Part shown: piece after piece, positions 1-64,000 of the stretch
Layout of the letters: the number at the start of each line of letters is the position of its first letter
How positions within the stretch are numbered: the stretch's first letter is position 1
Assembly (NCBI GenBank): GCA_027315065.1
Contig: DAHUYT010000001.1
Location: 1 to 64,000, forward strand
Direction of reading: 5' to 3'
Source of the DNA: Nitrososphaerota archaeon
GTDB lineage: Archaea > Thermoproteota > Nitrososphaeria > Nitrososphaerales > Nitrosopumilaceae
DNA length: 64,000 nt
Notes under the pieces: generated by a model
The model's database searches: none
Seen by the model: the letters and a program-made list of their open reading frames with translations, nothing else
What the model was told of the DNA's origin: nothing
Position numbers and translations under genes: made by a program

Positions 1-409
1 TTTTTGTCATGTTGGACTGGATAAAATCAATTATTGTTGACAATGGTGTACCTGGTCCAAAATTTCCCAACACGCCTGCTTTTTCAAGCTCCTGCTTGTC
101 ATCATGTGGAATAACTCCGCCGCCTATTACAAGCACATCGCTGATTCCTTTTTCTCTGAGAGCTTTTACAACTCTTGGAAACAGCGTCAAGTGTGCACCG
201 TTTAGCAAACTCAGTGCTATGACATTGACATCTTCGTCTTCTGCAATTTGCGCAATCCTGTCAGGTGTGGCAAACAAGCCAGAATAAATGACTTCCATTC
301 CGGCATCTCTAAATGCCCTACACAATACGAGAGCGCCTCTATCGTGACCGTCTAGCCCTAGCTTTGAGACAAGTATTCTGACGCGTTTTGTCTGGGCTTT
401 TTGCGACAT
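1..409 (-). CDS. methylmalonyl-CoA mutase small subunit, B12-binding domain (runs off the window edge)
   Basis: Reverse-strand translation starts MSQKAQTKRVRILVSKLGLDGHDRGALVLCRAFRDAGMEVIYSGLFATPDRIAQIAEDEDVNVIALSLLNGAH, with the B12-binding motif GLDGHDRG. It sits next to MeaB and the MCM large subunit. Confidence 0.93.
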   Translation of the reverse strand, partial: MSQKAQTKRVRILVSKLGLDGHDRGALVLCRAFRDAGMEVIYSGLFATPDRIAQIAEDEDVNVIALSLLNGAHLTLFPRVVKALREKGISDVLVIGGGVIPHDDKQELEKAGVLGNFGPGTPLSTIIDFIQSNMTK

Positions 410-526
410 GATCTTGAAAGTATAAACTGGGTTTTAAAACCTTTATTAGAAAATTCTAAAGGCAGATTGTTTGTTTGATCTCTCTGCAACAAGATTTTAT
501 TGTGCGTATGGTACGTGTTGTTCTAT

Positions 527-1441
527 ATGGATTTAGTAAAGGAACTTAAGCAAGGTAATCGAAGAGCCATCGCAAGGGCTATATCTATAGTTGAAAATGA
601 CGAAAAAGAAGCAAGGGTTATGATCAAGAAAATCTTCAAGAGTTCTGGACGGTCTCTCACTATTGGCATAACTGGTCCTGCAGGATCAGGAAAGAGTACT
701 CTAATCAACAAAACAAGTATCGAACTCAAAAAACTTGGTTACAGGACGGCTATTCTTGCAATAGATCCTACAAGCCACATAACAGGGGGCGCAATTCTTG
801 GGGACCGAATCCGTATGACTGAATCAACAGACGCTGGCACCTACATCCGCAGCATGGCGTCAAGGGGTGCAACAGGTGCAATCTCTCTTGCACTGCGAAA
901 CAGCATCAGGGTATTGGAGTTCGCTGGATTTAACCCAATAATTATAGAAAGCGTTGGGGCAGGACAGACCGAAGTTGACATATCGCGAGTTGTTGATATG
1001 ACAATAGTGGTCTTTAACCCGAACACTGGTGATAATATTCAAACAATAAAAGCAGGTCTAACTGAGATTGGTGACATTTATTTGATTAACAAGAGCGACC
1101 TGCCTGGTGCAAATCAACTCTTCGACTCTGTAAGGGATTTCATAGGCATGTCGGAAAAAAATCCAACAGTCATGATGACATCTGCCAAATCAAACAAGGG
1201 AATGGTAGAATTTGCAAAGAAACTGCAAGAATTGATGGAATCGAAAAAAAAATCCAAGAAACAAAAGGAGGAATCACGGCTTGACATGGAACTAAGGGAT
1301 ATTATTTTAAATAATGTCAAAAATAAAGTGAGCAACATGCTTGATTCAAGTAATGCGTATGCTAAATATCTCAAAAAGGTCCAAAAAAAGGAGATGGATC
1401 CATTCGAAGCTGCAGAGAAGATGTCTAAACTATTAAAGTGA
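527..1441 (+). CDS. meaB: methylmalonyl-CoA mutase-associated GTPase MeaB/ArgK
   Basis: P-loop GPAGSGKSTLI, MASRGATGAISLA, ESVGAGQTEVD. Start chosen at MDLVKELKQGN. Confidence 0.92.
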   Translation: MDLVKELKQGNRRAIARAISIVENDEKEARVMIKKIFKSSGRSLTIGITGPAGSGKSTLINKTSIELKKLGYRTAILAIDPTSHITGGAILGDRIRMTESTDAGTYIRSMASRGATGAISLALRNSIRVLEFAGFNPIIIESVGAGQTEVDISRVVDMTIVVFNPNTGDNIQTIKAGLTEIGDIYLINKSDLPGANQLFDSVRDFIGMSEKNPTVMMTSAKSNKGMVEFAKKLQELMESKKKSKKQKEESRLDMELRDIILNNVKNKVSNMLDSSNAYAKYLKKVQKKEMDPFEAAEKMSKLLK

Positions 1442-1454
1442 GAGAATAAGAAAT

Positions 1455-3047
1455 ATGAAAACTAGACCAATTCCAAAGAAAAAGATAAAAACTGATTCTA
1501 ATATACCTGTCAAAAGCTTCTACGACTCCACGGTAAAACCAAAGAGTAAAAATGAAAAACCTGGAAAACATCCATTCACTAGGGCAATTCATCCTGGGAT
1601 GTATCGGGACAGACTTTGGACAATGAGGCAGTATACTGGTTTTGGTACAGCTGCCCAGACAAATCAGAGATTCAAATATCTGCTTGAACGAGGACAGACT
1701 GGTCTGAGCATGGCGTTTGATTTGCCTACTCAGATAGGGTATGATGCAGATGATTCCCATGCAGAGGGCGAGGTAGGAAAGGTGGGAGTCTCAATCACCT
1801 CGCTCAAAGACATGATGACTTGCTTTGATGGAATACCACTTGACAAAGTAAGTACATCTATGACAATTAATGCAACAGCTTCGACGCTACTTTCATTGTA
1901 TATTGCTACCGGTGAATCACAAGGAGTAAAAAGTGAACAATTACGAGGCACTACACAAAACGATATTCTTAAAGAATACATTGCAAGAAATACCTACATC
2001 TATCCGCCAAGACCATCTATGAGATTGATAGGCGACATGATTGAATACTGCTCCAAAAAGGTACCGCAATGGTATCCTGTATCAATATCTGGATATCACA
2101 TGAGGGAGGCAGGATGCAATGCAGTACAAGAAGTTGCGTTTACTCTGGCAAATGCCATTGAGTATATTGAAACATGTGTTGACCGAGGACTCAAGATTGA
2201 CGACTTTGCTCCAAGACTATCGTTCTTCTTTTGCTGCACAAGCGAATTCTTGGAAGAAGTTGCCAAGTTCAGAGCTGCAAGAAGAATCTATGCAAAGATA
2301 GTTAAAGATAGATTCCATGCCAAAGACAAAAAATCAATACAACTTAAATTCCATGTTCAGACAAGTGGTGAATCGCTGACCGCGCAACAGCCCGATAACA
2401 ACATTGTCCGAGTAGCAATACAATCAATGGCTGCAGTATTGGGAGGCTGTCAATCACTTCACACCAACTCAAAAGATGAAGCATTGGCATTGCCAACTGA
2501 AGCAGCAGTAAAGATTGCTCTGAGAACACAGCAGATTGTGGGGCACGAAAGCGGAATTACAAAAACAGTTGATCCACTTGCCGGTTCATACTATGTAGAA
2601 TACCTAACTGATAAAATAGAAGAGGAGGCAAACAAGTATCTAAAAAAAATTGACAGGATGGGAGGCTCACTGGCTGGAATTGAGAAAGGCTTTTTCCAGT
2701 CTGAAATACGACAAAATGCGTACAGGCTAAAGCAAGAAATTGACAGTAACGAGAGGGTGATTGTAGGAGTCAACAAGTTTACTGATTCTGTTGAGGAAAA
2801 ACAGGAGATTATGAAGATTGATGACAGTATTCAGGTAAAACAGATGCAGAATCTAAAAGAACTACGCAGTACGCGTGATAATAATAAAGCTGAAGCGGCA
2901 CTATCGAAGATGAAGAGCGCCGCAGAAAAAGAGGAAAACCTAATGCCCTTCATATTAGAATCAGTGCGAAGATATGCTACTCTTGGAGAGATAAGCAATA
3001 CCTTCCGAGAAGTCTTCGGGATCTACCAGCCAAGGGAGTCATTCTAA
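1455..3047 (+). CDS. methylmalonyl-CoA mutase large subunit (catalytic domain)
   Basis: RQYTGFGTAAQTNQRFKYLLERGQTGLSMAFDLPTQIGYD and the FHVQTSGESLTAQQPDNNIVR catalytic region. Confidence 0.95.
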   Translation: MKTRPIPKKKIKTDSNIPVKSFYDSTVKPKSKNEKPGKHPFTRAIHPGMYRDRLWTMRQYTGFGTAAQTNQRFKYLLERGQTGLSMAFDLPTQIGYDADDSHAEGEVGKVGVSITSLKDMMTCFDGIPLDKVSTSMTINATASTLLSLYIATGESQGVKSEQLRGTTQNDILKEYIARNTYIYPPRPSMRLIGDMIEYCSKKVPQWYPVSISGYHMREAGCNAVQEVAFTLANAIEYIETCVDRGLKIDDFAPRLSFFFCCTSEFLEEVAKFRAARRIYAKIVKDRFHAKDKKSIQLKFHVQTSGESLTAQQPDNNIVRVAIQSMAAVLGGCQSLHTNSKDEALALPTEAAVKIALRTQQIVGHESGITKTVDPLAGSYYVEYLTDKIEEEANKYLKKIDRMGGSLAGIEKGFFQSEIRQNAYRLKQEIDSNERVIVGVNKFTDSVEEKQEIMKIDDSIQVKQMQNLKELRSTRDNNKAEAALSKMKSAAEKEENLMPFILESVRRYATLGEISNTFREVFGIYQPRESF

Positions 3048-3445
3048 TGAAAATAAACCACGTTGCAATAGCTGTTAACAACTTGGATGAGGCAGTAAAG
3101 GAATATCAAAATGTGCTTGGAGTAAAAAAAGTTGAGTTTGAGACCGTAGATGCTGAAGGAGTGAGAGTTGCAATACTATATCTGGAAAACTCAAGAATTG
3201 AACTTATGGAACCAACAAAGGATACTAGCCCAATAAAGAAATTCCTAGAAATTAGGGGAGAAGGCCTACATCATATAGCTCTTGAAACTGAAGCAATAGA
3301 GGGAGAGGTTGACAGGATGAAAGATACTGGAGTAAGATTTCTTGGAGAAGTAAGGCCTGGCTCTGGAGGAACAAAAATTACCTTCATCCATCCCAAGTCA
3401 CTTCATGGTGTATTGACAGAGCTCTGCTCCCATACAAAAAAGTAA
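3047..3445 (+). CDS. mce: methylmalonyl-CoA epimerase
   Basis: Vicinal oxygen chelate (VOC) protein: MKINHVAIAVNNLDEAV...GEGLHHIALE. Start overlaps the stop of the mutase. Confidence 0.92.
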   Translation: MKINHVAIAVNNLDEAVKEYQNVLGVKKVEFETVDAEGVRVAILYLENSRIELMEPTKDTSPIKKFLEIRGEGLHHIALETEAIEGEVDRMKDTGVRFLGEVRPGSGGTKITFIHPKSLHGVLTELCSHTKK

Positions 3446-3446
3446 C

Positions 3447-3482
3447 TGGTTCTACGGGACTCGAACCTTTGGGTTAAGACAG
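3447..3482 (-). other. possible tRNA 3'-end fragment (T-loop consensus GGTTCGAGTCC)
   Basis: Minus strand reads GTCTTAACCCAAAGGTTCGAGTCCCGTAGAACCA. It has a T-loop consensus and CCA-like end, but the T-stem is poor and no D-arm or full cloverleaf could be found. Confidence 0.3.
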
Positions 3483-3623
3483 CAAATCTCACAAACTATT
3501 ATTGTCTGATGACACTTTTGACAGTGAGAATATTCACGTAGATTTGACAGAAACCTAGTTCAAATGTATTAATAAGAAACGAATTCGAGAAAAATAATAA
3601 CAAGTACATTATATGAAAACAAT

Positions 3624-3785
3624 ATGGGGGAGATGAGAGGAATTTGCATCATCTGTGAATTTCAAGTAAGGGGAAACACATTAGACGAATTAGATGTGAA
3701 TTTCACATCACATTTTGAGAATACTGGTCATGAGGCCTACTTTTTTATGGACGGGGACAAAAGAATAGAAAGAAGCGTTTCATAA
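3624..3785 (+). CDS. small hypothetical protein (53 aa)
   Basis: ORF MGEMRGICIICEFQVRGNTLDELDVNFTSHFENTGHEAYFFMDGDKRIERSVS; too short for the supplied ORF track. Confidence 0.4.
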   Translation: MGEMRGICIICEFQVRGNTLDELDVNFTSHFENTGHEAYFFMDGDKRIERSVS

Positions 3786-3786
3786 A

Positions 3787-4382
3787 TTATAGTAAAACAC
3801 TTTCAAACAAATCATAATTTTCGATATTATAGGCATGTCTTACAGTTTCTGAACTGATAGTTGGTACAAGTATAAGAGATCTTGTGAATATAATTAGATA
3901 CAAAATTGACAAGTAATCTATGGAGTAGCTACAAACACCTTTCAAATTTTTTATTTTAATTTGATAATAATAAAAAAGAAGTGTGATTGTTGATCCTGTT
4001 CTTTTGTTTGTACTATCATTTGTGTTAGTTTTATTTACATTCGTGTCAGGATCTCTACAAGTTTGTCGGTATTGTGAACTATTTTGATACAAGCCAATTG
4101 AAAGCGTTGATGCAAAGACCCTGCCTTTTGCAGTTAGGCCAACATTGATCTTGGATTTATAAATTGTTGATTCAACAAGTCCTTTTTTCTCTAGCCCGAC
4201 AATGTGCTTTGCAAGTCTGGCATAGTTGAGATTAGTATCAAGGGATAAACAAGTCTTTGCTCCGTGACCATGATAGTACGTCCGAAAACTATACACACTA
4301 TTAAGAAGAAACCGGAGTCTAGATTTGAACCAAGCACAAAAACTTTATTGCTCATACTCAAAACCATGACAGATGATGACAC
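3787..4382 (-). pseudogene. degraded winged-helix (ArnR-like) regulator remnant
   Basis: The segment TNLNYARLAKHIVGLEKKGLVESTIYKSKINVGLTAKGRVFASTLS resembles the small archaeal wHTH regulators. The upstream part lies in another frame (4191..4382) and the downstream tail is low complexity. Confidence 0.4.
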
Positions 4383-4589
4383 TTTCTAATTTATTGGACA
4401 ATACTACAAATACAAGACACCGGTATATACAACGAACTAACATACACACCAATACTACTGACAGGTTTGTCAGTATGATGGATTTCGTCTATCGCGATCT
4501 ATCTCCTATCTTGATTTCATTTCAGACCAGTGTGGAATTAAATTGAGTAGACAAAACACTTCAAGGTTATTTTTAAAGAAAGGATCTGG

Positions 4590-5144
4590 TTATTCTACTA
4601 GCTTTAGCGTGTCTGACGCAGTAATTATTCCAACAATCCTGCTCTGCTTTGAGACAAGAACACATTTTGAGTATCGTATCAGCGAGACCAATGTCTTAAC
4701 TGGCGTGTTATAATCTACAATGGGTGGGCGAGGATCCATTATCTCTGATAGTTTTATCTTCCTTCTTTGCGTTTCATCGTTGTCAATGAGGTGCTTTACT
4801 ATGCCGTCCTCTGTTACCACGCCCATTACATCGTTTCCTTCAAAAACTGGAACCTGACTAATGGACAAATCTTGCATTTTTTTTATTGCATCATTTAAGG
4901 TATCACTCGTCTTCATCTTTACAATCTCTTTGCTACAAATGTCACCTGCCTTCATTGATGACTGGCTTTCAAGTGACCACAACACTTCGAATATTTTTCT
5001 TGCAGTGGCATAGCTTGGCTGGCATCTTCCTGACTCGATTTGATTTATCATGGAGGTGCTAACCCCTGTAAGGGAAGCAAGCTTTTGCTGTGTCAATCCT
5101 ATTTTCTGTCTTGCCCGTTTTATGGATTCAAGTCTGGGCAGCAT
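4590..5144 (-). CDS. HTH (XRE-type) plus CBS-pair domain transcriptional regulator
   Basis: IGLTQQKLASLTGVSTSMINQIESGRCQPSYATARKIFE helix-turn-helix, followed by two CBS repeats. Confidence 0.9.
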   Translation of the reverse strand: MLPRLESIKRARQKIGLTQQKLASLTGVSTSMINQIESGRCQPSYATARKIFEVLWSLESQSSMKAGDICSKEIVKMKTSDTLNDAIKKMQDLSISQVPVFEGNDVMGVVTEDGIVKHLIDNDETQRRKIKLSEIMDPRPPIVDYNTPVKTLVSLIRYSKCVLVSKQSRIVGIITASDTLKLVE

Positions 5145-7822
5145 TATCTATCCCGCACCGCTTTTTTTGGAGATTTCTTCGAGTTTTCAAGAGCTGCCTG
5201 TGCTGCTGCAAGTATTGCGATTGGAACCCTATGCGCTGATGCACTCACATATGTTAATCTGGCTGTGTTGCAAAACTTGATTGAGCGAGGATCTCCACCA
5301 TGTTCGCCGCAAATCCCTATCTCAAGATTCGGCTTTACCCCCCTGCCTCTTGATATTGCAGTCTGCATCAAGTCTCCTACGCCATTGATATCTAGTGACT
5401 GAAATGGATTTTCGGCCATTATATCCTTCTCAAAATACTCTGGGAGGAACTTTCCTTCTGCATCTTCTCTGCTAAAACTAAACACTGCCTGGGTAAGGTC
5501 GTTTGTTCCAAAGCTAAAGAATTCGGCTATTTGTGCAAGCTCATCTGATGTCAGACAAGCTCTTACAACTTCCATCATTGTACCAAAATTCATTTTCAAT
5601 TTGACTCTAAACTCTGATTCCACATCTGATTTTATTGAATCGTATATTTTCTTGATATATTTTAATTCGTTTATGCCTCCAACTTGAGGAATCATTATTT
5701 GTGGATGAATATCTATTTTTTCAGTTCTAAGCTCTGCTGCTGCTTCGCAGATGGCCCTAATTTGCATCTCGTATATTTCAGGATGAGTGATGCCAACTCT
5801 GACTCCGCGATGACCCATCATTGGATTTATCTCTGCCAACTCCTTTGCTCTGTCCAATATCTTCTGAGTTAGAATTATTTGCTCTGGTATGCCTTGTCTT
5901 TCTAGGTAATGTATTTTATTTATCAGTTCTTCAGTATTTGGAAGAAATTCGTGTAAAGGAGGATCTAAGAGTCTGATTGTTACATGATATCCTTGCATTA
6001 TTTTGAGAATTTCCTTAAAATCTTGTTTTTGTAATATGCGAAGCTTCTCCAAGACTGCTTTTCTTTCTTGTATGGTCTTTGTCATTATCATCTCTACAAA
6101 GACTGCAAGTCTATCGTGTGCATTGAACATCCTTTCCGTTCTACACAATCCAATGCCTTTTGCACCGTAGGTGCGAGCAAGTTTTGCAGCTTCGGGAGTA
6201 TCAGCATTGGCTCGTACGCCAAGTGTTTTGAATTTCTCAGACCATTCTAGTATAGTTCTAAAATCGTCTGTCAGTTTTGGTTCAACTGTAGGTATCTCGC
6301 CTATGTATACATTGCCAGTGCTTCCATCTATCGTTAGTGTCTCTCCCTCGCCAATATCTTTATCGCCAATAAGCAGCTGCTTTGCAGAATAATCAATTTT
6401 GATATCAGAACACCCAACAATACATGGTTTTCCCATGCCTCTTGCCACCACTGCCGCATGAGATGTCTTGCCGCCTCTGCTTGTAAGAATCCCTGTTGAA
6501 GAAAAAAACGCTGGTACGTCTTCTGGCTTGGTTTCTTCTCTAACAAGAATGACTCTAGTCCCATTTTCTCCAATGCTTACTGCCCTTTTGACATCAAATA
6601 TGACAATGCCAGACGCGGCACCCGGAGACGCAGGTATGCCTTTTGTTATGGGATTGAATATTTTGACTGCTTCTGTATCGATAGTTCTATGTAAAATCTG
6701 GTCTAGATCTTCAGGATGCAGCCGAAGAATTGCTCTTTTTTTTGATATCATTTTTTCTTTTACCAATGAAACCGATGTTTTGATCATTCCTGCCGTATTC
6801 ATTTTGGCAGAGCGGGTTTGTAATAGGTAGAATTTTCCTTTCTCAACAGTAAACTCGATATCTTGAGGTTCTTTGAAATGTCTTTCAAGCTTGTTGCAGG
6901 TGTTGAGCAATTGCTTGTACGTTGAAGGCATTTCTTTTGACATGCTGTCTATTGGCTGTGGTGTTCTGATACCAGCTACAACATCTTCCCCTTGGGCATT
7001 GATAAGATATTCTCCAAATATCTTTTTTGAACCATCTGAAGGATCGCGCGTAAAGACCACTCCAGTTGCACTGTCGCTTCCCATGTTGCCAAATACCATT
7101 GTGACAACATTTACTGCAGTTCCCATCGCAACGTCTTTTGAAATTTTATATTTTTCTCTATATATTACCGCTCTTTCGCCCATCCAGCTTCTGAAGACTG
7201 CCTCGATTGCAAGCTCAAGTTGTTTGTAAGGATCTTCTGGAAAATGTTTTCCGGTATGTTCTTGACAGATTGCTTTGTATTGTGTTACTACTTTTTTTAA
7301 TGATTCTTCATCAAGCTCGTAATCCTGTTGCACGTTTTGTTTCTTTTTTGCATCATGCAAGACGCTTTCAAATTTCTTATCATCTACCCCAAAGACTACT
7401 TTTCCAAACAATTGGACAAATCTTCGATAGGAATCTAGTGCAAATCTTGGATTCTTGCTTGACTTGCCAAGTCCTACAACCGTTTTATCGTTTAATCCCA
7501 AATTAAGAATTGTATCCATCATGCCTGGCATTGATACTGAGGCACCTGATCTAACAGATACTAGGAGAGGATTCTTCTCAAAACCAAATTTCTTGCCTGT
7601 TCTTCTCTCAATTTTTTGAATATTTTTTTTAACTTCGTGCATGATGGTCTTTGGCAGTTTCTTATTGTTACTGTAGTATATGGCGCAAACCTCAGTTGTA
7701 ATGGTAAAACCTGGAGGCACTGCAAGCCCAAGCCTTGTCATCTCCATCAGGCCTGCGCCCTTGCCGCCAAACAATTTTTTGTTCTTACCGTCACCTTCAT
7801 TAAAAAAATAGACTGATTTCAC
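5144..7822 (-). CDS. ppdK: pyruvate, phosphate dikinase
   Basis: FGGKGAGLMEMTRLGLAVPPGFTITTE, TSRGGKTSHAAVVARGMGKPCIVG (phospho-His), GTNDLTQAVFSFSREDAEGKF, EIGICGEHGGDP. Confidence 0.97.
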   Translation of the reverse strand: MKSVYFFNEGDGKNKKLFGGKGAGLMEMTRLGLAVPPGFTITTEVCAIYYSNNKKLPKTIMHEVKKNIQKIERRTGKKFGFEKNPLLVSVRSGASVSMPGMMDTILNLGLNDKTVVGLGKSSKNPRFALDSYRRFVQLFGKVVFGVDDKKFESVLHDAKKKQNVQQDYELDEESLKKVVTQYKAICQEHTGKHFPEDPYKQLELAIEAVFRSWMGERAVIYREKYKISKDVAMGTAVNVVTMVFGNMGSDSATGVVFTRDPSDGSKKIFGEYLINAQGEDVVAGIRTPQPIDSMSKEMPSTYKQLLNTCNKLERHFKEPQDIEFTVEKGKFYLLQTRSAKMNTAGMIKTSVSLVKEKMISKKRAILRLHPEDLDQILHRTIDTEAVKIFNPITKGIPASPGAASGIVIFDVKRAVSIGENGTRVILVREETKPEDVPAFFSSTGILTSRGGKTSHAAVVARGMGKPCIVGCSDIKIDYSAKQLLIGDKDIGEGETLTIDGSTGNVYIGEIPTVEPKLTDDFRTILEWSEKFKTLGVRANADTPEAAKLARTYGAKGIGLCRTERMFNAHDRLAVFVEMIMTKTIQERKAVLEKLRILQKQDFKEILKIMQGYHVTIRLLDPPLHEFLPNTEELINKIHYLERQGIPEQIILTQKILDRAKELAEINPMMGHRGVRVGITHPEIYEMQIRAICEAAAELRTEKIDIHPQIMIPQVGGINELKYIKKIYDSIKSDVESEFRVKLKMNFGTMMEVVRACLTSDELAQIAEFFSFGTNDLTQAVFSFSREDAEGKFLPEYFEKDIMAENPFQSLDINGVGDLMQTAISRGRGVKPNLEIGICGEHGGDPRSIKFCNTARLTYVSASAHRVPIAILAAAQAALENSKKSPKKAVRDR

Positions 7823-7848
7823 ACAGGAACTCTATTAATCGCGTAATA

Positions 7849-8520
7849 TCAAATTTTTCTACTTTTTGTGAAGGCCCGAGCAAATTCATCTATTGTTTTT
7901 TCCCAATTTTTGGCCTTGACTATACCACTTGCTACCAAGATGCCATCTGCTCCAAGATCAAGTGCTTTTGACACGTCGTCTCCTGTGACAATACCTGCGC
8001 CGCAGAGCAACCGGGTAGAATTTTTTGCATCTTTGACTGCCTTGACAGAATTTGTTATGATCTCTGGTCTTTCCTTTGATACTGCTTTACCGCTTCCTAT
8101 TAGCTCAGGAGGTTCTATTGCAATGTAATCTGGATTTAATCTTGCATATTTTTTTACTTCATTCACATTTTTTACACATATCACAGATGTCATCTTCAAA
8201 CTCTTCAGTCTAGAAACTATTTGTTCAATGTCTTGACTTGCAATCCTGTGTTCGCTGTGATTGATTAGAGAACCACTTACTCTTGATTTTTTTAAAATCT
8301 CTGGAACGATAAAACCTGTTGTACTGCCAACTTTAGAGATATCTACATGTTGGGAAAACACTGTAACTGGAAGATTGGCCACTTCTGAGATTAGGTGTTG
8401 TGGAGGACACACGATGATTTTTATTTTATACTTTTTGGCAATCTTTGATGCAGCTTTTGCCAGTCGTAATGAATTGCCTGCTGAAATCTCTTCATAATTT
8501 TTAAAGTTAATTATGAACAA
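7849..8520 (-). CDS. tpiA: triosephosphate isomerase (archaeal type)
   Basis: LFIINFKNYEEISAGNS..., YIAIEPPELIGSGKAVS, LLCGAGIVTGDDVSKALDLGADGILVASGIVKAKNWE. A TTG start at 8520 is more likely than the ORF-track ATG at 8595. Confidence 0.92.
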   Translation of the reverse strand: MFIINFKNYEEISAGNSLRLAKAASKIAKKYKIKIIVCPPQHLISEVANLPVTVFSQHVDISKVGSTTGFIVPEILKKSRVSGSLINHSEHRIASQDIEQIVSRLKSLKMTSVICVKNVNEVKKYARLNPDYIAIEPPELIGSGKAVSKERPEIITNSVKAVKDAKNSTRLLCGAGIVTGDDVSKALDLGADGILVASGIVKAKNWEKTIDEFARAFTKSRKI

Positions 8521-8692
8521 TATGCTTTCAGCTGAATTTGTTGTTGCCTCTATATCAAGAGTTCCATGTTTGAATGATATGATAGCATTAATCATACTGT
8601 GATTTTATTTTTTGAAAATTCTTATAGATGGCAGAAAGAAAAGAAACTTCATGAGTATTGAGTCGTTTTTGCTGTTGGGGTAACTCCAAGAC

Positions 8693-8944
8693 TTGGTGTC
8701 AAATGTTAAATCTTCAGGGTATCGTGATGAATATATCATAAAGATGACTTTCAAAAAATATAAGTGGGGATCATACAGCATTACAGAATTAAAAGATTGG
8801 TTTGGAAGTAAAGAAGTAAACGGTATTGTCCACGTAATTGACAGAATACTCAATATGACACATTACCAGAAATCAAAATTTGAGGCAAACGACAAGTTTA
8901 GGATAGTATCAGATGACAACGATTGTAACTGCGACGGTCATTGA
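8693..8944 (+). CDS. small hypothetical protein
   Basis: 83-aa ORF with plausible composition, ending just before L40e (convergent). Confidence 0.4.
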   Translation: MVSNVKSSGYRDEYIIKMTFKKYKWGSYSITELKDWFGSKEVNGIVHVIDRILNMTHYQKSKFEANDKFRIVSDDNDCNCDGH

Positions 8945-9112
8945 TTATTTCTTTATACCTAATGTTCTGTTCTTTAATCTCAAGTAAACGTTGTGGCATT
9001 TACGGCATCTTGTGGCTGACATTGAATTCTTAGCGCCGCATGAGAAGCAGACCTTGAAGTAAAGTCTTGCCTTTTGGGCAATCTGTTTTTTTAACGGATC
9101 TGTAATTGGCAT
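8945..9112 (-). CDS. rpl40e: 50S ribosomal protein L40e
   Basis: Reverse strand MPITDPLKKQIAQKARLYFKVCFSCGAKNSMSATRCRKCHNVYLRLKNRTLGIKK (55 aa), a CxxC...CxxC zinc ribbon. Absent from the ORF track because it is under 60 aa. Confidence 0.95.
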   Translation of the reverse strand: MPITDPLKKQIAQKARLYFKVCFSCGAKNSMSATRCRKCHNVYLRLKNRTLGIKK

Positions 9113-9137
9113 TTCTCTTTTCTATCCTATTTGTCTG

Positions 9138-10058
9138 CTATTTGTTTCTACCCTTTTCCAACTTTCCTGCAAGTAGCATTGGCACTTCAGCCGGCCTCTT
9201 GGCAACAGGTACATTTGCCTTGGCATACATTGATACTTTTGACTCTGCTGAACCATAGGTTCCATAAATTATGGCCCCTGCGTGACCCATCCTCTTCTCT
9301 TTTGGAGCTGCACGTCCTGCAATGTATGCTACAACGGGCTTGTCAAACTTGGTATCGATAATGTGCTGAGCCAGCATCTCTTCAGCGTCGCCGCCTATCT
9401 CTCCTACAACAACTACGCCGTCTATATTGACTCCGTTTCGAATTGTATCAAATGCCTGTATCAGAGGTGCTCCATTAATAGGGTCTCCACCTATTCCAAA
9501 ACAGATGCTTTGACCAAAATTCGCAAGTGAGAGATTGTTAGATACTTCATACATGAGGGTACCGCTTCGTGAAAGCACAGCTATTCTTCCAGGCTTGAAT
9601 GGGGATGCTGGCATGATTCCAATCTTGATGATTCCGGGTATTATTACTCCAGGGGTATTCGGTCCAACCACTATTGCATCATGCTTTTTTGATAATTCTA
9701 CTATAGTCAATGCGTCTTTTATCGGTACATGTTCTGGGATTGCAATCAATAGCTTGATTCCAGACTCTAGTGCTTCAACTGCGGCACTGAGGAAAAACTT
9801 TGCCGGAACAAAGATTATTGAAATTTTTGCGCCAGTTGCACCTACTGCGTCTTTCATATTTTCATAAATTGGAACATCTTCAAACTTTTGTCCGCCTTTT
9901 CCGGGAGTAACTCCTGCAACTATGTTTGTACCATATGCCAACATTTGCTGTGTATGAAATGATCCGAACTTTCCAGTAATTCCCTGAACAATTACTGATT
10001 TTTTCTTATAGTCTTTGTCTCCCTCCTTACCAATTAATAAATCAAAAAGGTCAGCCAT
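9138..10058 (-). CDS. sucD: succinyl-CoA synthetase alpha subunit
   Basis: VIVQGITGKFGSFHTQQMLAYGTNIVAGVTPGKGGQ; GPNTPGVIIPG; phospho-His region GHAGAI. Confidence 0.95.
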   Translation of the reverse strand: MADLFDLLIGKEGDKDYKKKSVIVQGITGKFGSFHTQQMLAYGTNIVAGVTPGKGGQKFEDVPIYENMKDAVGATGAKISIIFVPAKFFLSAAVEALESGIKLLIAIPEHVPIKDALTIVELSKKHDAIVVGPNTPGVIIPGIIKIGIMPASPFKPGRIAVLSRSGTLMYEVSNNLSLANFGQSICFGIGGDPINGAPLIQAFDTIRNGVNIDGVVVVGEIGGDAEEMLAQHIIDTKFDKPVVAYIAGRAAPKEKRMGHAGAIIYGTYGSAESKVSMYAKANVPVAKRPAEVPMLLAGKLEKGRNK

Positions 10059-11163
10059 TTTTGTTTACCTCAATTACTGCTGCATTTATTGCTTCTTCAA
10101 TGGTATCGAACATCTTTGTTCTAGAACCTTTCAGCATATCTTTTGATTTATCTGCCTCTGAGCCAGACATTCTTGCAAAGACTGGTACATCGACCATCTT
10201 GTTATCATACGCTTTGATAAAGGCAGTGGCAACTGTTGTTGTTTTGACAATGCCTCCATAAAGATTCACAAGTATGCCCCTGACTTTTTTCATCTTGCTA
10301 ATCAAGGTAAGTGCTTCATACACTGTGTCAGTTGTTGCACCGCCGCCAACATCAAGAAAACATGCTGGCTTTCCACCATTGTCAGACAACATGTCTAATG
10401 TAGACATGACAAGACCCGCTCCATTGCCCACTACGGCAATGTTGCCATCAAGCTCAACTAGTGAAAAGCCACTTTTTTCAGCACGCTCCTCAAGTTCTGA
10501 GACTTCTTGGAATTTGCGTAACTCGTCATGCCTAAACATGGAATTATCATCAATTATCATTTTGCCGTCAAGTGCAACAAGTGAATCATCCTTTAACACT
10601 GCAAGAGGGTTGATTTCAGCCAACTCTGCTTCTTTTTCTACTGTAACTTTGGATAATTTTTGAAGTATGTCGACAAACTGTTCAAGTGCCTTGTACTTTA
10701 GCCCTATCTCTTTGCCGATTTCTTCTGCAGTTTTTGTGTCAATATTTCCCAATCCTACTTCGTGTATTATCTGGTTCTTAACAGACTCTATCTCTACACC
10801 ACCTTCTGATGAAGATATCACGGTATAGCATCTCTTACTTCTGTTCAAAAACAACGAAAGGTAAAGTTCTTTTTTGATATCGGCCATTTTTTCAAGCAAG
10901 ATTGCCCTTGTCTTCTCGCCCTTGACTACTTTTTGCATTATTTCTGGATACTTTAATTCAAACTCATCTATGTTGTGGCATTTTTGAATAGCTCCTGCCT
11001 TTCCTCTGCCGCCTACTGCCATCTGGGCCTTGATAACAAATGGAAAACCAAGTTTTTCAGCGTCTTTTCTACCTTGCTCTATATTGGCAGATGTCAATCC
11101 TTGAGGAATTGGAATTCCGTAATCTGCAAATAATGATTTGACCTGATATTCAAGCAAACGCAT
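10051..11163 (-). CDS. sucC: succinyl-CoA synthetase beta subunit
   Basis: MRLLEYQVKSLFADYGIPIPQG, KAQMAVGGRGKAGAI, ANFLDVGGGAT-like CFLDVGGGATTDTVYEAL. Overlaps sucD. Confidence 0.95.
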   Translation of the reverse strand: MRLLEYQVKSLFADYGIPIPQGLTSANIEQGRKDAEKLGFPFVIKAQMAVGGRGKAGAIQKCHNIDEFELKYPEIMQKVVKGEKTRAILLEKMADIKKELYLSLFLNRSKRCYTVISSSEGGVEIESVKNQIIHEVGLGNIDTKTAEEIGKEIGLKYKALEQFVDILQKLSKVTVEKEAELAEINPLAVLKDDSLVALDGKMIIDDNSMFRHDELRKFQEVSELEERAEKSGFSLVELDGNIAVVGNGAGLVMSTLDMLSDNGGKPACFLDVGGGATTDTVYEALTLISKMKKVRGILVNLYGGIVKTTTVATAFIKAYDNKMVDVPVFARMSGSEADKSKDMLKGSRTKMFDTIEEAINAAVIEVNKNG

Positions 11164-11205
11164 GGAAAGATTTCATTTTTATGGTCTTTATAATCTGTAT
11201 GGGTT

Positions 11206-11445
11206 CTACTTCAAATTTGTCTGCTGACAGTCACACATGACTTGATACGTAAAAAATCCAATCAATATCATAATCCGCACAAATTCAATAACCTCAAATT
11301 CTACTTTTACCGCACTTTGTTTTTGATACTTTTCTTCTAGTTTCCTAACTCTGTCTTGTATTGTAAAATATTTGATTGACTCTCTTTTTGGCTTGTCCGT
11401 GATTGTTGCCTGTGACTTGGTAGATGTAACATAATATATCCACAA
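11206..11445 (-). CDS. hypothetical protein (weak)
   Basis: 79-aa ORF with a basic segment followed by a hydrophobic stretch; no recognised family. Confidence 0.25.
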   Translation of the reverse strand: MWIYYVTSTKSQATITDKPKRESIKYFTIQDRVRKLEEKYQKQSAVKVEFEVIEFVRIMILIGFFTYQVMCDCQQTNLK

Positions 11446-11702
11446 TATATCATAGGATTAGGGTTTTATGATATGCTAGGTTAAAAATATCGCTGTTTGA
11501 CTTAATGATCTTCTGTATACTAAGAAAACATGATATCGGTAAAGACTAGGTTGTAAGAGCATCAATACGTAGACATGCGGTAGAAAAGTGAGCAATTAAT
11601 ATTATCAATTACCAAATATCTGAAGGTTCCAGTGACAACATTTCACTTTATTGTTACAAATATTGTAATGACAAGTATCAAATCGGATGATGATCCTTTA
11701 CG

Positions 11703-12032
11703 TTAACTAAATTGCTCTTCAAGCAAGTCTACACAGGAAAGCAAGAGATCTCTGCTTTTTTTCACAAGCCAACTTGGAAACTCTTCTATTGTGAAGACTA
11801 GCTGTTGCTGAAAACTTGGTGGTATGTTTCCTCCAGATGTTACTACTTGCACTATTATGTGGTCTTCAGTCAGAGTACAAACTGTTTCCTGGTATGATTC
11901 TCCTTCCTCCTCCATGCTATTTCTATATAATACAATGGGTATCTTTGTTCTTGCCACGTGGGAAGATCCCTTTTTTAACAATACTTGAAAGTGGGATAAA
12001 AGCCAACCATCAAGAGTTATTTGTTTTGGCAT
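11703..12032 (-). CDS. hypothetical protein
   Basis: 109-aa ORF co-oriented with ileS, with coding-like composition. Confidence 0.55.
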   Translation of the reverse strand: MPKQITLDGWLLSHFQVLLKKGSSHVARTKIPIVLYRNSMEEEGESYQETVCTLTEDHIIVQVVTSGGNIPPSFQQQLVFTIEEFPSWLVKKSRDLLLSCVDLLEEQFS

Positions 12033-12076
12033 GAGAACTGATCTCTGTTTACTTATTTAATTGAATACATAAAACA

Positions 12077-15000
12077 CTACTCAACAGAGATTTGGATTTT
12101 TTGACCATCAAGATCTTCATCCTTGTAATTTTTGGCCTTGTCTGAAAATTCCACTTTTTTTACCCTCACAAGGAAGGCAAGGTCTGATTGCTTTTCGCTG
12201 ACCATTGTGAATGAATCGTCATCAAGACCTAGAATGTATGCCGCGTCGAGAACATCGGTAGGATTGTATCCACGTTCTTTTCTGAGTACCTGCAAACGTC
12301 TTGCTATGTCCCGAACTAGACCTCGTGACATCATTTCGCGATTTCTTGATGTGCTGATGAACATTATGAGTGAATCGCGTCTTGCCATTGCATAGCCTTT
12401 CTGTTCTGTAAAATCTATCACAAAATCACCTTTGTCTAACTCAATTTTGACATTACCAAGATCGAAAATAAACACTCCATTTTTCAATAATCCATCCACA
12501 ATTATGTTAGGATCAGTCTCTGAAAACTTTGTCACAAGACTTCCGATGTTTTGTTTTACTTTTGGTCCTATCTTCTTTCGTTCAAGTTCAACTTTGGGGA
12601 TAATGGGCAATCCAGCTTTTATTAGGTCTGATACACGCTCAAGCCCATCGGATTTTGGCAATTCTGCTATTCTGTATCTTTCTACATTTAGCTGTGATAC
12701 AAGTAAGCCTGACAAAGATTCAAGTTTTTGTTTCTGTGATGGTTCGACACAAATGATCGCTTCATCTAATGGCCATCTTCGTTTTAATTTTCCTTTCATT
12801 CTGGCAGCAGCTGAAACAGATACTGCTTCTTTCATCAAGTCAAATGATTCCTCTATTTTTTCGCTGATAAGTGATTGTTGAGGAGCAGGAAAATCTTCCA
12901 AAAGTATATTCTTTTTTTCAGAAAACATACTGGCATGTAGATACTGCGTTGTAAACGGGCAAATCGGATGAATCAGAATATCAATTGTTCTTAAAACGTC
13001 ATATAGTGTTGCATAGATGGCAAGTCTTCTTTCCCTTGATGATTCGTCCTCTACCCATAATTCCTCTCTAGTGATTGGAATATACACCTGACTTACAGAA
13101 TTTATGATGAAATCATCTATTGCCCTTGCTGATTCGTGGAACCTGCATCTCTCTTGAGATTCTATTACTGAAGAAATCAATTTTTGAAGCTTTGATAATA
13201 TCCAAATCTCTGACTCTTTTAGGAGACCCTTGTCTTTTGCATGTTGTACAGTAAAAGTCATATCATATCTGTCATAATCGCTATTTTGTTTCAGGTAAAT
13301 GTGCAAGTGATATAGCGTACTGAGAATCTGATATGGCCTTGAAACAAGCTCGTCTGTGCTAAAGTTGAGCGGTTCAATTGGACTTGACTTCCACATAAAA
13401 TACAGGCGAATTAAATCTACCGAGTATTTGTTCAGCAACTCTATTGCATCTAGCACGTTACCTTGACTCTTACTCATCTTGTTGCCATTTTTATCAAGCA
13501 CATGTCCTTGAAAGAGGAATGATTTGAATGGGGCAACTTGGGAATCGTTGAATATTACATTTTCAATTAAAAGAGTATATGCCCACCCTCTTGTTTGGTC
13601 TATTCCTTCAGTAAGAAATACTGCGGGAATGTACTCCTGATAGTCTTTATTGGTAAGTGATGCATACGGTGCCGCACCACTATTGTGCCAGGTATCCAAA
13701 ACAAACTGCTCTCTCTCCATTTTTGAATTACACTTGTCACAGTTTATCACTATCCTGTCTATCCACGGTCTATGCATCTCAAAATTTGGCCCATCAGGTA
13801 ACTCCGCAGCAATCATTGTTATGTCGTCTCTTGAGAAGAACCATTTTTGATTACCACAATTTTTGCATTTCCAGAGAGGTAATGGGCAGCCCCAGATACG
13901 TTCCCTTGAGATACACCATGGATGCTTGTCTTTGATTATATCGACAAATCTATTTCTTGGTGGCTCAAAAAAATATTCTACGTTCTCGGCTGCCTTTACT
14001 GCCTTGTCTCCAAGTCTGTCAAGAAAATAAAAGAAACCCCTTCTTGCTAGCCAAAGCAGCTTATGTTGTGATCTCCAGCACAACGGATATTGATGTTTTA
14101 TTTTTCCAATTCGTACAAGAGCGCTTTTTTCTTTGACTGCGCTGACTATTTTATCATCTGCATCTCTTACAAAAAGACCTGCAAAAATTCCAGCGTCTTT
14201 TGTAAATTTTGCCTCATCATCTATTGGATTAAAAATCGGTATTTTTCTTTTTGTTGCAATCTCAAAGTCTTCCTCACCATTTGCAGGTGACAAATGAACA
14301 AGCCCGCTTCCTGTTTTGACATCTACAAAATCTTCTGATACCACTATATGAAAATTGGGGAGAGTGGAACGTTCTTTGAGTCCTGAAATTTCGTCTAAAA
14401 GAGGATGAATGTATTTTTTTCCTTCAAGGGTGAATCCCTTCACTTCTTTGATTATTTTATATTCTTCAACTCGTGCCTCCTTCATGAATTCTTCTAGACG
14501 GTTTTTGCCTACAATCCATACCTCGTCACAGACCTTGGCATGAACATAATATTCATCTGGATTTACTCCAACCATTGTATCAGTAACCAGAGTAAAAGGC
14601 ATGGTAGTCCAGACAATAAGATATAGATCTTCATCTTGTAACTTTACCTTGTAATAGAGAGACGGATCCTGAACCGTGTCATATCCTTGATTTACCTCCG
14701 AATGGCTCAAGGATGTTTGACAGCTTGGGCAATATGCCACTACCTTGTATGCCTCAGAAAGAATTCCCCTTTCATGAGCTTTTTTTAGATACTTCCACTC
14801 TCGTTCGATGTATTCGTCTTTGTATGTCCAATATGCGTTTTTTTGGTTAAATGACATCCCTAATAATTTGTCAGACTCTACCCATTTCTCATTGAATCGA
14901 TGTACGATTTTCTTGCATTCTAAAACAATTTTTTCTATACCTGCCGATTCTATTACCTGCGATTTACTTCCTGATATGCCAAGTTCTTTTTCTGCCTGCA

Positions 15001-15274
15001 GCTCAACTGGTAGACCCTGTGTATCCCAACCCGCATTGAAAATAATCTTATATCCACGAAGAGTCATGTATCTGTACCACAAATCCTTCATTATTCTGCC
15101 ACGAAGGTGACCTGCATGGGGAGTCCCATTCATGGTGGGAGGACCTTCTATGAAAGCGATTTTTTTTGTTTTATTTGTAGACTCAAAAATTGATTTCTCT
15201 AAATCAATACCTGATAATTGCTGTTTTACTTCGTCTTCTATTTTCTTTGGATTGAAATCACTTGAGATCTGCAT
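12077..15274 (-). CDS. ileS: isoleucyl-tRNA synthetase
   Basis: GPPTMNGTPHAGHLRGR (HIGH), GWDTQGLPVE, DKNGNKMSKSQGNV (KMSKS), CKNCG and CDKC zinc motifs. Confidence 0.97.
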   Translation of the reverse strand: MQISSDFNPKKIEDEVKQQLSGIDLEKSIFESTNKTKKIAFIEGPPTMNGTPHAGHLRGRIMKDLWYRYMTLRGYKIIFNAGWDTQGLPVELQAEKELGISGSKSQVIESAGIEKIVLECKKIVHRFNEKWVESDKLLGMSFNQKNAYWTYKDEYIEREWKYLKKAHERGILSEAYKVVAYCPSCQTSLSHSEVNQGYDTVQDPSLYYKVKLQDEDLYLIVWTTMPFTLVTDTMVGVNPDEYYVHAKVCDEVWIVGKNRLEEFMKEARVEEYKIIKEVKGFTLEGKKYIHPLLDEISGLKERSTLPNFHIVVSEDFVDVKTGSGLVHLSPANGEEDFEIATKRKIPIFNPIDDEAKFTKDAGIFAGLFVRDADDKIVSAVKEKSALVRIGKIKHQYPLCWRSQHKLLWLARRGFFYFLDRLGDKAVKAAENVEYFFEPPRNRFVDIIKDKHPWCISRERIWGCPLPLWKCKNCGNQKWFFSRDDITMIAAELPDGPNFEMHRPWIDRIVINCDKCNSKMEREQFVLDTWHNSGAAPYASLTNKDYQEYIPAVFLTEGIDQTRGWAYTLLIENVIFNDSQVAPFKSFLFQGHVLDKNGNKMSKSQGNVLDAIELLNKYSVDLIRLYFMWKSSPIEPLNFSTDELVSRPYQILSTLYHLHIYLKQNSDYDRYDMTFTVQHAKDKGLLKESEIWILSKLQKLISSVIESQERCRFHESARAIDDFIINSVSQVYIPITREELWVEDESSRERRLAIYATLYDVLRTIDILIHPICPFTTQYLHASMFSEKKNILLEDFPAPQQSLISEKIEESFDLMKEAVSVSAAARMKGKLKRRWPLDEAIICVEPSQKQKLESLSGLLVSQLNVERYRIAELPKSDGLERVSDLIKAGLPIIPKVELERKKIGPKVKQNIGSLVTKFSETDPNIIVDGLLKNGVFIFDLGNVKIELDKGDFVIDFTEQKGYAMARRDSLIMFISTSRNREMMSRGLVRDIARRLQVLRKERGYNPTDVLDAAYILGLDDDSFTMVSEKQSDLAFLVRVKKVEFSDKAKNYKDEDLDGQKIQISVE

Positions 15275-15384
15275 GATAAATGATTGTGATTCTACTGATT
15301 TTATAAAGGTACAATCGAACTTCTGGAGTTATACTACAGAAGGGCAAGTTTGATTATAAACTGCTTTTACTGACCATTTGTATC

Positions 15385-15783
15385 TCATGCCCATATTTTG
15401 ACCGTGCCTTTTTTGCATTTTTCGTAAAGTCTCATCTTGTATAGTTTTTTTTCTAGTTCCTTTTTGAGATCCTTTGGTACTGCTATGTGAAGAGGTATGT
15501 CTTTGCCATTCATCACCCTACCTGTAAATGCCCTTAACTGCGCATCTATGTCGCAATCTCCTTTGATACTTGTTTTAACTTCACCTAGATGTCGTAGTAC
15601 TCCTTTCATACCTTCTAAATCCGGGGTGTATCCATCTCTTTCCTTTGGTTTTGGGAGATTCACGTATTTTTCATCAAAATGTTCTGGCATTCCTGCTATG
15701 TCAATATGTGTTATTGTGATTCCTTGCGATTCTAAAGTGGTTGCCAGTGAATTTAGCATTTTTTGGTGTTCTACCGATGTCAT
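15385..15783 (-). CDS. conserved hypothetical protein
   Basis: 132-aa ORF with a well-formed, charged, soluble-type sequence. Confidence 0.6.
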   Translation of the reverse strand: MTSVEHQKMLNSLATTLESQGITITHIDIAGMPEHFDEKYVNLPKPKERDGYTPDLEGMKGVLRHLGEVKTSIKGDCDIDAQLRAFTGRVMNGKDIPLHIAVPKDLKKELEKKLYKMRLYEKCKKGTVKIWA

Positions 15784-15931
15784 ACTTGTGATATATGTTA
15801 ATGATTAAATTTAGGTATTATTAGATTTTGACTGTACTGTAAGAGGTTATTCTAAATTAGATCTACTAATTTTATCATTACTAACAATCAAAACCAGGAA
15901 GGGAAAAGTCCAACGCCTTTTCCCAATTTTT

Positions 15932-16165
15932 TTATGTGACTCTAAAAATGAGTGCTATGTAGCCTATCAGGACACCTGCAGAGATCAAACCTGCCGATTC
16001 GTAAAATGCGACAGGGTTGGTTCCACCGCCGTATCCTCCAGATTCTGGGTTGATGACAAAGATAGTCACAAGTACACATACCAACATTATTGCAACTGCT
16101 ACTGGCATGTATTCATCATGGCGTTTTCTTTGTTGGATCTTACCCGATGCATCATATGTTGACAT
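15932..16165 (-). CDS. small membrane protein (two predicted TM helices)
   Basis: MSTYDASGKIQQRKRHDEYMPVAVAIMLVCVLVTIFVI...AGLISAGVLIGYIALIFRVT. Confidence 0.65.
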   Translation of the reverse strand: MSTYDASGKIQQRKRHDEYMPVAVAIMLVCVLVTIFVINPESGGYGGGTNPVAFYESAGLISAGVLIGYIALIFRVT

Positions 16166-16263
16166 TATCTTATATGCGTTGTACATAAATATAGGCATAT
16201 ATCAAATTTTTAATATAAATATACAGAAAAATGCTTAATTATTGAACAAATGTTCATTCTTGT

Positions 16264-16710
16264 ATGGCAGTCGATAATCTGGACAAATGCATATTAGTAG
16301 AATTATTGAAGAATTCAAAACGATCCTACCGCCAACTTGCAGGCAAGCTGGGAATTGCACCAGGGACTGTTCTTAAGAGAATAAAAGACATGGAATCAAA
16401 GGGAATAATCAAGGGTTACTCTATAATAATAGATCAAGAAAAACTAAGCTCTCAAATTATTGCTCTGATTGAGATAATTTCATCAGGAGGAAAGTTGGAA
16501 GAAATGGGGAAAAAACTCTCAAAACTTCAAAACATATATGGAGTTTATGAAACTACTGGTTCTCCTGATGCAATTATAATTGGAAAATTTAGAGATACTG
16601 ATGAGCTTGGCAAGTTCGCACGATATCTTTTAGGACTACCATCTGTTAGCAGAACAAACACTCATGTGGTCTTGAATACTGTCAAAGAAGACTTTAGAAT
16701 CCTGATATAG
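16264..16710 (+). CDS. Lrp/AsnC family transcriptional regulator
   Basis: LDKCILVELLKNSKRSYRQLAGKLGIAPGTVLKRIKDMESKGIIKGY, followed by an AsnC ligand-binding domain. Confidence 0.9.
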   Translation: MAVDNLDKCILVELLKNSKRSYRQLAGKLGIAPGTVLKRIKDMESKGIIKGYSIIIDQEKLSSQIIALIEIISSGGKLEEMGKKLSKLQNIYGVYETTGSPDAIIIGKFRDTDELGKFARYLLGLPSVSRTNTHVVLNTVKEDFRILI

Positions 16711-16745
16711 CCGAACTAGATTGTTCCCAAAATTGAAAACTTGGG

Positions 16746-17933
16746 TTATGTCAATGCTATTTTGGAATCAACCTTGATGTGTATCTTCTCACCCGTATGT
16801 TGATGATCATTGTAAATCATCTTGGTTTTGATCCCTTTTTTATTTAGATATCCTTCGAGCAAAAGTGCCCATGGAATTGAATGACCGCTGTTCATTTTTG
16901 ATTCTATTATGAAGTGATTGCCATGTGATTCGTATCTGAGCTGTCCTGAGCATGTAATGTCGAGAGTTGAATCTACCAGGGATATTATCTCATCAAGTGT
17001 TTTTGATTGCAGATCTAACCCGTTTTTCTCCAAGAATACCATGATGTCTATCCCTCTGCCTCTTGAGTTTAGTATTGAATTTAGGACAAATCCAAGACCA
17101 TTTTCATTTATTAATTGTACTATCTTGAGAATCTCTTGTGCGTCTGGCTTTGACATGCCTGAGAAATTATTCGCCTTGATCCCGTTCTTCCAGGCATGTT
17201 CAAAAGTCTTGACCTGGTTTGTACCCAACAGTACATCTGTGGACAGAAATATGGCCCCTTTACCGTTACTGCTATTGATCATGAGAATCTCGGAATCATC
17301 AAAAATAATCGTGTTTTGAGAAACCTCTGCAGTTTTGAGCCTTATTCCTACTGGCAAGTTGTGAAAGGCCTCTGTTCCTACTAGGTTTGATGGAATTACA
17401 ATCTTGATATCGATGTTTTTTCTCAGAGCTATCAATAGTTCTTCCTTGCATTGGGAGATGAGGCTGAGTCCCCATGAATCAATTATTGCATGAATTGATG
17501 TCTTTGAACTATCTATCATTGACTGGAATTGTTTGAATACGTAGTTCTGAGCAAGATGGAAATATCTTTTCTCTTCTGACCCTCTTGCCTTTTTACTGTC
17601 CTCGCTGAGTCGCTTTAGTTTGGTAGTTAGACTGTTCATTGCATTTACGCGGTTTATCTGCTCTTGTATGATTTCATCAAATGCGTCTTCTGGAGCGATC
17701 GCAGTACACATTATTGGTTTACCTTTTGATATTATTGCAATCTTCTTTTTTTCAAGTTTTAGTAACGTTGGATACACCTTAGTTCTGGGCAAGTCGGAAT
17801 AATATGCAAGCTCGCTTGCAGAAATCGTACCCTTTGTAATTAAGGTGACATAGGCCTGTGCTTCGTATTGGCTCAGACCAAACTCTTCCAAACTTACTGC
17901 TAAATCTTGCCCCTTTACCATGGTAGAAATCAT
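16746..17933 (-). CDS. TrmB family transcriptional regulator
   Basis: LEEFGLSQYEAQAYVTLITKGTISASELAYYSDLPRTKVYPTLLKLEKKKIAIISKGKPIMCTAIAPEDAF is the TrmB-type wHTH. Confidence 0.87.
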   Translation of the reverse strand: MISTMVKGQDLAVSLEEFGLSQYEAQAYVTLITKGTISASELAYYSDLPRTKVYPTLLKLEKKKIAIISKGKPIMCTAIAPEDAFDEIIQEQINRVNAMNSLTTKLKRLSEDSKKARGSEEKRYFHLAQNYVFKQFQSMIDSSKTSIHAIIDSWGLSLISQCKEELLIALRKNIDIKIVIPSNLVGTEAFHNLPVGIRLKTAEVSQNTIIFDDSEILMINSSNGKGAIFLSTDVLLGTNQVKTFEHAWKNGIKANNFSGMSKPDAQEILKIVQLINENGLGFVLNSILNSRGRGIDIMVFLEKNGLDLQSKTLDEIISLVDSTLDITCSGQLRYESHGNHFIIESKMNSGHSIPWALLLEGYLNKKGIKTKMIYNDHQHTGEKIHIKVDSKIALT

Positions 17934-18009
17934 CTACTTGTAAGGTAAGCTTAATAGCTAAATTCATTGGACAAAGGCTAAAAAAAATACTAAGCTGTAT
18001 CTTGAGACT

Positions 18010-18027
18010 GTGTCACTGTGGTGACAC
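18010..18027. promoter_or_regulatory. perfect inverted repeat GTGTCAC-tgtg-GTGACAC (candidate operator)
   Basis: Lies in the divergent intergenic region between the TrmB-like regulator and the cdvB-like gene. Confidence 0.45.
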
Positions 18028-18073
18028 GGATAGCTGTAACATGGATTTGATATATCCAAATTCAATCTCGTAG

Positions 18074-18640
18074 TTGAAGATGACAAGATCAAAATGGATA
18101 ATAGAAGACGAGACCAAAAATCAGATTATTCGTGCTAGTACAATAAAACCTAGGCTTGACTATGCAACCACCACTGTGGATGGAATATTGGAAATACTGG
18201 TACAAAAAAGGCTGGATTCTAATGCATCTAACTTGATGCTCTATAGACGATTTGATGGCACTACTGAATCCCTCAAAGCACTTGAAGACGGTATACATCA
18301 TGAGCTGGAAATATCATATGCAATAGAGTCATTAAGACAGGTAAGAAGAAGCCTTGATTCCATTGCAGGCATGGGAAATGTCCCCACTGGTCTTGCTCCT
18401 ATGATATCAATCGTTAGAATAGTCAGATCAAGGATGCTTTCTTTACTGCCGGTAATTGACTTTGAGCTCGGTGAACTATCGCTTCTCTTGTCAGGAGTCA
18501 TTATGGATGCCGCACATCTTGCAAGCTCAAATCTTGATTTTGAAAGAGCAAATGAAGAGTCTAGAAGGCTATTGGATGAAGCTAAATTGATTGCTGACTC
18601 TAAAATATGCAAGCAGTTCCCTAATTTAGATTTCCTGTAA
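18074..18640 (+). CDS. ESCRT-III/CdvB-like protein
   Basis: ESLRQVRRSLDSIAGMGNVPTGLAPMISIVRIVRSRMLSLLPVIDFELGELSLLLSGVIMDA matches the helical core pattern of archaeal CdvB/Snf7 proteins. Directly upstream of the cdvC homolog. Confidence 0.6.
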   Translation: MKMTRSKWIIEDETKNQIIRASTIKPRLDYATTTVDGILEILVQKRLDSNASNLMLYRRFDGTTESLKALEDGIHHELEISYAIESLRQVRRSLDSIAGMGNVPTGLAPMISIVRIVRSRMLSLLPVIDFELGELSLLLSGVIMDAAHLASSNLDFERANEESRRLLDEAKLIADSKICKQFPNLDFL

Positions 18641-18648
18641 ATCTTCTC

Positions 18649-19209
18649 ATGCTGAATTTCTCAAAGGATGACACCGGACAGGATTTATCCAATCCACTTC
18701 TTAGGATCAAGACGTTATCATCCAAGATAGAACAAAAAATTACACAAAAAGACAATGGTGCAGAAGACCTCTTTATCGAGACACTCTCAGTTGAGGAATT
18801 GAAGGATTTGCGTCAAGTAATTCTTGCGTCTGAATATATACTTACAAAATATAAAGACAAAAAAGATCTCAAGGTTTTCTTGGAAGAGTTCATTAACATA
18901 ATAATGAACACCGCAAACTCAGTTAACGTCCTAAAAGGCGAGCTGGAAGACTTGATAATCTCGGCAGAGGTTGTCTTGCAACAGATTCATACATTACATG
19001 ATGACGTAATCGTGAACCTGACCTTTGGGCGTGAACCTAAGATGGGATTAGGTGACTTTGGGATATCTCGTGCACCTGTAATGCCTGTACTAACAGAGCC
19101 TGTAAATGTCACGCCTGTTATACCGCAAACAAGTCCAATTAATTTAACAAATCCTACTAGACGAGCTCACACCAGTGATTACCTAACAAGAACCGAAGTG
19201 GAGATCTAG
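18649..19209 (+). CDS. helical protein with Pro-rich tail, candidate Cdv partner/ESCRT-III-like
   Basis: Helical N-terminal part plus a Pro-rich C-tail PVMPVLTEPVNVTPVIPQTSPINLTNP that could act as a MIM2-like MIT ligand. Sits 8 nt after the previous gene and about 10 nt before cdvC. Confidence 0.5.
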   Translation: MLNFSKDDTGQDLSNPLLRIKTLSSKIEQKITQKDNGAEDLFIETLSVEELKDLRQVILASEYILTKYKDKKDLKVFLEEFINIIMNTANSVNVLKGELEDLIISAEVVLQQIHTLHDDVIVNLTFGREPKMGLGDFGISRAPVMPVLTEPVNVTPVIPQTSPINLTNPTRRAHTSDYLTRTEVEI

Positions 19210-19220
19210 TTGGTAATACT

Positions 19221-20405
19221 ATGAGTCTAGCACCGCAAGAATTAGAAAATAGCGCAAGCAGGTTTGCTGCAGAGGCTATAAAACTTGATTCGCAAGGTGC
19301 ACGTGGTATGGCAATCTCTAATTATCAGAGGGCCATTGAGTCACTCACAAAGCTAATTCATCTATATCCTGAAAACAAACTAAATAGAGTCTATCAGGAA
19401 CGTGTTGCAGCATATCAGAATCGTATCAAAGCACTACAAATGAACAATGTTGACATTGAACCTGCTGTTGATCCAAAGGCAAGTCCAGAAGAGCAGAAAC
19501 AGTCTCTGACAAAAAATGAACTTGATTCGTTAATAATGAAGGAAAAACCAAACGTCAGCTGGGCAGAAGTTATAGGACTAGATGATGCAAAAAACGCATT
19601 ACGTGAATCCATTGTTTATCCTGCTAAACGCCCGGACCTATTTCCGCTTGGATGGCCAAGGGGAATCTTGCTTTATGGTCCTCCTGGGTGTGGCAAGACA
19701 GTACTAGCCGCCGCAACCGCAAGTGAGATTGATGGATATTTCATTAATGTGGATGCCGCATCCATGATGAGCAAATGGTTAGGGGAGGCAGAAAAGAACG
19801 TTTCAAAGTTGTTTACTATGGCAAGAGGAATGGCCGAAAAAGAAGGATTGCCAGTAATATTGTTTATTGATGAAGTGGATTCACTTCTTGGAAACCGTAA
19901 TAGTGAGATAGGAGGAGAGATTAGAGTCAAAAACCAGTTCTTAACAGAGATGGACGGTATCAACGGAAAAGGAAAAGATCTCAAGCTCTATGTCATAGGC
20001 GCAACAAACAAACCTTGGAGTCTTGACTGGCCATTTCTCAGGAGATTTACAAAAAGAGTCTATGTATCTCTACCAACACTAGACGCACGAGTTAATCTTT
20101 TTGAGCTTTATACTGCACCTCTTCAAAAGGATGAAAAAGTAAAACCATCCGAGCTTGCAAAACTGGCAGACGGATATAGCGCAAGTGACATAAAAGATAT
20201 TTGTCAATCTGCGCAGTTGATGGTTGTAAATGACTTGTTTCATTCGCCAGAATTTAAAGACCCTGTAGTAGGGGAAGATAAATTACAACCTCGTCCTATT
20301 ACCATGCCTGACTTTAAGGAAATTATTACAAGAAGAAAACCAAGTGTCAGCATGGAAATGATTCGTGCCTACTACAAGTGGAGCGATCAATTCAAAGCCC
20401 TGTAG
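19221..20405 (+). CDS. cdvC: CdvC, Vps4-like AAA ATPase with N-terminal MIT domain
   Basis: N-terminal MIT repeat, then AAA: GILLYGPPGCGKTVLAAATASEIDGYF, ILFIDEVDSLLG, VIGATNKPWSLDWPFLRRFTKRVY. Confidence 0.93.
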   Translation: MSLAPQELENSASRFAAEAIKLDSQGARGMAISNYQRAIESLTKLIHLYPENKLNRVYQERVAAYQNRIKALQMNNVDIEPAVDPKASPEEQKQSLTKNELDSLIMKEKPNVSWAEVIGLDDAKNALRESIVYPAKRPDLFPLGWPRGILLYGPPGCGKTVLAAATASEIDGYFINVDAASMMSKWLGEAEKNVSKLFTMARGMAEKEGLPVILFIDEVDSLLGNRNSEIGGEIRVKNQFLTEMDGINGKGKDLKLYVIGATNKPWSLDWPFLRRFTKRVYVSLPTLDARVNLFELYTAPLQKDEKVKPSELAKLADGYSASDIKDICQSAQLMVVNDLFHSPEFKDPVVGEDKLQPRPITMPDFKEIITRRKPSVSMEMIRAYYKWSDQFKAL

Positions 20406-20512
20406 ATTATAAAACTCATCTCCGCAATTTGTCTTTGAAACCAAGAAACAAACATCGAATATAGATCGGCGTAAAACTTTGGCATAAAACTTAAATTCGC
20501 ATTATTCTGAAG

Positions 20513-21685
20513 TTGCTGAGGGTCTCAGAAATTCCAACAAAGAAAGCCAAACATGTAAACAAGTTTGGTAAGCTTGTTTTGGAAGATGGCACTGTTTTTG
20601 ACGGAATGGGTTTTGGTTATTCTACGACTGTTTCTGGTGAGGTAGTTTTCAATACTGGCATGTCAGGCTATACTGAAGCGCTAACTGATCCGTCATACAA
20701 CGGGCAAATTCTGACACTCACTTATCCATTGGTGGGAAATTATGGCATTCCAAATATTTTAGAAAAAGATGAGGATGATATCAAAAAATATCTCGAGTCT
20801 GATAGAATACAAGTGCGAGCACTGGTGGTGCATGAGTTGTCACTTACTGCAAGCCACTGGAATCTTGCAATGACACTAGATGAATGGCTATACAACGAGA
20901 AGATACCTGGAATTACTGGAATTGATACAAGAGCACTTACAACAAAACTTAGGACGCAAGGAGTGATGATGGGAATACTTGCCGTATCTGAAAAAGAGAT
21001 TGATGAACAAGCACTTAAAGCGCAACTTGCATCTGCCAAAAAATACAATGATGAAGAATTTATGGCTATAGTATCCACCAAAGAGCCCAAAACATATGGT
21101 ACGGGACAAGAATCAATTATAGTGGTAGATACAGGTGTAAAAAATGCAATACTACGCAATGTTAGGAAGATGGGATACAAAGTAATTTGCGTTCCATGGA
21201 ACTATTCGATAGAAAAAATTCTTTCATACGAGCCAAAGGGAGTTGTGATAGCAAGCGGTCCTGGTGATCCGATAAAATGCGTCGAGACAATGAGCACTGC
21301 AAAATCTTTGATTGAAAGAAATATTCCAACGCTTGGCATATGTCTTGGAGCTCAGATTCTCGGACTAGCTGGAGGTGCAAGCACATACAAGCTAAAGTAT
21401 GGCCACCGTGGACAGAACAAATCATGCATTGACTTGGATACTGAGCAAGTTTACGTGACAAGCCAAAACCATGGATATTGTCTAGATCCTGATTCGATAA
21501 AAAACACGGATTTCAGACTGTGGTTTACAAACACTGATGATAAAACGGTTGAAGGAATACGACACAAAGAAAAAAAGATACTTGCAGTACAATTTCACCC
21601 GGAAGCGTCGCCCGGTCCTTTTGATTGTATGTTTATTTTTGAAGAACTCAAGAGACTCATAGGGGAGGACAATGCCAAAAATTGA
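20513..21685 (+). CDS. carA: carbamoyl-phosphate synthase small subunit
   Basis: GKLVLEDGTVFDGMGFGYSTTVSGEVVFNTGMSGYTEALTDPSYNGQILTLTYPLVGNYG; GICLGAQILGLA; VQFHPEASPGP. Confidence 0.97.
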   Translation: MLRVSEIPTKKAKHVNKFGKLVLEDGTVFDGMGFGYSTTVSGEVVFNTGMSGYTEALTDPSYNGQILTLTYPLVGNYGIPNILEKDEDDIKKYLESDRIQVRALVVHELSLTASHWNLAMTLDEWLYNEKIPGITGIDTRALTTKLRTQGVMMGILAVSEKEIDEQALKAQLASAKKYNDEEFMAIVSTKEPKTYGTGQESIIVVDTGVKNAILRNVRKMGYKVICVPWNYSIEKILSYEPKGVVIASGPGDPIKCVETMSTAKSLIERNIPTLGICLGAQILGLAGGASTYKLKYGHRGQNKSCIDLDTEQVYVTSQNHGYCLDPDSIKNTDFRLWFTNTDDKTVEGIRHKEKKILAVQFHPEASPGPFDCMFIFEELKRLIGEDNAKN

Positions 21686-24600
21686 ATCGCTAAAAAAAAT
21701 ACTTGTTCTTGGAAGTGGGGCAATTAAAATCGGAGAAGCAGGCGAAAGTCACAAAATGACCGCCAATTCGACTACTCCGGTAGCCAATGTCTCAAGGCCA
21801 TAAAGGAAGAAGGAATACAAAGCGTTCTTGTAAATCCGAACATTGCGACAATTCAAACTGACACCAGGTTTGCAGATAAGGTGTATTCAATTCCGGTAAA
21901 CCCACAGTACGTAGTGTCCATAATAGAATCTGAAAGGCCAGATGGTCTGATGCTTGGGTTCGGTGGGCAGACTGCTCTGAACTGTGGGGTAAAACTTGAG
22001 GAGATGGAAGTGCTAGAAAAATATGGTGTACAAGTGTTAGGTACACAGGTGGCAGGAATCCGGGCAACTGAAGACAGGCAACTCTTCAAAGATTCTATGG
22101 TAGAGTGTGGTATTCCAGTACTTAAGAGTAAAACAGTTTACAACTTTGAGCAGGCAAAAGAGGTTGCAAATGATCTTGGCTATCCTGTAATCATACGTGT
22201 GGCATACACCTTGGGCGGAAAAGGTGGAGGGGTGGCACACAATGAAATCGAGCTGCATGAAATAGTGACAAGGGGACTTAATGCAAGTCTTGTAGGTCAA
22301 GTCCTAATTGAGGAATACGTTGGACACTGGAAGCAGATAGAATATGAGGTCATGGCAGATTATCATGGAAATAACGTCATAATTTGTAACATGGAAAATG
22401 TTCTTTCAATGAGGGTGCATACTGGTGACAATATAGTTGTGGCGCCATCCCAGACACTTGACAATTATGAATATCAGATGTTAAGATCTGCAGCACTGCG
22501 GGCAGCAAAACATGTTGGAATTGTTGGTGAATGCAACATCCAGTTTGCGCTTGATATTGACTCTGACAAGTATGTTGCAATAGAGATGAATCCTAGACTT
22601 TCACGCTCATCTGCACTTGCAAGCAAGGCTACGGGATACCCGATAGCATACATGGCAGCCAAGATTGGAATGGGTTACACACTACCTGAACTTGTAAACC
22701 GCATCACAAAAACCACCACTGCGTGTTTTGAGCCATCCCTTGACTATATTGTATGCAAGCATCCGCGATGGGACTTTAGCAAATTTGATCTTGCAAACAG
22801 AAGTCTTGGGCCTACAATGAAATCAGTAGGAGAGGTAATGGCAGTAGGAACATGTTTTGAAGAATCATTTCAAAAGGCGATTAGAATGCTGGATATTGGA
22901 AATGACGGTCTTGTTGCAAACCGGACTTCTGACAAGATTTACGATATAGAAGATCTAGAAGATAAACTGCAAAAACCAGATGACCGTATATTATATCACG
23001 TTGCAGCAGCATTGCGACAGGGAATCTCAGTTGAGAGAATATACAAGCTTTCTGCAATAGATCCATGGTTCATTGGAAAAATTCAAAATATTGTAGTGGC
23101 TGAAAAAAGTCTCAAAGAATCAAAGCTTGATTCTTGTGTTTTGAGTGCAGCAAAAAAAATTGGGTTCTCAGACAAACAAATTGGAAGGCTGACAGGAAAA
23201 GACGACATGGAGATAAGGAAGATGCGAAAAGAATATGGAATTATACCTGTAGTAAAACAAATAGACACACTTGCCGCAGAGTGGCCTGCGAAGACAAACT
23301 ATCTGTATCTTACCTACGGCGGGAAAACAAGTGACTTTGAGGTGGTATCTGACAATGAAAAGATAGTAGTGCTCGGCGCAGGACCATACCGCATTGGGAG
23401 CAGCGTGGAGTTTGACTGGGGGACAGTAAACATGGTCTGGGGACTCAAGGAAAATGGCGTAAAGGAGGTTTCTGTAATAAATTGTAATCCAGAAACCGTA
23501 TCAACCGACTATGATATCTGTGACAGGTTGTACTTTGAGGAGTTGACGCTTGAACGAGTTCTTGATATTGCAGAATTTGAAAAGTTGACAGGAATTGTTA
23601 CTGCAGTAGGAGGTCAGACTGCAAACAACCTAACACCCAATCTTGCAAAAAATGGAATCAAGATAATTGGAACGTCATACGAGGACATTGACAGGGCAGA
23701 GAACAGGTCTCACTTTAGCAAGGTACTTGACGATCTTCACATAAGGCAGCCTCCGTGGCAGGCATTTTCAAGCCTGACTGATGCCAAAAAGTTTGCACTA
23801 AAGGTGGGCTATCCGGTTCTTGTAAGACCATCTTATGTGCTAAGCGGCGCCGCAATGAAAGTTGTCTGGTCAGAAGAGCAGCTCAAAAAATACCTCGAAG
23901 ACGCAGCAAACGTCTCACCAGATTATCCTGTCGTAATTACAAAGTTTATGCTAAACTCACTTGAGGCCGAAGTAGACGGAGTATCAGATGGAAAAAATGT
24001 AGTCATAGGCGCAGTAATGGAGCACATTGAAGGTGCGGGTGTGCACTCTGGAGATTCTATGATGTGCATTCCTCCATGGAGCCTTTCCAACAAGATAATT
24101 GAGACAATACTTGATTACACAAAAAAAATCGCAAGTGCGTTTACAATAAAGGGTCCGTTTAACCTGCAATTTCTGATAAACTCTGATCAGGTCTTTGTAA
24201 TTGAGCTTAATATCCGAGCCTCGCGCTCTATGCCGTTTGTGTCAAAATTCGTCAAGATGAATCTTATCAGCCTCGCAGCCCAGGCAGTGCTTGGAAAGTC
24301 TCTTCCAGTAATTCCACATGACAGATGGCGTAAGATACACAACTATGGGATTAAGGTACCGCAGTTTTCATTTATGCAACTTGAAGGAGCTGATGTGATA
24401 CTTGGAGTGGAGATGCAGTCAACAGGAGAAGCCGCGTGTTTTGGCGAAAGCTTCTATGATGCACTGGCAAAGGGGCTGATCTCAGTAGGATACTCCCTGC
24501 CAAAGGAAGGATCTGTGTTGATAACAGCCGGAGGCTCTGAGAACAAGGAGAAACTCTTGCAGACTGCACTCTTACTCAAAAGTCTTGGCTACAAGATTTT

Positions 24601-24937
24601 AGCAACAGAACACACTGCAGAATTTTTGTCAGACAAGAGGATAGGAGATGTACAAATAGTATACAAGATTAGCGAGCCTGAACGCAAGCCAAACATTGCA
24701 GACATGCTGTATCAGCACAAGATTGACTTTATCATAAACGTGCCAAGTACATCCACACTTGAAAAATACGTTGGTATGTTGTACGACGAGTACCAGATAA
24801 GAAGAAAGGCAGTTGAACTTGGCATACCTGTACTAATAACAACAGAGCTTGCAGACTCTTTTGCAAAGACACTAGAGTGGTTGAGGCACAATGAGACCAC
24901 GAAAAAACCACTCGAGTCGTACGAGACAATCCAGTAG
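21672..24937 (+). pseudogene. carB: carbamoyl-phosphate synthase large subunit, reading frame interrupted by a 20-nt insertion near the N-terminus
   Basis: ATG at 21672 gives MPKIESLKKILVLGSGAIKIGEAGE. The frame then breaks and resumes at 21767 as FDYSGSQCLKAIKEEGIQSVLVNPN. All downstream CarB sequence is intact (ORF track 21881..24937). Confidence 0.88.
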
Positions 24938-25062
24938 GTTTTTGCTAGATTCTGAATCTATATTTCATATTTGCGCTTTTTATTTCAACTCTAAATCTTG
25001 TATGTCAATCGATAAAAATAATTGATACCAGTTATTATAATTTCAAATCAAAACGAAACAAA

Positions 25063-25623
25063 ATGGAGGTACTGATGTTCTTGGCAATTTTGGTATCATG
25101 TGCCTTGCTTGTTCATACTGCATCTGCAACCGTATCTATTGGAGGAATGAAGATTACAGAAAAACAAGGAGAAAAACTTTTTGAATCTTATAATCTTCCC
25201 GTATTTTTTGGAATTTTTACGTATCAGTCAAGTAACCTAATAGTAAATTCATCGCCAAACCTCAGTACTTCAAATGTGACTCCAATGACTTTAATATCAA
25301 CTGAAGACTGGCTTGCCAAATTTAGTCCATTTACACCACAAAATGCATACGCAACATTTGTGTCTCAGTTAAATCAAACCGTTCAGGCTATCTTCTGGGG
25401 CCAGTTCAACTTTACAGAACAGAAAACAAATGAGGGTCTTGCTGCCATGAACCAAGTTCAGAAAAATGGGGGGAACGCTGACCAGGCAAGAAACGCATTC
25501 ATTCAAAATGCCAGTACATCTAGAAGTGAGATTACGGCTGTCAACAACAACCTCAATGTACAGTATGGTCATGCAAACAGTACAGTGCAAGGCAAGTTTG
25601 ACAAATATGGAAACCTGAGATGA
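25063..25623 (+). CDS. secreted hypothetical protein
   Basis: N-terminal signal-like MFLAILVSCALLVHTASA; mature part rich in N/Q/T. Confidence 0.6.
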   Translation: MEVLMFLAILVSCALLVHTASATVSIGGMKITEKQGEKLFESYNLPVFFGIFTYQSSNLIVNSSPNLSTSNVTPMTLISTEDWLAKFSPFTPQNAYATFVSQLNQTVQAIFWGQFNFTEQKTNEGLAAMNQVQKNGGNADQARNAFIQNASTSRSEITAVNNNLNVQYGHANSTVQGKFDKYGNLR

Positions 25624-25696
25624 TCCAAAAATCAAGTTTGATTACATGTGGTATGAAAAATTAGTATAGGCTAAATTTTGCAGTTAGAGTCTTGTT

Positions 25697-26443
25697 CTAA
25701 AGAACGCATGACATTATTGATTCATTGCCGATTATGGAACCATCAAGCGTTACTATCTTTGCATATTTTGGAGTCTTGATGGCATTTATTATCGGCGAAA
25801 TTGATCTCTTGTAAGATCTCTTGAACGTCGAGTAAAAATGCTTGTTAAAGGATGGTACAATTATGATCTCTATATCGCCTGTTGTTGAAGGAAATATTTG
25901 GCTCTTTTCTGCCTTGATTGAGATCCACACCCGCTGGCCATCCAAGACCGAACCTTCATGAAAATATACTGGGTGTATATGACCCATCACAATCTTGTTT
26001 ATGCGGGATAAATTTTCAGACGGCATAACATGTCCATGTGTTAATAACGTATCCCCGATTACAAGTCCTAACGAACTAGACATTGTTACCCAATCTGGTA
26101 CAAGTTTCTGTATGTTTCCGTCATGGTTGCCTGGAATCACAATTGTTTCAATCTTTTTTCCAATCTCAAAGAAGCGCGGCACTGCATTCCATTCTGTCTT
26201 GGATATGGATTCCACGCTTGATTTTACATCGCCAAGTAATACTAGAGAATCTGGTTTTTCCGATTCTATGATTTTTTCTAGGTTTTGCACAGTTTCAGAA
26301 ATGATTTCCTTTGGGTCTATGTGAATATCATTTGCAACAAGCCTATTCTCAAATCCTATGTGTAGGTCGGTCACAACAAGGTATCTTTTTCTGTCTTCCA
26401 AGATCAGGGCAGGTTGTGACTGGACTAATCTTGTAATGACCAT
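25697..26443 (-). CDS. metallophosphoesterase
   Basis: YLVVTDLHIGFE, LVLLGDVKS, VIPGNHDGN, LLTHGHVMPSE, VMGHIHP. Start chosen at MVITRLVQSQPAL. Confidence 0.88.
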   Translation of the reverse strand: MVITRLVQSQPALILEDRKRYLVVTDLHIGFENRLVANDIHIDPKEIISETVQNLEKIIESEKPDSLVLLGDVKSSVESISKTEWNAVPRFFEIGKKIETIVIPGNHDGNIQKLVPDWVTMSSSLGLVIGDTLLTHGHVMPSENLSRINKIVMGHIHPVYFHEGSVLDGQRVWISIKAEKSQIFPSTTGDIEIIIVPSFNKHFYSTFKRSYKRSISPIINAIKTPKYAKIVTLDGSIIGNESIMSCVL

Positions 26444-26478
26444 TAAAGATAATACGATTCGTTTTAAATTAAATTCTT

Positions 26479-26781
26479 GTGAAAGGACGCGGAGATGCTG
26501 ATTCCATAGTGTCTGACAGGGGAGTAAAACTGCACCAATTTGAGCCAAGCGGGCGAAAGATCTGGACTGTAGTTGGAAAGGAAAATGAACACTGGCTTGA
26601 TCCTGACTTGGGGTTTTGCTCGTGTGCTGATTACTACTATAATGCAATGGAAAAGGAAGGGGAATGTTATCATCTAAGAGCTGTTAAAACTGCAAAAGAA
26701 CAAGATAAGGTTGAAGTTATACTGTTCGCTGATTCAGAATTTGAAGGATTTGTTGCTGCTCTTGTAGAAGACTTGATTTAA
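26479..26781 (+). CDS. SWIM zinc-finger protein
   Basis: FCSCADYYYNAMEKEGECYHLRAVKTA matches CxCx(n)CxH SWIM. Confidence 0.75.
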   Translation: MKGRGDADSIVSDRGVKLHQFEPSGRKIWTVVGKENEHWLDPDLGFCSCADYYYNAMEKEGECYHLRAVKTAKEQDKVEVILFADSEFEGFVAALVEDLI

Positions 26782-26838
26782 TAAAGAATTTGAACTGTTT
26801 CAGACTAGGCGGATCTTGAAATTCTGACAAAACACTTT

Positions 26839-27015
26839 TTAATGTATTGAGGATATAGTTTTCAGCAAAACATCTGGCGTGACAGGCTTTTTCAGACAAG
26901 ATTTTACTCCACGTTTCAGAAGTGAGTTAATAATATCAGTTGAGATGGGAGTTGCTGTAAGTATTATGATATTTTGTTCTTTGAGTTTACCGCTTTTTTC
27001 AAGGTCATTAATGAT
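26839..27015 (-). pseudogene. C-terminal fragment of a CheY-like receiver domain
   Basis: Reverse strand IINDLEKSGKLKEQNIIILTATPISTDIINSLLKRGVKSCLKKPVTPDVLLKTISSIH*. It contains the conserved T and KP positions but has no N-terminal half. Confidence 0.7.
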
Positions 27016-27017
27016 TC

Positions 27018-28031
27018 ATAGACAAGACATTCTCAGTTTATGCTTTTGTTGCAAGCAATACGCTACAATTACATGACGCCCAAATCAGATTTGCAAGTGC
27101 GGGACAGAACCTTACAAGCTTTGTCTCACGCAACATGACAATACAGCAACTCAACAGTAGCAACTCGTATCTTGTAAACGGCACGATACCATCTGAGGAT
27201 CTATCTGGACCGTATGTTACATACTGGATATGGGCAAGAAATAGCCAAGGCCTTGTGGTAAACTCTCCGCAGTATCTTGTAGGTATGACTCCAAACTATC
27301 CTGTCAACGCAACAATATCCATTGACGTAAAACCTGTTGCAGCCCAAGGCAAGATAATGATGCCAACGCTATATGTAGTGAACAATTCGACAGGCCCAAT
27401 ATTTGGTACAATATCCCTTGTGGCAAACGGAACTGTAGTATCGGAGTCCAGGCGAGGTCTTCGGTACAGGCACCTCTGCAACAAGCCTGATCTGGACAGT
27501 TCCAACATTATGCCAAAATGCAACATATCACTTGAGCGCAAGAGGCGAGTTTTACGGAACAACAATTGAAACCGCAAACGCAAGTGTTGCAACGTTTCCA
27601 TCTTACAAAACTGTAATGCTCTCAGATCTAGGCACATTAGAACCGATATCTGACAGTGCGGGAAATCGCTAGGGGAACCTGTGGGCCTCTACTCCTCGTT
27701 TGAGGGTCAACCTGGGTATTCCTACAAGATAATCTCACCTGATGGAATATGTGTGATAGGACAAGAGAACTCATGCATGATACAAGGTATGGCACTTGAA
27801 AACAAGAGCACTACGATAACGCTCGGTGGACAGAATTATGCTGTGGAATATACCAGTCCTGCAGGTAAGCCTCAAAGATTTGCAATCGAGTCTGCACAAC
27901 CAATGCTTGGAGCATGGAAGGTTCAGATTGAAAGCGCGGGATCTGTGCAAGAGGATATGATGTCTAGAGTTCTCTTGAAGATAGTCTACATACCTGAAAA
28001 CATGCCATCCAATTTGGTATCTTCAAGATAG
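27018..28031 (+). pseudogene. fragment of a large secreted/surface protein with two frame breaks
   Basis: Continuous Ig-like sequence is spread over three frames: ...SLVANGTVVSES | GEVFGTGTSATSLIWTVPTLCQNATYHLSARGEFYGTTIETANASVATFPSYKTVMLSDLGTLEPISDSAG | KSLGEPVGLYSSFEGQPGYSYKIISPDG... Confidence 0.72.
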
Positions 28032-28032
28032 T

Positions 28033-28329
28033 CTAGATTGGAATTGTAAACAAGTCTTCTTTTGCAACGCCCTTCCACAGACCAATCATGCCTTCTGGCT
28101 TTACTGGTTCTACCTTTGTTATCTTTTGAATCTTGACGTGGTCAGGGTTTGGGGGCATCCAAAGCATTGCCATGTAATCGCCCACAGTGCCTACTGCATC
28201 AGGTTTTGCAGATACAATCTTGCCTTTTGTAAATCCTTTTGATACCAACGCATCGACTGCCTTTTGTTCAAGATCTTGTCTGCCGTGGGTAAAAAGGTAG
28301 ACTGATTTTTCCGAGTCTATTGTGCTCAT
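28033..28329 (-). CDS. conserved hypothetical protein
   Basis: 98-aa ORF with a well-formed sequence, convergent with the pseudogene. Confidence 0.6.
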   Translation of the reverse strand: MSTIDSEKSVYLFTHGRQDLEQKAVDALVSKGFTKGKIVSAKPDAVGTVGDYMAMLWMPPNPDHVKIQKITKVEPVKPEGMIGLWKGVAKEDLFTIPI

Positions 28330-28431
28330 GGTATCATGATCTTGTTAATCGTTAATCAATATTTCGAAGTTGCGGAATTTTTGTCAAAACCATCTTGTTA
28401 GCTTTTATACGAGCCAGATAAAGAAAAATCG

Positions 28432-29697
28432 TTGATCAACATTTTAGTTGTTGGTTCTGGCGGACGCGAACATGCACTTGGGTGGAAACTAGCACAGAGC
28501 CCAAAAGTTGGAATGGTATATCACGCGCCAGGAAACGGTGGAACTTCAAATAATGTGAATATTGAGGTGCACGAGATTGAAAAACTTGCACAATTTGCAT
28601 CCGAAAAGAACTGTCTTACAGTTGTAGGGCCTGAAGTGCCTTTATCTGCTGGCATTGTGGATTCGTTTACAAAAAAAGGTCTTGCAATATTTGGCCCAAC
28701 GCAAGATGCTGCCAAATTAGAGTCAAGCAAGGTCTGGGCAAAACATTTCATGAAAAGAAATGGAATTCCAACTGCGCGCTTTGAGATATTTGATGATGCA
28801 ACAAAGGCAAAAGCGTATGTAAAGTCGGTTGACTACTCTCTTGTAGTAAAGGCAGATGGACTCGCAGCTGGAAAAGGCGTGATTGTTTGCAATGATAAAT
28901 CCGAGGCAATCTCTGCGATTGACAAAATTTTAGTCGAAAAGAGCTTTGGCTCATCAGGTTCCAAAATTATTTTGGAAGAGAAGATTGATGGTGTTGAGGC
29001 GTCATATATCGCAATCTCTGACGGAAATACTGCATATCCGATGGCTACAAGTCAGGACCACAAGAGGATCTATGATGGTGACATGGGATCAAACACTGGA
29101 GGCATGGGTGCATATTCTCCTACTGGTGTCATTGATGATGTCTTGGCAAAAGACATTCAGCAAAATGTAATAGAACAGACTATATCCTCGATGAAAAAAG
29201 AGGGGGCGCCTTTTTGCGGATTTTTGTATGCTGGAATAATGGTAAAAGACGGCAAGCCTTTTGTTTTAGAGTTTAATGCAAGGATGGGTGACCCAGAGTG
29301 CCAGCCAATAATGATGAGAATGGAATCTGACCTGCTTGATTACATCAAGGCAAGTATTGATGGGACGCTGTCTAGTCTACCTCTAATATCGTGGAAGCTC
29401 CAGAGTGCAGTGTGTGTAGTCCTGGCATCTAAGGGGTATCCTGATCTCTATCCAAAAAATGAAGAGATTTTAGGACTAGAGGTACAAGACAAAAACTCCT
29501 ATGTGTTTCATGCTGGAACAAAACGTATTGATGGTAAAGTATTGACAAATGGCGGTCGGGTACTTGGAGTAACTGCGATTGGTGATACATTGCAGGATGC
29601 AATCTCAAATGCTTATGGCAGAATAGGAAAGATTAGCTGGTCTAGCAAATACTGTAGAACTGACATTGGAAAAAAGGGGCTTGCTTGGAACCAGTGA
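28432..29697 (+). CDS. purD: phosphoribosylamine-glycine ligase
   Basis: VVGSGGREHALGWKLAQSPKV, APGNGGTSNN, LEFNARMGDPECQPIMMRM. TTG start. Confidence 0.96.
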   Translation: MINILVVGSGGREHALGWKLAQSPKVGMVYHAPGNGGTSNNVNIEVHEIEKLAQFASEKNCLTVVGPEVPLSAGIVDSFTKKGLAIFGPTQDAAKLESSKVWAKHFMKRNGIPTARFEIFDDATKAKAYVKSVDYSLVVKADGLAAGKGVIVCNDKSEAISAIDKILVEKSFGSSGSKIILEEKIDGVEASYIAISDGNTAYPMATSQDHKRIYDGDMGSNTGGMGAYSPTGVIDDVLAKDIQQNVIEQTISSMKKEGAPFCGFLYAGIMVKDGKPFVLEFNARMGDPECQPIMMRMESDLLDYIKASIDGTLSSLPLISWKLQSAVCVVLASKGYPDLYPKNEEILGLEVQDKNSYVFHAGTKRIDGKVLTNGGRVLGVTAIGDTLQDAISNAYGRIGKISWSSKYCRTDIGKKGLAWNQ

Positions 29698-29758
29698 ATG
29701 CTTCGTCTCGGCATGCTCTAACTTAGAGGTCATATCATGAGTCCCCGTCTTACGGATC

Positions 29759-30274
29759 TTATGCTTTCTTAATTGATCTGAATCTTGTTGAAATTATTAT
29801 AACGCTAATTATTGATATTGTAATAATAATCCCTACAAGAGAACCAAATTCTGGAACAACTTGGGTTCCAATTATTTCGATCTTTTCAGTGCCATCAGTG
29901 AAAGGTATTGATAGAGTCCTATCTGTACTTGTCTTGGATTCTTGGAAGTCCGTGTCGGCGCCATCTTCGAGGACAAAGAACTGATCATCAGTTGTGCCTG
30001 TCTTGGCGTCAATCAAAGTTCTTGGTAGTGTTATTGTGATGCTACCATCACCGGCTGTTTGAAGTGAAATGATAAGCGATGTATCTTGAGTGTCAATTGA
30101 CATGCCACTAATTGTTGCGTTGCTTATGCTGTAGTTCACATTATAAGGTTGGCCGCTAACTGGATCCTTTACTACATAGGTGTTTGTTGATTGTGCAAAT
30201 GAAGGTACGATTACCAGGGAAACTCCCAGAACAACAAAAATTGAATACAGTATCCAGCGCATAAAGGCTCTCAT
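29759..30274 (-). CDS. PEFG-CTERM surface protein
   Basis: Signal peptide, and C-terminal VVPEFGSLVGIIITISIISVIIISTRFRSIKKA (PEFG motif, TM helix, basic tail). Confidence 0.88.
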   Translation of the reverse strand: MRAFMRWILYSIFVVLGVSLVIVPSFAQSTNTYVVKDPVSGQPYNVNYSISNATISGMSIDTQDTSLIISLQTAGDGSITITLPRTLIDAKTGTTDDQFFVLEDGADTDFQESKTSTDRTLSIPFTDGTEKIEIIGTQVVPEFGSLVGIIITISIISVIIISTRFRSIKKA

Positions 30275-30440
30275 GCTGACTTGTATTTTTCCTTTGCTCG
30301 TGATTTGACCTTTAAAATATCACCAGCTCGTCAGTTCTTGGTTTTGTGACTCAGAGATTATACACTATTATATCTTAACTATATGTGTTAGTGATGAATG
30401 CTACTAGATATTTAAATATGAAAATTGAAGATCTTTACTT

Positions 30441-31247
30441 GTGAAGACCAGTTCAGTTTTGCTTTTATTTCTAACATCTACGTTAATTTTACCTCTCGGA
30501 TTTTCTGGTGTACAGGCAGATCAATCAACTGATATCAACCAGACCAGTTCAGATACAAATCAGACAATGTCATTTGGATTCTCAAATCAGACCAATCCAG
30601 CCATCACAGAAAACATAGGCCTACAGGTATCTGATTTTGTACATAATGCCACGACACTGTTCCAACAAGAAAAGACTGAAAACATTCAGGCAATAAAAGA
30701 GTGTCATCAGAAGATGCAGAATGCTACATCTGAAAACAGAACCCAGATAATAGCTGAATGTCATGCAACTATGAATACCATAAGAGAAAAGTATCAAGAC
30801 GCTAGAAAGCAATTCCAGGAACTATTCAAGCAATTCAGGAAGAACATAATTGTACTAAGACATCAGGCGGAGGGATTGCAGGTATCAGAACAAGATCTAT
30901 CTGGCGCAATCCGGAACATAAATGAGGATGCTGCAAAACATGGGCTGAGAGGTACTACGATAGCACTAGGACATCTCATGAGAATGGGAGAGAATGGCAG
31001 GATGGGCATTGAGAGAGCATTAATGCATGTAAATGAAACAAGTAATACAAACACTGTAAACTCAGGTCAACCTGTTGCACCATCTGTTCCGTCTACGCCT
31101 GCAAACTCATCTATTCCGGGCTCGCGAGGAACTCAAGCCACACCTGTCACTCCGGTAACGCCATCTATTCCTGCATATCACCCTAACCCCGGTTCACACG
31201 GCCCTCCTGCCTTCGCAGGACAGTCTGGTTCACATGGAAAACATTAG
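30441..31247 (+). CDS. secreted protein with helical core and Pro/Gly-rich tail
   Basis: Signal peptide MKTSSVLLLFLTSTLILPLGFSGVQA; C-tail PVAPSVPSTPANSS...TPVTPVTPSIPAYHPNPGSHG. Confidence 0.65.
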   Translation: MKTSSVLLLFLTSTLILPLGFSGVQADQSTDINQTSSDTNQTMSFGFSNQTNPAITENIGLQVSDFVHNATTLFQQEKTENIQAIKECHQKMQNATSENRTQIIAECHATMNTIREKYQDARKQFQELFKQFRKNIIVLRHQAEGLQVSEQDLSGAIRNINEDAAKHGLRGTTIALGHLMRMGENGRMGIERALMHVNETSNTNTVNSGQPVAPSVPSTPANSSIPGSRGTQATPVTPVTPSIPAYHPNPGSHGPPAFAGQSGSHGKH

Positions 31248-31382
31248 GATCTGGTTCAAAATAAAAAAATTGAATATACAGAACTGGGAAGAAGTCTGTA
31301 ACTACTCAGGTAGTCTTACTGTCCATCACGTGTAAATTTTCTCTGACAGCAACTGATAACATAGGTAAGGTTCTCATCGCTC

Positions 31383-31613
31383 TTGCATTTTAAAAGAGAG
31401 ATGAGAAAGTTTGATAGAAAATACAATTATTGGAGAAAAAACCAAACACTTGGATGGAAGACTCCGGCATACATATGTCATGATCCAAGATATTTTGGCA
31501 AAGATATCAAAACCGCACCTAAAGAGCAACATCAACTATGCTACGCTTTAGTGACATTAATCCTGCTATTCTACAAGTACGAAATGAATTGTTTAATTAC
31601 TGAGAATAGATAA
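31383..31613 (+). CDS. hypothetical ORF, possible remnant
   Basis: KFDRKYNYWRKNQTLGWKTPAYICHD faintly resembles the C-terminal end of rve-type transposases. Weak. Confidence 0.2.
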   Translation: MHFKREMRKFDRKYNYWRKNQTLGWKTPAYICHDPRYFGKDIKTAPKEQHQLCYALVTLILLFYKYEMNCLITENR

Positions 31614-32157
31614 TCCCGTCCTCTGTAACGATGCAATCCATCGTGACATCATGTCCGTCATGGGGTATTGCTTTTACCACCTGCTTGGAGTATGATAGCG
31701 CAATCTTTTTTGAGCGCTTGCCATGCAGGTACCTGTCATAGTACCCAAACCCATATCCTAGCCTATGGCCATCCATTGTCATCGCAATTGCAGGTACCAA
31801 GATAACATCCAGCTTCTTGACAGTCTCGCAACGGTCCTTTGGTTCCATCACAGAAAAGTTTCCCATCTCAAGATCTGAAAAACTAGATATCTTTTTGAAA
31901 ATCAAGTCATTTTTTTCAACCTTTGGAAACGACAGCTCTTTTCCAGCATTTAGTATCTCTTGCATTATATCTTGTGTGCGAACCTCACTTCCTATGGAAA
32001 AATATACACCGATGCTTGTAGCATTTCTGTAATGCTCTATCTTTCTCAGGTTATCGCGAATCTTGCCACTTGCTATCTTGATAAAATCAAGTGAGAGACC
32101 GTCTCGCTGGTCCAAAAGCTGTTTGCGGAGCTGCGCCTTTTCAACGGTTTGTGACAA
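31597..32157 (-). CDS. 5-formyltetrahydrofolate cyclo-ligase
   Basis: KAQLRKQLLDQRDGLS..., IMTMDGHRLGYGFGYYDRYL-type motif. Confidence 0.92.
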   Translation of the reverse strand: MSQTVEKAQLRKQLLDQRDGLSLDFIKIASGKIRDNLRKIEHYRNATSIGVYFSIGSEVRTQDIMQEILNAGKELSFPKVEKNDLIFKKISSFSDLEMGNFSVMEPKDRCETVKKLDVILVPAIAMTMDGHRLGYGFGYYDRYLHGKRSKKIALSYSKQVVKAIPHDGHDVTMDCIVTEDGIIYSQ

Positions 32158-33010
32158 ATCCTTTACTGATTGAAGCTGCAGTGACGGTGTTTTTTAAAAG
32201 CATCGCTCTAGTCATGGGTCCCACGCCTCCAGGAACAGGAGTCACATATGATGCCTTTTTGATTACATTCTCATAGTCAACGTCACCTACAATCTTGTCA
32301 TTTATTCTACTTGTTCCAACATCGATCACAACTGCATCTTCTCTTATCATGTCAGCAGTTAGAATAAACCTAGTCCTGTCTCCAACTGCAGTGACTACAA
32401 TGTCTGCGTTAAGGCACTGATCCTTGATGTTCTTTGTTTTAGAATGGCAAGTAGTAACAGTAGCATTTTTTTCTAGTAAGAGGTGATACAAAGGCTTTCC
32501 TACCAAATTGCTTCTGTTTATGATTATGACGTTTTTTCCGGACAACCCTATGTTGTAGTAATCAAACAGCTCCATTATCCCTAAGGGAGTGCATGGCTTT
32601 AAAATTGCCCTCCCTGAGGCCAAGAGTCCAACATTGTATGGCGTAAGACCATCAACATCTTTTATTGGAGAAATTCGAGATATGGTTGAAAACTCATCTA
32701 ATAGTTTTGGTAGAGGTAACTGGACCAAGATTCCATGAACTGTTTTATCGTTATTTAGCAGGTTGATGAGACTGTCAAGTTCCAGCTGGGTGAATTCCTG
32801 CGGTAATCTGTGGTCCTTTGTGGCTATGCCAACATCTGCACAGTCTTTTTGCTTGCTTGTGACATATGACGAAGATGCCGGGTTGTCTCCAACCAAGATA
32901 GTTGCAAGACACGGCTCTACTCCTTCTTTTTTTAGTTCAGCAACTGATGCCCTGACTAAATCCTTGACAGAATTTGCTACTGTGGTACCATCTATTTTTT
33001 GTCCTGTCAA
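32141..33010 (-). CDS. folD: methylenetetrahydrofolate dehydrogenase/cyclohydrolase
   Basis: LATILVGDNPASSSYVTSKQKDC, HGILVQLPLP, KDVDGLTPYN, VTPVPGGVGPMTRAML. Confidence 0.96.
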   Translation of the reverse strand: MTGQKIDGTTVANSVKDLVRASVAELKKEGVEPCLATILVGDNPASSSYVTSKQKDCADVGIATKDHRLPQEFTQLELDSLINLLNNDKTVHGILVQLPLPKLLDEFSTISRISPIKDVDGLTPYNVGLLASGRAILKPCTPLGIMELFDYYNIGLSGKNVIIINRSNLVGKPLYHLLLEKNATVTTCHSKTKNIKDQCLNADIVVTAVGDRTRFILTADMIREDAVVIDVGTSRINDKIVGDVDYENVIKKASYVTPVPGGVGPMTRAMLLKNTVTAASISKGFVTNR

Positions 33011-33043
33011 ACACTTTTGAGTAATTTTTTACATATTTAATCT

Positions 33044-33622
33044 TTGGAATTTATTATCTTAAACTACACTGATTTTTCAATGAATCTGAGGGAAGCAGAA
33101 ACTGTAATCAGGAAAACACTTGAACAAATAAAAAAACATGAAATCGAACTTCATCAAGGATGTGTTGCATGTCACATAATTTTTTCTCTAAAACAAAAAT
33201 CTGGCAGATCAGAACAGGACGCAGCGGACTTGTTATCCGAGGTTCTAACCGGAGACCAAGAACTAAATTCGGAGCTAATAGAGACTGTAGAAAAAATACA
33301 CTTGGAAGAACGTGGTATGGGAGTGGCATTTACAGCAAAGGATAGGAAATCAAAGGATGTCTATCTTGAAGCCTATTTTTCAAACGTATTAGATGAGCTT
33401 GCATCAGACCTGAGGCACTATACACATGATCTGATTCTCAGGAAGTTATTGCTAAGTTATTTAGCACTATATCTTGCCCAGACTATTGGGTCAGATTATC
33501 ATGCGGCAACTGAAGAACTGTATTATTTACTACGAAAAGATGATGGCAAGAATTCAAAGATTGCACAACTTATTGCAAGATTTGAAGAAAAGATAAAAAT
33601 GCAAGGTTCTAACATCCGCTAG
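33044..33622 (+). CDS. conserved hypothetical protein
   Basis: All-helical soluble ORF of about 170 aa from MNLREAETVIRKTLEQ; divergent from folD. Confidence 0.6.
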   Translation: MEFIILNYTDFSMNLREAETVIRKTLEQIKKHEIELHQGCVACHIIFSLKQKSGRSEQDAADLLSEVLTGDQELNSELIETVEKIHLEERGMGVAFTAKDRKSKDVYLEAYFSNVLDELASDLRHYTHDLILRKLLLSYLALYLAQTIGSDYHAATEELYYLLRKDDGKNSKIAQLIARFEEKIKMQGSNIR

Positions 33623-33642
33623 AGTCTTATTGTATAGATTAG

Positions 33643-33975
33643 GTGATTAGATCATTGAAGATAGAGTTTGATACAAAAAAATACGTAAAAGATCTGATCA
33701 AATCCAAGTCATATTTTCACACCTTTCTTAACATGGAAAATATGGCTGTAGGTGTTCTCAGATTAGCTCCCGGGCAAGAAGATACTCAATCTACACATGC
33801 TAGTGATGAAGTGTACTATGTAGTAAAAGGCGATGGCTTTCTAAATGTGGGAGGAAAGCGTTATGCAGTATCAGCAGGTATGTCATATTTTGTAGCAAAA
33901 AATACTGAACATCAATTCCTTGGAAACACAGAAGAGCTTGTGGTCATTTACTTTTTTAGCGGGCCTGATTCATAA
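33643..33975 (+). CDS. cupin domain protein
   Basis: LRLAPGQEDTQSTHASDEVYYVVKGDGFLNVGGKRYAVSAGMSYFVAKNTEHQFLGNTEE. Confidence 0.85.
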   Translation: MIRSLKIEFDTKKYVKDLIKSKSYFHTFLNMENMAVGVLRLAPGQEDTQSTHASDEVYYVVKGDGFLNVGGKRYAVSAGMSYFVAKNTEHQFLGNTEELVVIYFFSGPDS

Positions 33976-34186
33976 AGCATGTGACAGTTCTTGAAAGAAC
34001 ACGTCTGATTTATGTGGTTATCTCTGCTGAATTAAATATTGTAGGAAAATAGTCCATCTAGTTTTTAGTATGCGATAGAAAATTCGATTACCACATGATT
34101 TATAAACCGACTTTACAGGATATAAAATCGGCTATGACATTAGCCTTGAAATGAGACGTTTCTAAACAGCATCATGTGATGATGAT

Positions 34187-34220
34187 AATGTCTACCTAGT
34201 GGAAAAAATTGGTAGACATT
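34187..34220. promoter_or_regulatory. 10-bp perfect inverted repeat AATGTCTACC-N14-GGTAGACATT
   Basis: 34187-34196 and 34211-34220 are exact reverse complements and end 2 nt before the ATG at 34223. Confidence 0.6.
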
Positions 34221-34222
34221 AA

Positions 34223-35725
34223 ATGCGTAAAACAAACAAAAAATTAAAATCAATACAAAGAGATGTTAAAATCTCTCCAACTAGACGCACATTCAAGATC
34301 CATTCAAAATTTTGGTCATGTTGTAATCCAAACCATGAAAATTTTTCAAGCACTTGTATGGTCTTGTCGATCATTCTCATATTCTGTTTTACATCAGATC
34401 AAGTCTTTGCACAAACAGAGTCGGGTAGTTCTTCCCTGATAGTTGGCAAAGGAATCTCTTCAGATGGTTCCATTCGCGTTACAATAACTTCAACACCGAT
34501 TGAATTACACAAACCTCTAGCTTTGCAGATATCATTCACCGATGCGCAGGGAAACAAGATACCAAATGAAAATTATGCAATATCAGCAGAGCAGCAAGTG
34601 ACTAACGGCATACTAATACTCTCAAATTCCTCTGCTTTTGCTGCTAATGGTGACGATATACAGGTTACCTCTCCATTGGAGAACATAAGCCCGATAAATT
34701 TTGATATACAGTTACAAGGTTCTGGTGCACTTGGCACTCAACCAGAAACTTGGACAGGATCTATAGGAGATGTCTATATTACACTTGGCAGGCAATTTGG
34801 TCATTCTACCGCGATATCGCAGAATTCTGCCTCTGCACAACAAGTTGTCACCATACCATTTGGGGCGTTCAATCCAAGATTTAATACTAAAGCCCCCCAA
34901 TGGTATATGCCATCTGTCATTACGGTTGGTGTGAATCAAACAGTGACATGGTTAAACCAAGACAAGGAAGTGCATACTGTCACAAGCGGTCAATCCTCTG
35001 GCAGGGCGGGGCTTGTGAGAAATGGATTTGGTCATCCAAACGGCCTCTTTGATAGTGGACATATTGAACCTGGACATTCTTGGACACATAAATTCACTCA
35101 GGTTGGTACTTTTGAGTATTTTTGTACGATACATCCATGGATGCAAGGTTATGTAAGGGTGATAAAAAATGAATCAATTCCAGTGGATGCAAATGGAAAC
35201 GAGATTACCAAGTTTCCGGTTGTGCGAATTACCCCTGATAGAAAAATAGAGGCAGACCTTGATTGGGAGCCTCATTATATCACAACGGGACAAAAGATCA
35301 TCTTCATATTCCAATTCTACGATAATGTGAACTTTGGGACTATACCTGCTCACTATGTCTTTACAATAACTCAAAATGGAAAGCAACTGTACAAAACTGA
35401 GGACGCAACACAGTCTGGAGGAGATTACAAATATTTTCGATTCAGCGAACCAGGTCCAGTAACATTTGAGTTTGATAATATTGACCGTACTGGTCAATCT
35501 GTACAATATTCAACCATCGTGGAACCAGGAAACTCGACAGATACGAGTGGGATGAATATGCCGATAGTAGAACCTGCAAGAAACCTTGAACTCAACTGGT
35601 GGCTAATACCGTTGTTTTTTACTCCCTGCTTTATGGCAATAGGTGGGGTTTACATATTAAAAAAACGTAAAAAATCATCGCAAAAAATGATATACAATGA
35701 AACTTTCAAAAAGACACCTGTATAG
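34223..35725 (+). CDS. membrane-anchored cupredoxin (plastocyanin/azurin-like) protein
   Basis: VGVNQTVTWLNQDKEVHTVTSG...HKFTQVGTFEYFCTIHPWMQGYVRV, a type-1 Cu site (H, C-x2-H-x2-M). C-terminal TM helix. Confidence 0.88.
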   Translation: MRKTNKKLKSIQRDVKISPTRRTFKIHSKFWSCCNPNHENFSSTCMVLSIILIFCFTSDQVFAQTESGSSSLIVGKGISSDGSIRVTITSTPIELHKPLALQISFTDAQGNKIPNENYAISAEQQVTNGILILSNSSAFAANGDDIQVTSPLENISPINFDIQLQGSGALGTQPETWTGSIGDVYITLGRQFGHSTAISQNSASAQQVVTIPFGAFNPRFNTKAPQWYMPSVITVGVNQTVTWLNQDKEVHTVTSGQSSGRAGLVRNGFGHPNGLFDSGHIEPGHSWTHKFTQVGTFEYFCTIHPWMQGYVRVIKNESIPVDANGNEITKFPVVRITPDRKIEADLDWEPHYITTGQKIIFIFQFYDNVNFGTIPAHYVFTITQNGKQLYKTEDATQSGGDYKYFRFSEPGPVTFEFDNIDRTGQSVQYSTIVEPGNSTDTSGMNMPIVEPARNLELNWWLIPLFFTPCFMAIGGVYILKKRKKSSQKMIYNETFKKTPV

Positions 35726-35818
35726 AATACTGTACGGTGAAATCTTGAGAATTTTCTCTACATTGTTTGGGAACACAAAAAATGTACTTAATTTAAGTAA
35801 CCATTACACTGGTCAGGT

Positions 35819-36208
35819 ATGAAAATGATAGGATTGGTATTTCTTGCAGCAGGCGGGATGGCGGGAGTCTTCCTAAGGTATGGTATTACAAAATCCCCCT
35901 TATTGCTTGGTACGTTGCCTCTAAACGTATTACTTGTAAACGTTATTGGGAGCTTTATTCTTGGCGCATTTGTGGTCTTTTCACAACAGTGGAATCTGGA
36001 TGAAAAATATGCGTTGTTTGTGGCTATAGGATTTTGCGGAGGTCTGACCACAATGTCATCGTTTGCGCTTGAAACTTCAAATCTAATTGATAATAAGCAA
36101 TACTTGATAGTTGTAATTAACGTCATGACTAACGTGGGCCTGTCGCTTGGAGCCATCTTTGGAGGCAAGACATTAGCAAGTATGATTCTGGGTGGTGGAT
36201 TTAGATGA
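35819..36208 (+). CDS. crcB: fluoride exporter CrcB/FluC
   Basis: AAGGMAGVFLRYGI, LPLNVLLVNVIGSFILGAF, AIGFCGGLTTMSSFALE. Confidence 0.93.
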   Translation: MKMIGLVFLAAGGMAGVFLRYGITKSPLLLGTLPLNVLLVNVIGSFILGAFVVFSQQWNLDEKYALFVAIGFCGGLTTMSSFALETSNLIDNKQYLIVVINVMTNVGLSLGAIFGGKTLASMILGGGFR

Positions 36209-36519
36209 GAACTCTAGATATGTGGTCGCTTGTTATAAGGATAAAGAGTAATTATGCATTCAAGGGAAAACGTGTTCACAATATGATATTTGACATTCTA
36301 AATAAAGGCGTCATTTCTGGATCCACCATGTGTACTGGGGTGTCTGGATAAGGTAAACGGGGAAAATCCAATTTTCAGGTAGAGGGAATATCAGTTAACA
36401 TGCCACTAGTCATAGAGATAATAGATGAGCTAAAAAAAATTGAAAACATACTGCCAGCAATTAAAGAAATCATTGGAGATAACGGTCTTGTCACTGTACA
36501 TAAAGTGGGTGTAGTATAG
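36205..36519 (+). pseudogene. DUF190 family protein with one in-frame TAA (codon 49)
   Basis: MRTLDMWSLVIRIKSNYAFKGKRVHNMIFDILNKGVISGSTMCTGVSG*GKRGKSNFQVEGISVNMPLVIEIIDELKKIENILPAIKEIIGDNGLVTVHKVGVV. ATGA overlap with the crcB stop. Confidence 0.82.
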
Positions 36520-36638
36520 TTTAACTTGAAATCTAAAATCTGTTTCATGTGCAGTACTTGATATCGAGTTAGATGCTGTAACTATTTTTGATATCACTAC
36601 ACAAGATATTTTACTAGTTAAGAATTTTCATAAATTAC

Positions 36639-37559
36639 ATGAAATCAATCAATTATACATTACTTGGAGATGAATCCTTAGCAAAGGATTTTGGAAAAAA
36701 AGGAACAACTACTGATATCACAATATATGATAAAAAAGATACAAATCTTGTAAAAACATGGACCGTGCCTACGGGATTTCCTGAAAAGATTCCACCGCTT
36801 CTTCAAGCAATAAACATGGGGGAATATGTTATTTTTCACGTATCTAAACTTGACAAATTCGCTGGTGAACAGATTGTTGCACTGGACGTACTCAAAAAGA
36901 ATAAAGGATTGTTGACTCACTCATATGAAGTAGACCGAGAAAAACTTCTCATGATGATAAAAGGAACTGTTGTAGAACAATACAAACTGGTGGAATTATC
37001 CGATCTTAAAAAGGAAATGGATTCTCTGGAACCAATATCACACGAAGGTAATGCACGAATACCAATTGATCATTGCTTTGATGTGAAAGGTGTAGGTACA
37101 GTCATACTTGGAAAAGTCGTGCAAGGCAAAATCAAGGCATATGACAAGCTCAAACTATTGCCAAAAGGAGACGAGATTTTGGTAAAATCTATTCAGATGC
37201 ACGATGATCCAGTTGAAGAAGCTACATCGCCTGCACGCGTAGGGCTTGCCGTAAAGGGGGTTGTATCTGATGATGTTCAGAGGGGAGATCAATTATGTGT
37301 TGGTGACGAAACCCATGTGTCGCAGGATATCACATTGGATTATTTGCAAAATAAATTCTTCAAGGATAATCTGGCAGAAAACCAGACATTTCTAGTCAAT
37401 ATAGGCCTGCAGATAAGAGCCGCCAAAATAACATCACTTAACCCCCTGAAACTTTATCTCAATAAACCCGCGGCATTTGTAAACAGCGACATATGTGTGA
37501 TTTTAAAACCAGAATCGCAGACGATACGAATAGTTGGTAGCGGATCAATCATGCTGTGA
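36639..37559 (+). CDS. EF-Tu/SelB-like translation factor paralog with degenerate G domain
   Basis: IDHCFDVKGVGTVILGKVVQGKIKAYDKLKLLPKGDEILVKSIQMHDDPVEEATSPARVGLAVKGV is a translational GTPase domain 2. No P-loop is present in the N-terminal part. Confidence 0.8.
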   Translation: MKSINYTLLGDESLAKDFGKKGTTTDITIYDKKDTNLVKTWTVPTGFPEKIPPLLQAINMGEYVIFHVSKLDKFAGEQIVALDVLKKNKGLLTHSYEVDREKLLMMIKGTVVEQYKLVELSDLKKEMDSLEPISHEGNARIPIDHCFDVKGVGTVILGKVVQGKIKAYDKLKLLPKGDEILVKSIQMHDDPVEEATSPARVGLAVKGVVSDDVQRGDQLCVGDETHVSQDITLDYLQNKFFKDNLAENQTFLVNIGLQIRAAKITSLNPLKLYLNKPAAFVNSDICVILKPESQTIRIVGSGSIML

Positions 37560-37659
37560 TCATGTCAATCATATGCTACATACATGAAAATAAATCACTG
37601 ATCTAAACTTGAATAGTAACATTAACTAAAATATCTGTAATTAGTTGTTACTCTCATAC

Positions 37660-37785
37660 ATGGCTTATTTTGATATGGCGGCTTTTGCCTCATGGTCCTC
37701 TATCACAGCTATCTTTGTTGTAGTCATAGGGCTGGCTTATAAGAAATTTGTAAAAAGAGATAAAAATGAATCATCTCAGACTTGA
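37660..37785 (+). CDS. 41-aa single-TM protein
   Basis: MAYFDMAAFASWSSITAIFVVVIGLAYKKFVKRDKNESSQT; overlaps the start of the DUF99 gene. Confidence 0.5.
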   Translation: MAYFDMAAFASWSSITAIFVVVIGLAYKKFVKRDKNESSQT

Positions 37786-38341
37786 GAAAAAAGGTTTACG
37801 TGGACTTGCTATAGCAGAGAGTTTTAGGGAGACTAATTTAACATCAAAACTGGCAGGAGTCGTGATGCGTAGAGACTTTATAATTGACGGATTCATTTTT
37901 GGGGAAACTGCAGTTGGGGGTGATGATTCTACTGATGCCATAATATCGATGTATGATAATTTAGATCGTAACGATATCAGTTTCATTCTGATCTCAGGAT
38001 TGATTATTTCGATGTATAACATAGTTGACATAAGAAAACTATGGAAAGAAATACAAATTCCGATTATTGGTGTGACGTATGACGAATCTAGTGGGTTGGA
38101 AGAGGCAATAAGACATCATTTTCCTGATTCTTACGAATCAAAAATAATCCAATATCAAAATATTGGTGCTAGGACCAAAATATCACTTCATACTAAACAT
38201 GATATTTATCTCCGAGTGGAAGGATGCTACATTATGGAAGCAAAAAAACTCCTTGACACATTTACGTTACAAGGGGCAATACCTGAACCATTAAGAGTGG
38301 CGCAAATTCTTGCCAAGGCCAAACTGGATTTGGAACCTTGA
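37766..38341 (+). CDS. DUF99 family protein (endonuclease V-like fold)
   Basis: LRGLAIAESF, LAGVVMRRDFIIDGFIFGETAVGGDDSTDAI, PEPLRVAQILAKA. Confidence 0.85.
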   Translation: MNHLRLEKKGLRGLAIAESFRETNLTSKLAGVVMRRDFIIDGFIFGETAVGGDDSTDAIISMYDNLDRNDISFILISGLIISMYNIVDIRKLWKEIQIPIIGVTYDESSGLEEAIRHHFPDSYESKIIQYQNIGARTKISLHTKHDIYLRVEGCYIMEAKKLLDTFTLQGAIPEPLRVAQILAKAKLDLEP

Positions 38342-38343
38342 TC

Positions 38344-38733
38344 TTATTTTCGCTCTTCTTTACTCACAACCCATTTGCTGTTTGTCAATCGTGAGGAGGT
38401 AAGCTCAATCTGTCCTATCACTCGATCTCCTTTTCGTACAATCCCGTATTCGTTACGTGATGATACTTTCATGATGAATTGAACTGTTTTATAACCTCCT
38501 TCTATGATCTTGATCTTGAACCGTTTGCTTGCCCTGATAATCAAGTCACGTGCAGCCTTTGAATCTCCAATCCATGAAAACATCTCGAAAATGCCAAAGT
38601 TTTTGGTAGTTATCTCATGATTGTACAATCTGGCCTCAAACTTCAAGTTTAATTTCTTTGCCTCTTCATTCATCCAATCTACAGCTTGTACTCCGTAGCC
38701 TTTCTCAATTCCAAAAGATTCTGCGTCTGCCAA
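38344..38733 (-). CDS. conserved hypothetical protein
   Basis: 129-aa well-formed ORF. Its 5' end overlaps the upstream extension of the nre ORF. Confidence 0.6.
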   Translation of the reverse strand: MADAESFGIEKGYGVQAVDWMNEEAKKLNLKFEARLYNHEITTKNFGIFEMFSWIGDSKAARDLIIRASKRFKIKIIEGGYKTVQFIMKVSSRNEYGIVRKGDRVIGQIELTSSRLTNSKWVVSKEERK

Positions 38734-39980
38734 TTTTTGATATTAATTGTAAAACAGTTGAATATAATTCAAAAGTGATTATATCAGATATATTAGTAGC
38801 AAATGACTCTGAGAAACAGTTGACACGTGCTGCCTCAGATATAAGAAAAGCCATAGAGTCTAGATGGAATGAGTATCTATCAAAGTATGCCAACCTGTTT
38901 TCTTCAAACCATGTGGAAGGTTCTAGTCCGCCTTCCGTTTTTGTTGGCTCTTATGGATATCCCAAAGTCCTGGTAGGTCCATTGGTGCCTCCAATTCACG
39001 GAAATACTCTTGTTATGGACTTGCCCGAATCCTGGCTAGGGAAGAGTTTGGAGGATATTGTGAATTATAGACTATCATTAATACGTGGAATAAAAGCGGT
39101 TCATATAAAAGAACCACAGGGGAGATATATTGAAAGTTTGCAGGAACTCGCGATGTCATCGCAGCCTATTGACTCTGAAGTGGAATTTGTAAAAAACACA
39201 CGATCGTCATTATTTGTAGATGGTGAAAATGCACCTTTTGGGCCAGTTGGTGAAATAAAAAGTACCAAATTCTCAAATTCGTCTTCAGACAAAAACATTC
39301 AACGATTATTTTACGATAAAGACGTTTTGGCGCAGGATGCAGTACTTGAACTCTACAATCGAGGCATAGAGATAAGTAAAATTCAAAAATGTTTCAGCAT
39401 TGGAATGTTTGGAAAACATAGAAAGCTTGTACCTACCAAATGGGGCATAACTGCAACAGATGACATGATTTCAAAATCCATGATACAAGAAATATCAAGT
39501 TTTTCTGAGATTGATAGTTGTCGTCTTTTCACATATGAACATATTGGTAATTTGTATGCTATAATCATGTTTCCAAGTAGGTGGATGTTTGAGATGCAAG
39601 AAGCATGGTATGATCAGGATGGAACCATAGGGTTTGGGTCTGATTTTGAAGATATGAAAGGACTTTTACACTATCCTGAGACTGCGGGGGCTCATTTTGC
39701 ATCACGACTTGCAGTTGCTGAATATCTCTTGGCAAACAATGTCCAAGCAGGAGTTGTGGTGCTTCGAGAAATAAGGCCAGAATATGCAGTTCCCGTAGGA
39801 GTCTGGCAAGTAAGAGAGGGGGTCAGGATGGCCCTAAAACAAAAACCAGCCATAATACACAATTTTGAACAGGGTTTAGATCTTGCATGCCAAGGTATGA
39901 GTGTGGACAAAAAAGAATGGCTGACTAAAAGTAAATTACAGAAAGCGAGAAATCAAAAATCAATAAAAGATTATTTCTAA
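38658..39980 (+). CDS. Nre family (NreA-like) DNA repair protein
   Basis: PPSVFVGSYGYPKVLVGPL, NAPFGPVGEI, KHRKLVPTKWGITATDD; C-terminal PIP-box-like QKSIKDYF. The true start is probably near 38727. Confidence 0.88.
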   Translation: MPLHSSNLQLVLRSLSQFQKILRLPIFDINCKTVEYNSKVIISDILVANDSEKQLTRAASDIRKAIESRWNEYLSKYANLFSSNHVEGSSPPSVFVGSYGYPKVLVGPLVPPIHGNTLVMDLPESWLGKSLEDIVNYRLSLIRGIKAVHIKEPQGRYIESLQELAMSSQPIDSEVEFVKNTRSSLFVDGENAPFGPVGEIKSTKFSNSSSDKNIQRLFYDKDVLAQDAVLELYNRGIEISKIQKCFSIGMFGKHRKLVPTKWGITATDDMISKSMIQEISSFSEIDSCRLFTYEHIGNLYAIIMFPSRWMFEMQEAWYDQDGTIGFGSDFEDMKGLLHYPETAGAHFASRLAVAEYLLANNVQAGVVVLREIRPEYAVPVGVWQVREGVRMALKQKPAIIHNFEQGLDLACQGMSVDKKEWLTKSKLQKARNQKSIKDYF

Positions 39981-40020
39981 CTGCCAGAGTTTTTATTGAA
40001 CACAATTTGCATCTAAACTG

Positions 40021-40971
40021 TTGAAAAACAGAAGCATGATTATAGCTATTGCAATCTTGGCATCACCAATAATGTTTGCGTTAGCTGTCTATCCAGACAC
40101 ATTTAGTCTTGGCTGGAATCAAGGCAGAGGGGGGTTTCTCTTCGCATTGGCATTTATTGCCGCTGAATTGATAGGTGTAAAACTAGAGATTCCAAAGAAA
40201 AGACTTATCGCCGCAATTCCATTGGCAGGAGCAACTATCGTATATCTGGCATCTATCGAGTTTGGCCTTAAAAATTACCTTGCTGCCATTGCTCCACAGT
40301 TTCATGTCTTGCTACTTGATTCGTGGGGCTGGATGTGGGATTTTATCATACTTGCGATCTTTTTCATGGCCACGCTAACCGTACTTTTTGGCAAGAGGTG
40401 GATAAGAATATCGCCGGCAGGTCCTATCTATACTGCAGGTACTGCAATAATTTTGTCGCTTGATGCATTCTTTCCATATGATACACTTGGTCCACTACAA
40501 TATGTTGTGCCGTATCTTGTAAAGTTAGATGTCTTTCTAATAACTATTTTCCACTTGGGAGTTGCCAGCGCGCACGGAAATATTATGTTCTTAAACGGTG
40601 ATCATGGACCATTTGCACTTCAGGTATTCTGGCCATCTGCAGGTGTTCATAGCATGATAATTTATTCTCTTGTTATGATGGCCTTCTTACTGAAGATGAA
40701 TATAAAAAGAAACAGGAAAGCAGTATACTTTGCAATTGGAGTTATCGGAACAATTGGGGTAAATGTAATTCGAATACTGTCTCTTTCACTATTTGTACTC
40801 AAAATATCTACTAATGTAAACGAATTTCAATCATTCCACGGTATTGCAGGAGAGATAATGTTTCTACCATGGATCTTTATTTTTCTACTCATTGTAACGT
40901 ATGTAGAAACAAAACGATTAAAAAAAAATGAATTAGAAGTTGCAAAATATGAACACGGTAAAAATCAATAG
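40021..40971 (+). CDS. archaeosortase/exosortase-like membrane protein (thaumarchaeosortase candidate)
   Basis: Multi-TM protein with motif order FWPSAGVHSMIIYSL ... GVNVIRILSL ... FHGIAGEIMFLPW, as in exo/archaeosortases. Confidence 0.75.
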   Translation: MKNRSMIIAIAILASPIMFALAVYPDTFSLGWNQGRGGFLFALAFIAAELIGVKLEIPKKRLIAAIPLAGATIVYLASIEFGLKNYLAAIAPQFHVLLLDSWGWMWDFIILAIFFMATLTVLFGKRWIRISPAGPIYTAGTAIILSLDAFFPYDTLGPLQYVVPYLVKLDVFLITIFHLGVASAHGNIMFLNGDHGPFALQVFWPSAGVHSMIIYSLVMMAFLLKMNIKRNRKAVYFAIGVIGTIGVNVIRILSLSLFVLKISTNVNEFQSFHGIAGEIMFLPWIFIFLLIVTYVETKRLKKNELEVAKYEHGKNQ

Positions 40972-41437
40972 GGAAATAAACCCAGGAATATATGGACTAG
41001 AAGATATTTTTTACGGTTTAAAGAAAGTTGAAATTCTACAAAAGATCTTTGGCTCAATTACGGAACTCGATGATGTCTTTTCAAAGACAAAGGTAATTGT
41101 GGACACAAGCAGCCACTACATGCACGTAAAAAACGAAGATGCTATAATTGTGATTAGTCTGAACCATCTGAAAAACTCTGATAAGGTAATTCTCTATCTT
41201 GACATAGTGCACGAACTAGTACATGTGAAACAACAAAGGCAAGGTCTAGATCTGTATGATAAATCGTACTCTTATGTGGATAGACCGACTGAAATTGAGG
41301 CTTATATTGTATCTGTTGAAGAGGCAAAAAGACTAGGTATGCAATACTATGAAATAATAGAATACTTGCAAGTGGAATGGATTACACCTGATGAACATAA
41401 GAGACTTGCAACACACGTAGGGCTTGAAAAGCCTTAA
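40940..41437 (+). CDS. predicted zinc-metallopeptidase-like protein (HExxH)
   Basis: LYLDIVHELVHVKQQRQGLDLYDKSYSYVDRPTEIEAYIVSVEEAKRLG: HELVH plus downstream Glu. Confidence 0.7.
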   Translation: MQNMNTVKINREINPGIYGLEDIFYGLKKVEILQKIFGSITELDDVFSKTKVIVDTSSHYMHVKNEDAIIVISLNHLKNSDKVILYLDIVHELVHVKQQRQGLDLYDKSYSYVDRPTEIEAYIVSVEEAKRLGMQYYEIIEYLQVEWITPDEHKRLATHVGLEKP

Positions 41438-42528
41438 AAAAATCTTGTAATGTCTACCTGTCCTACCACTTCTGAAAAGTCAGAAACTTTTACACCTAGT
41501 CTTCTGATAAATAACTTTTGGTCCTCTAGGGATTCTTTGAGTAATTGAAGTGCAGTTTTTTTCAATTCTTCAAGACTAGATGTTGGATTTCTCAGCATTC
41601 TAGACTTTGTCCTATTTAAAAGGTCTTCTTGGACAAACTGTATTCCAACAGACTTGAAAACAAGGTTGTCTCTTACAATGGCTTTGTGTACATCAGCACA
41701 AAGTTGTTCCAAGTCTTTTGACAAGAATTCAAAATCTTTTGTGTCTTGTTTTAATGTGATTATTCTGCTATATTGTATTGGTTCTACTCTTGGCGATACT
41801 GACTCATCGTCAATTCCTCTTGCTGCATTGTAAATATAAGTTCCAATTTTTCGCCCAAATAGGCTGTTAAGTGAGAACACATCTAACCTCTTCAGATCAG
41901 ATATTGTCTGAAGGCCCATCTCATGAAATTTTTCTTCAGACTTGTTCCCGATCCCAGGTATGACCTTAATTGGCAGTGAATCAAGAAAAGATTCGATTTT
42001 ATCTGGCTCCACTATAGTGAGACCATCAGGTTTTTTAAAATCAGAAGCTATCTTTGATACAAGCTTGTTTGTTGACACCCCAACAGTTGATGATAGTTTG
42101 GTATTAATGCGAATGGAATTCTTTAATTGTTGAGCCAAGTGTGCTGCCTTTACAAAATTGCCTTCTGTTCTCTTTGTAACGTCAAGATATGCCTCATCTC
42201 TTCCTATGTATTCAAAAACATCTGAATACTTTCTAATCAAATTCATTACATTCTCTGAAACCTCTGAATAATAGTCAAAATCCGTAGGAAGAAATATCGC
42301 TTCGGGTATATCTTCAAGCTTTCTTTTGGCAAATTTTATGGGCATTCCTGATTTTACTCCATATTTTCTTGCTATGTAATTGGCAGTTGCTATGGCTCCA
42401 CTGTCGCCGCCTCTGTCTGAGAATACACACACGGCAACCGGCTTTGTCTTCAACTCTGGGTTTCTCAACTCTTCGCATTGCGCATAAAAATAGTCAAAAT
42501 CAATGTGGAAGATGACCCGTTGGCTCAT
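41434..42528 (-). CDS. dinB: DNA polymerase IV (Y family)
   Basis: MSQRVIFHIDFDYFYAQCEELRNPELKTKPVAVCVFSDRGGDSGAIATANYIARKYGVKSGMPI; YIGRDEAYLDVT. Confidence 0.95.
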   Translation of the reverse strand: MSQRVIFHIDFDYFYAQCEELRNPELKTKPVAVCVFSDRGGDSGAIATANYIARKYGVKSGMPIKFAKRKLEDIPEAIFLPTDFDYYSEVSENVMNLIRKYSDVFEYIGRDEAYLDVTKRTEGNFVKAAHLAQQLKNSIRINTKLSSTVGVSTNKLVSKIASDFKKPDGLTIVEPDKIESFLDSLPIKVIPGIGNKSEEKFHEMGLQTISDLKRLDVFSLNSLFGRKIGTYIYNAARGIDDESVSPRVEPIQYSRIITLKQDTKDFEFLSKDLEQLCADVHKAIVRDNLVFKSVGIQFVQEDLLNRTKSRMLRNPTSSLEELKKTALQLLKESLEDQKLFIRRLGVKVSDFSEVVGQVDITRFF

Positions 42529-42691
42529 AAGTTTTTCTAGTATGATTTTACTTATTACATTATTGTAAAGCGGTTTTATACCATTCATTAAATGAATTAA
42601 TTCGTTTTTTCATTATGTTTTCGTATAATTAGTAAAGTATAGGTATCTTTTATCAAATTTTTCAAATTACATCTAAATACAGATCTCATTA

Positions 42692-42946
42692 ATGAATATC
42701 ATGGATTATCCTGTTTCAATAAACGATGAAGGAATAAAACTACAGCCAGAAAAAATGGACGTTGATAAACCGTATTATTGCATTTACCAAGAGAAGGTGA
42801 TGCTTTTTTTCAAGGACAAAAATGACCTTCTAAATTGTTATGAAATAGAAGAAAAAGAAATCGTTGATGAAGTAAAGCAAGCAAAATTGGAAGATATCGA
42901 TAATATTATTGAGAAATACGTAGAAAAAAAGAATCTTAACCATTAA
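42692..42946 (+). CDS. small hypothetical protein
   Basis: 84-aa acidic ORF, 24 nt upstream of alba. Confidence 0.55.
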   Translation: MNIMDYPVSINDEGIKLQPEKMDVDKPYYCIYQEKVMLFFKDKNDLLNCYEIEEKEIVDEVKQAKLEDIDNIIEKYVEKKNLNH

Positions 42947-42970
42947 ATAAAACACAAAAAGAGGTGGTCT

Positions 42971-43258
42971 ATGCCAAGGCCTCCAAATATTATCTTTATT
43001 GGTAAAAAACCAATTCTTACATATGTGAATGCTACTCTGACGTTACTTGCAAATGAACCAACTGTGACAATAAAGGCAAGGGGAAAGAGCATAACGTTTG
43101 CAGTGGATGTATCACAAATGATAGTTAAGCGAATGAATACAGTAGGTTACAAAGTCAGCGGTGTGAGGATTTTTTCCGAAAAAATGGAGTCAAAGGATGG
43201 AAAAGAAAGAAACGTATCAACAATTGAGATTGATGTTTCTAAACCTGAAGATGTTTAA
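42971..43258 (+). CDS. albA: DNA/RNA-binding protein Alba
   Basis: NIIFIGKKPILTYVNATLTLLANEPTVTIKARGKSITFAVDVSQMIVKRM. Confidence 0.93.
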   Translation: MPRPPNIIFIGKKPILTYVNATLTLLANEPTVTIKARGKSITFAVDVSQMIVKRMNTVGYKVSGVRIFSEKMESKDGKERNVSTIEIDVSKPEDV

Positions 43259-43477
43259 TGAACTCTCACCGCATACCTTAGTCTAGTGCTAACTGATGAT
43301 TACAGTCGTGCTGTATAATGTTGGATTTGTTGATAAATATACATTAAAACAAATTCACATCGAGGGATTCTCAAAAATATGTTCAAACAAAAGATACAGA
43401 ATTATATACTAAACTAAATTGCGAGATGACTTAATTTGATAATGAATGTAAAGACAAATGGAGATGCTTGATTGTGA

Positions 43478-44095
43478 CTAATGCAAATCTTGAACTAAGA
43501 AAATTATTCCAAAATAAACCAGAGCCCCACTTAATACAATCATGAAAATCTTATAGTTCTTCGCTGTAAGGATCTTTTTTCCACGACTAGATAAAAATCC
43601 AACCGCTCCAAGCCATGCATAGTCCATCCATATGTGAAACCCGAACATTATGCCGATCCCAGCAAATGAGTATAACAATAATGCATCGGAAATTAACTTG
43701 AAACCTATCGTGATCCACCAAATCAAGAAAAATGGATTGAATGCGCTCAACAGTATTCCTATAAAAAATGGACCATTTTTTGGTACACTGGTGGAATTTG
43801 TATTGCCTAGAGTGGTTCTAATCTGTAGTCCTGCAAAAACAAAGAGGCTAATGGCGCCAAGTATGGAGATGTATATTCTGAATTGTGGGAAGGCAGTAAA
43901 TGAAATTGCGCCAATTCCAAGAAGTATGACAAGTGGAAGCTCCACTACTGTATGTCCACATGCCATTTTAATTCCTGTTTTCCATCCTGCCCTTGTACCA
44001 TATGCGACATTTGCCGCAAACAGAGGTCCTGGAGACATGACACCGGAAACTGAGATTGTAATAACTGTTAATGCAAATTCTAGTAATGTTGTCAT
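43478..44095 (-). CDS. LysE family translocator
   Basis: GVMSPGPLFAANVAYGTRAGWKTGIKMACGHTVVELPLVI; six-TM pattern. Confidence 0.88.
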   Translation of the reverse strand: MTTLLEFALTVITISVSGVMSPGPLFAANVAYGTRAGWKTGIKMACGHTVVELPLVILLGIGAISFTAFPQFRIYISILGAISLFVFAGLQIRTTLGNTNSTSVPKNGPFFIGILLSAFNPFFLIWWITIGFKLISDALLLYSFAGIGIMFGFHIWMDYAWLGAVGFLSSRGKKILTAKNYKIFMIVLSGALVYFGIIFLVQDLH

Positions 44096-44113
44096 AGGGT
44101 GTTCGTTTAGTAT

Positions 44114-44362
44114 CTAATATAAGAAAATTTTCGACATGGGATCTAACTTGCTTGATAGGAAATTTAGTATCTCCTCTGCATTATACATGTAGAAAAACTC
44201 ATCAAAACCATTTTTTGATATATTTACACAATATCTTCTAGATGTTTTATTGATAAAAACAAACCCTATTTTGTCTTCCACTCTTATACCCTCATCAGAA
44301 TCCAAAACTTTGAGATGTTTTAACAGATTAGTTTTTGCGATCTCTTGCTCTTGGTAACTCAT
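44114..44362 (-). CDS. small conserved hypothetical protein
   Basis: 82-aa ORF overlapping the PAC2-like gene. Confidence 0.5.
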   Translation of the reverse strand: MSYQEQEIAKTNLLKHLKVLDSDEGIRVEDKIGFVFINKTSRRYCVNISKNGFDEFFYMYNAEEILNFLSSKLDPMSKIFLY

Positions 44363-45072
44363 CCGTAAATTGCATCTCGCAGTGGACCTGCTTCCTGTTC
44401 CGTTTGTTTCAAGTGTTGTTCAATGTTTTCTGCCTCACTCATTAGAGTTTGGAGATCACATGCTGCACCTGGAACAATCTTTGCTAATGCCATACAAATT
44501 TCTGCTCCAGCTCTAAAGTCTGGACCTGTTTCCTGACCTTTGTACAAAAGAACTATTATGTCAGTTTTTGTAATGGCACCTTCATTTAATAAAATTCCAG
44601 GAATGCCTGGAACTGTACCGTTTTTTAGTACTGGAATTTCTGCATCGGTTAGTCGTTTCTTTGCATTTTCAGTACTAGCAACTCCTATGACAAACGGTTT
44701 CTCATCAGTCTTTATCGCAGAACTACTTACTATGAGGGAACACTTGTGATCACTTGCCCAATTTAACATAGTTCTTGCCACATCTCTATGAAGTGATTCA
44801 TGGGGTGTCAAATAGGATGAAAAAATTGCTACCTTAAGTTCCTCATTAACAAATATTCTTGCAGGAAAATTAGGTATCTCATCTCTTATGATGCTGATGG
44901 GGGGAAAAAGCTCTGAATCGAGTACACCGGCTAATTCAAATTTGGATGTAGTGTTTATCAAAGATTCTGTGGCTATGGCGTTGGCCAGTCCAGCATAAGG
45001 GAAACCGTCTACTACGAAACCTCCTTCTATATTGATTGGTTTTAGTTCTCTAATAGTTATTTCGTTGCTCAT
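44359..45072 (-). CDS. proteasome assembly chaperone (PAC2) family protein
   Basis: GFPYAGLANAIATESLINTTSKFELAGVLDSELFPPISII; VPGIPGILLNEG. Confidence 0.87.
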   Translation of the reverse strand: MSNEITIRELKPINIEGGFVVDGFPYAGLANAIATESLINTTSKFELAGVLDSELFPPISIIRDEIPNFPARIFVNEELKVAIFSSYLTPHESLHRDVARTMLNWASDHKCSLIVSSSAIKTDEKPFVIGVASTENAKKRLTDAEIPVLKNGTVPGIPGILLNEGAITKTDIIVLLYKGQETGPDFRAGAEICMALAKIVPGAACDLQTLMSEAENIEQHLKQTEQEAGPLRDAIYG

Positions 45073-45143
45073 GGGATATCATACTGATACATCCTTTTAA
45101 ATCATGGATATCATTTTATGTATCAAATTATATCGATGGCTCA

Positions 45144-46325
45144 GTGGACTATGATGAGCACATAATGATCGAGATCTTTAATTCCTTTTCCTCAAATAAA
45201 GACAGTTTTGAACCATTTGAGAAAAACATGGTAAAGATATTCATCTGCGGTCCGACGTTATATGATTATACGCATCTGGGACATGCTAGAATATTTCTCA
45301 CGTATGATCTCCTGTGTAGACATTTGCATGAACGAGGCTATGGTACTGATGTTCTGGTCAATATGACTGATATCAATCAAAATGTATTCAATAAAGCAAA
45401 AAACGAATCAAAAGATTATCATACAGTTGCTAGATTCTATGCAAAGGGATTTGTCGAAGATCTAGATCTCCTGAATATCAAAAGCATAAACAGACTTGCA
45501 TATGTTTCAGATTATGTTTTTTATATGGAAGATCACATATCCCAACTGTTAGAACAAAAAGTTGCATATTATGCAAATGGGAATGTCTATCTTGACATCT
45601 CAAAAGATGAAAAATATGGTATATTGTCTAAGCAATCACGAAACCAACTTCAACTTCATAGGTTGGATATAGGGCCTAACAAGAAAAGCCAAGAAGACAT
45701 CATGTTATGGAATTGTTCTGATGACTTTGGATTCTCGTGGAAAAGTAAGTTTGGGAGTGGAATTCCATGGTGGCACATACAAGACACGACCGTTGCATTA
45801 GAAAATTTTGGACCAAATTATGATATCCATGGTGGTGCAAGAGAGCTTTTGTATCCTCATCATGAAGCACATTTGGCTCAATACAGATTGTTTTCAACAT
45901 CTGAAAATCCAGTAAAGATATGGATGCATGTAGGTCTTGTTCTCTCAAATGGGGAGAAAATGTCAAAATCACTCGGTAATGTTGTATGGTCAAGAGATCT
46001 AACGCAAAAATATGGACAAAATCTATTACGACTTTATATTTTCTCTAAACATTATCGTGAAGATATTAGTTTTGATGAAAAGCAAATTGTTGAGGGAAAA
46101 CAACTATTAGAGAAAATATATCTTGCATGCACAAAAACATCAGAAAAAACAGATTCCGTACTATCCAAACTCGTTGACGAATTTTTCATTGCATTAGATG
46201 ATGATCTGAATTCTCCAAAAGCGCTTGGAGTATTTGAAAATATTTGTTCCAAAGTAATTGTAGGAAGTAATATAGGATATGATGATTTTCAACGAATATG
46301 TCAAGTATTGGGAATAATCCTCTGA
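45144..46325 (+). CDS. cysteinyl-tRNA synthetase-like ligase lacking the C-terminal anticodon-binding region
   Basis: CGPTLYDYTHLGHARIF (HIGH), WWHIQDTTVA, DIHGGARELLYPHHEAHLAQ, GEKMSKSLGN (KMSKS). The ORF ends after the helical domain. Confidence 0.85.
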   Translation: MDYDEHIMIEIFNSFSSNKDSFEPFEKNMVKIFICGPTLYDYTHLGHARIFLTYDLLCRHLHERGYGTDVLVNMTDINQNVFNKAKNESKDYHTVARFYAKGFVEDLDLLNIKSINRLAYVSDYVFYMEDHISQLLEQKVAYYANGNVYLDISKDEKYGILSKQSRNQLQLHRLDIGPNKKSQEDIMLWNCSDDFGFSWKSKFGSGIPWWHIQDTTVALENFGPNYDIHGGARELLYPHHEAHLAQYRLFSTSENPVKIWMHVGLVLSNGEKMSKSLGNVVWSRDLTQKYGQNLLRLYIFSKHYREDISFDEKQIVEGKQLLEKIYLACTKTSEKTDSVLSKLVDEFFIALDDDLNSPKALGVFENICSKVIVGSNIGYDDFQRICQVLGIIL

Positions 46326-47023
46326 TAACAAGACTGGAAGAGATAAGCCAATCTTTCACTGGCATGTGGGCGAATTCGGTATCTTTTAAATGTGGAACAT
46401 TCTTTTTTAACCCCTCTCTTCCAAATGACATTTTTTTGGACAAACTCACAAACATAACTTGTATCAGCAACGAAATGCTAGATAATGCACTGATATTATT
46501 TGATAAACATGGAACAACTCCATATGTTTATGCATTGAATTATCCAAAACTAGAAGAAAATCTACTTGAGAAAAATTTCAGACTCTATGATGTTCAACAT
46601 GTTCTCACAAAAGTACCTGATTCGTCAAAAATTTTAAAAGCACATATGATATCTACTGATGATTCTATGCTATGGTCAAAAACATTTTGTCAGGCATATG
46701 ATTGTAATGATTGTATAATACCTGTAGACGAAATAGTAAAAAAATCAATTTCCTTTATAGAGTATTACGTTGATGACTCAATTAGTTCCTGCGTTGCATT
46801 ATATGAAAAAAATTCAATATTAGGACTATATTGTCTTGGAACAATTCCACGCATGAGAAAGAAAGGGCATTCCATCTCGCTGATTGATTTTGCAATCAAC
46901 GAAGTAAAGAAGCGTAATCTTGAGTTGCTTATGCTTGAAACATATCAACGTGATGGGCTGCTCGATTTCTATCTGAAACTAGGTTTCAAAGAGATTTATA
47001 AAAAAAATATCTATACAATTTGA
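46298..47023 (+). CDS. GNAT family N-acetyltransferase
   Basis: ILGLYCLGTIPRMRKKGHSISLIDFAINEVKKRNLELLMLETYQRDGLLDFYLKLGFKEIYKKN. Overlaps the CysRS-like gene. Confidence 0.85.
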   Translation: MSSIGNNPLITRLEEISQSFTGMWANSVSFKCGTFFFNPSLPNDIFLDKLTNITCISNEMLDNALILFDKHGTTPYVYALNYPKLEENLLEKNFRLYDVQHVLTKVPDSSKILKAHMISTDDSMLWSKTFCQAYDCNDCIIPVDEIVKKSISFIEYYVDDSISSCVALYEKNSILGLYCLGTIPRMRKKGHSISLIDFAINEVKKRNLELLMLETYQRDGLLDFYLKLGFKEIYKKNIYTI

Positions 47024-47035
47024 GACATCTGAGAC

Positions 47036-48013
47036 CTATTTGATCTTGGAAAGCAATGCAGAGTAGAGAAATGGCACGATTATAGTTGCCTCTGCATGTA
47101 TGGTCGTCTGTTTTGCATTTTGGGTTACCTTTCCCCATGATATTGCTTCCCTCACAAGTGCACCGCTTAGACTACCATCAAATTCTTGTGCCGTTGTAAT
47201 GTATACTGCATAGTCAAGTCCTCCCCTGTATTGATTCCACCATAAGGTGTGGTGTTTTGAGATCCCGCCACCTATCATTAAAGCCCCCGATTTTTTTGCT
47301 TTGAATATTAGACCGGACAACAAATCTCCATCAGCGGCAACGTTTATTCTGAAATCACTGTGTTTTTGTGTAAACATCCAAATCTGACTGCCCACTGCAC
47401 CATCCATTATGCCTGGAACTATTACAGGTATGTTGTTCTTGTTTGCCCAGTATAGAAAAGAATCTTCTCCAAGATTAGTGCCTATCACTTTACATATGTC
47501 ATGTGTTGACATTTCTTTTTTTCTACTAGCGTATTCTTTTTGTAAAAATGCTTGAACTTTTTCTTCAATTAGAGGGCCATAACTTTTCAATGGAACCAGG
47601 ACATTTCCAAGTCTGTGAATTTCTTTATCTGCTAATTCACTATCGTCAAGAGTAAAAGATCCTTCTAAATAATTCGAATAATGTCTTGCAATGTCATGGT
47701 CAAGAGCGCCACAAGTAGTTATGATTACATCACACATTTTGTTCTTTACCATATCTGTAATCACACCTCTAAGACCTGTGGATATGACTGCTCCAACGAA
47801 GGACAAAAATTTCAAACAGTCCCTGTCTTCTATCATTGAAGACAAAATATTCAATCCGTCTGCTAGATTTCTTGATTCAAAACCACCTGACTTTGACATT
47901 TGTTCAAAAATAATGCCAATTGCATCATCCTTTTTTATTGAAATGTCCTCTACTGGTCTACCGGGATTTATCACATGTCTGGAATCAAGTCTCGGATATA
48001 AAATCCTCTGCAC
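47036..48013 (-). CDS. dys: deoxyhypusine synthase
   Basis: CDVIITTCGALDHDIARH, GGGISKHHTLWWNQYRGGLDYAVYITTAQEFDGSLSGALVREAISWGKV (active-site Lys). Confidence 0.95.
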   Translation of the reverse strand: MQRILYPRLDSRHVINPGRPVEDISIKKDDAIGIIFEQMSKSGGFESRNLADGLNILSSMIEDRDCLKFLSFVGAVISTGLRGVITDMVKNKMCDVIITTCGALDHDIARHYSNYLEGSFTLDDSELADKEIHRLGNVLVPLKSYGPLIEEKVQAFLQKEYASRKKEMSTHDICKVIGTNLGEDSFLYWANKNNIPVIVPGIMDGAVGSQIWMFTQKHSDFRINVAADGDLLSGLIFKAKKSGALMIGGGISKHHTLWWNQYRGGLDYAVYITTAQEFDGSLSGALVREAISWGKVTQNAKQTTIHAEATIIVPFLYSALLSKIK

Positions 48014-48049
48014 TTGCGAATCACAAGTAATTAATATGTAGGTATAATT

Positions 48050-49135
48050 TTGTATCTATCGATTAAGTTGGGAAAGAAGATTAAGATTGCTATAGCCGGT
48101 GTAGGCAATTGTGCTTCTGCACTCATTCAAGGTGCAAAATATTATTCAGATAATCCTCATGATGTGATAGGATTAACTGCTTACAACTTGGGAGGATACG
48201 AACCAGGAGATATCGAAGTGGTAGCGGCATTCGATGTGGCAGACACAAAGGTTGGAAAGGATATCTCAGAGGCGATATATGCAAGACCGAATAATACTAT
48301 TACCGTTGCTGAAGTTCCGCGTACGGGAATAACAGTCCAACGTGGGCCAACAAAGGATGGTCTAGGAAGACACCTTAGCAGAATAATTACACCCTCTCAA
48401 GAATCAGAGGTTAACGTCAAAAAGGTACTGCAGGATACTGGGGCCGAAATGCTTGTGAACTATCTTCCTGTTGGAAGCACAGAGGCTGTAAGGCATTATG
48501 CAAGTCAGGCACTTGAAGCAGGTATAGGATTTCTTAATGCAATTCCGGTGTTTATAGCATCAGACCCAAAATGGCAGCAAATGTATGCCGAAAAGAAGAT
48601 TCCGCTTGCTGGAGATGATGTTATGAGCCAACTTGGTGCTACCGTAGTTCACAAAACACTAGTGAAACTTTTCGTAGATAGAGGTGTATTAATCGATGGT
48701 ACTTATCAACTGAATATAGGCGGTGATATGGATTTTTACAACATGCTTGATGAAGAGAGACTTGAAGACAAAAGAATAAGCAAAACAAGTGCGGTAAAGG
48801 CGATGGCAGATTATGATATACCAATGAGAATAGGTCCAAGTGACTATGTTGACTTTATTGATAATGAGAAGATTTGTTATATTAACATAGAAGGCAAATA
48901 CTTTGGCAAGATACCGATTAAACTCGATCTAAAACTCAAGGTAATAGATGCATATAACAGTGCGGGGATAATGATCGATGCTATACGTGGATTGAAGATC
49001 GCACTAGATAGAAAACTTTCAGGACCCATGACAAGCATCTCATCTTACTGCTTCAAGCATCCGCCAATACAGATGCCATATACAGAGGCAATGAAAGCAT
49101 TCGCAGAATTTGTGGAAGGTAAACGCGAGAAATAG
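48050..49135 (+). CDS. ino1: inositol-3-phosphate (myo-inositol-1-phosphate) synthase
   Basis: KIAIAGVGNCASALIQG, MLVNYLPVGSTEAVRHYA, IPLAGDDVMSQLGATVVHKTL, QLNIGGDMDFYNM. Confidence 0.94.
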   Translation: MYLSIKLGKKIKIAIAGVGNCASALIQGAKYYSDNPHDVIGLTAYNLGGYEPGDIEVVAAFDVADTKVGKDISEAIYARPNNTITVAEVPRTGITVQRGPTKDGLGRHLSRIITPSQESEVNVKKVLQDTGAEMLVNYLPVGSTEAVRHYASQALEAGIGFLNAIPVFIASDPKWQQMYAEKKIPLAGDDVMSQLGATVVHKTLVKLFVDRGVLIDGTYQLNIGGDMDFYNMLDEERLEDKRISKTSAVKAMADYDIPMRIGPSDYVDFIDNEKICYINIEGKYFGKIPIKLDLKLKVIDAYNSAGIMIDAIRGLKIALDRKLSGPMTSISSYCFKHPPIQMPYTEAMKAFAEFVEGKREK

Positions 49136-49216
49136 TCACACATTGTAATTATTGTTAGCATGGTCAATGAAACTTGTCAATAATCTGTTATTTTAGATGT
49201 CGAACCACAGACTTTA

Positions 49217-52200
49217 TTGGTCTATATACGCAAGTTAGAGATCTTCGGATTCAAGTCATTTGGGTACAAAAATACGCTAGTTAATTTTGAACCAGGTCTT
49301 GTAGCCATCTCAGGTGCTAATGGATCTGGTAAAAGCAACATTCTTGATGCAATCTCATTTGCTTTAGGTGAAAACGCACCAAAGATTATGAGGGTGGATA
49401 AATTACGTTCTTTATTACACGATGTGGATAATGCCCATCATGGCGCAAAGATAGCACGAGTAAGTTGTCACTTTGATAACTCTGATCGAAAGATCCCAGT
49501 AGACTCGAATACCGTAACAATCACAAGAGAGATGGACGAATTAGGTGAGAACATCTATTATCTAAACCAAAAAAAGGTATTAAGAAATCACATCCTGGAT
49601 CTTTTGGAGATAGCAAACTGTGGCATCCACAAGTTAAATATCGTACAACAAGGTACAATTACTAGAATCTCAGAGTTTAACTCAGAAGAGCGAAGACGAA
49701 TAATCGAGGATATTGTAGGACTGGCCTATTTTGATGAGAAAAAAACAGAGGCACTAAAACAACTGGACGAAGCAGACAGAAGACTTGAGATCGCACTAGC
49801 AAGAATGGATGAGATAAAGAAACGCATTGATGAACTAGAAGAGGAGCGAAATACCCAGCTCAGATATGATTTCTTAGATAGGGAGCTAAAGAGACTTTAT
49901 GCTATTCAGGCCTCAAACAAACTCAGAGATATCGACGTTCAAAAGGTATCAAAGGAAAGAAATCTTAATGCTATCCAACATGAGTACAAGAAACTTGATG
50001 AACAGCATTCTCAGTTAAGAGATGAGATAAAGAAACTTGAAGAAGAGAAACAAAAATTCATGGATGAAGTAAATGCGTACAACACAGCAAAGGCTTCAAT
50101 CGATTCAGAACTCTCTGTCGCGATGCACAGATCAGAATCAGCAAATAGTAAATTGGTCACTGGTGCAAGAAGAGCGGCACAAATAGAATCTAGGCTGCCG
50201 GAAATTCAAGCTGAACTAGACAGCATGACTGAAAAACGTTCCATTTTGGAATCTCAAACCGCAGAGCTGAAAAATTCTATTAACATTATTAATGAATCAA
50301 AAAAGAACATCAATACGGAACTTGTCTCGGTTGATTCTGAAATTAATCAAACCATGAGGCAACAATCTCAGGTTACAAGTAACAAACTTAAAACTGATGA
50401 AAAGATAAGGGCTCTTACTAGTACATTAAATGATACAAAGCTTTCAAGTTCAAAACTAGAACAAGAACATTTTGACATTAAAAACAAAGTTGATCAAAAC
50501 TCGCTTAAGACAAAAGCGTTGTTCGTTGAAAAAGAAAAACTACTCAATCTAGAACAAAAGCTTAGGCAAGTAAGAATAGGTCATGAATCAATCATTAATG
50601 ATCTAAAATCCAAGCTATCAGATTTGCGTGACAAACGCATCAAGATAGAAAAGGATGTGGAAGAAACCACTCTGATTTTTGAAAAGGCAAGCAAGGCTGC
50701 TGCGCAATATGAAGCAAAAATAAAAGTTGTAAAAGAAGTAATGCATGAAGACTATTCTATAGCAAAGCTCAAAGAAGATTCAAAGAGGTTGGGGATTCAA
50801 GGTCTTGTCTATGAATTGCTTTCTTGGGATAAAAAATATGAGAGAGCAATTTTATCGGTAGGATCTGACTGGCTGAAAGCACTCGTTGTAAATGATTTTG
50901 CCACTCTTCTTGGAATCGCTGAGTTTGCACAACAGAAGAAACTCCCAAAAATTAGAATTATACCATTGGACGCTGTATCTGATTCTAAGGCCACTATGCC
51001 ACAAGAGGAAGGAATGCTTGGAGTTATCTCAGATTTTGTAAAGTGCGATGAAAAACTAGAGTCGCTCAAAAACTTTATCTTTGGACGTGTAGGGCTGGCT
51101 TCTTCCAAAGAGGCAGCATACGCATTATCGAAAAAAGGATACAAAGCAGTTACGCTTGATGGTCATTTTTTTGAGGCAGATGCAAGTGCTATGGTTGTGG
51201 ACATGAATTCCAAGGTTTCTAATCTTACAAAGATAATTCTTCTTAGTACTTCTGTAGATGGACTAATACAATCTCTTGAACTATTAAAGAAATTTATTCA
51301 AAACAAGATGGGACAGTTAAAGAAAATCGAAAGAATAACAAGAAATCTAGACAGCAGATATCATTCTTCGGAGACAGGACTTGCTAACGTGGATCTGAGC
51401 CTTACTGATGTAAGATCAAAATTAAAGGCAATATCTATATCACTAGATCAGATCTCGTCTAGAATATTACAACTCAGGAACAGAGAAGCAAATATCATAG
51501 TTGAACTGTCCAAGACAGCGTCCTATATTGCATCTCTGGAAGAAAGAATATCGCTAACCCGAGAAAACTATGCTGAAGAAGAACAAACAAGAATTGCCGT
51601 CATGATTTCTACATTAAATGAGAAAAAAGTTACTTTATTGGGTGCGCAAAGCAAAATTTCTACTGACTTTCGTGAACAAAGTACAAGACTTACTGAACTT
51701 GTAAATGAGGAAAATTCACATAAAGCAAATATGCGCCGTTTATCTGAAGAACAATCTTCACTAAATCACGAAAAACATGATCTTGATGTGCAATCAAGGG
51801 CATTATTGAAGGAAAAAGAAAGTGATGATGCCCTACTTGTATCATTACGAGAAAAAGAACAGCATCTGATATCTACGTCTGGTACTTCGGTATCGACGCT
51901 AAAAGAATACGATCTCAAACTGAAGAGTCTCTACGAATACGAGAGAACGTTGGCAAAAGAAATCAACGGGATGGAAAGACAATCTGATTCAATTCTGCGT
52001 GATCTTAAGGATCTAAGCGAAAATGAAGAAAGAATCAGAAAAACACTTCTTTCATATGGTTACGAGACTCTGCTTGAATCATTTAACGTTGATGAAATTC
52101 TTGTGGATCTAGAATCTGAGAAGCAAAAGATGTCTGGCTCTCTTAATACGAGAGCCCCAGAGCTATATGTTGAGGTATCAGATGGATATCGTTCAATGTC

Positions 52201-52741
52201 TACACGAAAGAATGAACTGGAAACAGAACGAAATTCTATTGTAAAATTCATTGAAGAGATAGACAAGGATAAGAGACAAACATTTTTGGAATCTTACGAT
52301 AAGGTAGATAAAGACATCCGCGAGATCTTCAACAAAATGACAGGCGGTAATGCATGGCTTGAGATTCAAAATGAAGATGACATATTTACATCGGGAATTT
52401 CATATTTGGTACAATTTCCAAATAAACCTAAAAGAGAGTCGACATCAATCAGTGGTGGAGAAAAGACTCTTGCTGCAATTACGTTTCTACTTGCTCTTCA
52501 AAAACTGAAGCCATCGCCATTTTACCTTCTTGACGAAGTCGATGCTCACTTGGATGCACTAAACACTGAAAGACTAGCTAAGATACTTGAAGATAGATCT
52601 GAAGGAAGTCAGATCATAATGGTATCGCTGAAGGACTCTGTAGTGCAAAAGGCAAAATTGATCTATGGTGTATTTCCAAGAAATGGTGTATCACATGTTG
52701 TATCACATAGAATTTCAAATATTTCGCAAGTTGCAAACTAG
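49217..52741 (+). CDS. smc: chromosome segregation protein SMC
   Basis: VAISGANGSGKSNILDAISFALGE, long coiled coils around a hinge, SISGGEKTLAAITFLLALQKLKPSPFYLLDEVDAHLD. TTG start. Confidence 0.96.
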   Translation: MVYIRKLEIFGFKSFGYKNTLVNFEPGLVAISGANGSGKSNILDAISFALGENAPKIMRVDKLRSLLHDVDNAHHGAKIARVSCHFDNSDRKIPVDSNTVTITREMDELGENIYYLNQKKVLRNHILDLLEIANCGIHKLNIVQQGTITRISEFNSEERRRIIEDIVGLAYFDEKKTEALKQLDEADRRLEIALARMDEIKKRIDELEEERNTQLRYDFLDRELKRLYAIQASNKLRDIDVQKVSKERNLNAIQHEYKKLDEQHSQLRDEIKKLEEEKQKFMDEVNAYNTAKASIDSELSVAMHRSESANSKLVTGARRAAQIESRLPEIQAELDSMTEKRSILESQTAELKNSINIINESKKNINTELVSVDSEINQTMRQQSQVTSNKLKTDEKIRALTSTLNDTKLSSSKLEQEHFDIKNKVDQNSLKTKALFVEKEKLLNLEQKLRQVRIGHESIINDLKSKLSDLRDKRIKIEKDVEETTLIFEKASKAAAQYEAKIKVVKEVMHEDYSIAKLKEDSKRLGIQGLVYELLSWDKKYERAILSVGSDWLKALVVNDFATLLGIAEFAQQKKLPKIRIIPLDAVSDSKATMPQEEGMLGVISDFVKCDEKLESLKNFIFGRVGLASSKEAAYALSKKGYKAVTLDGHFFEADASAMVVDMNSKVSNLTKIILLSTSVDGLIQSLELLKKFIQNKMGQLKKIERITRNLDSRYHSSETGLANVDLSLTDVRSKLKAISISLDQISSRILQLRNREANIIVELSKTASYIASLEERISLTRENYAEEEQTRIAVMISTLNEKKVTLLGAQSKISTDFREQSTRLTELVNEENSHKANMRRLSEEQSSLNHEKHDLDVQSRALLKEKESDDALLVSLREKEQHLISTSGTSVSTLKEYDLKLKSLYEYERTLAKEINGMERQSDSILRDLKDLSENEERIRKTLLSYGYETLLESFNVDEILVDLESEKQKMSGSLNTRAPELYVEVSDGYRSMSTRKNELETERNSIVKFIEEIDKDKRQTFLESYDKVDKDIREIFNKMTGGNAWLEIQNEDDIFTSGISYLVQFPNKPKRESTSISGGEKTLAAITFLLALQKLKPSPFYLLDEVDAHLDALNTERLAKILEDRSEGSQIIMVSLKDSVVQKAKLIYGVFPRNGVSHVVSHRISNISQVAN

Positions 52742-53754
52742 TCTATCTTTACAAAACATGCAACCGATCTTCGATCTGATAATGGTTTGAGCTCTGGCTC
52801 CTGTTTGCATTTTTCAATAGCATACGGACATCTTGCTCTAAATCTACATCCTTGGTAGGTGTTAACCTCAACAGGATTATTAATGCGGATTTTTTTCTCT
52901 TTTTGTAGATTGTCTGGATCTGGTTCAGAAATAGAATCCATAAGTGCTTGTGTGTAAGGATGTCTTGGATGGAACAATACGTCACTAATGAAACCAGTTT
53001 CAACAATCTTGCCAAGGTATAATATTGAAATCACATGACCTATGTATCTTGCAGTGGTTAGATCATGGGTTATATACAAAAACGAGATATCCTGTTTGGT
53101 TTGTAATTCTTTCATTAATTCTAAAATTCCAACCCTAACTGATACATCAAGCATTGATACTGGTTCATCAGCTATGATCATCTTGGGTTTAGTTATGATG
53201 GATCTGGCAATGGCTACGCGTTGTCTCTGACCTCCTGATAACATGTGCGGATATTTTGAAGCAATCTCTTCTGGTTCTAATTTCACGTCTCTTAATGCTT
53301 GAAAAACCAAATTTTCTCTCTCACTTGATTTATCTATATCATGTATGTCTAGCGGTTCTCTTATTATGTCGGAAATCTTCATTCTAGGATCCATTGATGC
53401 ATAAGGGTCTTGATGTATCATCTGGCACTTGGTTCTTATCTTTTTGAGGCTAGATGCATCGTTTGTTATTTTTACACCATCAAAAGTTATCTCGCCCGAG
53501 TCTGGTTCTATTGCCCTTAGTATCAATCTGGAAACTGTTGTCTTACCAGATCCAGATTCGCCAGCAAGGACAAAAGTCTGACCCCTTTTTATTGAAAATG
53601 ATATGTCATCAACTGCTCTTACTGTCTCCTTTTGGCGTGAAAAACCTCCATTTACAAAGTATTTCTTAAGGTTTTTTACAGAAAGGATCTCTTCCACTAT
53701 AATTACCTGCTTGTAAGGTATATCGAGAAAACTGTATAAGGCATACTGTGACAA
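52738..53754 (-). CDS. oppF: oligopeptide/dipeptide ABC transporter ATPase (OppF/DppF-like)
   Basis: LAGESGSGKTTVSRLIL, MLSGGQRQRVAIARSIITKPKMIIADEPVSMLDVSVRVGILELM; C-terminal Cys cluster CRFRARCPYAIEKC. Confidence 0.93.
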   Translation of the reverse strand: MSQYALYSFLDIPYKQVIIVEEILSVKNLKKYFVNGGFSRQKETVRAVDDISFSIKRGQTFVLAGESGSGKTTVSRLILRAIEPDSGEITFDGVKITNDASSLKKIRTKCQMIHQDPYASMDPRMKISDIIREPLDIHDIDKSSERENLVFQALRDVKLEPEEIASKYPHMLSGGQRQRVAIARSIITKPKMIIADEPVSMLDVSVRVGILELMKELQTKQDISFLYITHDLTTARYIGHVISILYLGKIVETGFISDVLFHPRHPYTQALMDSISEPDPDNLQKEKKIRINNPVEVNTYQGCRFRARCPYAIEKCKQEPELKPLSDRRSVACFVKID

Positions 53755-53881
53755 AGTGCAAAAAATGACATGGTATTAACCCGGTTGTTTGTTGCTAATG
53801 AATAATTGGACATCAGGCGATCACCTTGTCAAATTCTTATTATCGCAAAGTTTTAAAGGCTATGACTTATGATACACAAAC

Positions 53882-54796
53882 GTGAACACCAAACTCCTAG
53901 CCGTGGTATTAATCACCGGTTTAGTTCTAAGTGGAAGTTCTGTTTACCTAAATAAGATGGCATTTGCAGACAGTCCATGGTCTAGCATAGCTCAGAGACA
54001 ACTTATTGCTCAACAAAGAGCTGCCTTGGTCTATTCTGACAAGTATCAATACGGTGACATGAACGGATCACAAAGAAACTGGTCTGGCCTATCTTTTACT
54101 ACGACAAATGAGAATACACAAGGACGAGACTTAGCAGCAAAATCCCAGATATCTTTGGAAAATGCTTTGTCCCAGTTTGATAAGATTCACGTAGAACAAC
54201 TCAAAAACTTACAAGCTACCAATTACACAGGACTAGGAAGTACAACAACTAATGAGCAAGGAAGAGATCGAAATACTCTGATTGCTGATGCAAGGGATCA
54301 ATCGTTAAACGCATCTAGATCTATAGTATCACAATTGTCTCAGATAGATGCAGCATATACTAATCTGCAAGATCAGGGAACAACAAATGAACAATCCCCT
54401 GATAGGCAAGTCCAAATTAATGCGACTTGGAATTCAATGGCAGAGCAAGCAACAGCTCTTGTAAATGCACTCACAAAAGTTGATGCTGCATATGTTAACC
54501 TGCAATCCGGTGCTACTACAAATGAGAATACTCCAGGTCGTCACCTAGACGCAGCACAGGCAGACGCACTAAACAAAGCAATCCAGATATTCCAAGAGAT
54601 TCATGCAAAGAATCTTGCAGCAACTCGATCAACAAATTATGCAGGTCTTACCAGTTCTACTACAAATGAGCAAAACCCGGACAATAGAAATGCAGATATT
54701 GAAAGTTCAAGTCAGATGGCATTGCAGAATGCGCTGAACTTCTACAACGCATACTATCAAGGGGACGGTCTTAACCAAACTACATACTCTCACTAA
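53882..54796 (+). CDS. secreted protein with five TTNE repeat units
   Basis: Signal-like N-terminus; TTNE motifs encoded at 54101, 54245, 54380, 54515 and 54659 (spacing 144, 135, 135, 144 nt). Confidence 0.8.
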   Translation: MNTKLLAVVLITGLVLSGSSVYLNKMAFADSPWSSIAQRQLIAQQRAALVYSDKYQYGDMNGSQRNWSGLSFTTTNENTQGRDLAAKSQISLENALSQFDKIHVEQLKNLQATNYTGLGSTTTNEQGRDRNTLIADARDQSLNASRSIVSQLSQIDAAYTNLQDQGTTNEQSPDRQVQINATWNSMAEQATALVNALTKVDAAYVNLQSGATTNENTPGRHLDAAQADALNKAIQIFQEIHAKNLAATRSTNYAGLTSSTTNEQNPDNRNADIESSSQMALQNALNFYNAYYQGDGLNQTTYSH

Positions 54797-54817
54797 GTCT
54801 CAGAAAATTTTTTAATT

Positions 54818-55762
54818 TTATTTATTTGATTCATAGATCCAACATGATACATAGCCAGTCTCTGTCTTCGTTTTCAGTGGATCTTTTTTGCATTTTTCCA
54901 TTGCATGTGGACATCTGTCATAGAACCTGCATCCTGTGAACGGGTTGGACAAGTCGGGCGGGGTGCCCTTTAGAGATATTAAATCTGACTCTCCTTTAAT
55001 TTTTGGTATGGATTTGAGTAATGCCTGAGTGTACGGATGTTTTGGATTTGAATATATCTCGTGTAAAGTCCCAAATTCCACTATCTTTCCGGCATACATT
55101 ATTCCAACTTTATCTGCTATTTCGGATATTATCCCAAGGTCATGGGAAATCAATATAATCGACAAGCCTTCTTTTTTTAATTTTTTAAACACGCTTAGTA
55201 TCTGGGCTTGTACTAGTACATCAAGTGCAGTGGTAGGCTCATCTGCAATTATCAGGCATGGTTGTAAGATCAACGCCATGGCAATTATCACTCTTTGTTT
55301 CATACCTCCGCTGAGTTCATGAGGGAACTTGTCTAATATTGTGGAAGACAAGCCGACTGAATCCATGGCATCATTTATCATTTTCAGGTGGTTCCCAATG
55401 TTATCATGAGTTCTCAAGATCTCTTCAAATTGCTGTTTGATCGAAAAAACTGGATCTAATGAGTTCATTGCTCCCTGAAACATCATTGATATCTTTTTCC
55501 AACGTATGGTTTTTGTAAATTCATCTTCTGATATTTTTAATGTAGACTTTCCATCTAGTAATATATCGCCTTTGACAATATTTCTACCTGGAACCGATCT
55601 GATGATCGCAAGTCCAAGAGTGCTTTTTCCACATGCGCTCTCTCCTACGATACCTAATGACTCGTTGTTTTCAAGAGAAAAGGAAACTCCGTCTACTGCA
55701 TGGATTGTCTTATTACGTAATTGATATTGAACATTGAGTTCTTCAATAGCGAGTGTAGTCAC
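54818..55762 (-). CDS. oppD: oligopeptide/dipeptide ABC transporter ATPase (OppD/DppD-like)
   Basis: IVGESACGKSTLGLAIIRS, ELSGGMKQRVIIAMALILQPCLIIADEPTTALDVLVQAQIL; CRFYDRCPHAMEKC. Confidence 0.93.
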   Translation of the reverse strand: MTTLAIEELNVQYQLRNKTIHAVDGVSFSLENNESLGIVGESACGKSTLGLAIIRSVPGRNIVKGDILLDGKSTLKISEDEFTKTIRWKKISMMFQGAMNSLDPVFSIKQQFEEILRTHDNIGNHLKMINDAMDSVGLSSTILDKFPHELSGGMKQRVIIAMALILQPCLIIADEPTTALDVLVQAQILSVFKKLKKEGLSIILISHDLGIISEIADKVGIMYAGKIVEFGTLHEIYSNPKHPYTQALLKSIPKIKGESDLISLKGTPPDLSNPFTGCRFYDRCPHAMEKCKKDPLKTKTETGYVSCWIYESNK

Positions 55763-56048
55763 TAGTCAGGATATGATGTACGAGTAAATTTGTCTTTTGA
55801 AATTATTTGATTGAGATAAACCTTATGACTATTGACTAATTGTTTCATAATTACGAGTCAGTTAGTGAGAGTGGTATTTAGAGGCAAAATGCTCTAGTGG
55901 AATGGGAAAAATCCATTACCTTTTTGGCATGTTATGGTTTTTTAGCACTCGATGAAATCTGGCCATGTGCCTAACTACACCCATACTCATAGGGCACATT
56001 AATTGTGAAATTAATTCATCTTATAACTATGTACGCCGACATTTTTAA

Positions 56049-56591
56049 ATGAGGTTAACCGTATCTGAAAAATCGATTTCCTTGAGGACACCTATTTGTA
56101 GCTTTGATGCCATGAATGGCATTCTTTGTCCACAATGCGAATCCAAGTTGGATTCTGGACAACTGACAAAAGCAGATGTAGACGCCTCAATAAAACTAGT
56201 CCAACTGTCTCAAAAAATCCAACAAATTGAAAAATTTACACTCAATTCCTGCCAGGAATCTAATGGTGATTATGTCTTGTATCTTAACAGTGCAGATATT
56301 ATGACTATAAGGCAAAGTAGAGAACTTTACAGGATACTTCAAGGAGAATTTGTTGGCAAGATCTGGCTTGTTGAAGAGAGATGTAACGATAAAAAATTCA
56401 TTGAAGATATGTTCTTCCCAATCAAGATCTTAACAGTCAGCCAATTATGGGCATTAGGCGGCGTCAGGAAGACCAAAGTCATCATTTCAGGAAGAAAAAC
56501 ACCAAAATTCCCAATTGATGTGGATAAAGTCATAGTAATATCAAAGCATCTTAGAAGGATTGAACTAGTTGTTGAATTTGAAAGAAAGTGA
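56049..56591 (+). CDS. NusA-like/KH-type archaeal protein with N-terminal Cys motif
   Basis: PICSFDAMNGILCPQCESKLDSGQLTKADVDASIKLVQLS; C-terminal KH-like segment. Overlaps aspS. Confidence 0.5.
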   Translation: MRLTVSEKSISLRTPICSFDAMNGILCPQCESKLDSGQLTKADVDASIKLVQLSQKIQQIEKFTLNSCQESNGDYVLYLNSADIMTIRQSRELYRILQGEFVGKIWLVEERCNDKKFIEDMFFPIKILTVSQLWALGGVRKTKVIISGRKTPKFPIDVDKVIVISKHLRRIELVVEFERK

Positions 56592-57885
56592 GAGACAATT
56601 GGATTTGAAAAGAACACATTACATAGGTAACCTAAATGCGTCTCTAAAAGGCCAGAAGGTAGTGATTGGAGGGTGGGTAGAGGATCTTCGTGAGTTGGGA
56701 AAACTTACTTTTCTCACGCTAAGAGATGTTACAGGAGTCGCTCAAGTAGTAATAATTGGAGAGGGTGTCAAACAGGTAAAAGATCTCAATAGACAAAGTG
56801 TAGTAAGAGTAACTGGTACAGTACAAGAAACCAAATCACGTGATTTTCCGTTTGAGATTAAATCCGAAAAAATGGAAATCTTATCACGTGCTGTACATCC
56901 GTTACCAATTGATCCCATAGGTAGGCTTGAAAGCAATATCGATAACAGACTAAATGCTAGAGCCCTTGACCTGAGAAATCAGAAAACTGCAGCTATTTTC
57001 AAAATGCGCCATCATGTATTACAATCTATACGAAAAACTTTGGTAGATCTTGGTTTTATTGAAGTAAACACACCGAAAATAATTGGAAGCGCTAGTGAAG
57101 GTGGAGCAAATCTATTTTCTCTGAAATATTTTGACAAACAGGCATATCTTGCACAGAGTCCACAGCTTTACAAAGAACAACTAACCATTGGCCTTGAACG
57201 AGTTTTTGAGATAGCATCATTTTACAGAGCCGAAAAATCACATACTGTAAGACATCTCACTGAATTTACAAGCGTGGATATAGAATCCGATTTTATGGAT
57301 TATCTTGATGTCATTGAAGTACTAGAAACAGTCGTGGTCAATGTTTTTGAACATGTTGAAAAAAACTGTATTGAAGAGCAAAAGGCTTTGGGAATTAACG
57401 TGAGAAGACCAGTTACTCCGTTTGAGCGACTTACCTATGAGGAGGCTGTAGAAGAGCTTGGTCATGAAGGGATTCATCTTGGCTCTGGTGACGATCTGCT
57501 GGATTCACATTTGCGAAAACTCGGAGAGATGCATAAGGGATTTTACTTTTTGATAGATTGGCCAATAAATCTGAAACCCTTCTACATCCATGAAAAGGAG
57601 GATGATCCGGCATTGTCTAGATCATTTGATTTGCAATATGGGTATCTTGAATTATCATCAGGCGGTAGACGTCTACACGATCCAAATAAACTTAAGGAAA
57701 GACTGATTGAACAAGGATTAAACCCGTCTCAATTTACAGATCATCTCAAAGCGTTTGATTGGGGAATGCCGCCACATTCTGGGTGGGGACTGGGACTTGA
57801 CAGGCTAATGTCTATCTTGACCCAAATTGATAACGTGAGAGAGGTTGTTCTTTATCCGAGAGACCCAGAAAGACTGTTTCCATAA
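56569..57885 (+). CDS. aspS: aspartyl-tRNA synthetase (archaeal type)
   Basis: LNASLKGQKVVIGGWVEDLRELGKLTFLTLRD; FEIASFYRAEKSHTVRHLTEFTSVDIE; GWGLGLDRLMSILTQIDNVREVVLYPRDPERLFP. Confidence 0.96.
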   Translation: MLNLKESERQLDLKRTHYIGNLNASLKGQKVVIGGWVEDLRELGKLTFLTLRDVTGVAQVVIIGEGVKQVKDLNRQSVVRVTGTVQETKSRDFPFEIKSEKMEILSRAVHPLPIDPIGRLESNIDNRLNARALDLRNQKTAAIFKMRHHVLQSIRKTLVDLGFIEVNTPKIIGSASEGGANLFSLKYFDKQAYLAQSPQLYKEQLTIGLERVFEIASFYRAEKSHTVRHLTEFTSVDIESDFMDYLDVIEVLETVVVNVFEHVEKNCIEEQKALGINVRRPVTPFERLTYEEAVEELGHEGIHLGSGDDLLDSHLRKLGEMHKGFYFLIDWPINLKPFYIHEKEDDPALSRSFDLQYGYLELSSGGRRLHDPNKLKERLIEQGLNPSQFTDHLKAFDWGMPPHSGWGLGLDRLMSILTQIDNVREVVLYPRDPERLFP

Positions 57886-57919
57886 AAAAGGATAAATCTA
57901 GATCTTGTGACAATTATCT

Positions 57920-58261
57920 GTGCAGCAGTGCGACTTTTGCGGCTCAGGTTTTGGCGATCATAAGTGCTACTTTTGTGACAAGCGCTGCTGTAATTCATGT
58001 ATGACTGATGATCGGACACGCTGTAAGAAATGTTATATAACAAAACGGAAACTTGGTTGGCGAGTTTTTAAACGAAACAAGGTCATTCTCGGTTTTATCG
58101 CATTTGTATGGGCTTATACTGTATTCCCAGTGCCTCTAATCAAGGGTATTGACCCAACTTTCTATTGGATTACCTTTGGCGTAGCAATAATGATAATGAT
58201 TCCAATTGGTCTTGCAATGTTCTTTTGGTCAAGAGAGCCTCCAGTATCGGATCTCAGATAA
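57920..58261 (+). CDS. zinc-finger plus two-TM membrane protein
   Basis: CDFCGSGFGDHKCYFCDKRCCNSCMTDDRTRCKKC, then two hydrophobic helices. Confidence 0.7.
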   Translation: MQQCDFCGSGFGDHKCYFCDKRCCNSCMTDDRTRCKKCYITKRKLGWRVFKRNKVILGFIAFVWAYTVFPVPLIKGIDPTFYWITFGVAIMIMIPIGLAMFFWSREPPVSDLR

Positions 58262-59270
58262 GTTTTGAAATTATATGTTGAGTAAATTCCCTTGTGGTTT
58301 TGTTTCCTCCGATGTCTTTTGTCTTGATACCTTCACTTACCACGCCATAGACAGCTTCTTCTATCTTTCTTGCTACCAAGAGAGACATTGCATCATCGTG
58401 TTTCATTCCTAACCACTCGAACATCATTTTTGCAGATAAAATAAAAGAAGATGGGTTGGCAGCCTGCTTTCCAGCAATGTCAAAAGCTGCTCCATGAACA
58501 GGCTCAAACAAGGCAAAATCATCTCCTATGTTTGCTGCTGGGGCCATCCCGAGTCCACCTGCAACCTGAGCTGCCTCGTCAGATAGAATATCTCCAAACA
58601 AGTTAGTTGTTACTATTACATCAAATGATTCTGGCTGCCTGATTAGATTCATGGCACATGCATCAACGTACATATTTTCAAACACGATGTCTGGAAAATT
58701 CTTTGCTACCTGATAACATGATCTTGCAAAAAGTCCATCTGTTTTTCTCATGACGTTTGACTTGTGAACACAGGTTACTTTTTTTTGCTTATTTCTTTGG
58801 CCTGCAGTAATACAAGCATATTTTGCAATACGCTTTGAGGCATATTCTGATATAGTCCTCAATGCGACTGCAGAGTTGCCCACCTCAAACTCCATTCCTG
58901 TGTAGAGGTCTTCTGTGTTTTCTCTTACTATGACTAGATCAATATTTTCTTTAAGAGATGTCATGCCGGGATATGATTTTGATGGTCTTATGTTGGCATA
59001 AAGATCTAATGCTCTTCGTAAGAACACAATCACATCAGCGGCGCATTCTCCTACTGGCGCTTTTAGGCATGCATCAGATCTTCTTATTATATCAAGAGCT
59101 GAATCAGGAAGTGCCTTACCTGTTTTTTTTAATGTGCCGTCACCAGCCTCAACGATATTGATTTCTAACTTTAATCCAATCTTGTCACTTATTGAATGTA
59201 ATATGTCTGTGATGGATTCTGATAACTCCTGGCCTATGCCGTCCCCAGTTATGAGGGATATTTTATACAT
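58254..59270 (-). CDS. leuB: isocitrate/isopropylmalate dehydrogenase family, probably 3-isopropylmalate dehydrogenase
   Basis: ITGDGIGQELSESI, VRENTEDLYTGMEFEVG, NLFGDILSDEAAQVAGGLGMAPAANIGD. Follows leuA-like and ilvBN genes. Confidence 0.88.
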   Translation of the reverse strand: MYKISLITGDGIGQELSESITDILHSISDKIGLKLEINIVEAGDGTLKKTGKALPDSALDIIRRSDACLKAPVGECAADVIVFLRRALDLYANIRPSKSYPGMTSLKENIDLVIVRENTEDLYTGMEFEVGNSAVALRTISEYASKRIAKYACITAGQRNKQKKVTCVHKSNVMRKTDGLFARSCYQVAKNFPDIVFENMYVDACAMNLIRQPESFDVIVTTNLFGDILSDEAAQVAGGLGMAPAANIGDDFALFEPVHGAAFDIAGKQAANPSSFILSAKMMFEWLGMKHDDAMSLLVARKIEEAVYGVVSEGIKTKDIGGNKTTREFTQHIISKLI

Positions 59271-60788
59271 CTAACGCCCCATGTTTTTTTGTTTGAGAAT
59301 TTTTTTGAGCATTATTCTGTTTATACCATCAATCATAGCCTGAACACTTGTTATTACAATATCCTCGCCGATAGATTTTGCAGAAGCATTGTTACCATGT
59401 GCATCTTCGACCTTTATTGTTACTTCGCATAATGCCTCTGAACCACCAGAAATAGAATCCAATTTGTATTCTTTAATTCTGACTTTGGAAGTCTCGCCAG
59501 TAATCTTTTGTATTGCGTTAATTGATGCGTCTACAGGACCGACACCATAATCAGTTCCTATGAAATCCTTTCCTTCTATGTTTAATTTGACAAACGCGTA
59601 CGGCATATTACCAATTCCGGTGGACACTGAGAATCCTGTTAGATGAACTAGTCTTTTCAGTCCTTCCTGGTGCATCACTTCGCCTGAAATCGATAATAAT
59701 TCTACATCTGTGACCTGCTTTCCTTGGTCTCCTAATTTCTTGATCCTATCTAGAATCTCATGTGTCTGCTCCTTTGATGGTTGAATCCCATATTCTTCTA
59801 GCATTGCAGACACTCCATGTGTTCCAGCATGTTTTCCTACTTGGAACCAGCGTGTTCTGCCTACAAGTTCTGGACTAATTGGCTCATATGTTAATGGGTT
59901 GCTCAAGATCCCGTGGGTGTGAATTCCAGATTCATGTCCAAATGCATTTTCTCCAACTATGGCCTTGTTTGGTTGTACTTGAACTCCAACAATCTTTGAA
60001 ACATATCTCGATGTATCGTAGAGAAGTTTGGTGTTGATATTTGTCTCAAATTTTTTGTCAAATTGTAGACATTGTAATGCCATGACGAATTCTTCAAGTG
60101 AAGCATTGCCTGCTCTCTCTCCAATGCCATTTATAGTGACATGTGCACATTGTGCTCCAGATTGAATTGCAGATATCGCATTTGCTACAGCTAATCCAAA
60201 GTCATTGTGACAATGAACACTGACAGGTAAGTGGGTGGCATCTATTGCATCCTTTGTAATCTCGGCTATATACTGCGGGGTTGAATAGCCAACCGTATCC
60301 GGTATATCTATTCTATCTGTCCCAGCTTCTGTAACTGCTCTGAAAACTTTTTTAAGAAATTCTCTATCAGTTCTTGTTGCATCTTCTGCAGAAAATTCAA
60401 CCTGTAATCCCAGTGATTTTGCGTACTCTACTGCCTCTACTGCTTTTGTGACTACCTGCTCACGTGTGAGATTGAGTTTGTATCTTAGATGAATGTCAGA
60501 TGTTGCAATGAACGTGTGAATATATTTTAATCCTGCTGTAACTGCGGCATCAATATCTTTTTTCTCAGTTCTTGCCAAACCACAAATCTCTGCTTTAAGA
60601 CCAGCGTAAGCTATGTCCTTCACTGCTTTTCTCTCACCATCTGAGATTATTGGAAAACCGGCTTCTATTGCGTCTACACCCAATTCATCTAATTTTTGAG
60701 CAATTGCAAGTTTTTGCTCTGGTGTTAGCGCAATGCCAGGTGTTTGTTCCCCATCTCTCAAAGTGGTGTCAAAAATTCTAACTCTCAT
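59271..60788 (-). CDS. leuA: 2-isopropylmalate synthase (LeuA family)
   Basis: RIFDTTLRDGEQTPGIALTPEQKLAIAQKLDELGVDAIEAGFP, VHCHNDFGLAVANAISAI, C-terminal allosteric domain. Confidence 0.9.
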   Translation of the reverse strand: MRVRIFDTTLRDGEQTPGIALTPEQKLAIAQKLDELGVDAIEAGFPIISDGERKAVKDIAYAGLKAEICGLARTEKKDIDAAVTAGLKYIHTFIATSDIHLRYKLNLTREQVVTKAVEAVEYAKSLGLQVEFSAEDATRTDREFLKKVFRAVTEAGTDRIDIPDTVGYSTPQYIAEITKDAIDATHLPVSVHCHNDFGLAVANAISAIQSGAQCAHVTINGIGERAGNASLEEFVMALQCLQFDKKFETNINTKLLYDTSRYVSKIVGVQVQPNKAIVGENAFGHESGIHTHGILSNPLTYEPISPELVGRTRWFQVGKHAGTHGVSAMLEEYGIQPSKEQTHEILDRIKKLGDQGKQVTDVELLSISGEVMHQEGLKRLVHLTGFSVSTGIGNMPYAFVKLNIEGKDFIGTDYGVGPVDASINAIQKITGETSKVRIKEYKLDSISGGSEALCEVTIKVEDAHGNNASAKSIGEDIVITSVQAMIDGINRIMLKKILKQKNMGR

Positions 60789-61278
60789 TACCTACTCCTC
60801 TCTCCAGTGCACACATACCAGTTCTTGCTATTTCAAGTATGCCATATCCTCTTACAAGATCTTCAAACGCGTTGATTCTATCAGGAGTTGCTGTAATCTC
60901 AACAACAATCGATGATCTTCTTACGTCATGAACATTACATTTGAAAGCATTTGCAAGATCAGTTATTTCCATGACGTCTGATGGCTTCAGTATTTTTATC
61001 TTCATCAATACTAGTTCACGATATATGCTTTTTTTCTCATCTAGTAGTTTAACTTCTACAGTGTCTATCATCTTGTCAAGTTGCTTGACTATCTGACTAA
61101 GTTGTTTCTCATCAGCTGATGTTGTAATGGTCATTCTGGAAAACTCTGGATTTTCTGTTATGCCAACAGATATGCTATCTATGTTGTAATTCCTTGATCT
61201 GAAGAGGTTTGTAACTTTGAATAGTACGCCTGGTTTATTTTCTACAAGTACTGAAATTATGGACCACATTTGTATCAC
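60778..61278 (-). CDS. ilvN: acetolactate synthase small subunit
   Basis: ISVLVENKPGVLFKVTNLFRSRNYNIDSISVGITE (ACT domain). Confidence 0.95.
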   Translation of the reverse strand: MIQMWSIISVLVENKPGVLFKVTNLFRSRNYNIDSISVGITENPEFSRMTITTSADEKQLSQIVKQLDKMIDTVEVKLLDEKKSIYRELVLMKIKILKPSDVMEITDLANAFKCNVHDVRRSSIVVEITATPDRINAFEDLVRGYGILEIARTGMCALERGVGNES

Positions 61279-62966
61279 TATGATGGCAAGATCATGTCTT
61301 TGAGTGATGTTCCAGGAGCAACAAATGGTAAAACGTCCTCTTGAGGATCAATTGGAATATCTATGACTGTTGCTATGTTGCTTTTAAGCGCTGTCTGAAC
61401 TGCCTTTCCAATCTCATCTATGCTCTGAGCTCTTATGCCCTGAGCTCCGTAAGATTCAGCCAGCTTGACATAATCTGGACAATTTTTCAGGTCTATCCCA
61501 ATCATGCGTCTGTCATAGAATGTTCTCTGCCATTGTGCAACCATTCCAAGCGAAAAGTTGTTTAACAAAAATACTATCACAGGCAAGTCATCTAGTACTG
61601 AGACGGCAAGTGAATTTTCAGTCATATTGAAGCTTCCTTCCCCTGCTATGTCAACTACTGGTACATCTGGTCTGGCAGCCTTGGCGCCAATCGCTGCTGG
61701 AAACCCCCATCCCATAGTGCCAAGACCGGTAGAGCTAAAGAAAGTCCCTGGATGTATCACATCAAAAAATAATGATGCCCACATTTGGTGTTGACCTACT
61801 TCAGTTGTCACAATTGACTGTGAAGGAAGAGTCTCTCTTAGTTTTCTTAGAACTTTTGCAGCACCTAATGGATGGGAATGAAGTTTTAGATTCTGTCTAA
61901 AGTATTCTCTTGTCTCATTGACACGTTTTAACCATGGGTTGTCTCCTTCCCGCTTGATGGCTTTCTGGATTAGCATTTTTACCATTATCCTAAGAGACGC
62001 TTTTATGTCTCCAACTATTGCTATGTGTGTAGTCTGATTCTTTCCTATCTCGGCTGGATCTACATCCATGTGTATTATTTTGAGATTTTTTTCGAATTCT
62101 TCAAATGTTCCAACTGATCTATCTGAAAATCTAGAACCACATGCAAGTACGCAATCAGCTTCTACCATGATCTTGTTGGCCTCTGCGTGACCATGCATTC
62201 CTATGGGTCCTAGTGAAAGAGGATGATTTTCTGGAAATGACCCCTTTCCTTTGAATGTCGTTACCACTGGAATCATTAGCATCTCTGCTATTGATTGAAG
62301 TTCTGCAAAAGCTCCCGAAATTATTACTCCGCCTCCCGCCAAGATTACGGGTCTCTCAGAAGCAAGTAACATGTCTATTGATCTCTCAATTTCTCTAATA
62401 TCGGGATCCACCCACGGGTGATATCCTCTTATTTTTACCTCTGAGGGAAATGTAACCTCTGCTTCATTTTGCTGAACATCTTTTGGAATGTCAATTAGCA
62501 CCGGGCCAGGTCTACCGGTGGATGAAATGTAAAATGCTTTTTTTACTACTTCGGGGATTTCTGCCACTGTCATGGGTTGAAATGCATATTTTACTATGGG
62601 ATTTGAAATCCCTATTATGTCGCTTTCTTGAAATGCGTCTCTTCCAATCATTTTTGTTGGAACCTGCCCCGTAACTGCAATCATTGGGGAAGAATCTGCC
62701 TGGGCAGTTGCAATACCTGTTACAATATTTGTCGCGCCTGGACCTGAAGTTGCAAAGCACACTCCTGGTCTTCTGCTAACTCTTCCAAAGCCATCTGCCA
62801 TATGGGATGCTGATTGTTCATGCCTGACAAGTATATGTCGAATGTTGCTCTTGTAGAGCTCATCATATATTGGAAGATTGGCTCCTCCTGGTAGTCCGAA
62901 GACTATGTTTGCGCCCTCTTTTTCGAGGGCAACCATTAATGATCTAGCACCTGACATTTTTTCCAT
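61278..62966 (-). CDS. ilvB: acetolactate synthase large subunit
   Basis: VFGLPGGANLPIYDELY, HEQSASHMADGFGRVSRRPGVCFATSGPGATNIVTGIATAQADSSPMIAVTGQV; ThDP motif. Confidence 0.96.
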   Translation of the reverse strand: MEKMSGARSLMVALEKEGANIVFGLPGGANLPIYDELYKSNIRHILVRHEQSASHMADGFGRVSRRPGVCFATSGPGATNIVTGIATAQADSSPMIAVTGQVPTKMIGRDAFQESDIIGISNPIVKYAFQPMTVAEIPEVVKKAFYISSTGRPGPVLIDIPKDVQQNEAEVTFPSEVKIRGYHPWVDPDIREIERSIDMLLASERPVILAGGGVIISGAFAELQSIAEMLMIPVVTTFKGKGSFPENHPLSLGPIGMHGHAEANKIMVEADCVLACGSRFSDRSVGTFEEFEKNLKIIHMDVDPAEIGKNQTTHIAIVGDIKASLRIMVKMLIQKAIKREGDNPWLKRVNETREYFRQNLKLHSHPLGAAKVLRKLRETLPSQSIVTTEVGQHQMWASLFFDVIHPGTFFSSTGLGTMGWGFPAAIGAKAARPDVPVVDIAGEGSFNMTENSLAVSVLDDLPVIVFLLNNFSLGMVAQWQRTFYDRRMIGIDLKNCPDYVKLAESYGAQGIRAQSIDEIGKAVQTALKSNIATVIDIPIDPQEDVLPFVAPGTSLKDMILPS

Positions 62967-63225
62967 AATTTTTTCAACTCCAACTAGCTGTGATCTACAG
63001 CATAAGGTCGACTAGCAGCAAAATCCTCGAAATGCTTGCCGAGCCTCCTAACTTCATTTTAGTCTATATTTTTTCATATGAAATAATTTATAAATATTGC
63101 TAGTAAAATTGAACAAAATTATTAAAAAGCGTGCTGCCGCACTAAGAATATTTCAACATCCAAGGTAGATTTGACTCTGGACATTTCACAAGACTTAACT
63201 AGAATTATCTCAAACAGTATCGAAT

Positions 63226-63630
63226 TTGGGCGACAAAGACGAGATAATGGATGTAATTGTAACTTTTTTCAATGCTGGTAAAACAAAGAACTTAGCTCCA
63301 TTAAGTATGATCCAGCTTGATGATCAGAGATTTTCAAGTTATAGTGATATTCCACCGTTTGACCTAAAAGACTATGCAACTACTATTGCACTGCAGCAGC
63401 TAAGATTTGTCAGCATATCTGATTATGAATATGAAATTAAAAATACCAAAGTTGACATATTTGATAATTGTGCGGTGGTAACTTTTACCATCAGGCAAAC
63501 AGGTATGATCGTCGATAACTATAGCTTTAGAGGCCAACATCTCTCCATGGATAGTAGGGGAACTTTTGTTCTGATCAAGTCACAAAAGTGGAAGATTGTA
63601 CACGTGCACTTGTCTAGGATTTCTGATTAG
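63226..63630 (+). CDS. NTF2/SnoaL-like hypothetical protein
   Basis: [19 protein letters not shown]...[14 protein letters not shown]...[22 protein letters not shown]. Confidence 0.6.
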
Positions 63631-64000
63631 ATCTAATAACCTGTTTTCTGGCGTCCTTTAACGTGTTAAACATTTCATGAGCTTCCTTTACTGTCATATT
63701 TTGGTGTACTATTGCTTTTACAGCTTTAATCATTGCAACGGGATAATCTGATTGCCAGATGTTTCTTCCCATGTCTACTCCGGCCGCACCTGACTGTATG
63801 GCATCGAAGGTAAGTTTTAGCGCATCTAATTCTGTTGCTAATTTTGGCCCTCCTGCAATTATGACTGGTACAGGACAAGCCCTTACAACTTTTTCAAAAC
63901 TCTCACAATAATATGTTTTTACTAAATGTGCTCCAAATTCAGCAGCTATTCTACATGCAAGACCTAAATATCGCGCATCTCGTTTTTCTAATTCTTTTCC
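63614..64000 (-). CDS. DhnA-type class I aldolase (fructose-bisphosphate aldolase/ADH synthase family), runs off the window
   Basis: Reverse strand ...[111 protein letters not shown]. Confidence 0.88.

Follow-up and report, generated by a model that had tools for sequence, protein, structure and literature searches.

In E. coli cysteinyl-tRNA synthetase (CysRS), the zinc ion that recognises cysteine is held by four residues: C28, C209, H234 and E238. Cysteine is also the substrate of MshC, the CysRS-derived ligase of mycothiol biosynthesis. A review of duplications among aminoacyl-tRNA synthetases (aaRS) lists two CysRS paralogs, CysRS* and MshC (PMC9437257). CysRS*, for which the same review cites Mukai et al. 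(2017), comes from Desulfobacterales, has no anticodon-binding domain and charges SelC*. For archaea, a review of thiols reports neither a mycothiol pathway nor a full complement of mycothiol genes (PMC7278568), a point that counts against the reading favoured below. In the literature searched, which lay mostly outside subscription journals, no description was found of the CysRS paralog of the archaea considered here, and no major low-molecular-weight thiol is named for ammonia-oxidizing archaea (AOA).

Such a paralog is encoded in the window analysed here, a stretch of 64,000 nucleotides from a member of the Nitrososphaerota. The favoured reading, to which a probability of about one half (0.5) is given, is that its product is a CysRS-derived ligase acting outside translation; it would join cysteine to an acceptor whose recognition involves no anticodon, in a system that includes acetylation by a GNAT enzyme and further partner proteins.

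The putative ligase gene, its metal site and its relatives

The CysRS-like ligase is encoded on the forward strand at 45165..46325 (386 aa), in a frame that is open from a GTG at 45144 (393 aa). Relatives of the protein begin at the equivalent of its M8, therefore translation probably starts at ATG 45165 and not at GTG 45144. The ORF is identified as a CysRS homolog by its match to PF01406 (E=3e-77). Its score against TIGR00435, the CysRS equivalog model, is 301.6 bits and lies below the cut-off of 340, and the match ends at profile position 374 of 466, where the protein itself stops. Short paralogs of this kind have a median length of 389 aa, compared with 472 aa for full-length CysRS. Thus, the anticodon-binding domain is absent. 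The catalytic and helical domains are present. The initial annotation had described a homolog without this C-terminus and with intact HIGH and KMSKS motifs, and both descriptions are borne out; the catalytic motifs read HLGH and KMSKS. Pairwise dN/dS values between the ligase and 26 relatives are 0.05-0.20, as expected for a genuine ORF on which purifying selection acts.

How far does the metal site depart from that of E. coli CysRS? Alignment with the E. coli enzyme (1li5) does not recover Cys209 or Glu238, and the altered zinc ligands that had been noted by eye are confirmed: the four positions read C/D/H/H in the window protein. They correspond to C35 (codon 45246..45248), a presumed zinc ligand, D214 (45783..45785), H239 (45858..45860) and H243 (45870..45872), all on the forward strand. 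Two further changes near the site are G204W and E208Q (E. coli numbering). When the zinc positions were compared in 44 full-length and 97 short CysRS homologs, C28, D209 and H234 were found in 97 of 97 short paralogs; together with T68 and W205, they are invariant in the short-paralog clade. By contrast, position 238 is variable, with H in 47, E in 30, I in 10, L in 6, Q in 3, and Y in 1. Part of the 97 short paralogs came from a DNA pattern that demands D209 and W204, and those picked by similarity alone also carry D209. The search for further paralogs used a DNA pattern for PWWH(I/M)QD, a motif that is also present in many Candidatus Nitrosotalea, including N. devanaterra (LN890280.1), which makes an ammonia oxidizer of this group the most likely source of the window; seven non-archaeal matches to the pattern were dismissed as chance, there being no CysRS frame at these sites.

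Aspartate at position 209 is not confined to the short paralogs. It is found in 17 full-length CysRS proteins of other Thermoproteota, which keep C, H and E at the remaining positions (C-D-H-E). Most of these proteins are the sole CysRS homolog of their genome, and no SepRS above cut-off was found in the tested genomes that encode them. An Asp ligand is thus compatible with Cys-tRNA synthesis, and archaeal CysRS enzymes that must be functional have a C-D-H-E site. These full-length, usually single-copy enzymes of non-AOA Thermoproteota (loci L011, L015, L020, and others) are a natural metal-site variant in translation. In MshC, position 209 is occupied by Cys and position 238 by Ser (8hfm).

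The source genome (1.74 Mb, 98% complete) encodes a canonical full-length CysRS with a C-C-H-E site on a separate contig. A second CysRS homolog is present in 30 of 30 GNAT-bearing related genomes tested. Those other copies whose sequences were read are full-length and C-C-H-E; the exception is the copy in genome G303, which is full-length and C-D-H-E. Phylogeny, which had been proposed as a check, places the short paralogs in a single clade: in maximum-likelihood trees they all fall on one side of a branch, with SH-aLRT support of 97 in one tree and 99 in another, which additionally took in one MshC and two bacterial CysRS. The best tree does not group MshC with the short paralogs, although such a grouping is not rejected (p-AU 0.30). 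According to sequence searches, the closest full-length relatives are archaeal D209 CysRS proteins, with about 37-42% identity.

Other unusual CysRS-like genes were also seen. Loci L240-L245 (families f4 and f26) encode a different CysRS-like family of about 410-420 aa, which has a CGPSxYQ motif, lacks PHHE and occurs beside a normal CysRS. In family f6, genome G030 (loci L027 and L135) has a 387-aa CysRS that is C-C-H-E and lacks the anticodon-binding domain, and it also has SepRS (628 bits). On plasmids, PLSDB holds 624 records with a CysRS homolog, 503 of them from Klebsiella, and the gene is often unlisted.

Partner genes of the putative ligase

Directly downstream of the ligase lies a gene for a tandem-GNAT-fold acetyltransferase of 241 aa (46298..47023, forward strand); its first 28 bases overlap the end of the ligase gene. 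The acetyl-CoA motif is in the C-terminal half of the protein, and R187 and G190 are invariant. AF2 models it with a tandem GNAT fold (pLDDT 94), and the fold matches extend across the two halves of tandem GNATs. Among them, the mycothiol synthase MshD (2c27) ranks tenth (E=2.8e-8, TM 0.61, 10% identity), and two GNAT-fold aminoacyl-tRNA-dependent synthases, Sbb17 and Sba18, are found as well. TIGR03448, the MshD model, does not figure in the matches listed for the window GNAT and is weak in 2 of 18 family members. The GNAT fold is too common to fix a substrate.

A small conserved protein of 82 aa is encoded on the reverse strand (44114..44362), divergently to the ligase and the GNAT. Members of this family are 82-100 aa long and carry the motif LDxDEGxR, and in nearly all of them the last residue is Tyr; no Lys, Ser or Cys is invariant. 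The protein has no sequence match in Pfam, NCBIfam or the PDB. Its model (pLDDT 88) is an alpha/beta domain, for which a fold search of the PDB gave nothing better than E 0.05. Outside the order, the small protein is found in three genomes; in two of the three (G176 and G218, which belong to two families) it is part of a linked trio with the ligase and the GNAT, the GNAT match in G218 being weaker (E=8e-9). It is absent from nearly all genomes with a full-length C-D-H-E CysRS. An LDxDEGxR protein is also encoded in a genome without a short paralog (G160; L223, 9851-10204), beside what appears by eye to be an LLM-like oxidoreductase.

Do these three genes belong together? All three were counted across one set of 400 genomes of the order: 128 have the GNAT, 133 the small protein and 129 the short paralog, this last count comprising 114 genomes with two CysRS homologs and 15 that were assigned by hand, where the single match is the paralog. 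The pairs share 120, 121 and 121 genomes, and 114 genomes have all three. The Fisher p values for co-occurrence are near 1e-76, a statistic that ignores phylogeny; the positive genomes come from ten or more family-level groups. In a clustering of neighbouring genes at 38 loci, only the ligase, the GNAT and the small protein recur across 9-11 families. The short paralog, the GNAT and the small protein are a conserved gene system, and the ligase is regarded as an aaRS-derived enzyme in a new system. Linkage is not universal: in genus g169 (Nitrosopolaris-like) the small protein still adjoins the paralog but the GNAT is unlinked from the ligase, which counts against the favoured reading.

Several neighbours were considered as members of the system and rejected. 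Outside AOA synteny there is no recurrence of inositol-phosphate synthase, deoxyhypusine synthase, a LysE transporter, PAC2, or SMC, and that of a SPASM-type radical SAM protein is limited to loci of family f3. In four loci of Nitrososphaeraceae (L064, L073, L074, and L081), the short paralog has the radical SAM gene (SPASM-type by eye) upstream of it and the GNAT is followed by inositol-1-phosphate synthase, at a distance of only 25-70 bases in some of them. In locus L070, the GNAT and the small protein flank a degraded short CysRS-like remnant (8074-8328), and an apparently intact short CysRS-like copy is present elsewhere in the genome (G438:C37).

Two further genes stand beside the cassette in some lineages. 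The window encodes a putative HExxH (HELVH) metalloprotein of 165 aa (40940..41437, forward strand), about 2.7 kb from the small protein, and this arrangement is common to other Nitrosotalea-type loci. In other lineages, homologs of the gene adjoin the GNAT or are fused to it. The fusion of an HExxH domain to the GNAT is found in two genomes of family f62 (L247 and L248); in this family and in G176, HExxH genes and thioredoxin/glutaredoxin-like CPHC genes are in the same cluster as the trio. The Pfam M78/IrrE match of the HExxH protein is weak (E 0.03-0.06). The glutaredoxin-like gene is absent from the 64-kb window and is seen in two lineages only, which counts against the favoured reading. 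Its place beside the cassette in two distant lineages suggests a redox thiol. A multi-pass membrane protein, archaeosortase/exosortase-like by eye, is encoded at 40021-40971 and is conserved in AOA synteny.

Proposed function and alternatives

A change of acceptor is well supported, because the genome has a canonical second CysRS, the ligase has no anticodon-binding domain, and its conserved partners do not belong to translation. How might such an enzyme work? The kept pocket and metal-site residues suggest that the ligase adenylates cysteine. It would then join the amino acid to an acceptor that is not read via an anticodon, in the simplest case a small-molecule amine, as in MshC. The GNAT may acetylate the product of the ligase or a precursor, while the protein of about 80 aa might be an obligate accessory or the acceptor. 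The HExxH and glutaredoxin-like proteins may belong to this pathway as well. Its end product could be a low-molecular-weight thiol that contains cysteine, as an archaeal equivalent of mycothiol, and thiol biosynthesis is the leading guess for the pathway. The broader proposal, that Nitrososphaerota make an undiscovered cysteine thiol by means of a multi-gene system, as a mycothiol analogue derived from an archaeal CysRS independently of MshC, is tentative and rather doubtful. The absence of an identified acceptor-making gene for the cassette counts against the favoured reading. The mycothiol pathway proper was rejected: scores against the MshC and MshD families are far below cut-off and PIG-L (MshB-type) deacetylases are not clearly associated with the cassette, being found in 14 of 25 genomes with it and 8 of 25 without.

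It has to be asked whether the same genes might instead modify a protein or peptide, with the ligase or the GNAT placing cysteine or another amino acid on the small conserved protein or on a peptide and the HExxH protein processing it. The small protein is nearly obligate and is conserved at both ends, in the LDxDEGxR motif and the terminal Tyr, and the HExxH domain is protease-like as well as fused to the GNAT in two genomes. However, the family has no invariant Lys, Ser or Cys that could serve as acceptor and, since an aaRS-type enzyme activates the carboxylate of the amino acid, the C-terminal Tyr is no obvious acceptor either. Together with the weak M78/IrrE match, this makes protein modification unlikely. 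A role in translation, in which the ligase still charges tRNA-Cys, or an unusual tRNA recognised by its acceptor stem, as a spare CysRS or feeds a GNAT-fold aminoacyl-tRNA-dependent transferase, would be consistent with the intact catalytic motifs, with the presence of Sbb17 and Sba18 among the fold matches, and with the charging of SelC* by a CysRS* that also lacks the anticodon-binding domain (PMC9437257). Such a role is quite unlikely in a genome with a canonical CysRS and for a GNAT that keeps its acetyl-CoA motif. Moreover, a tRNA gene was rejected as a cassette partner: there is none in the window, and the tRNAs or tRNA-like calls in 20 cassette loci are few and scattered, with none adjoining the cassette.

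Could the altered metal site select a different amino acid, or an analogue? The site is C-D-H-H in the genus of the window, and E208Q and G204W are fixed beside it in the lineages that bear the changes, which would fit such a selection. Conversely, there are genomes without SepRS whose single-copy, full-length CysRS carries D209, and position 238 varies among orthologs and holds Ser in MshC. The ligand changes are hence weak grounds for proposing a new amino acid and do not support one; zinc may be bound through C, D and H, with or without the second H. A different amino acid is thus considered distinctly improbable, and of the change in amino-acid or acceptor specificity suggested by the initial annotation, only the part concerning the acceptor is retained. 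It is scarcely credible that the ligase is a decaying CysRS duplicate without function: a domain has been lost and one copy is degraded in L070, but the dN/dS values contradict decay, the catalytic motifs are kept, and the short paralogs form one clade with constant partners.

If the ligase acts outside translation, as favoured here, it would be a case of an aaRS leaving translation in archaea. The cassette, which is found in soil AOA and their relatives, suggests an undescribed pathway, perhaps that of an archaeal cysteine-based protective thiol, and the CysRS-derived ligase and its constant partners single out particular genes. For one host, Ca. Nitrosotalea devanaterra, the complete chromosome has been sequenced, and the genera of its family that lack the cassette provide a natural negative control.

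Comparison with known systems

MshC (cysteine:GlcN-Ins ligase; TIGR03447; PDB 3c8z, 8hfm) is likewise derived from CysRS, has no anticodon-binding domain and pairs with a tandem-GNAT enzyme, MshD; the residue at the E238 position is also replaced. However, the window ligase scores 216 bits against TIGR03447, compared with a cut-off of 485, it has Asp where MshC keeps Cys at position 209, and its source genome (G000) has no PIG-L (MshB-type) deacetylase. Similarly, MshD (PDB 2c27, 1ozp) shares with the window GNAT a tandem GNAT fold and an acetyl-CoA motif in the C-terminal half, but the two are only 10-11% identical, and TIGR03448 is matched weakly by few members of the family.

CysRS* of Desulfobacterales is another CysRS paralog without the anticodon-binding domain. 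It sits with SelC* and SelB*, whereas no tRNA gene is associated with the window ligase. The closest full-length relatives are the archaeal C-D-H-E class I CysRS of other Thermoproteota, which share Asp209 with the ligase. In contrast to the ligase, these enzymes keep both the anticodon-binding domain and E238, and they are usually the only CysRS of their genome.
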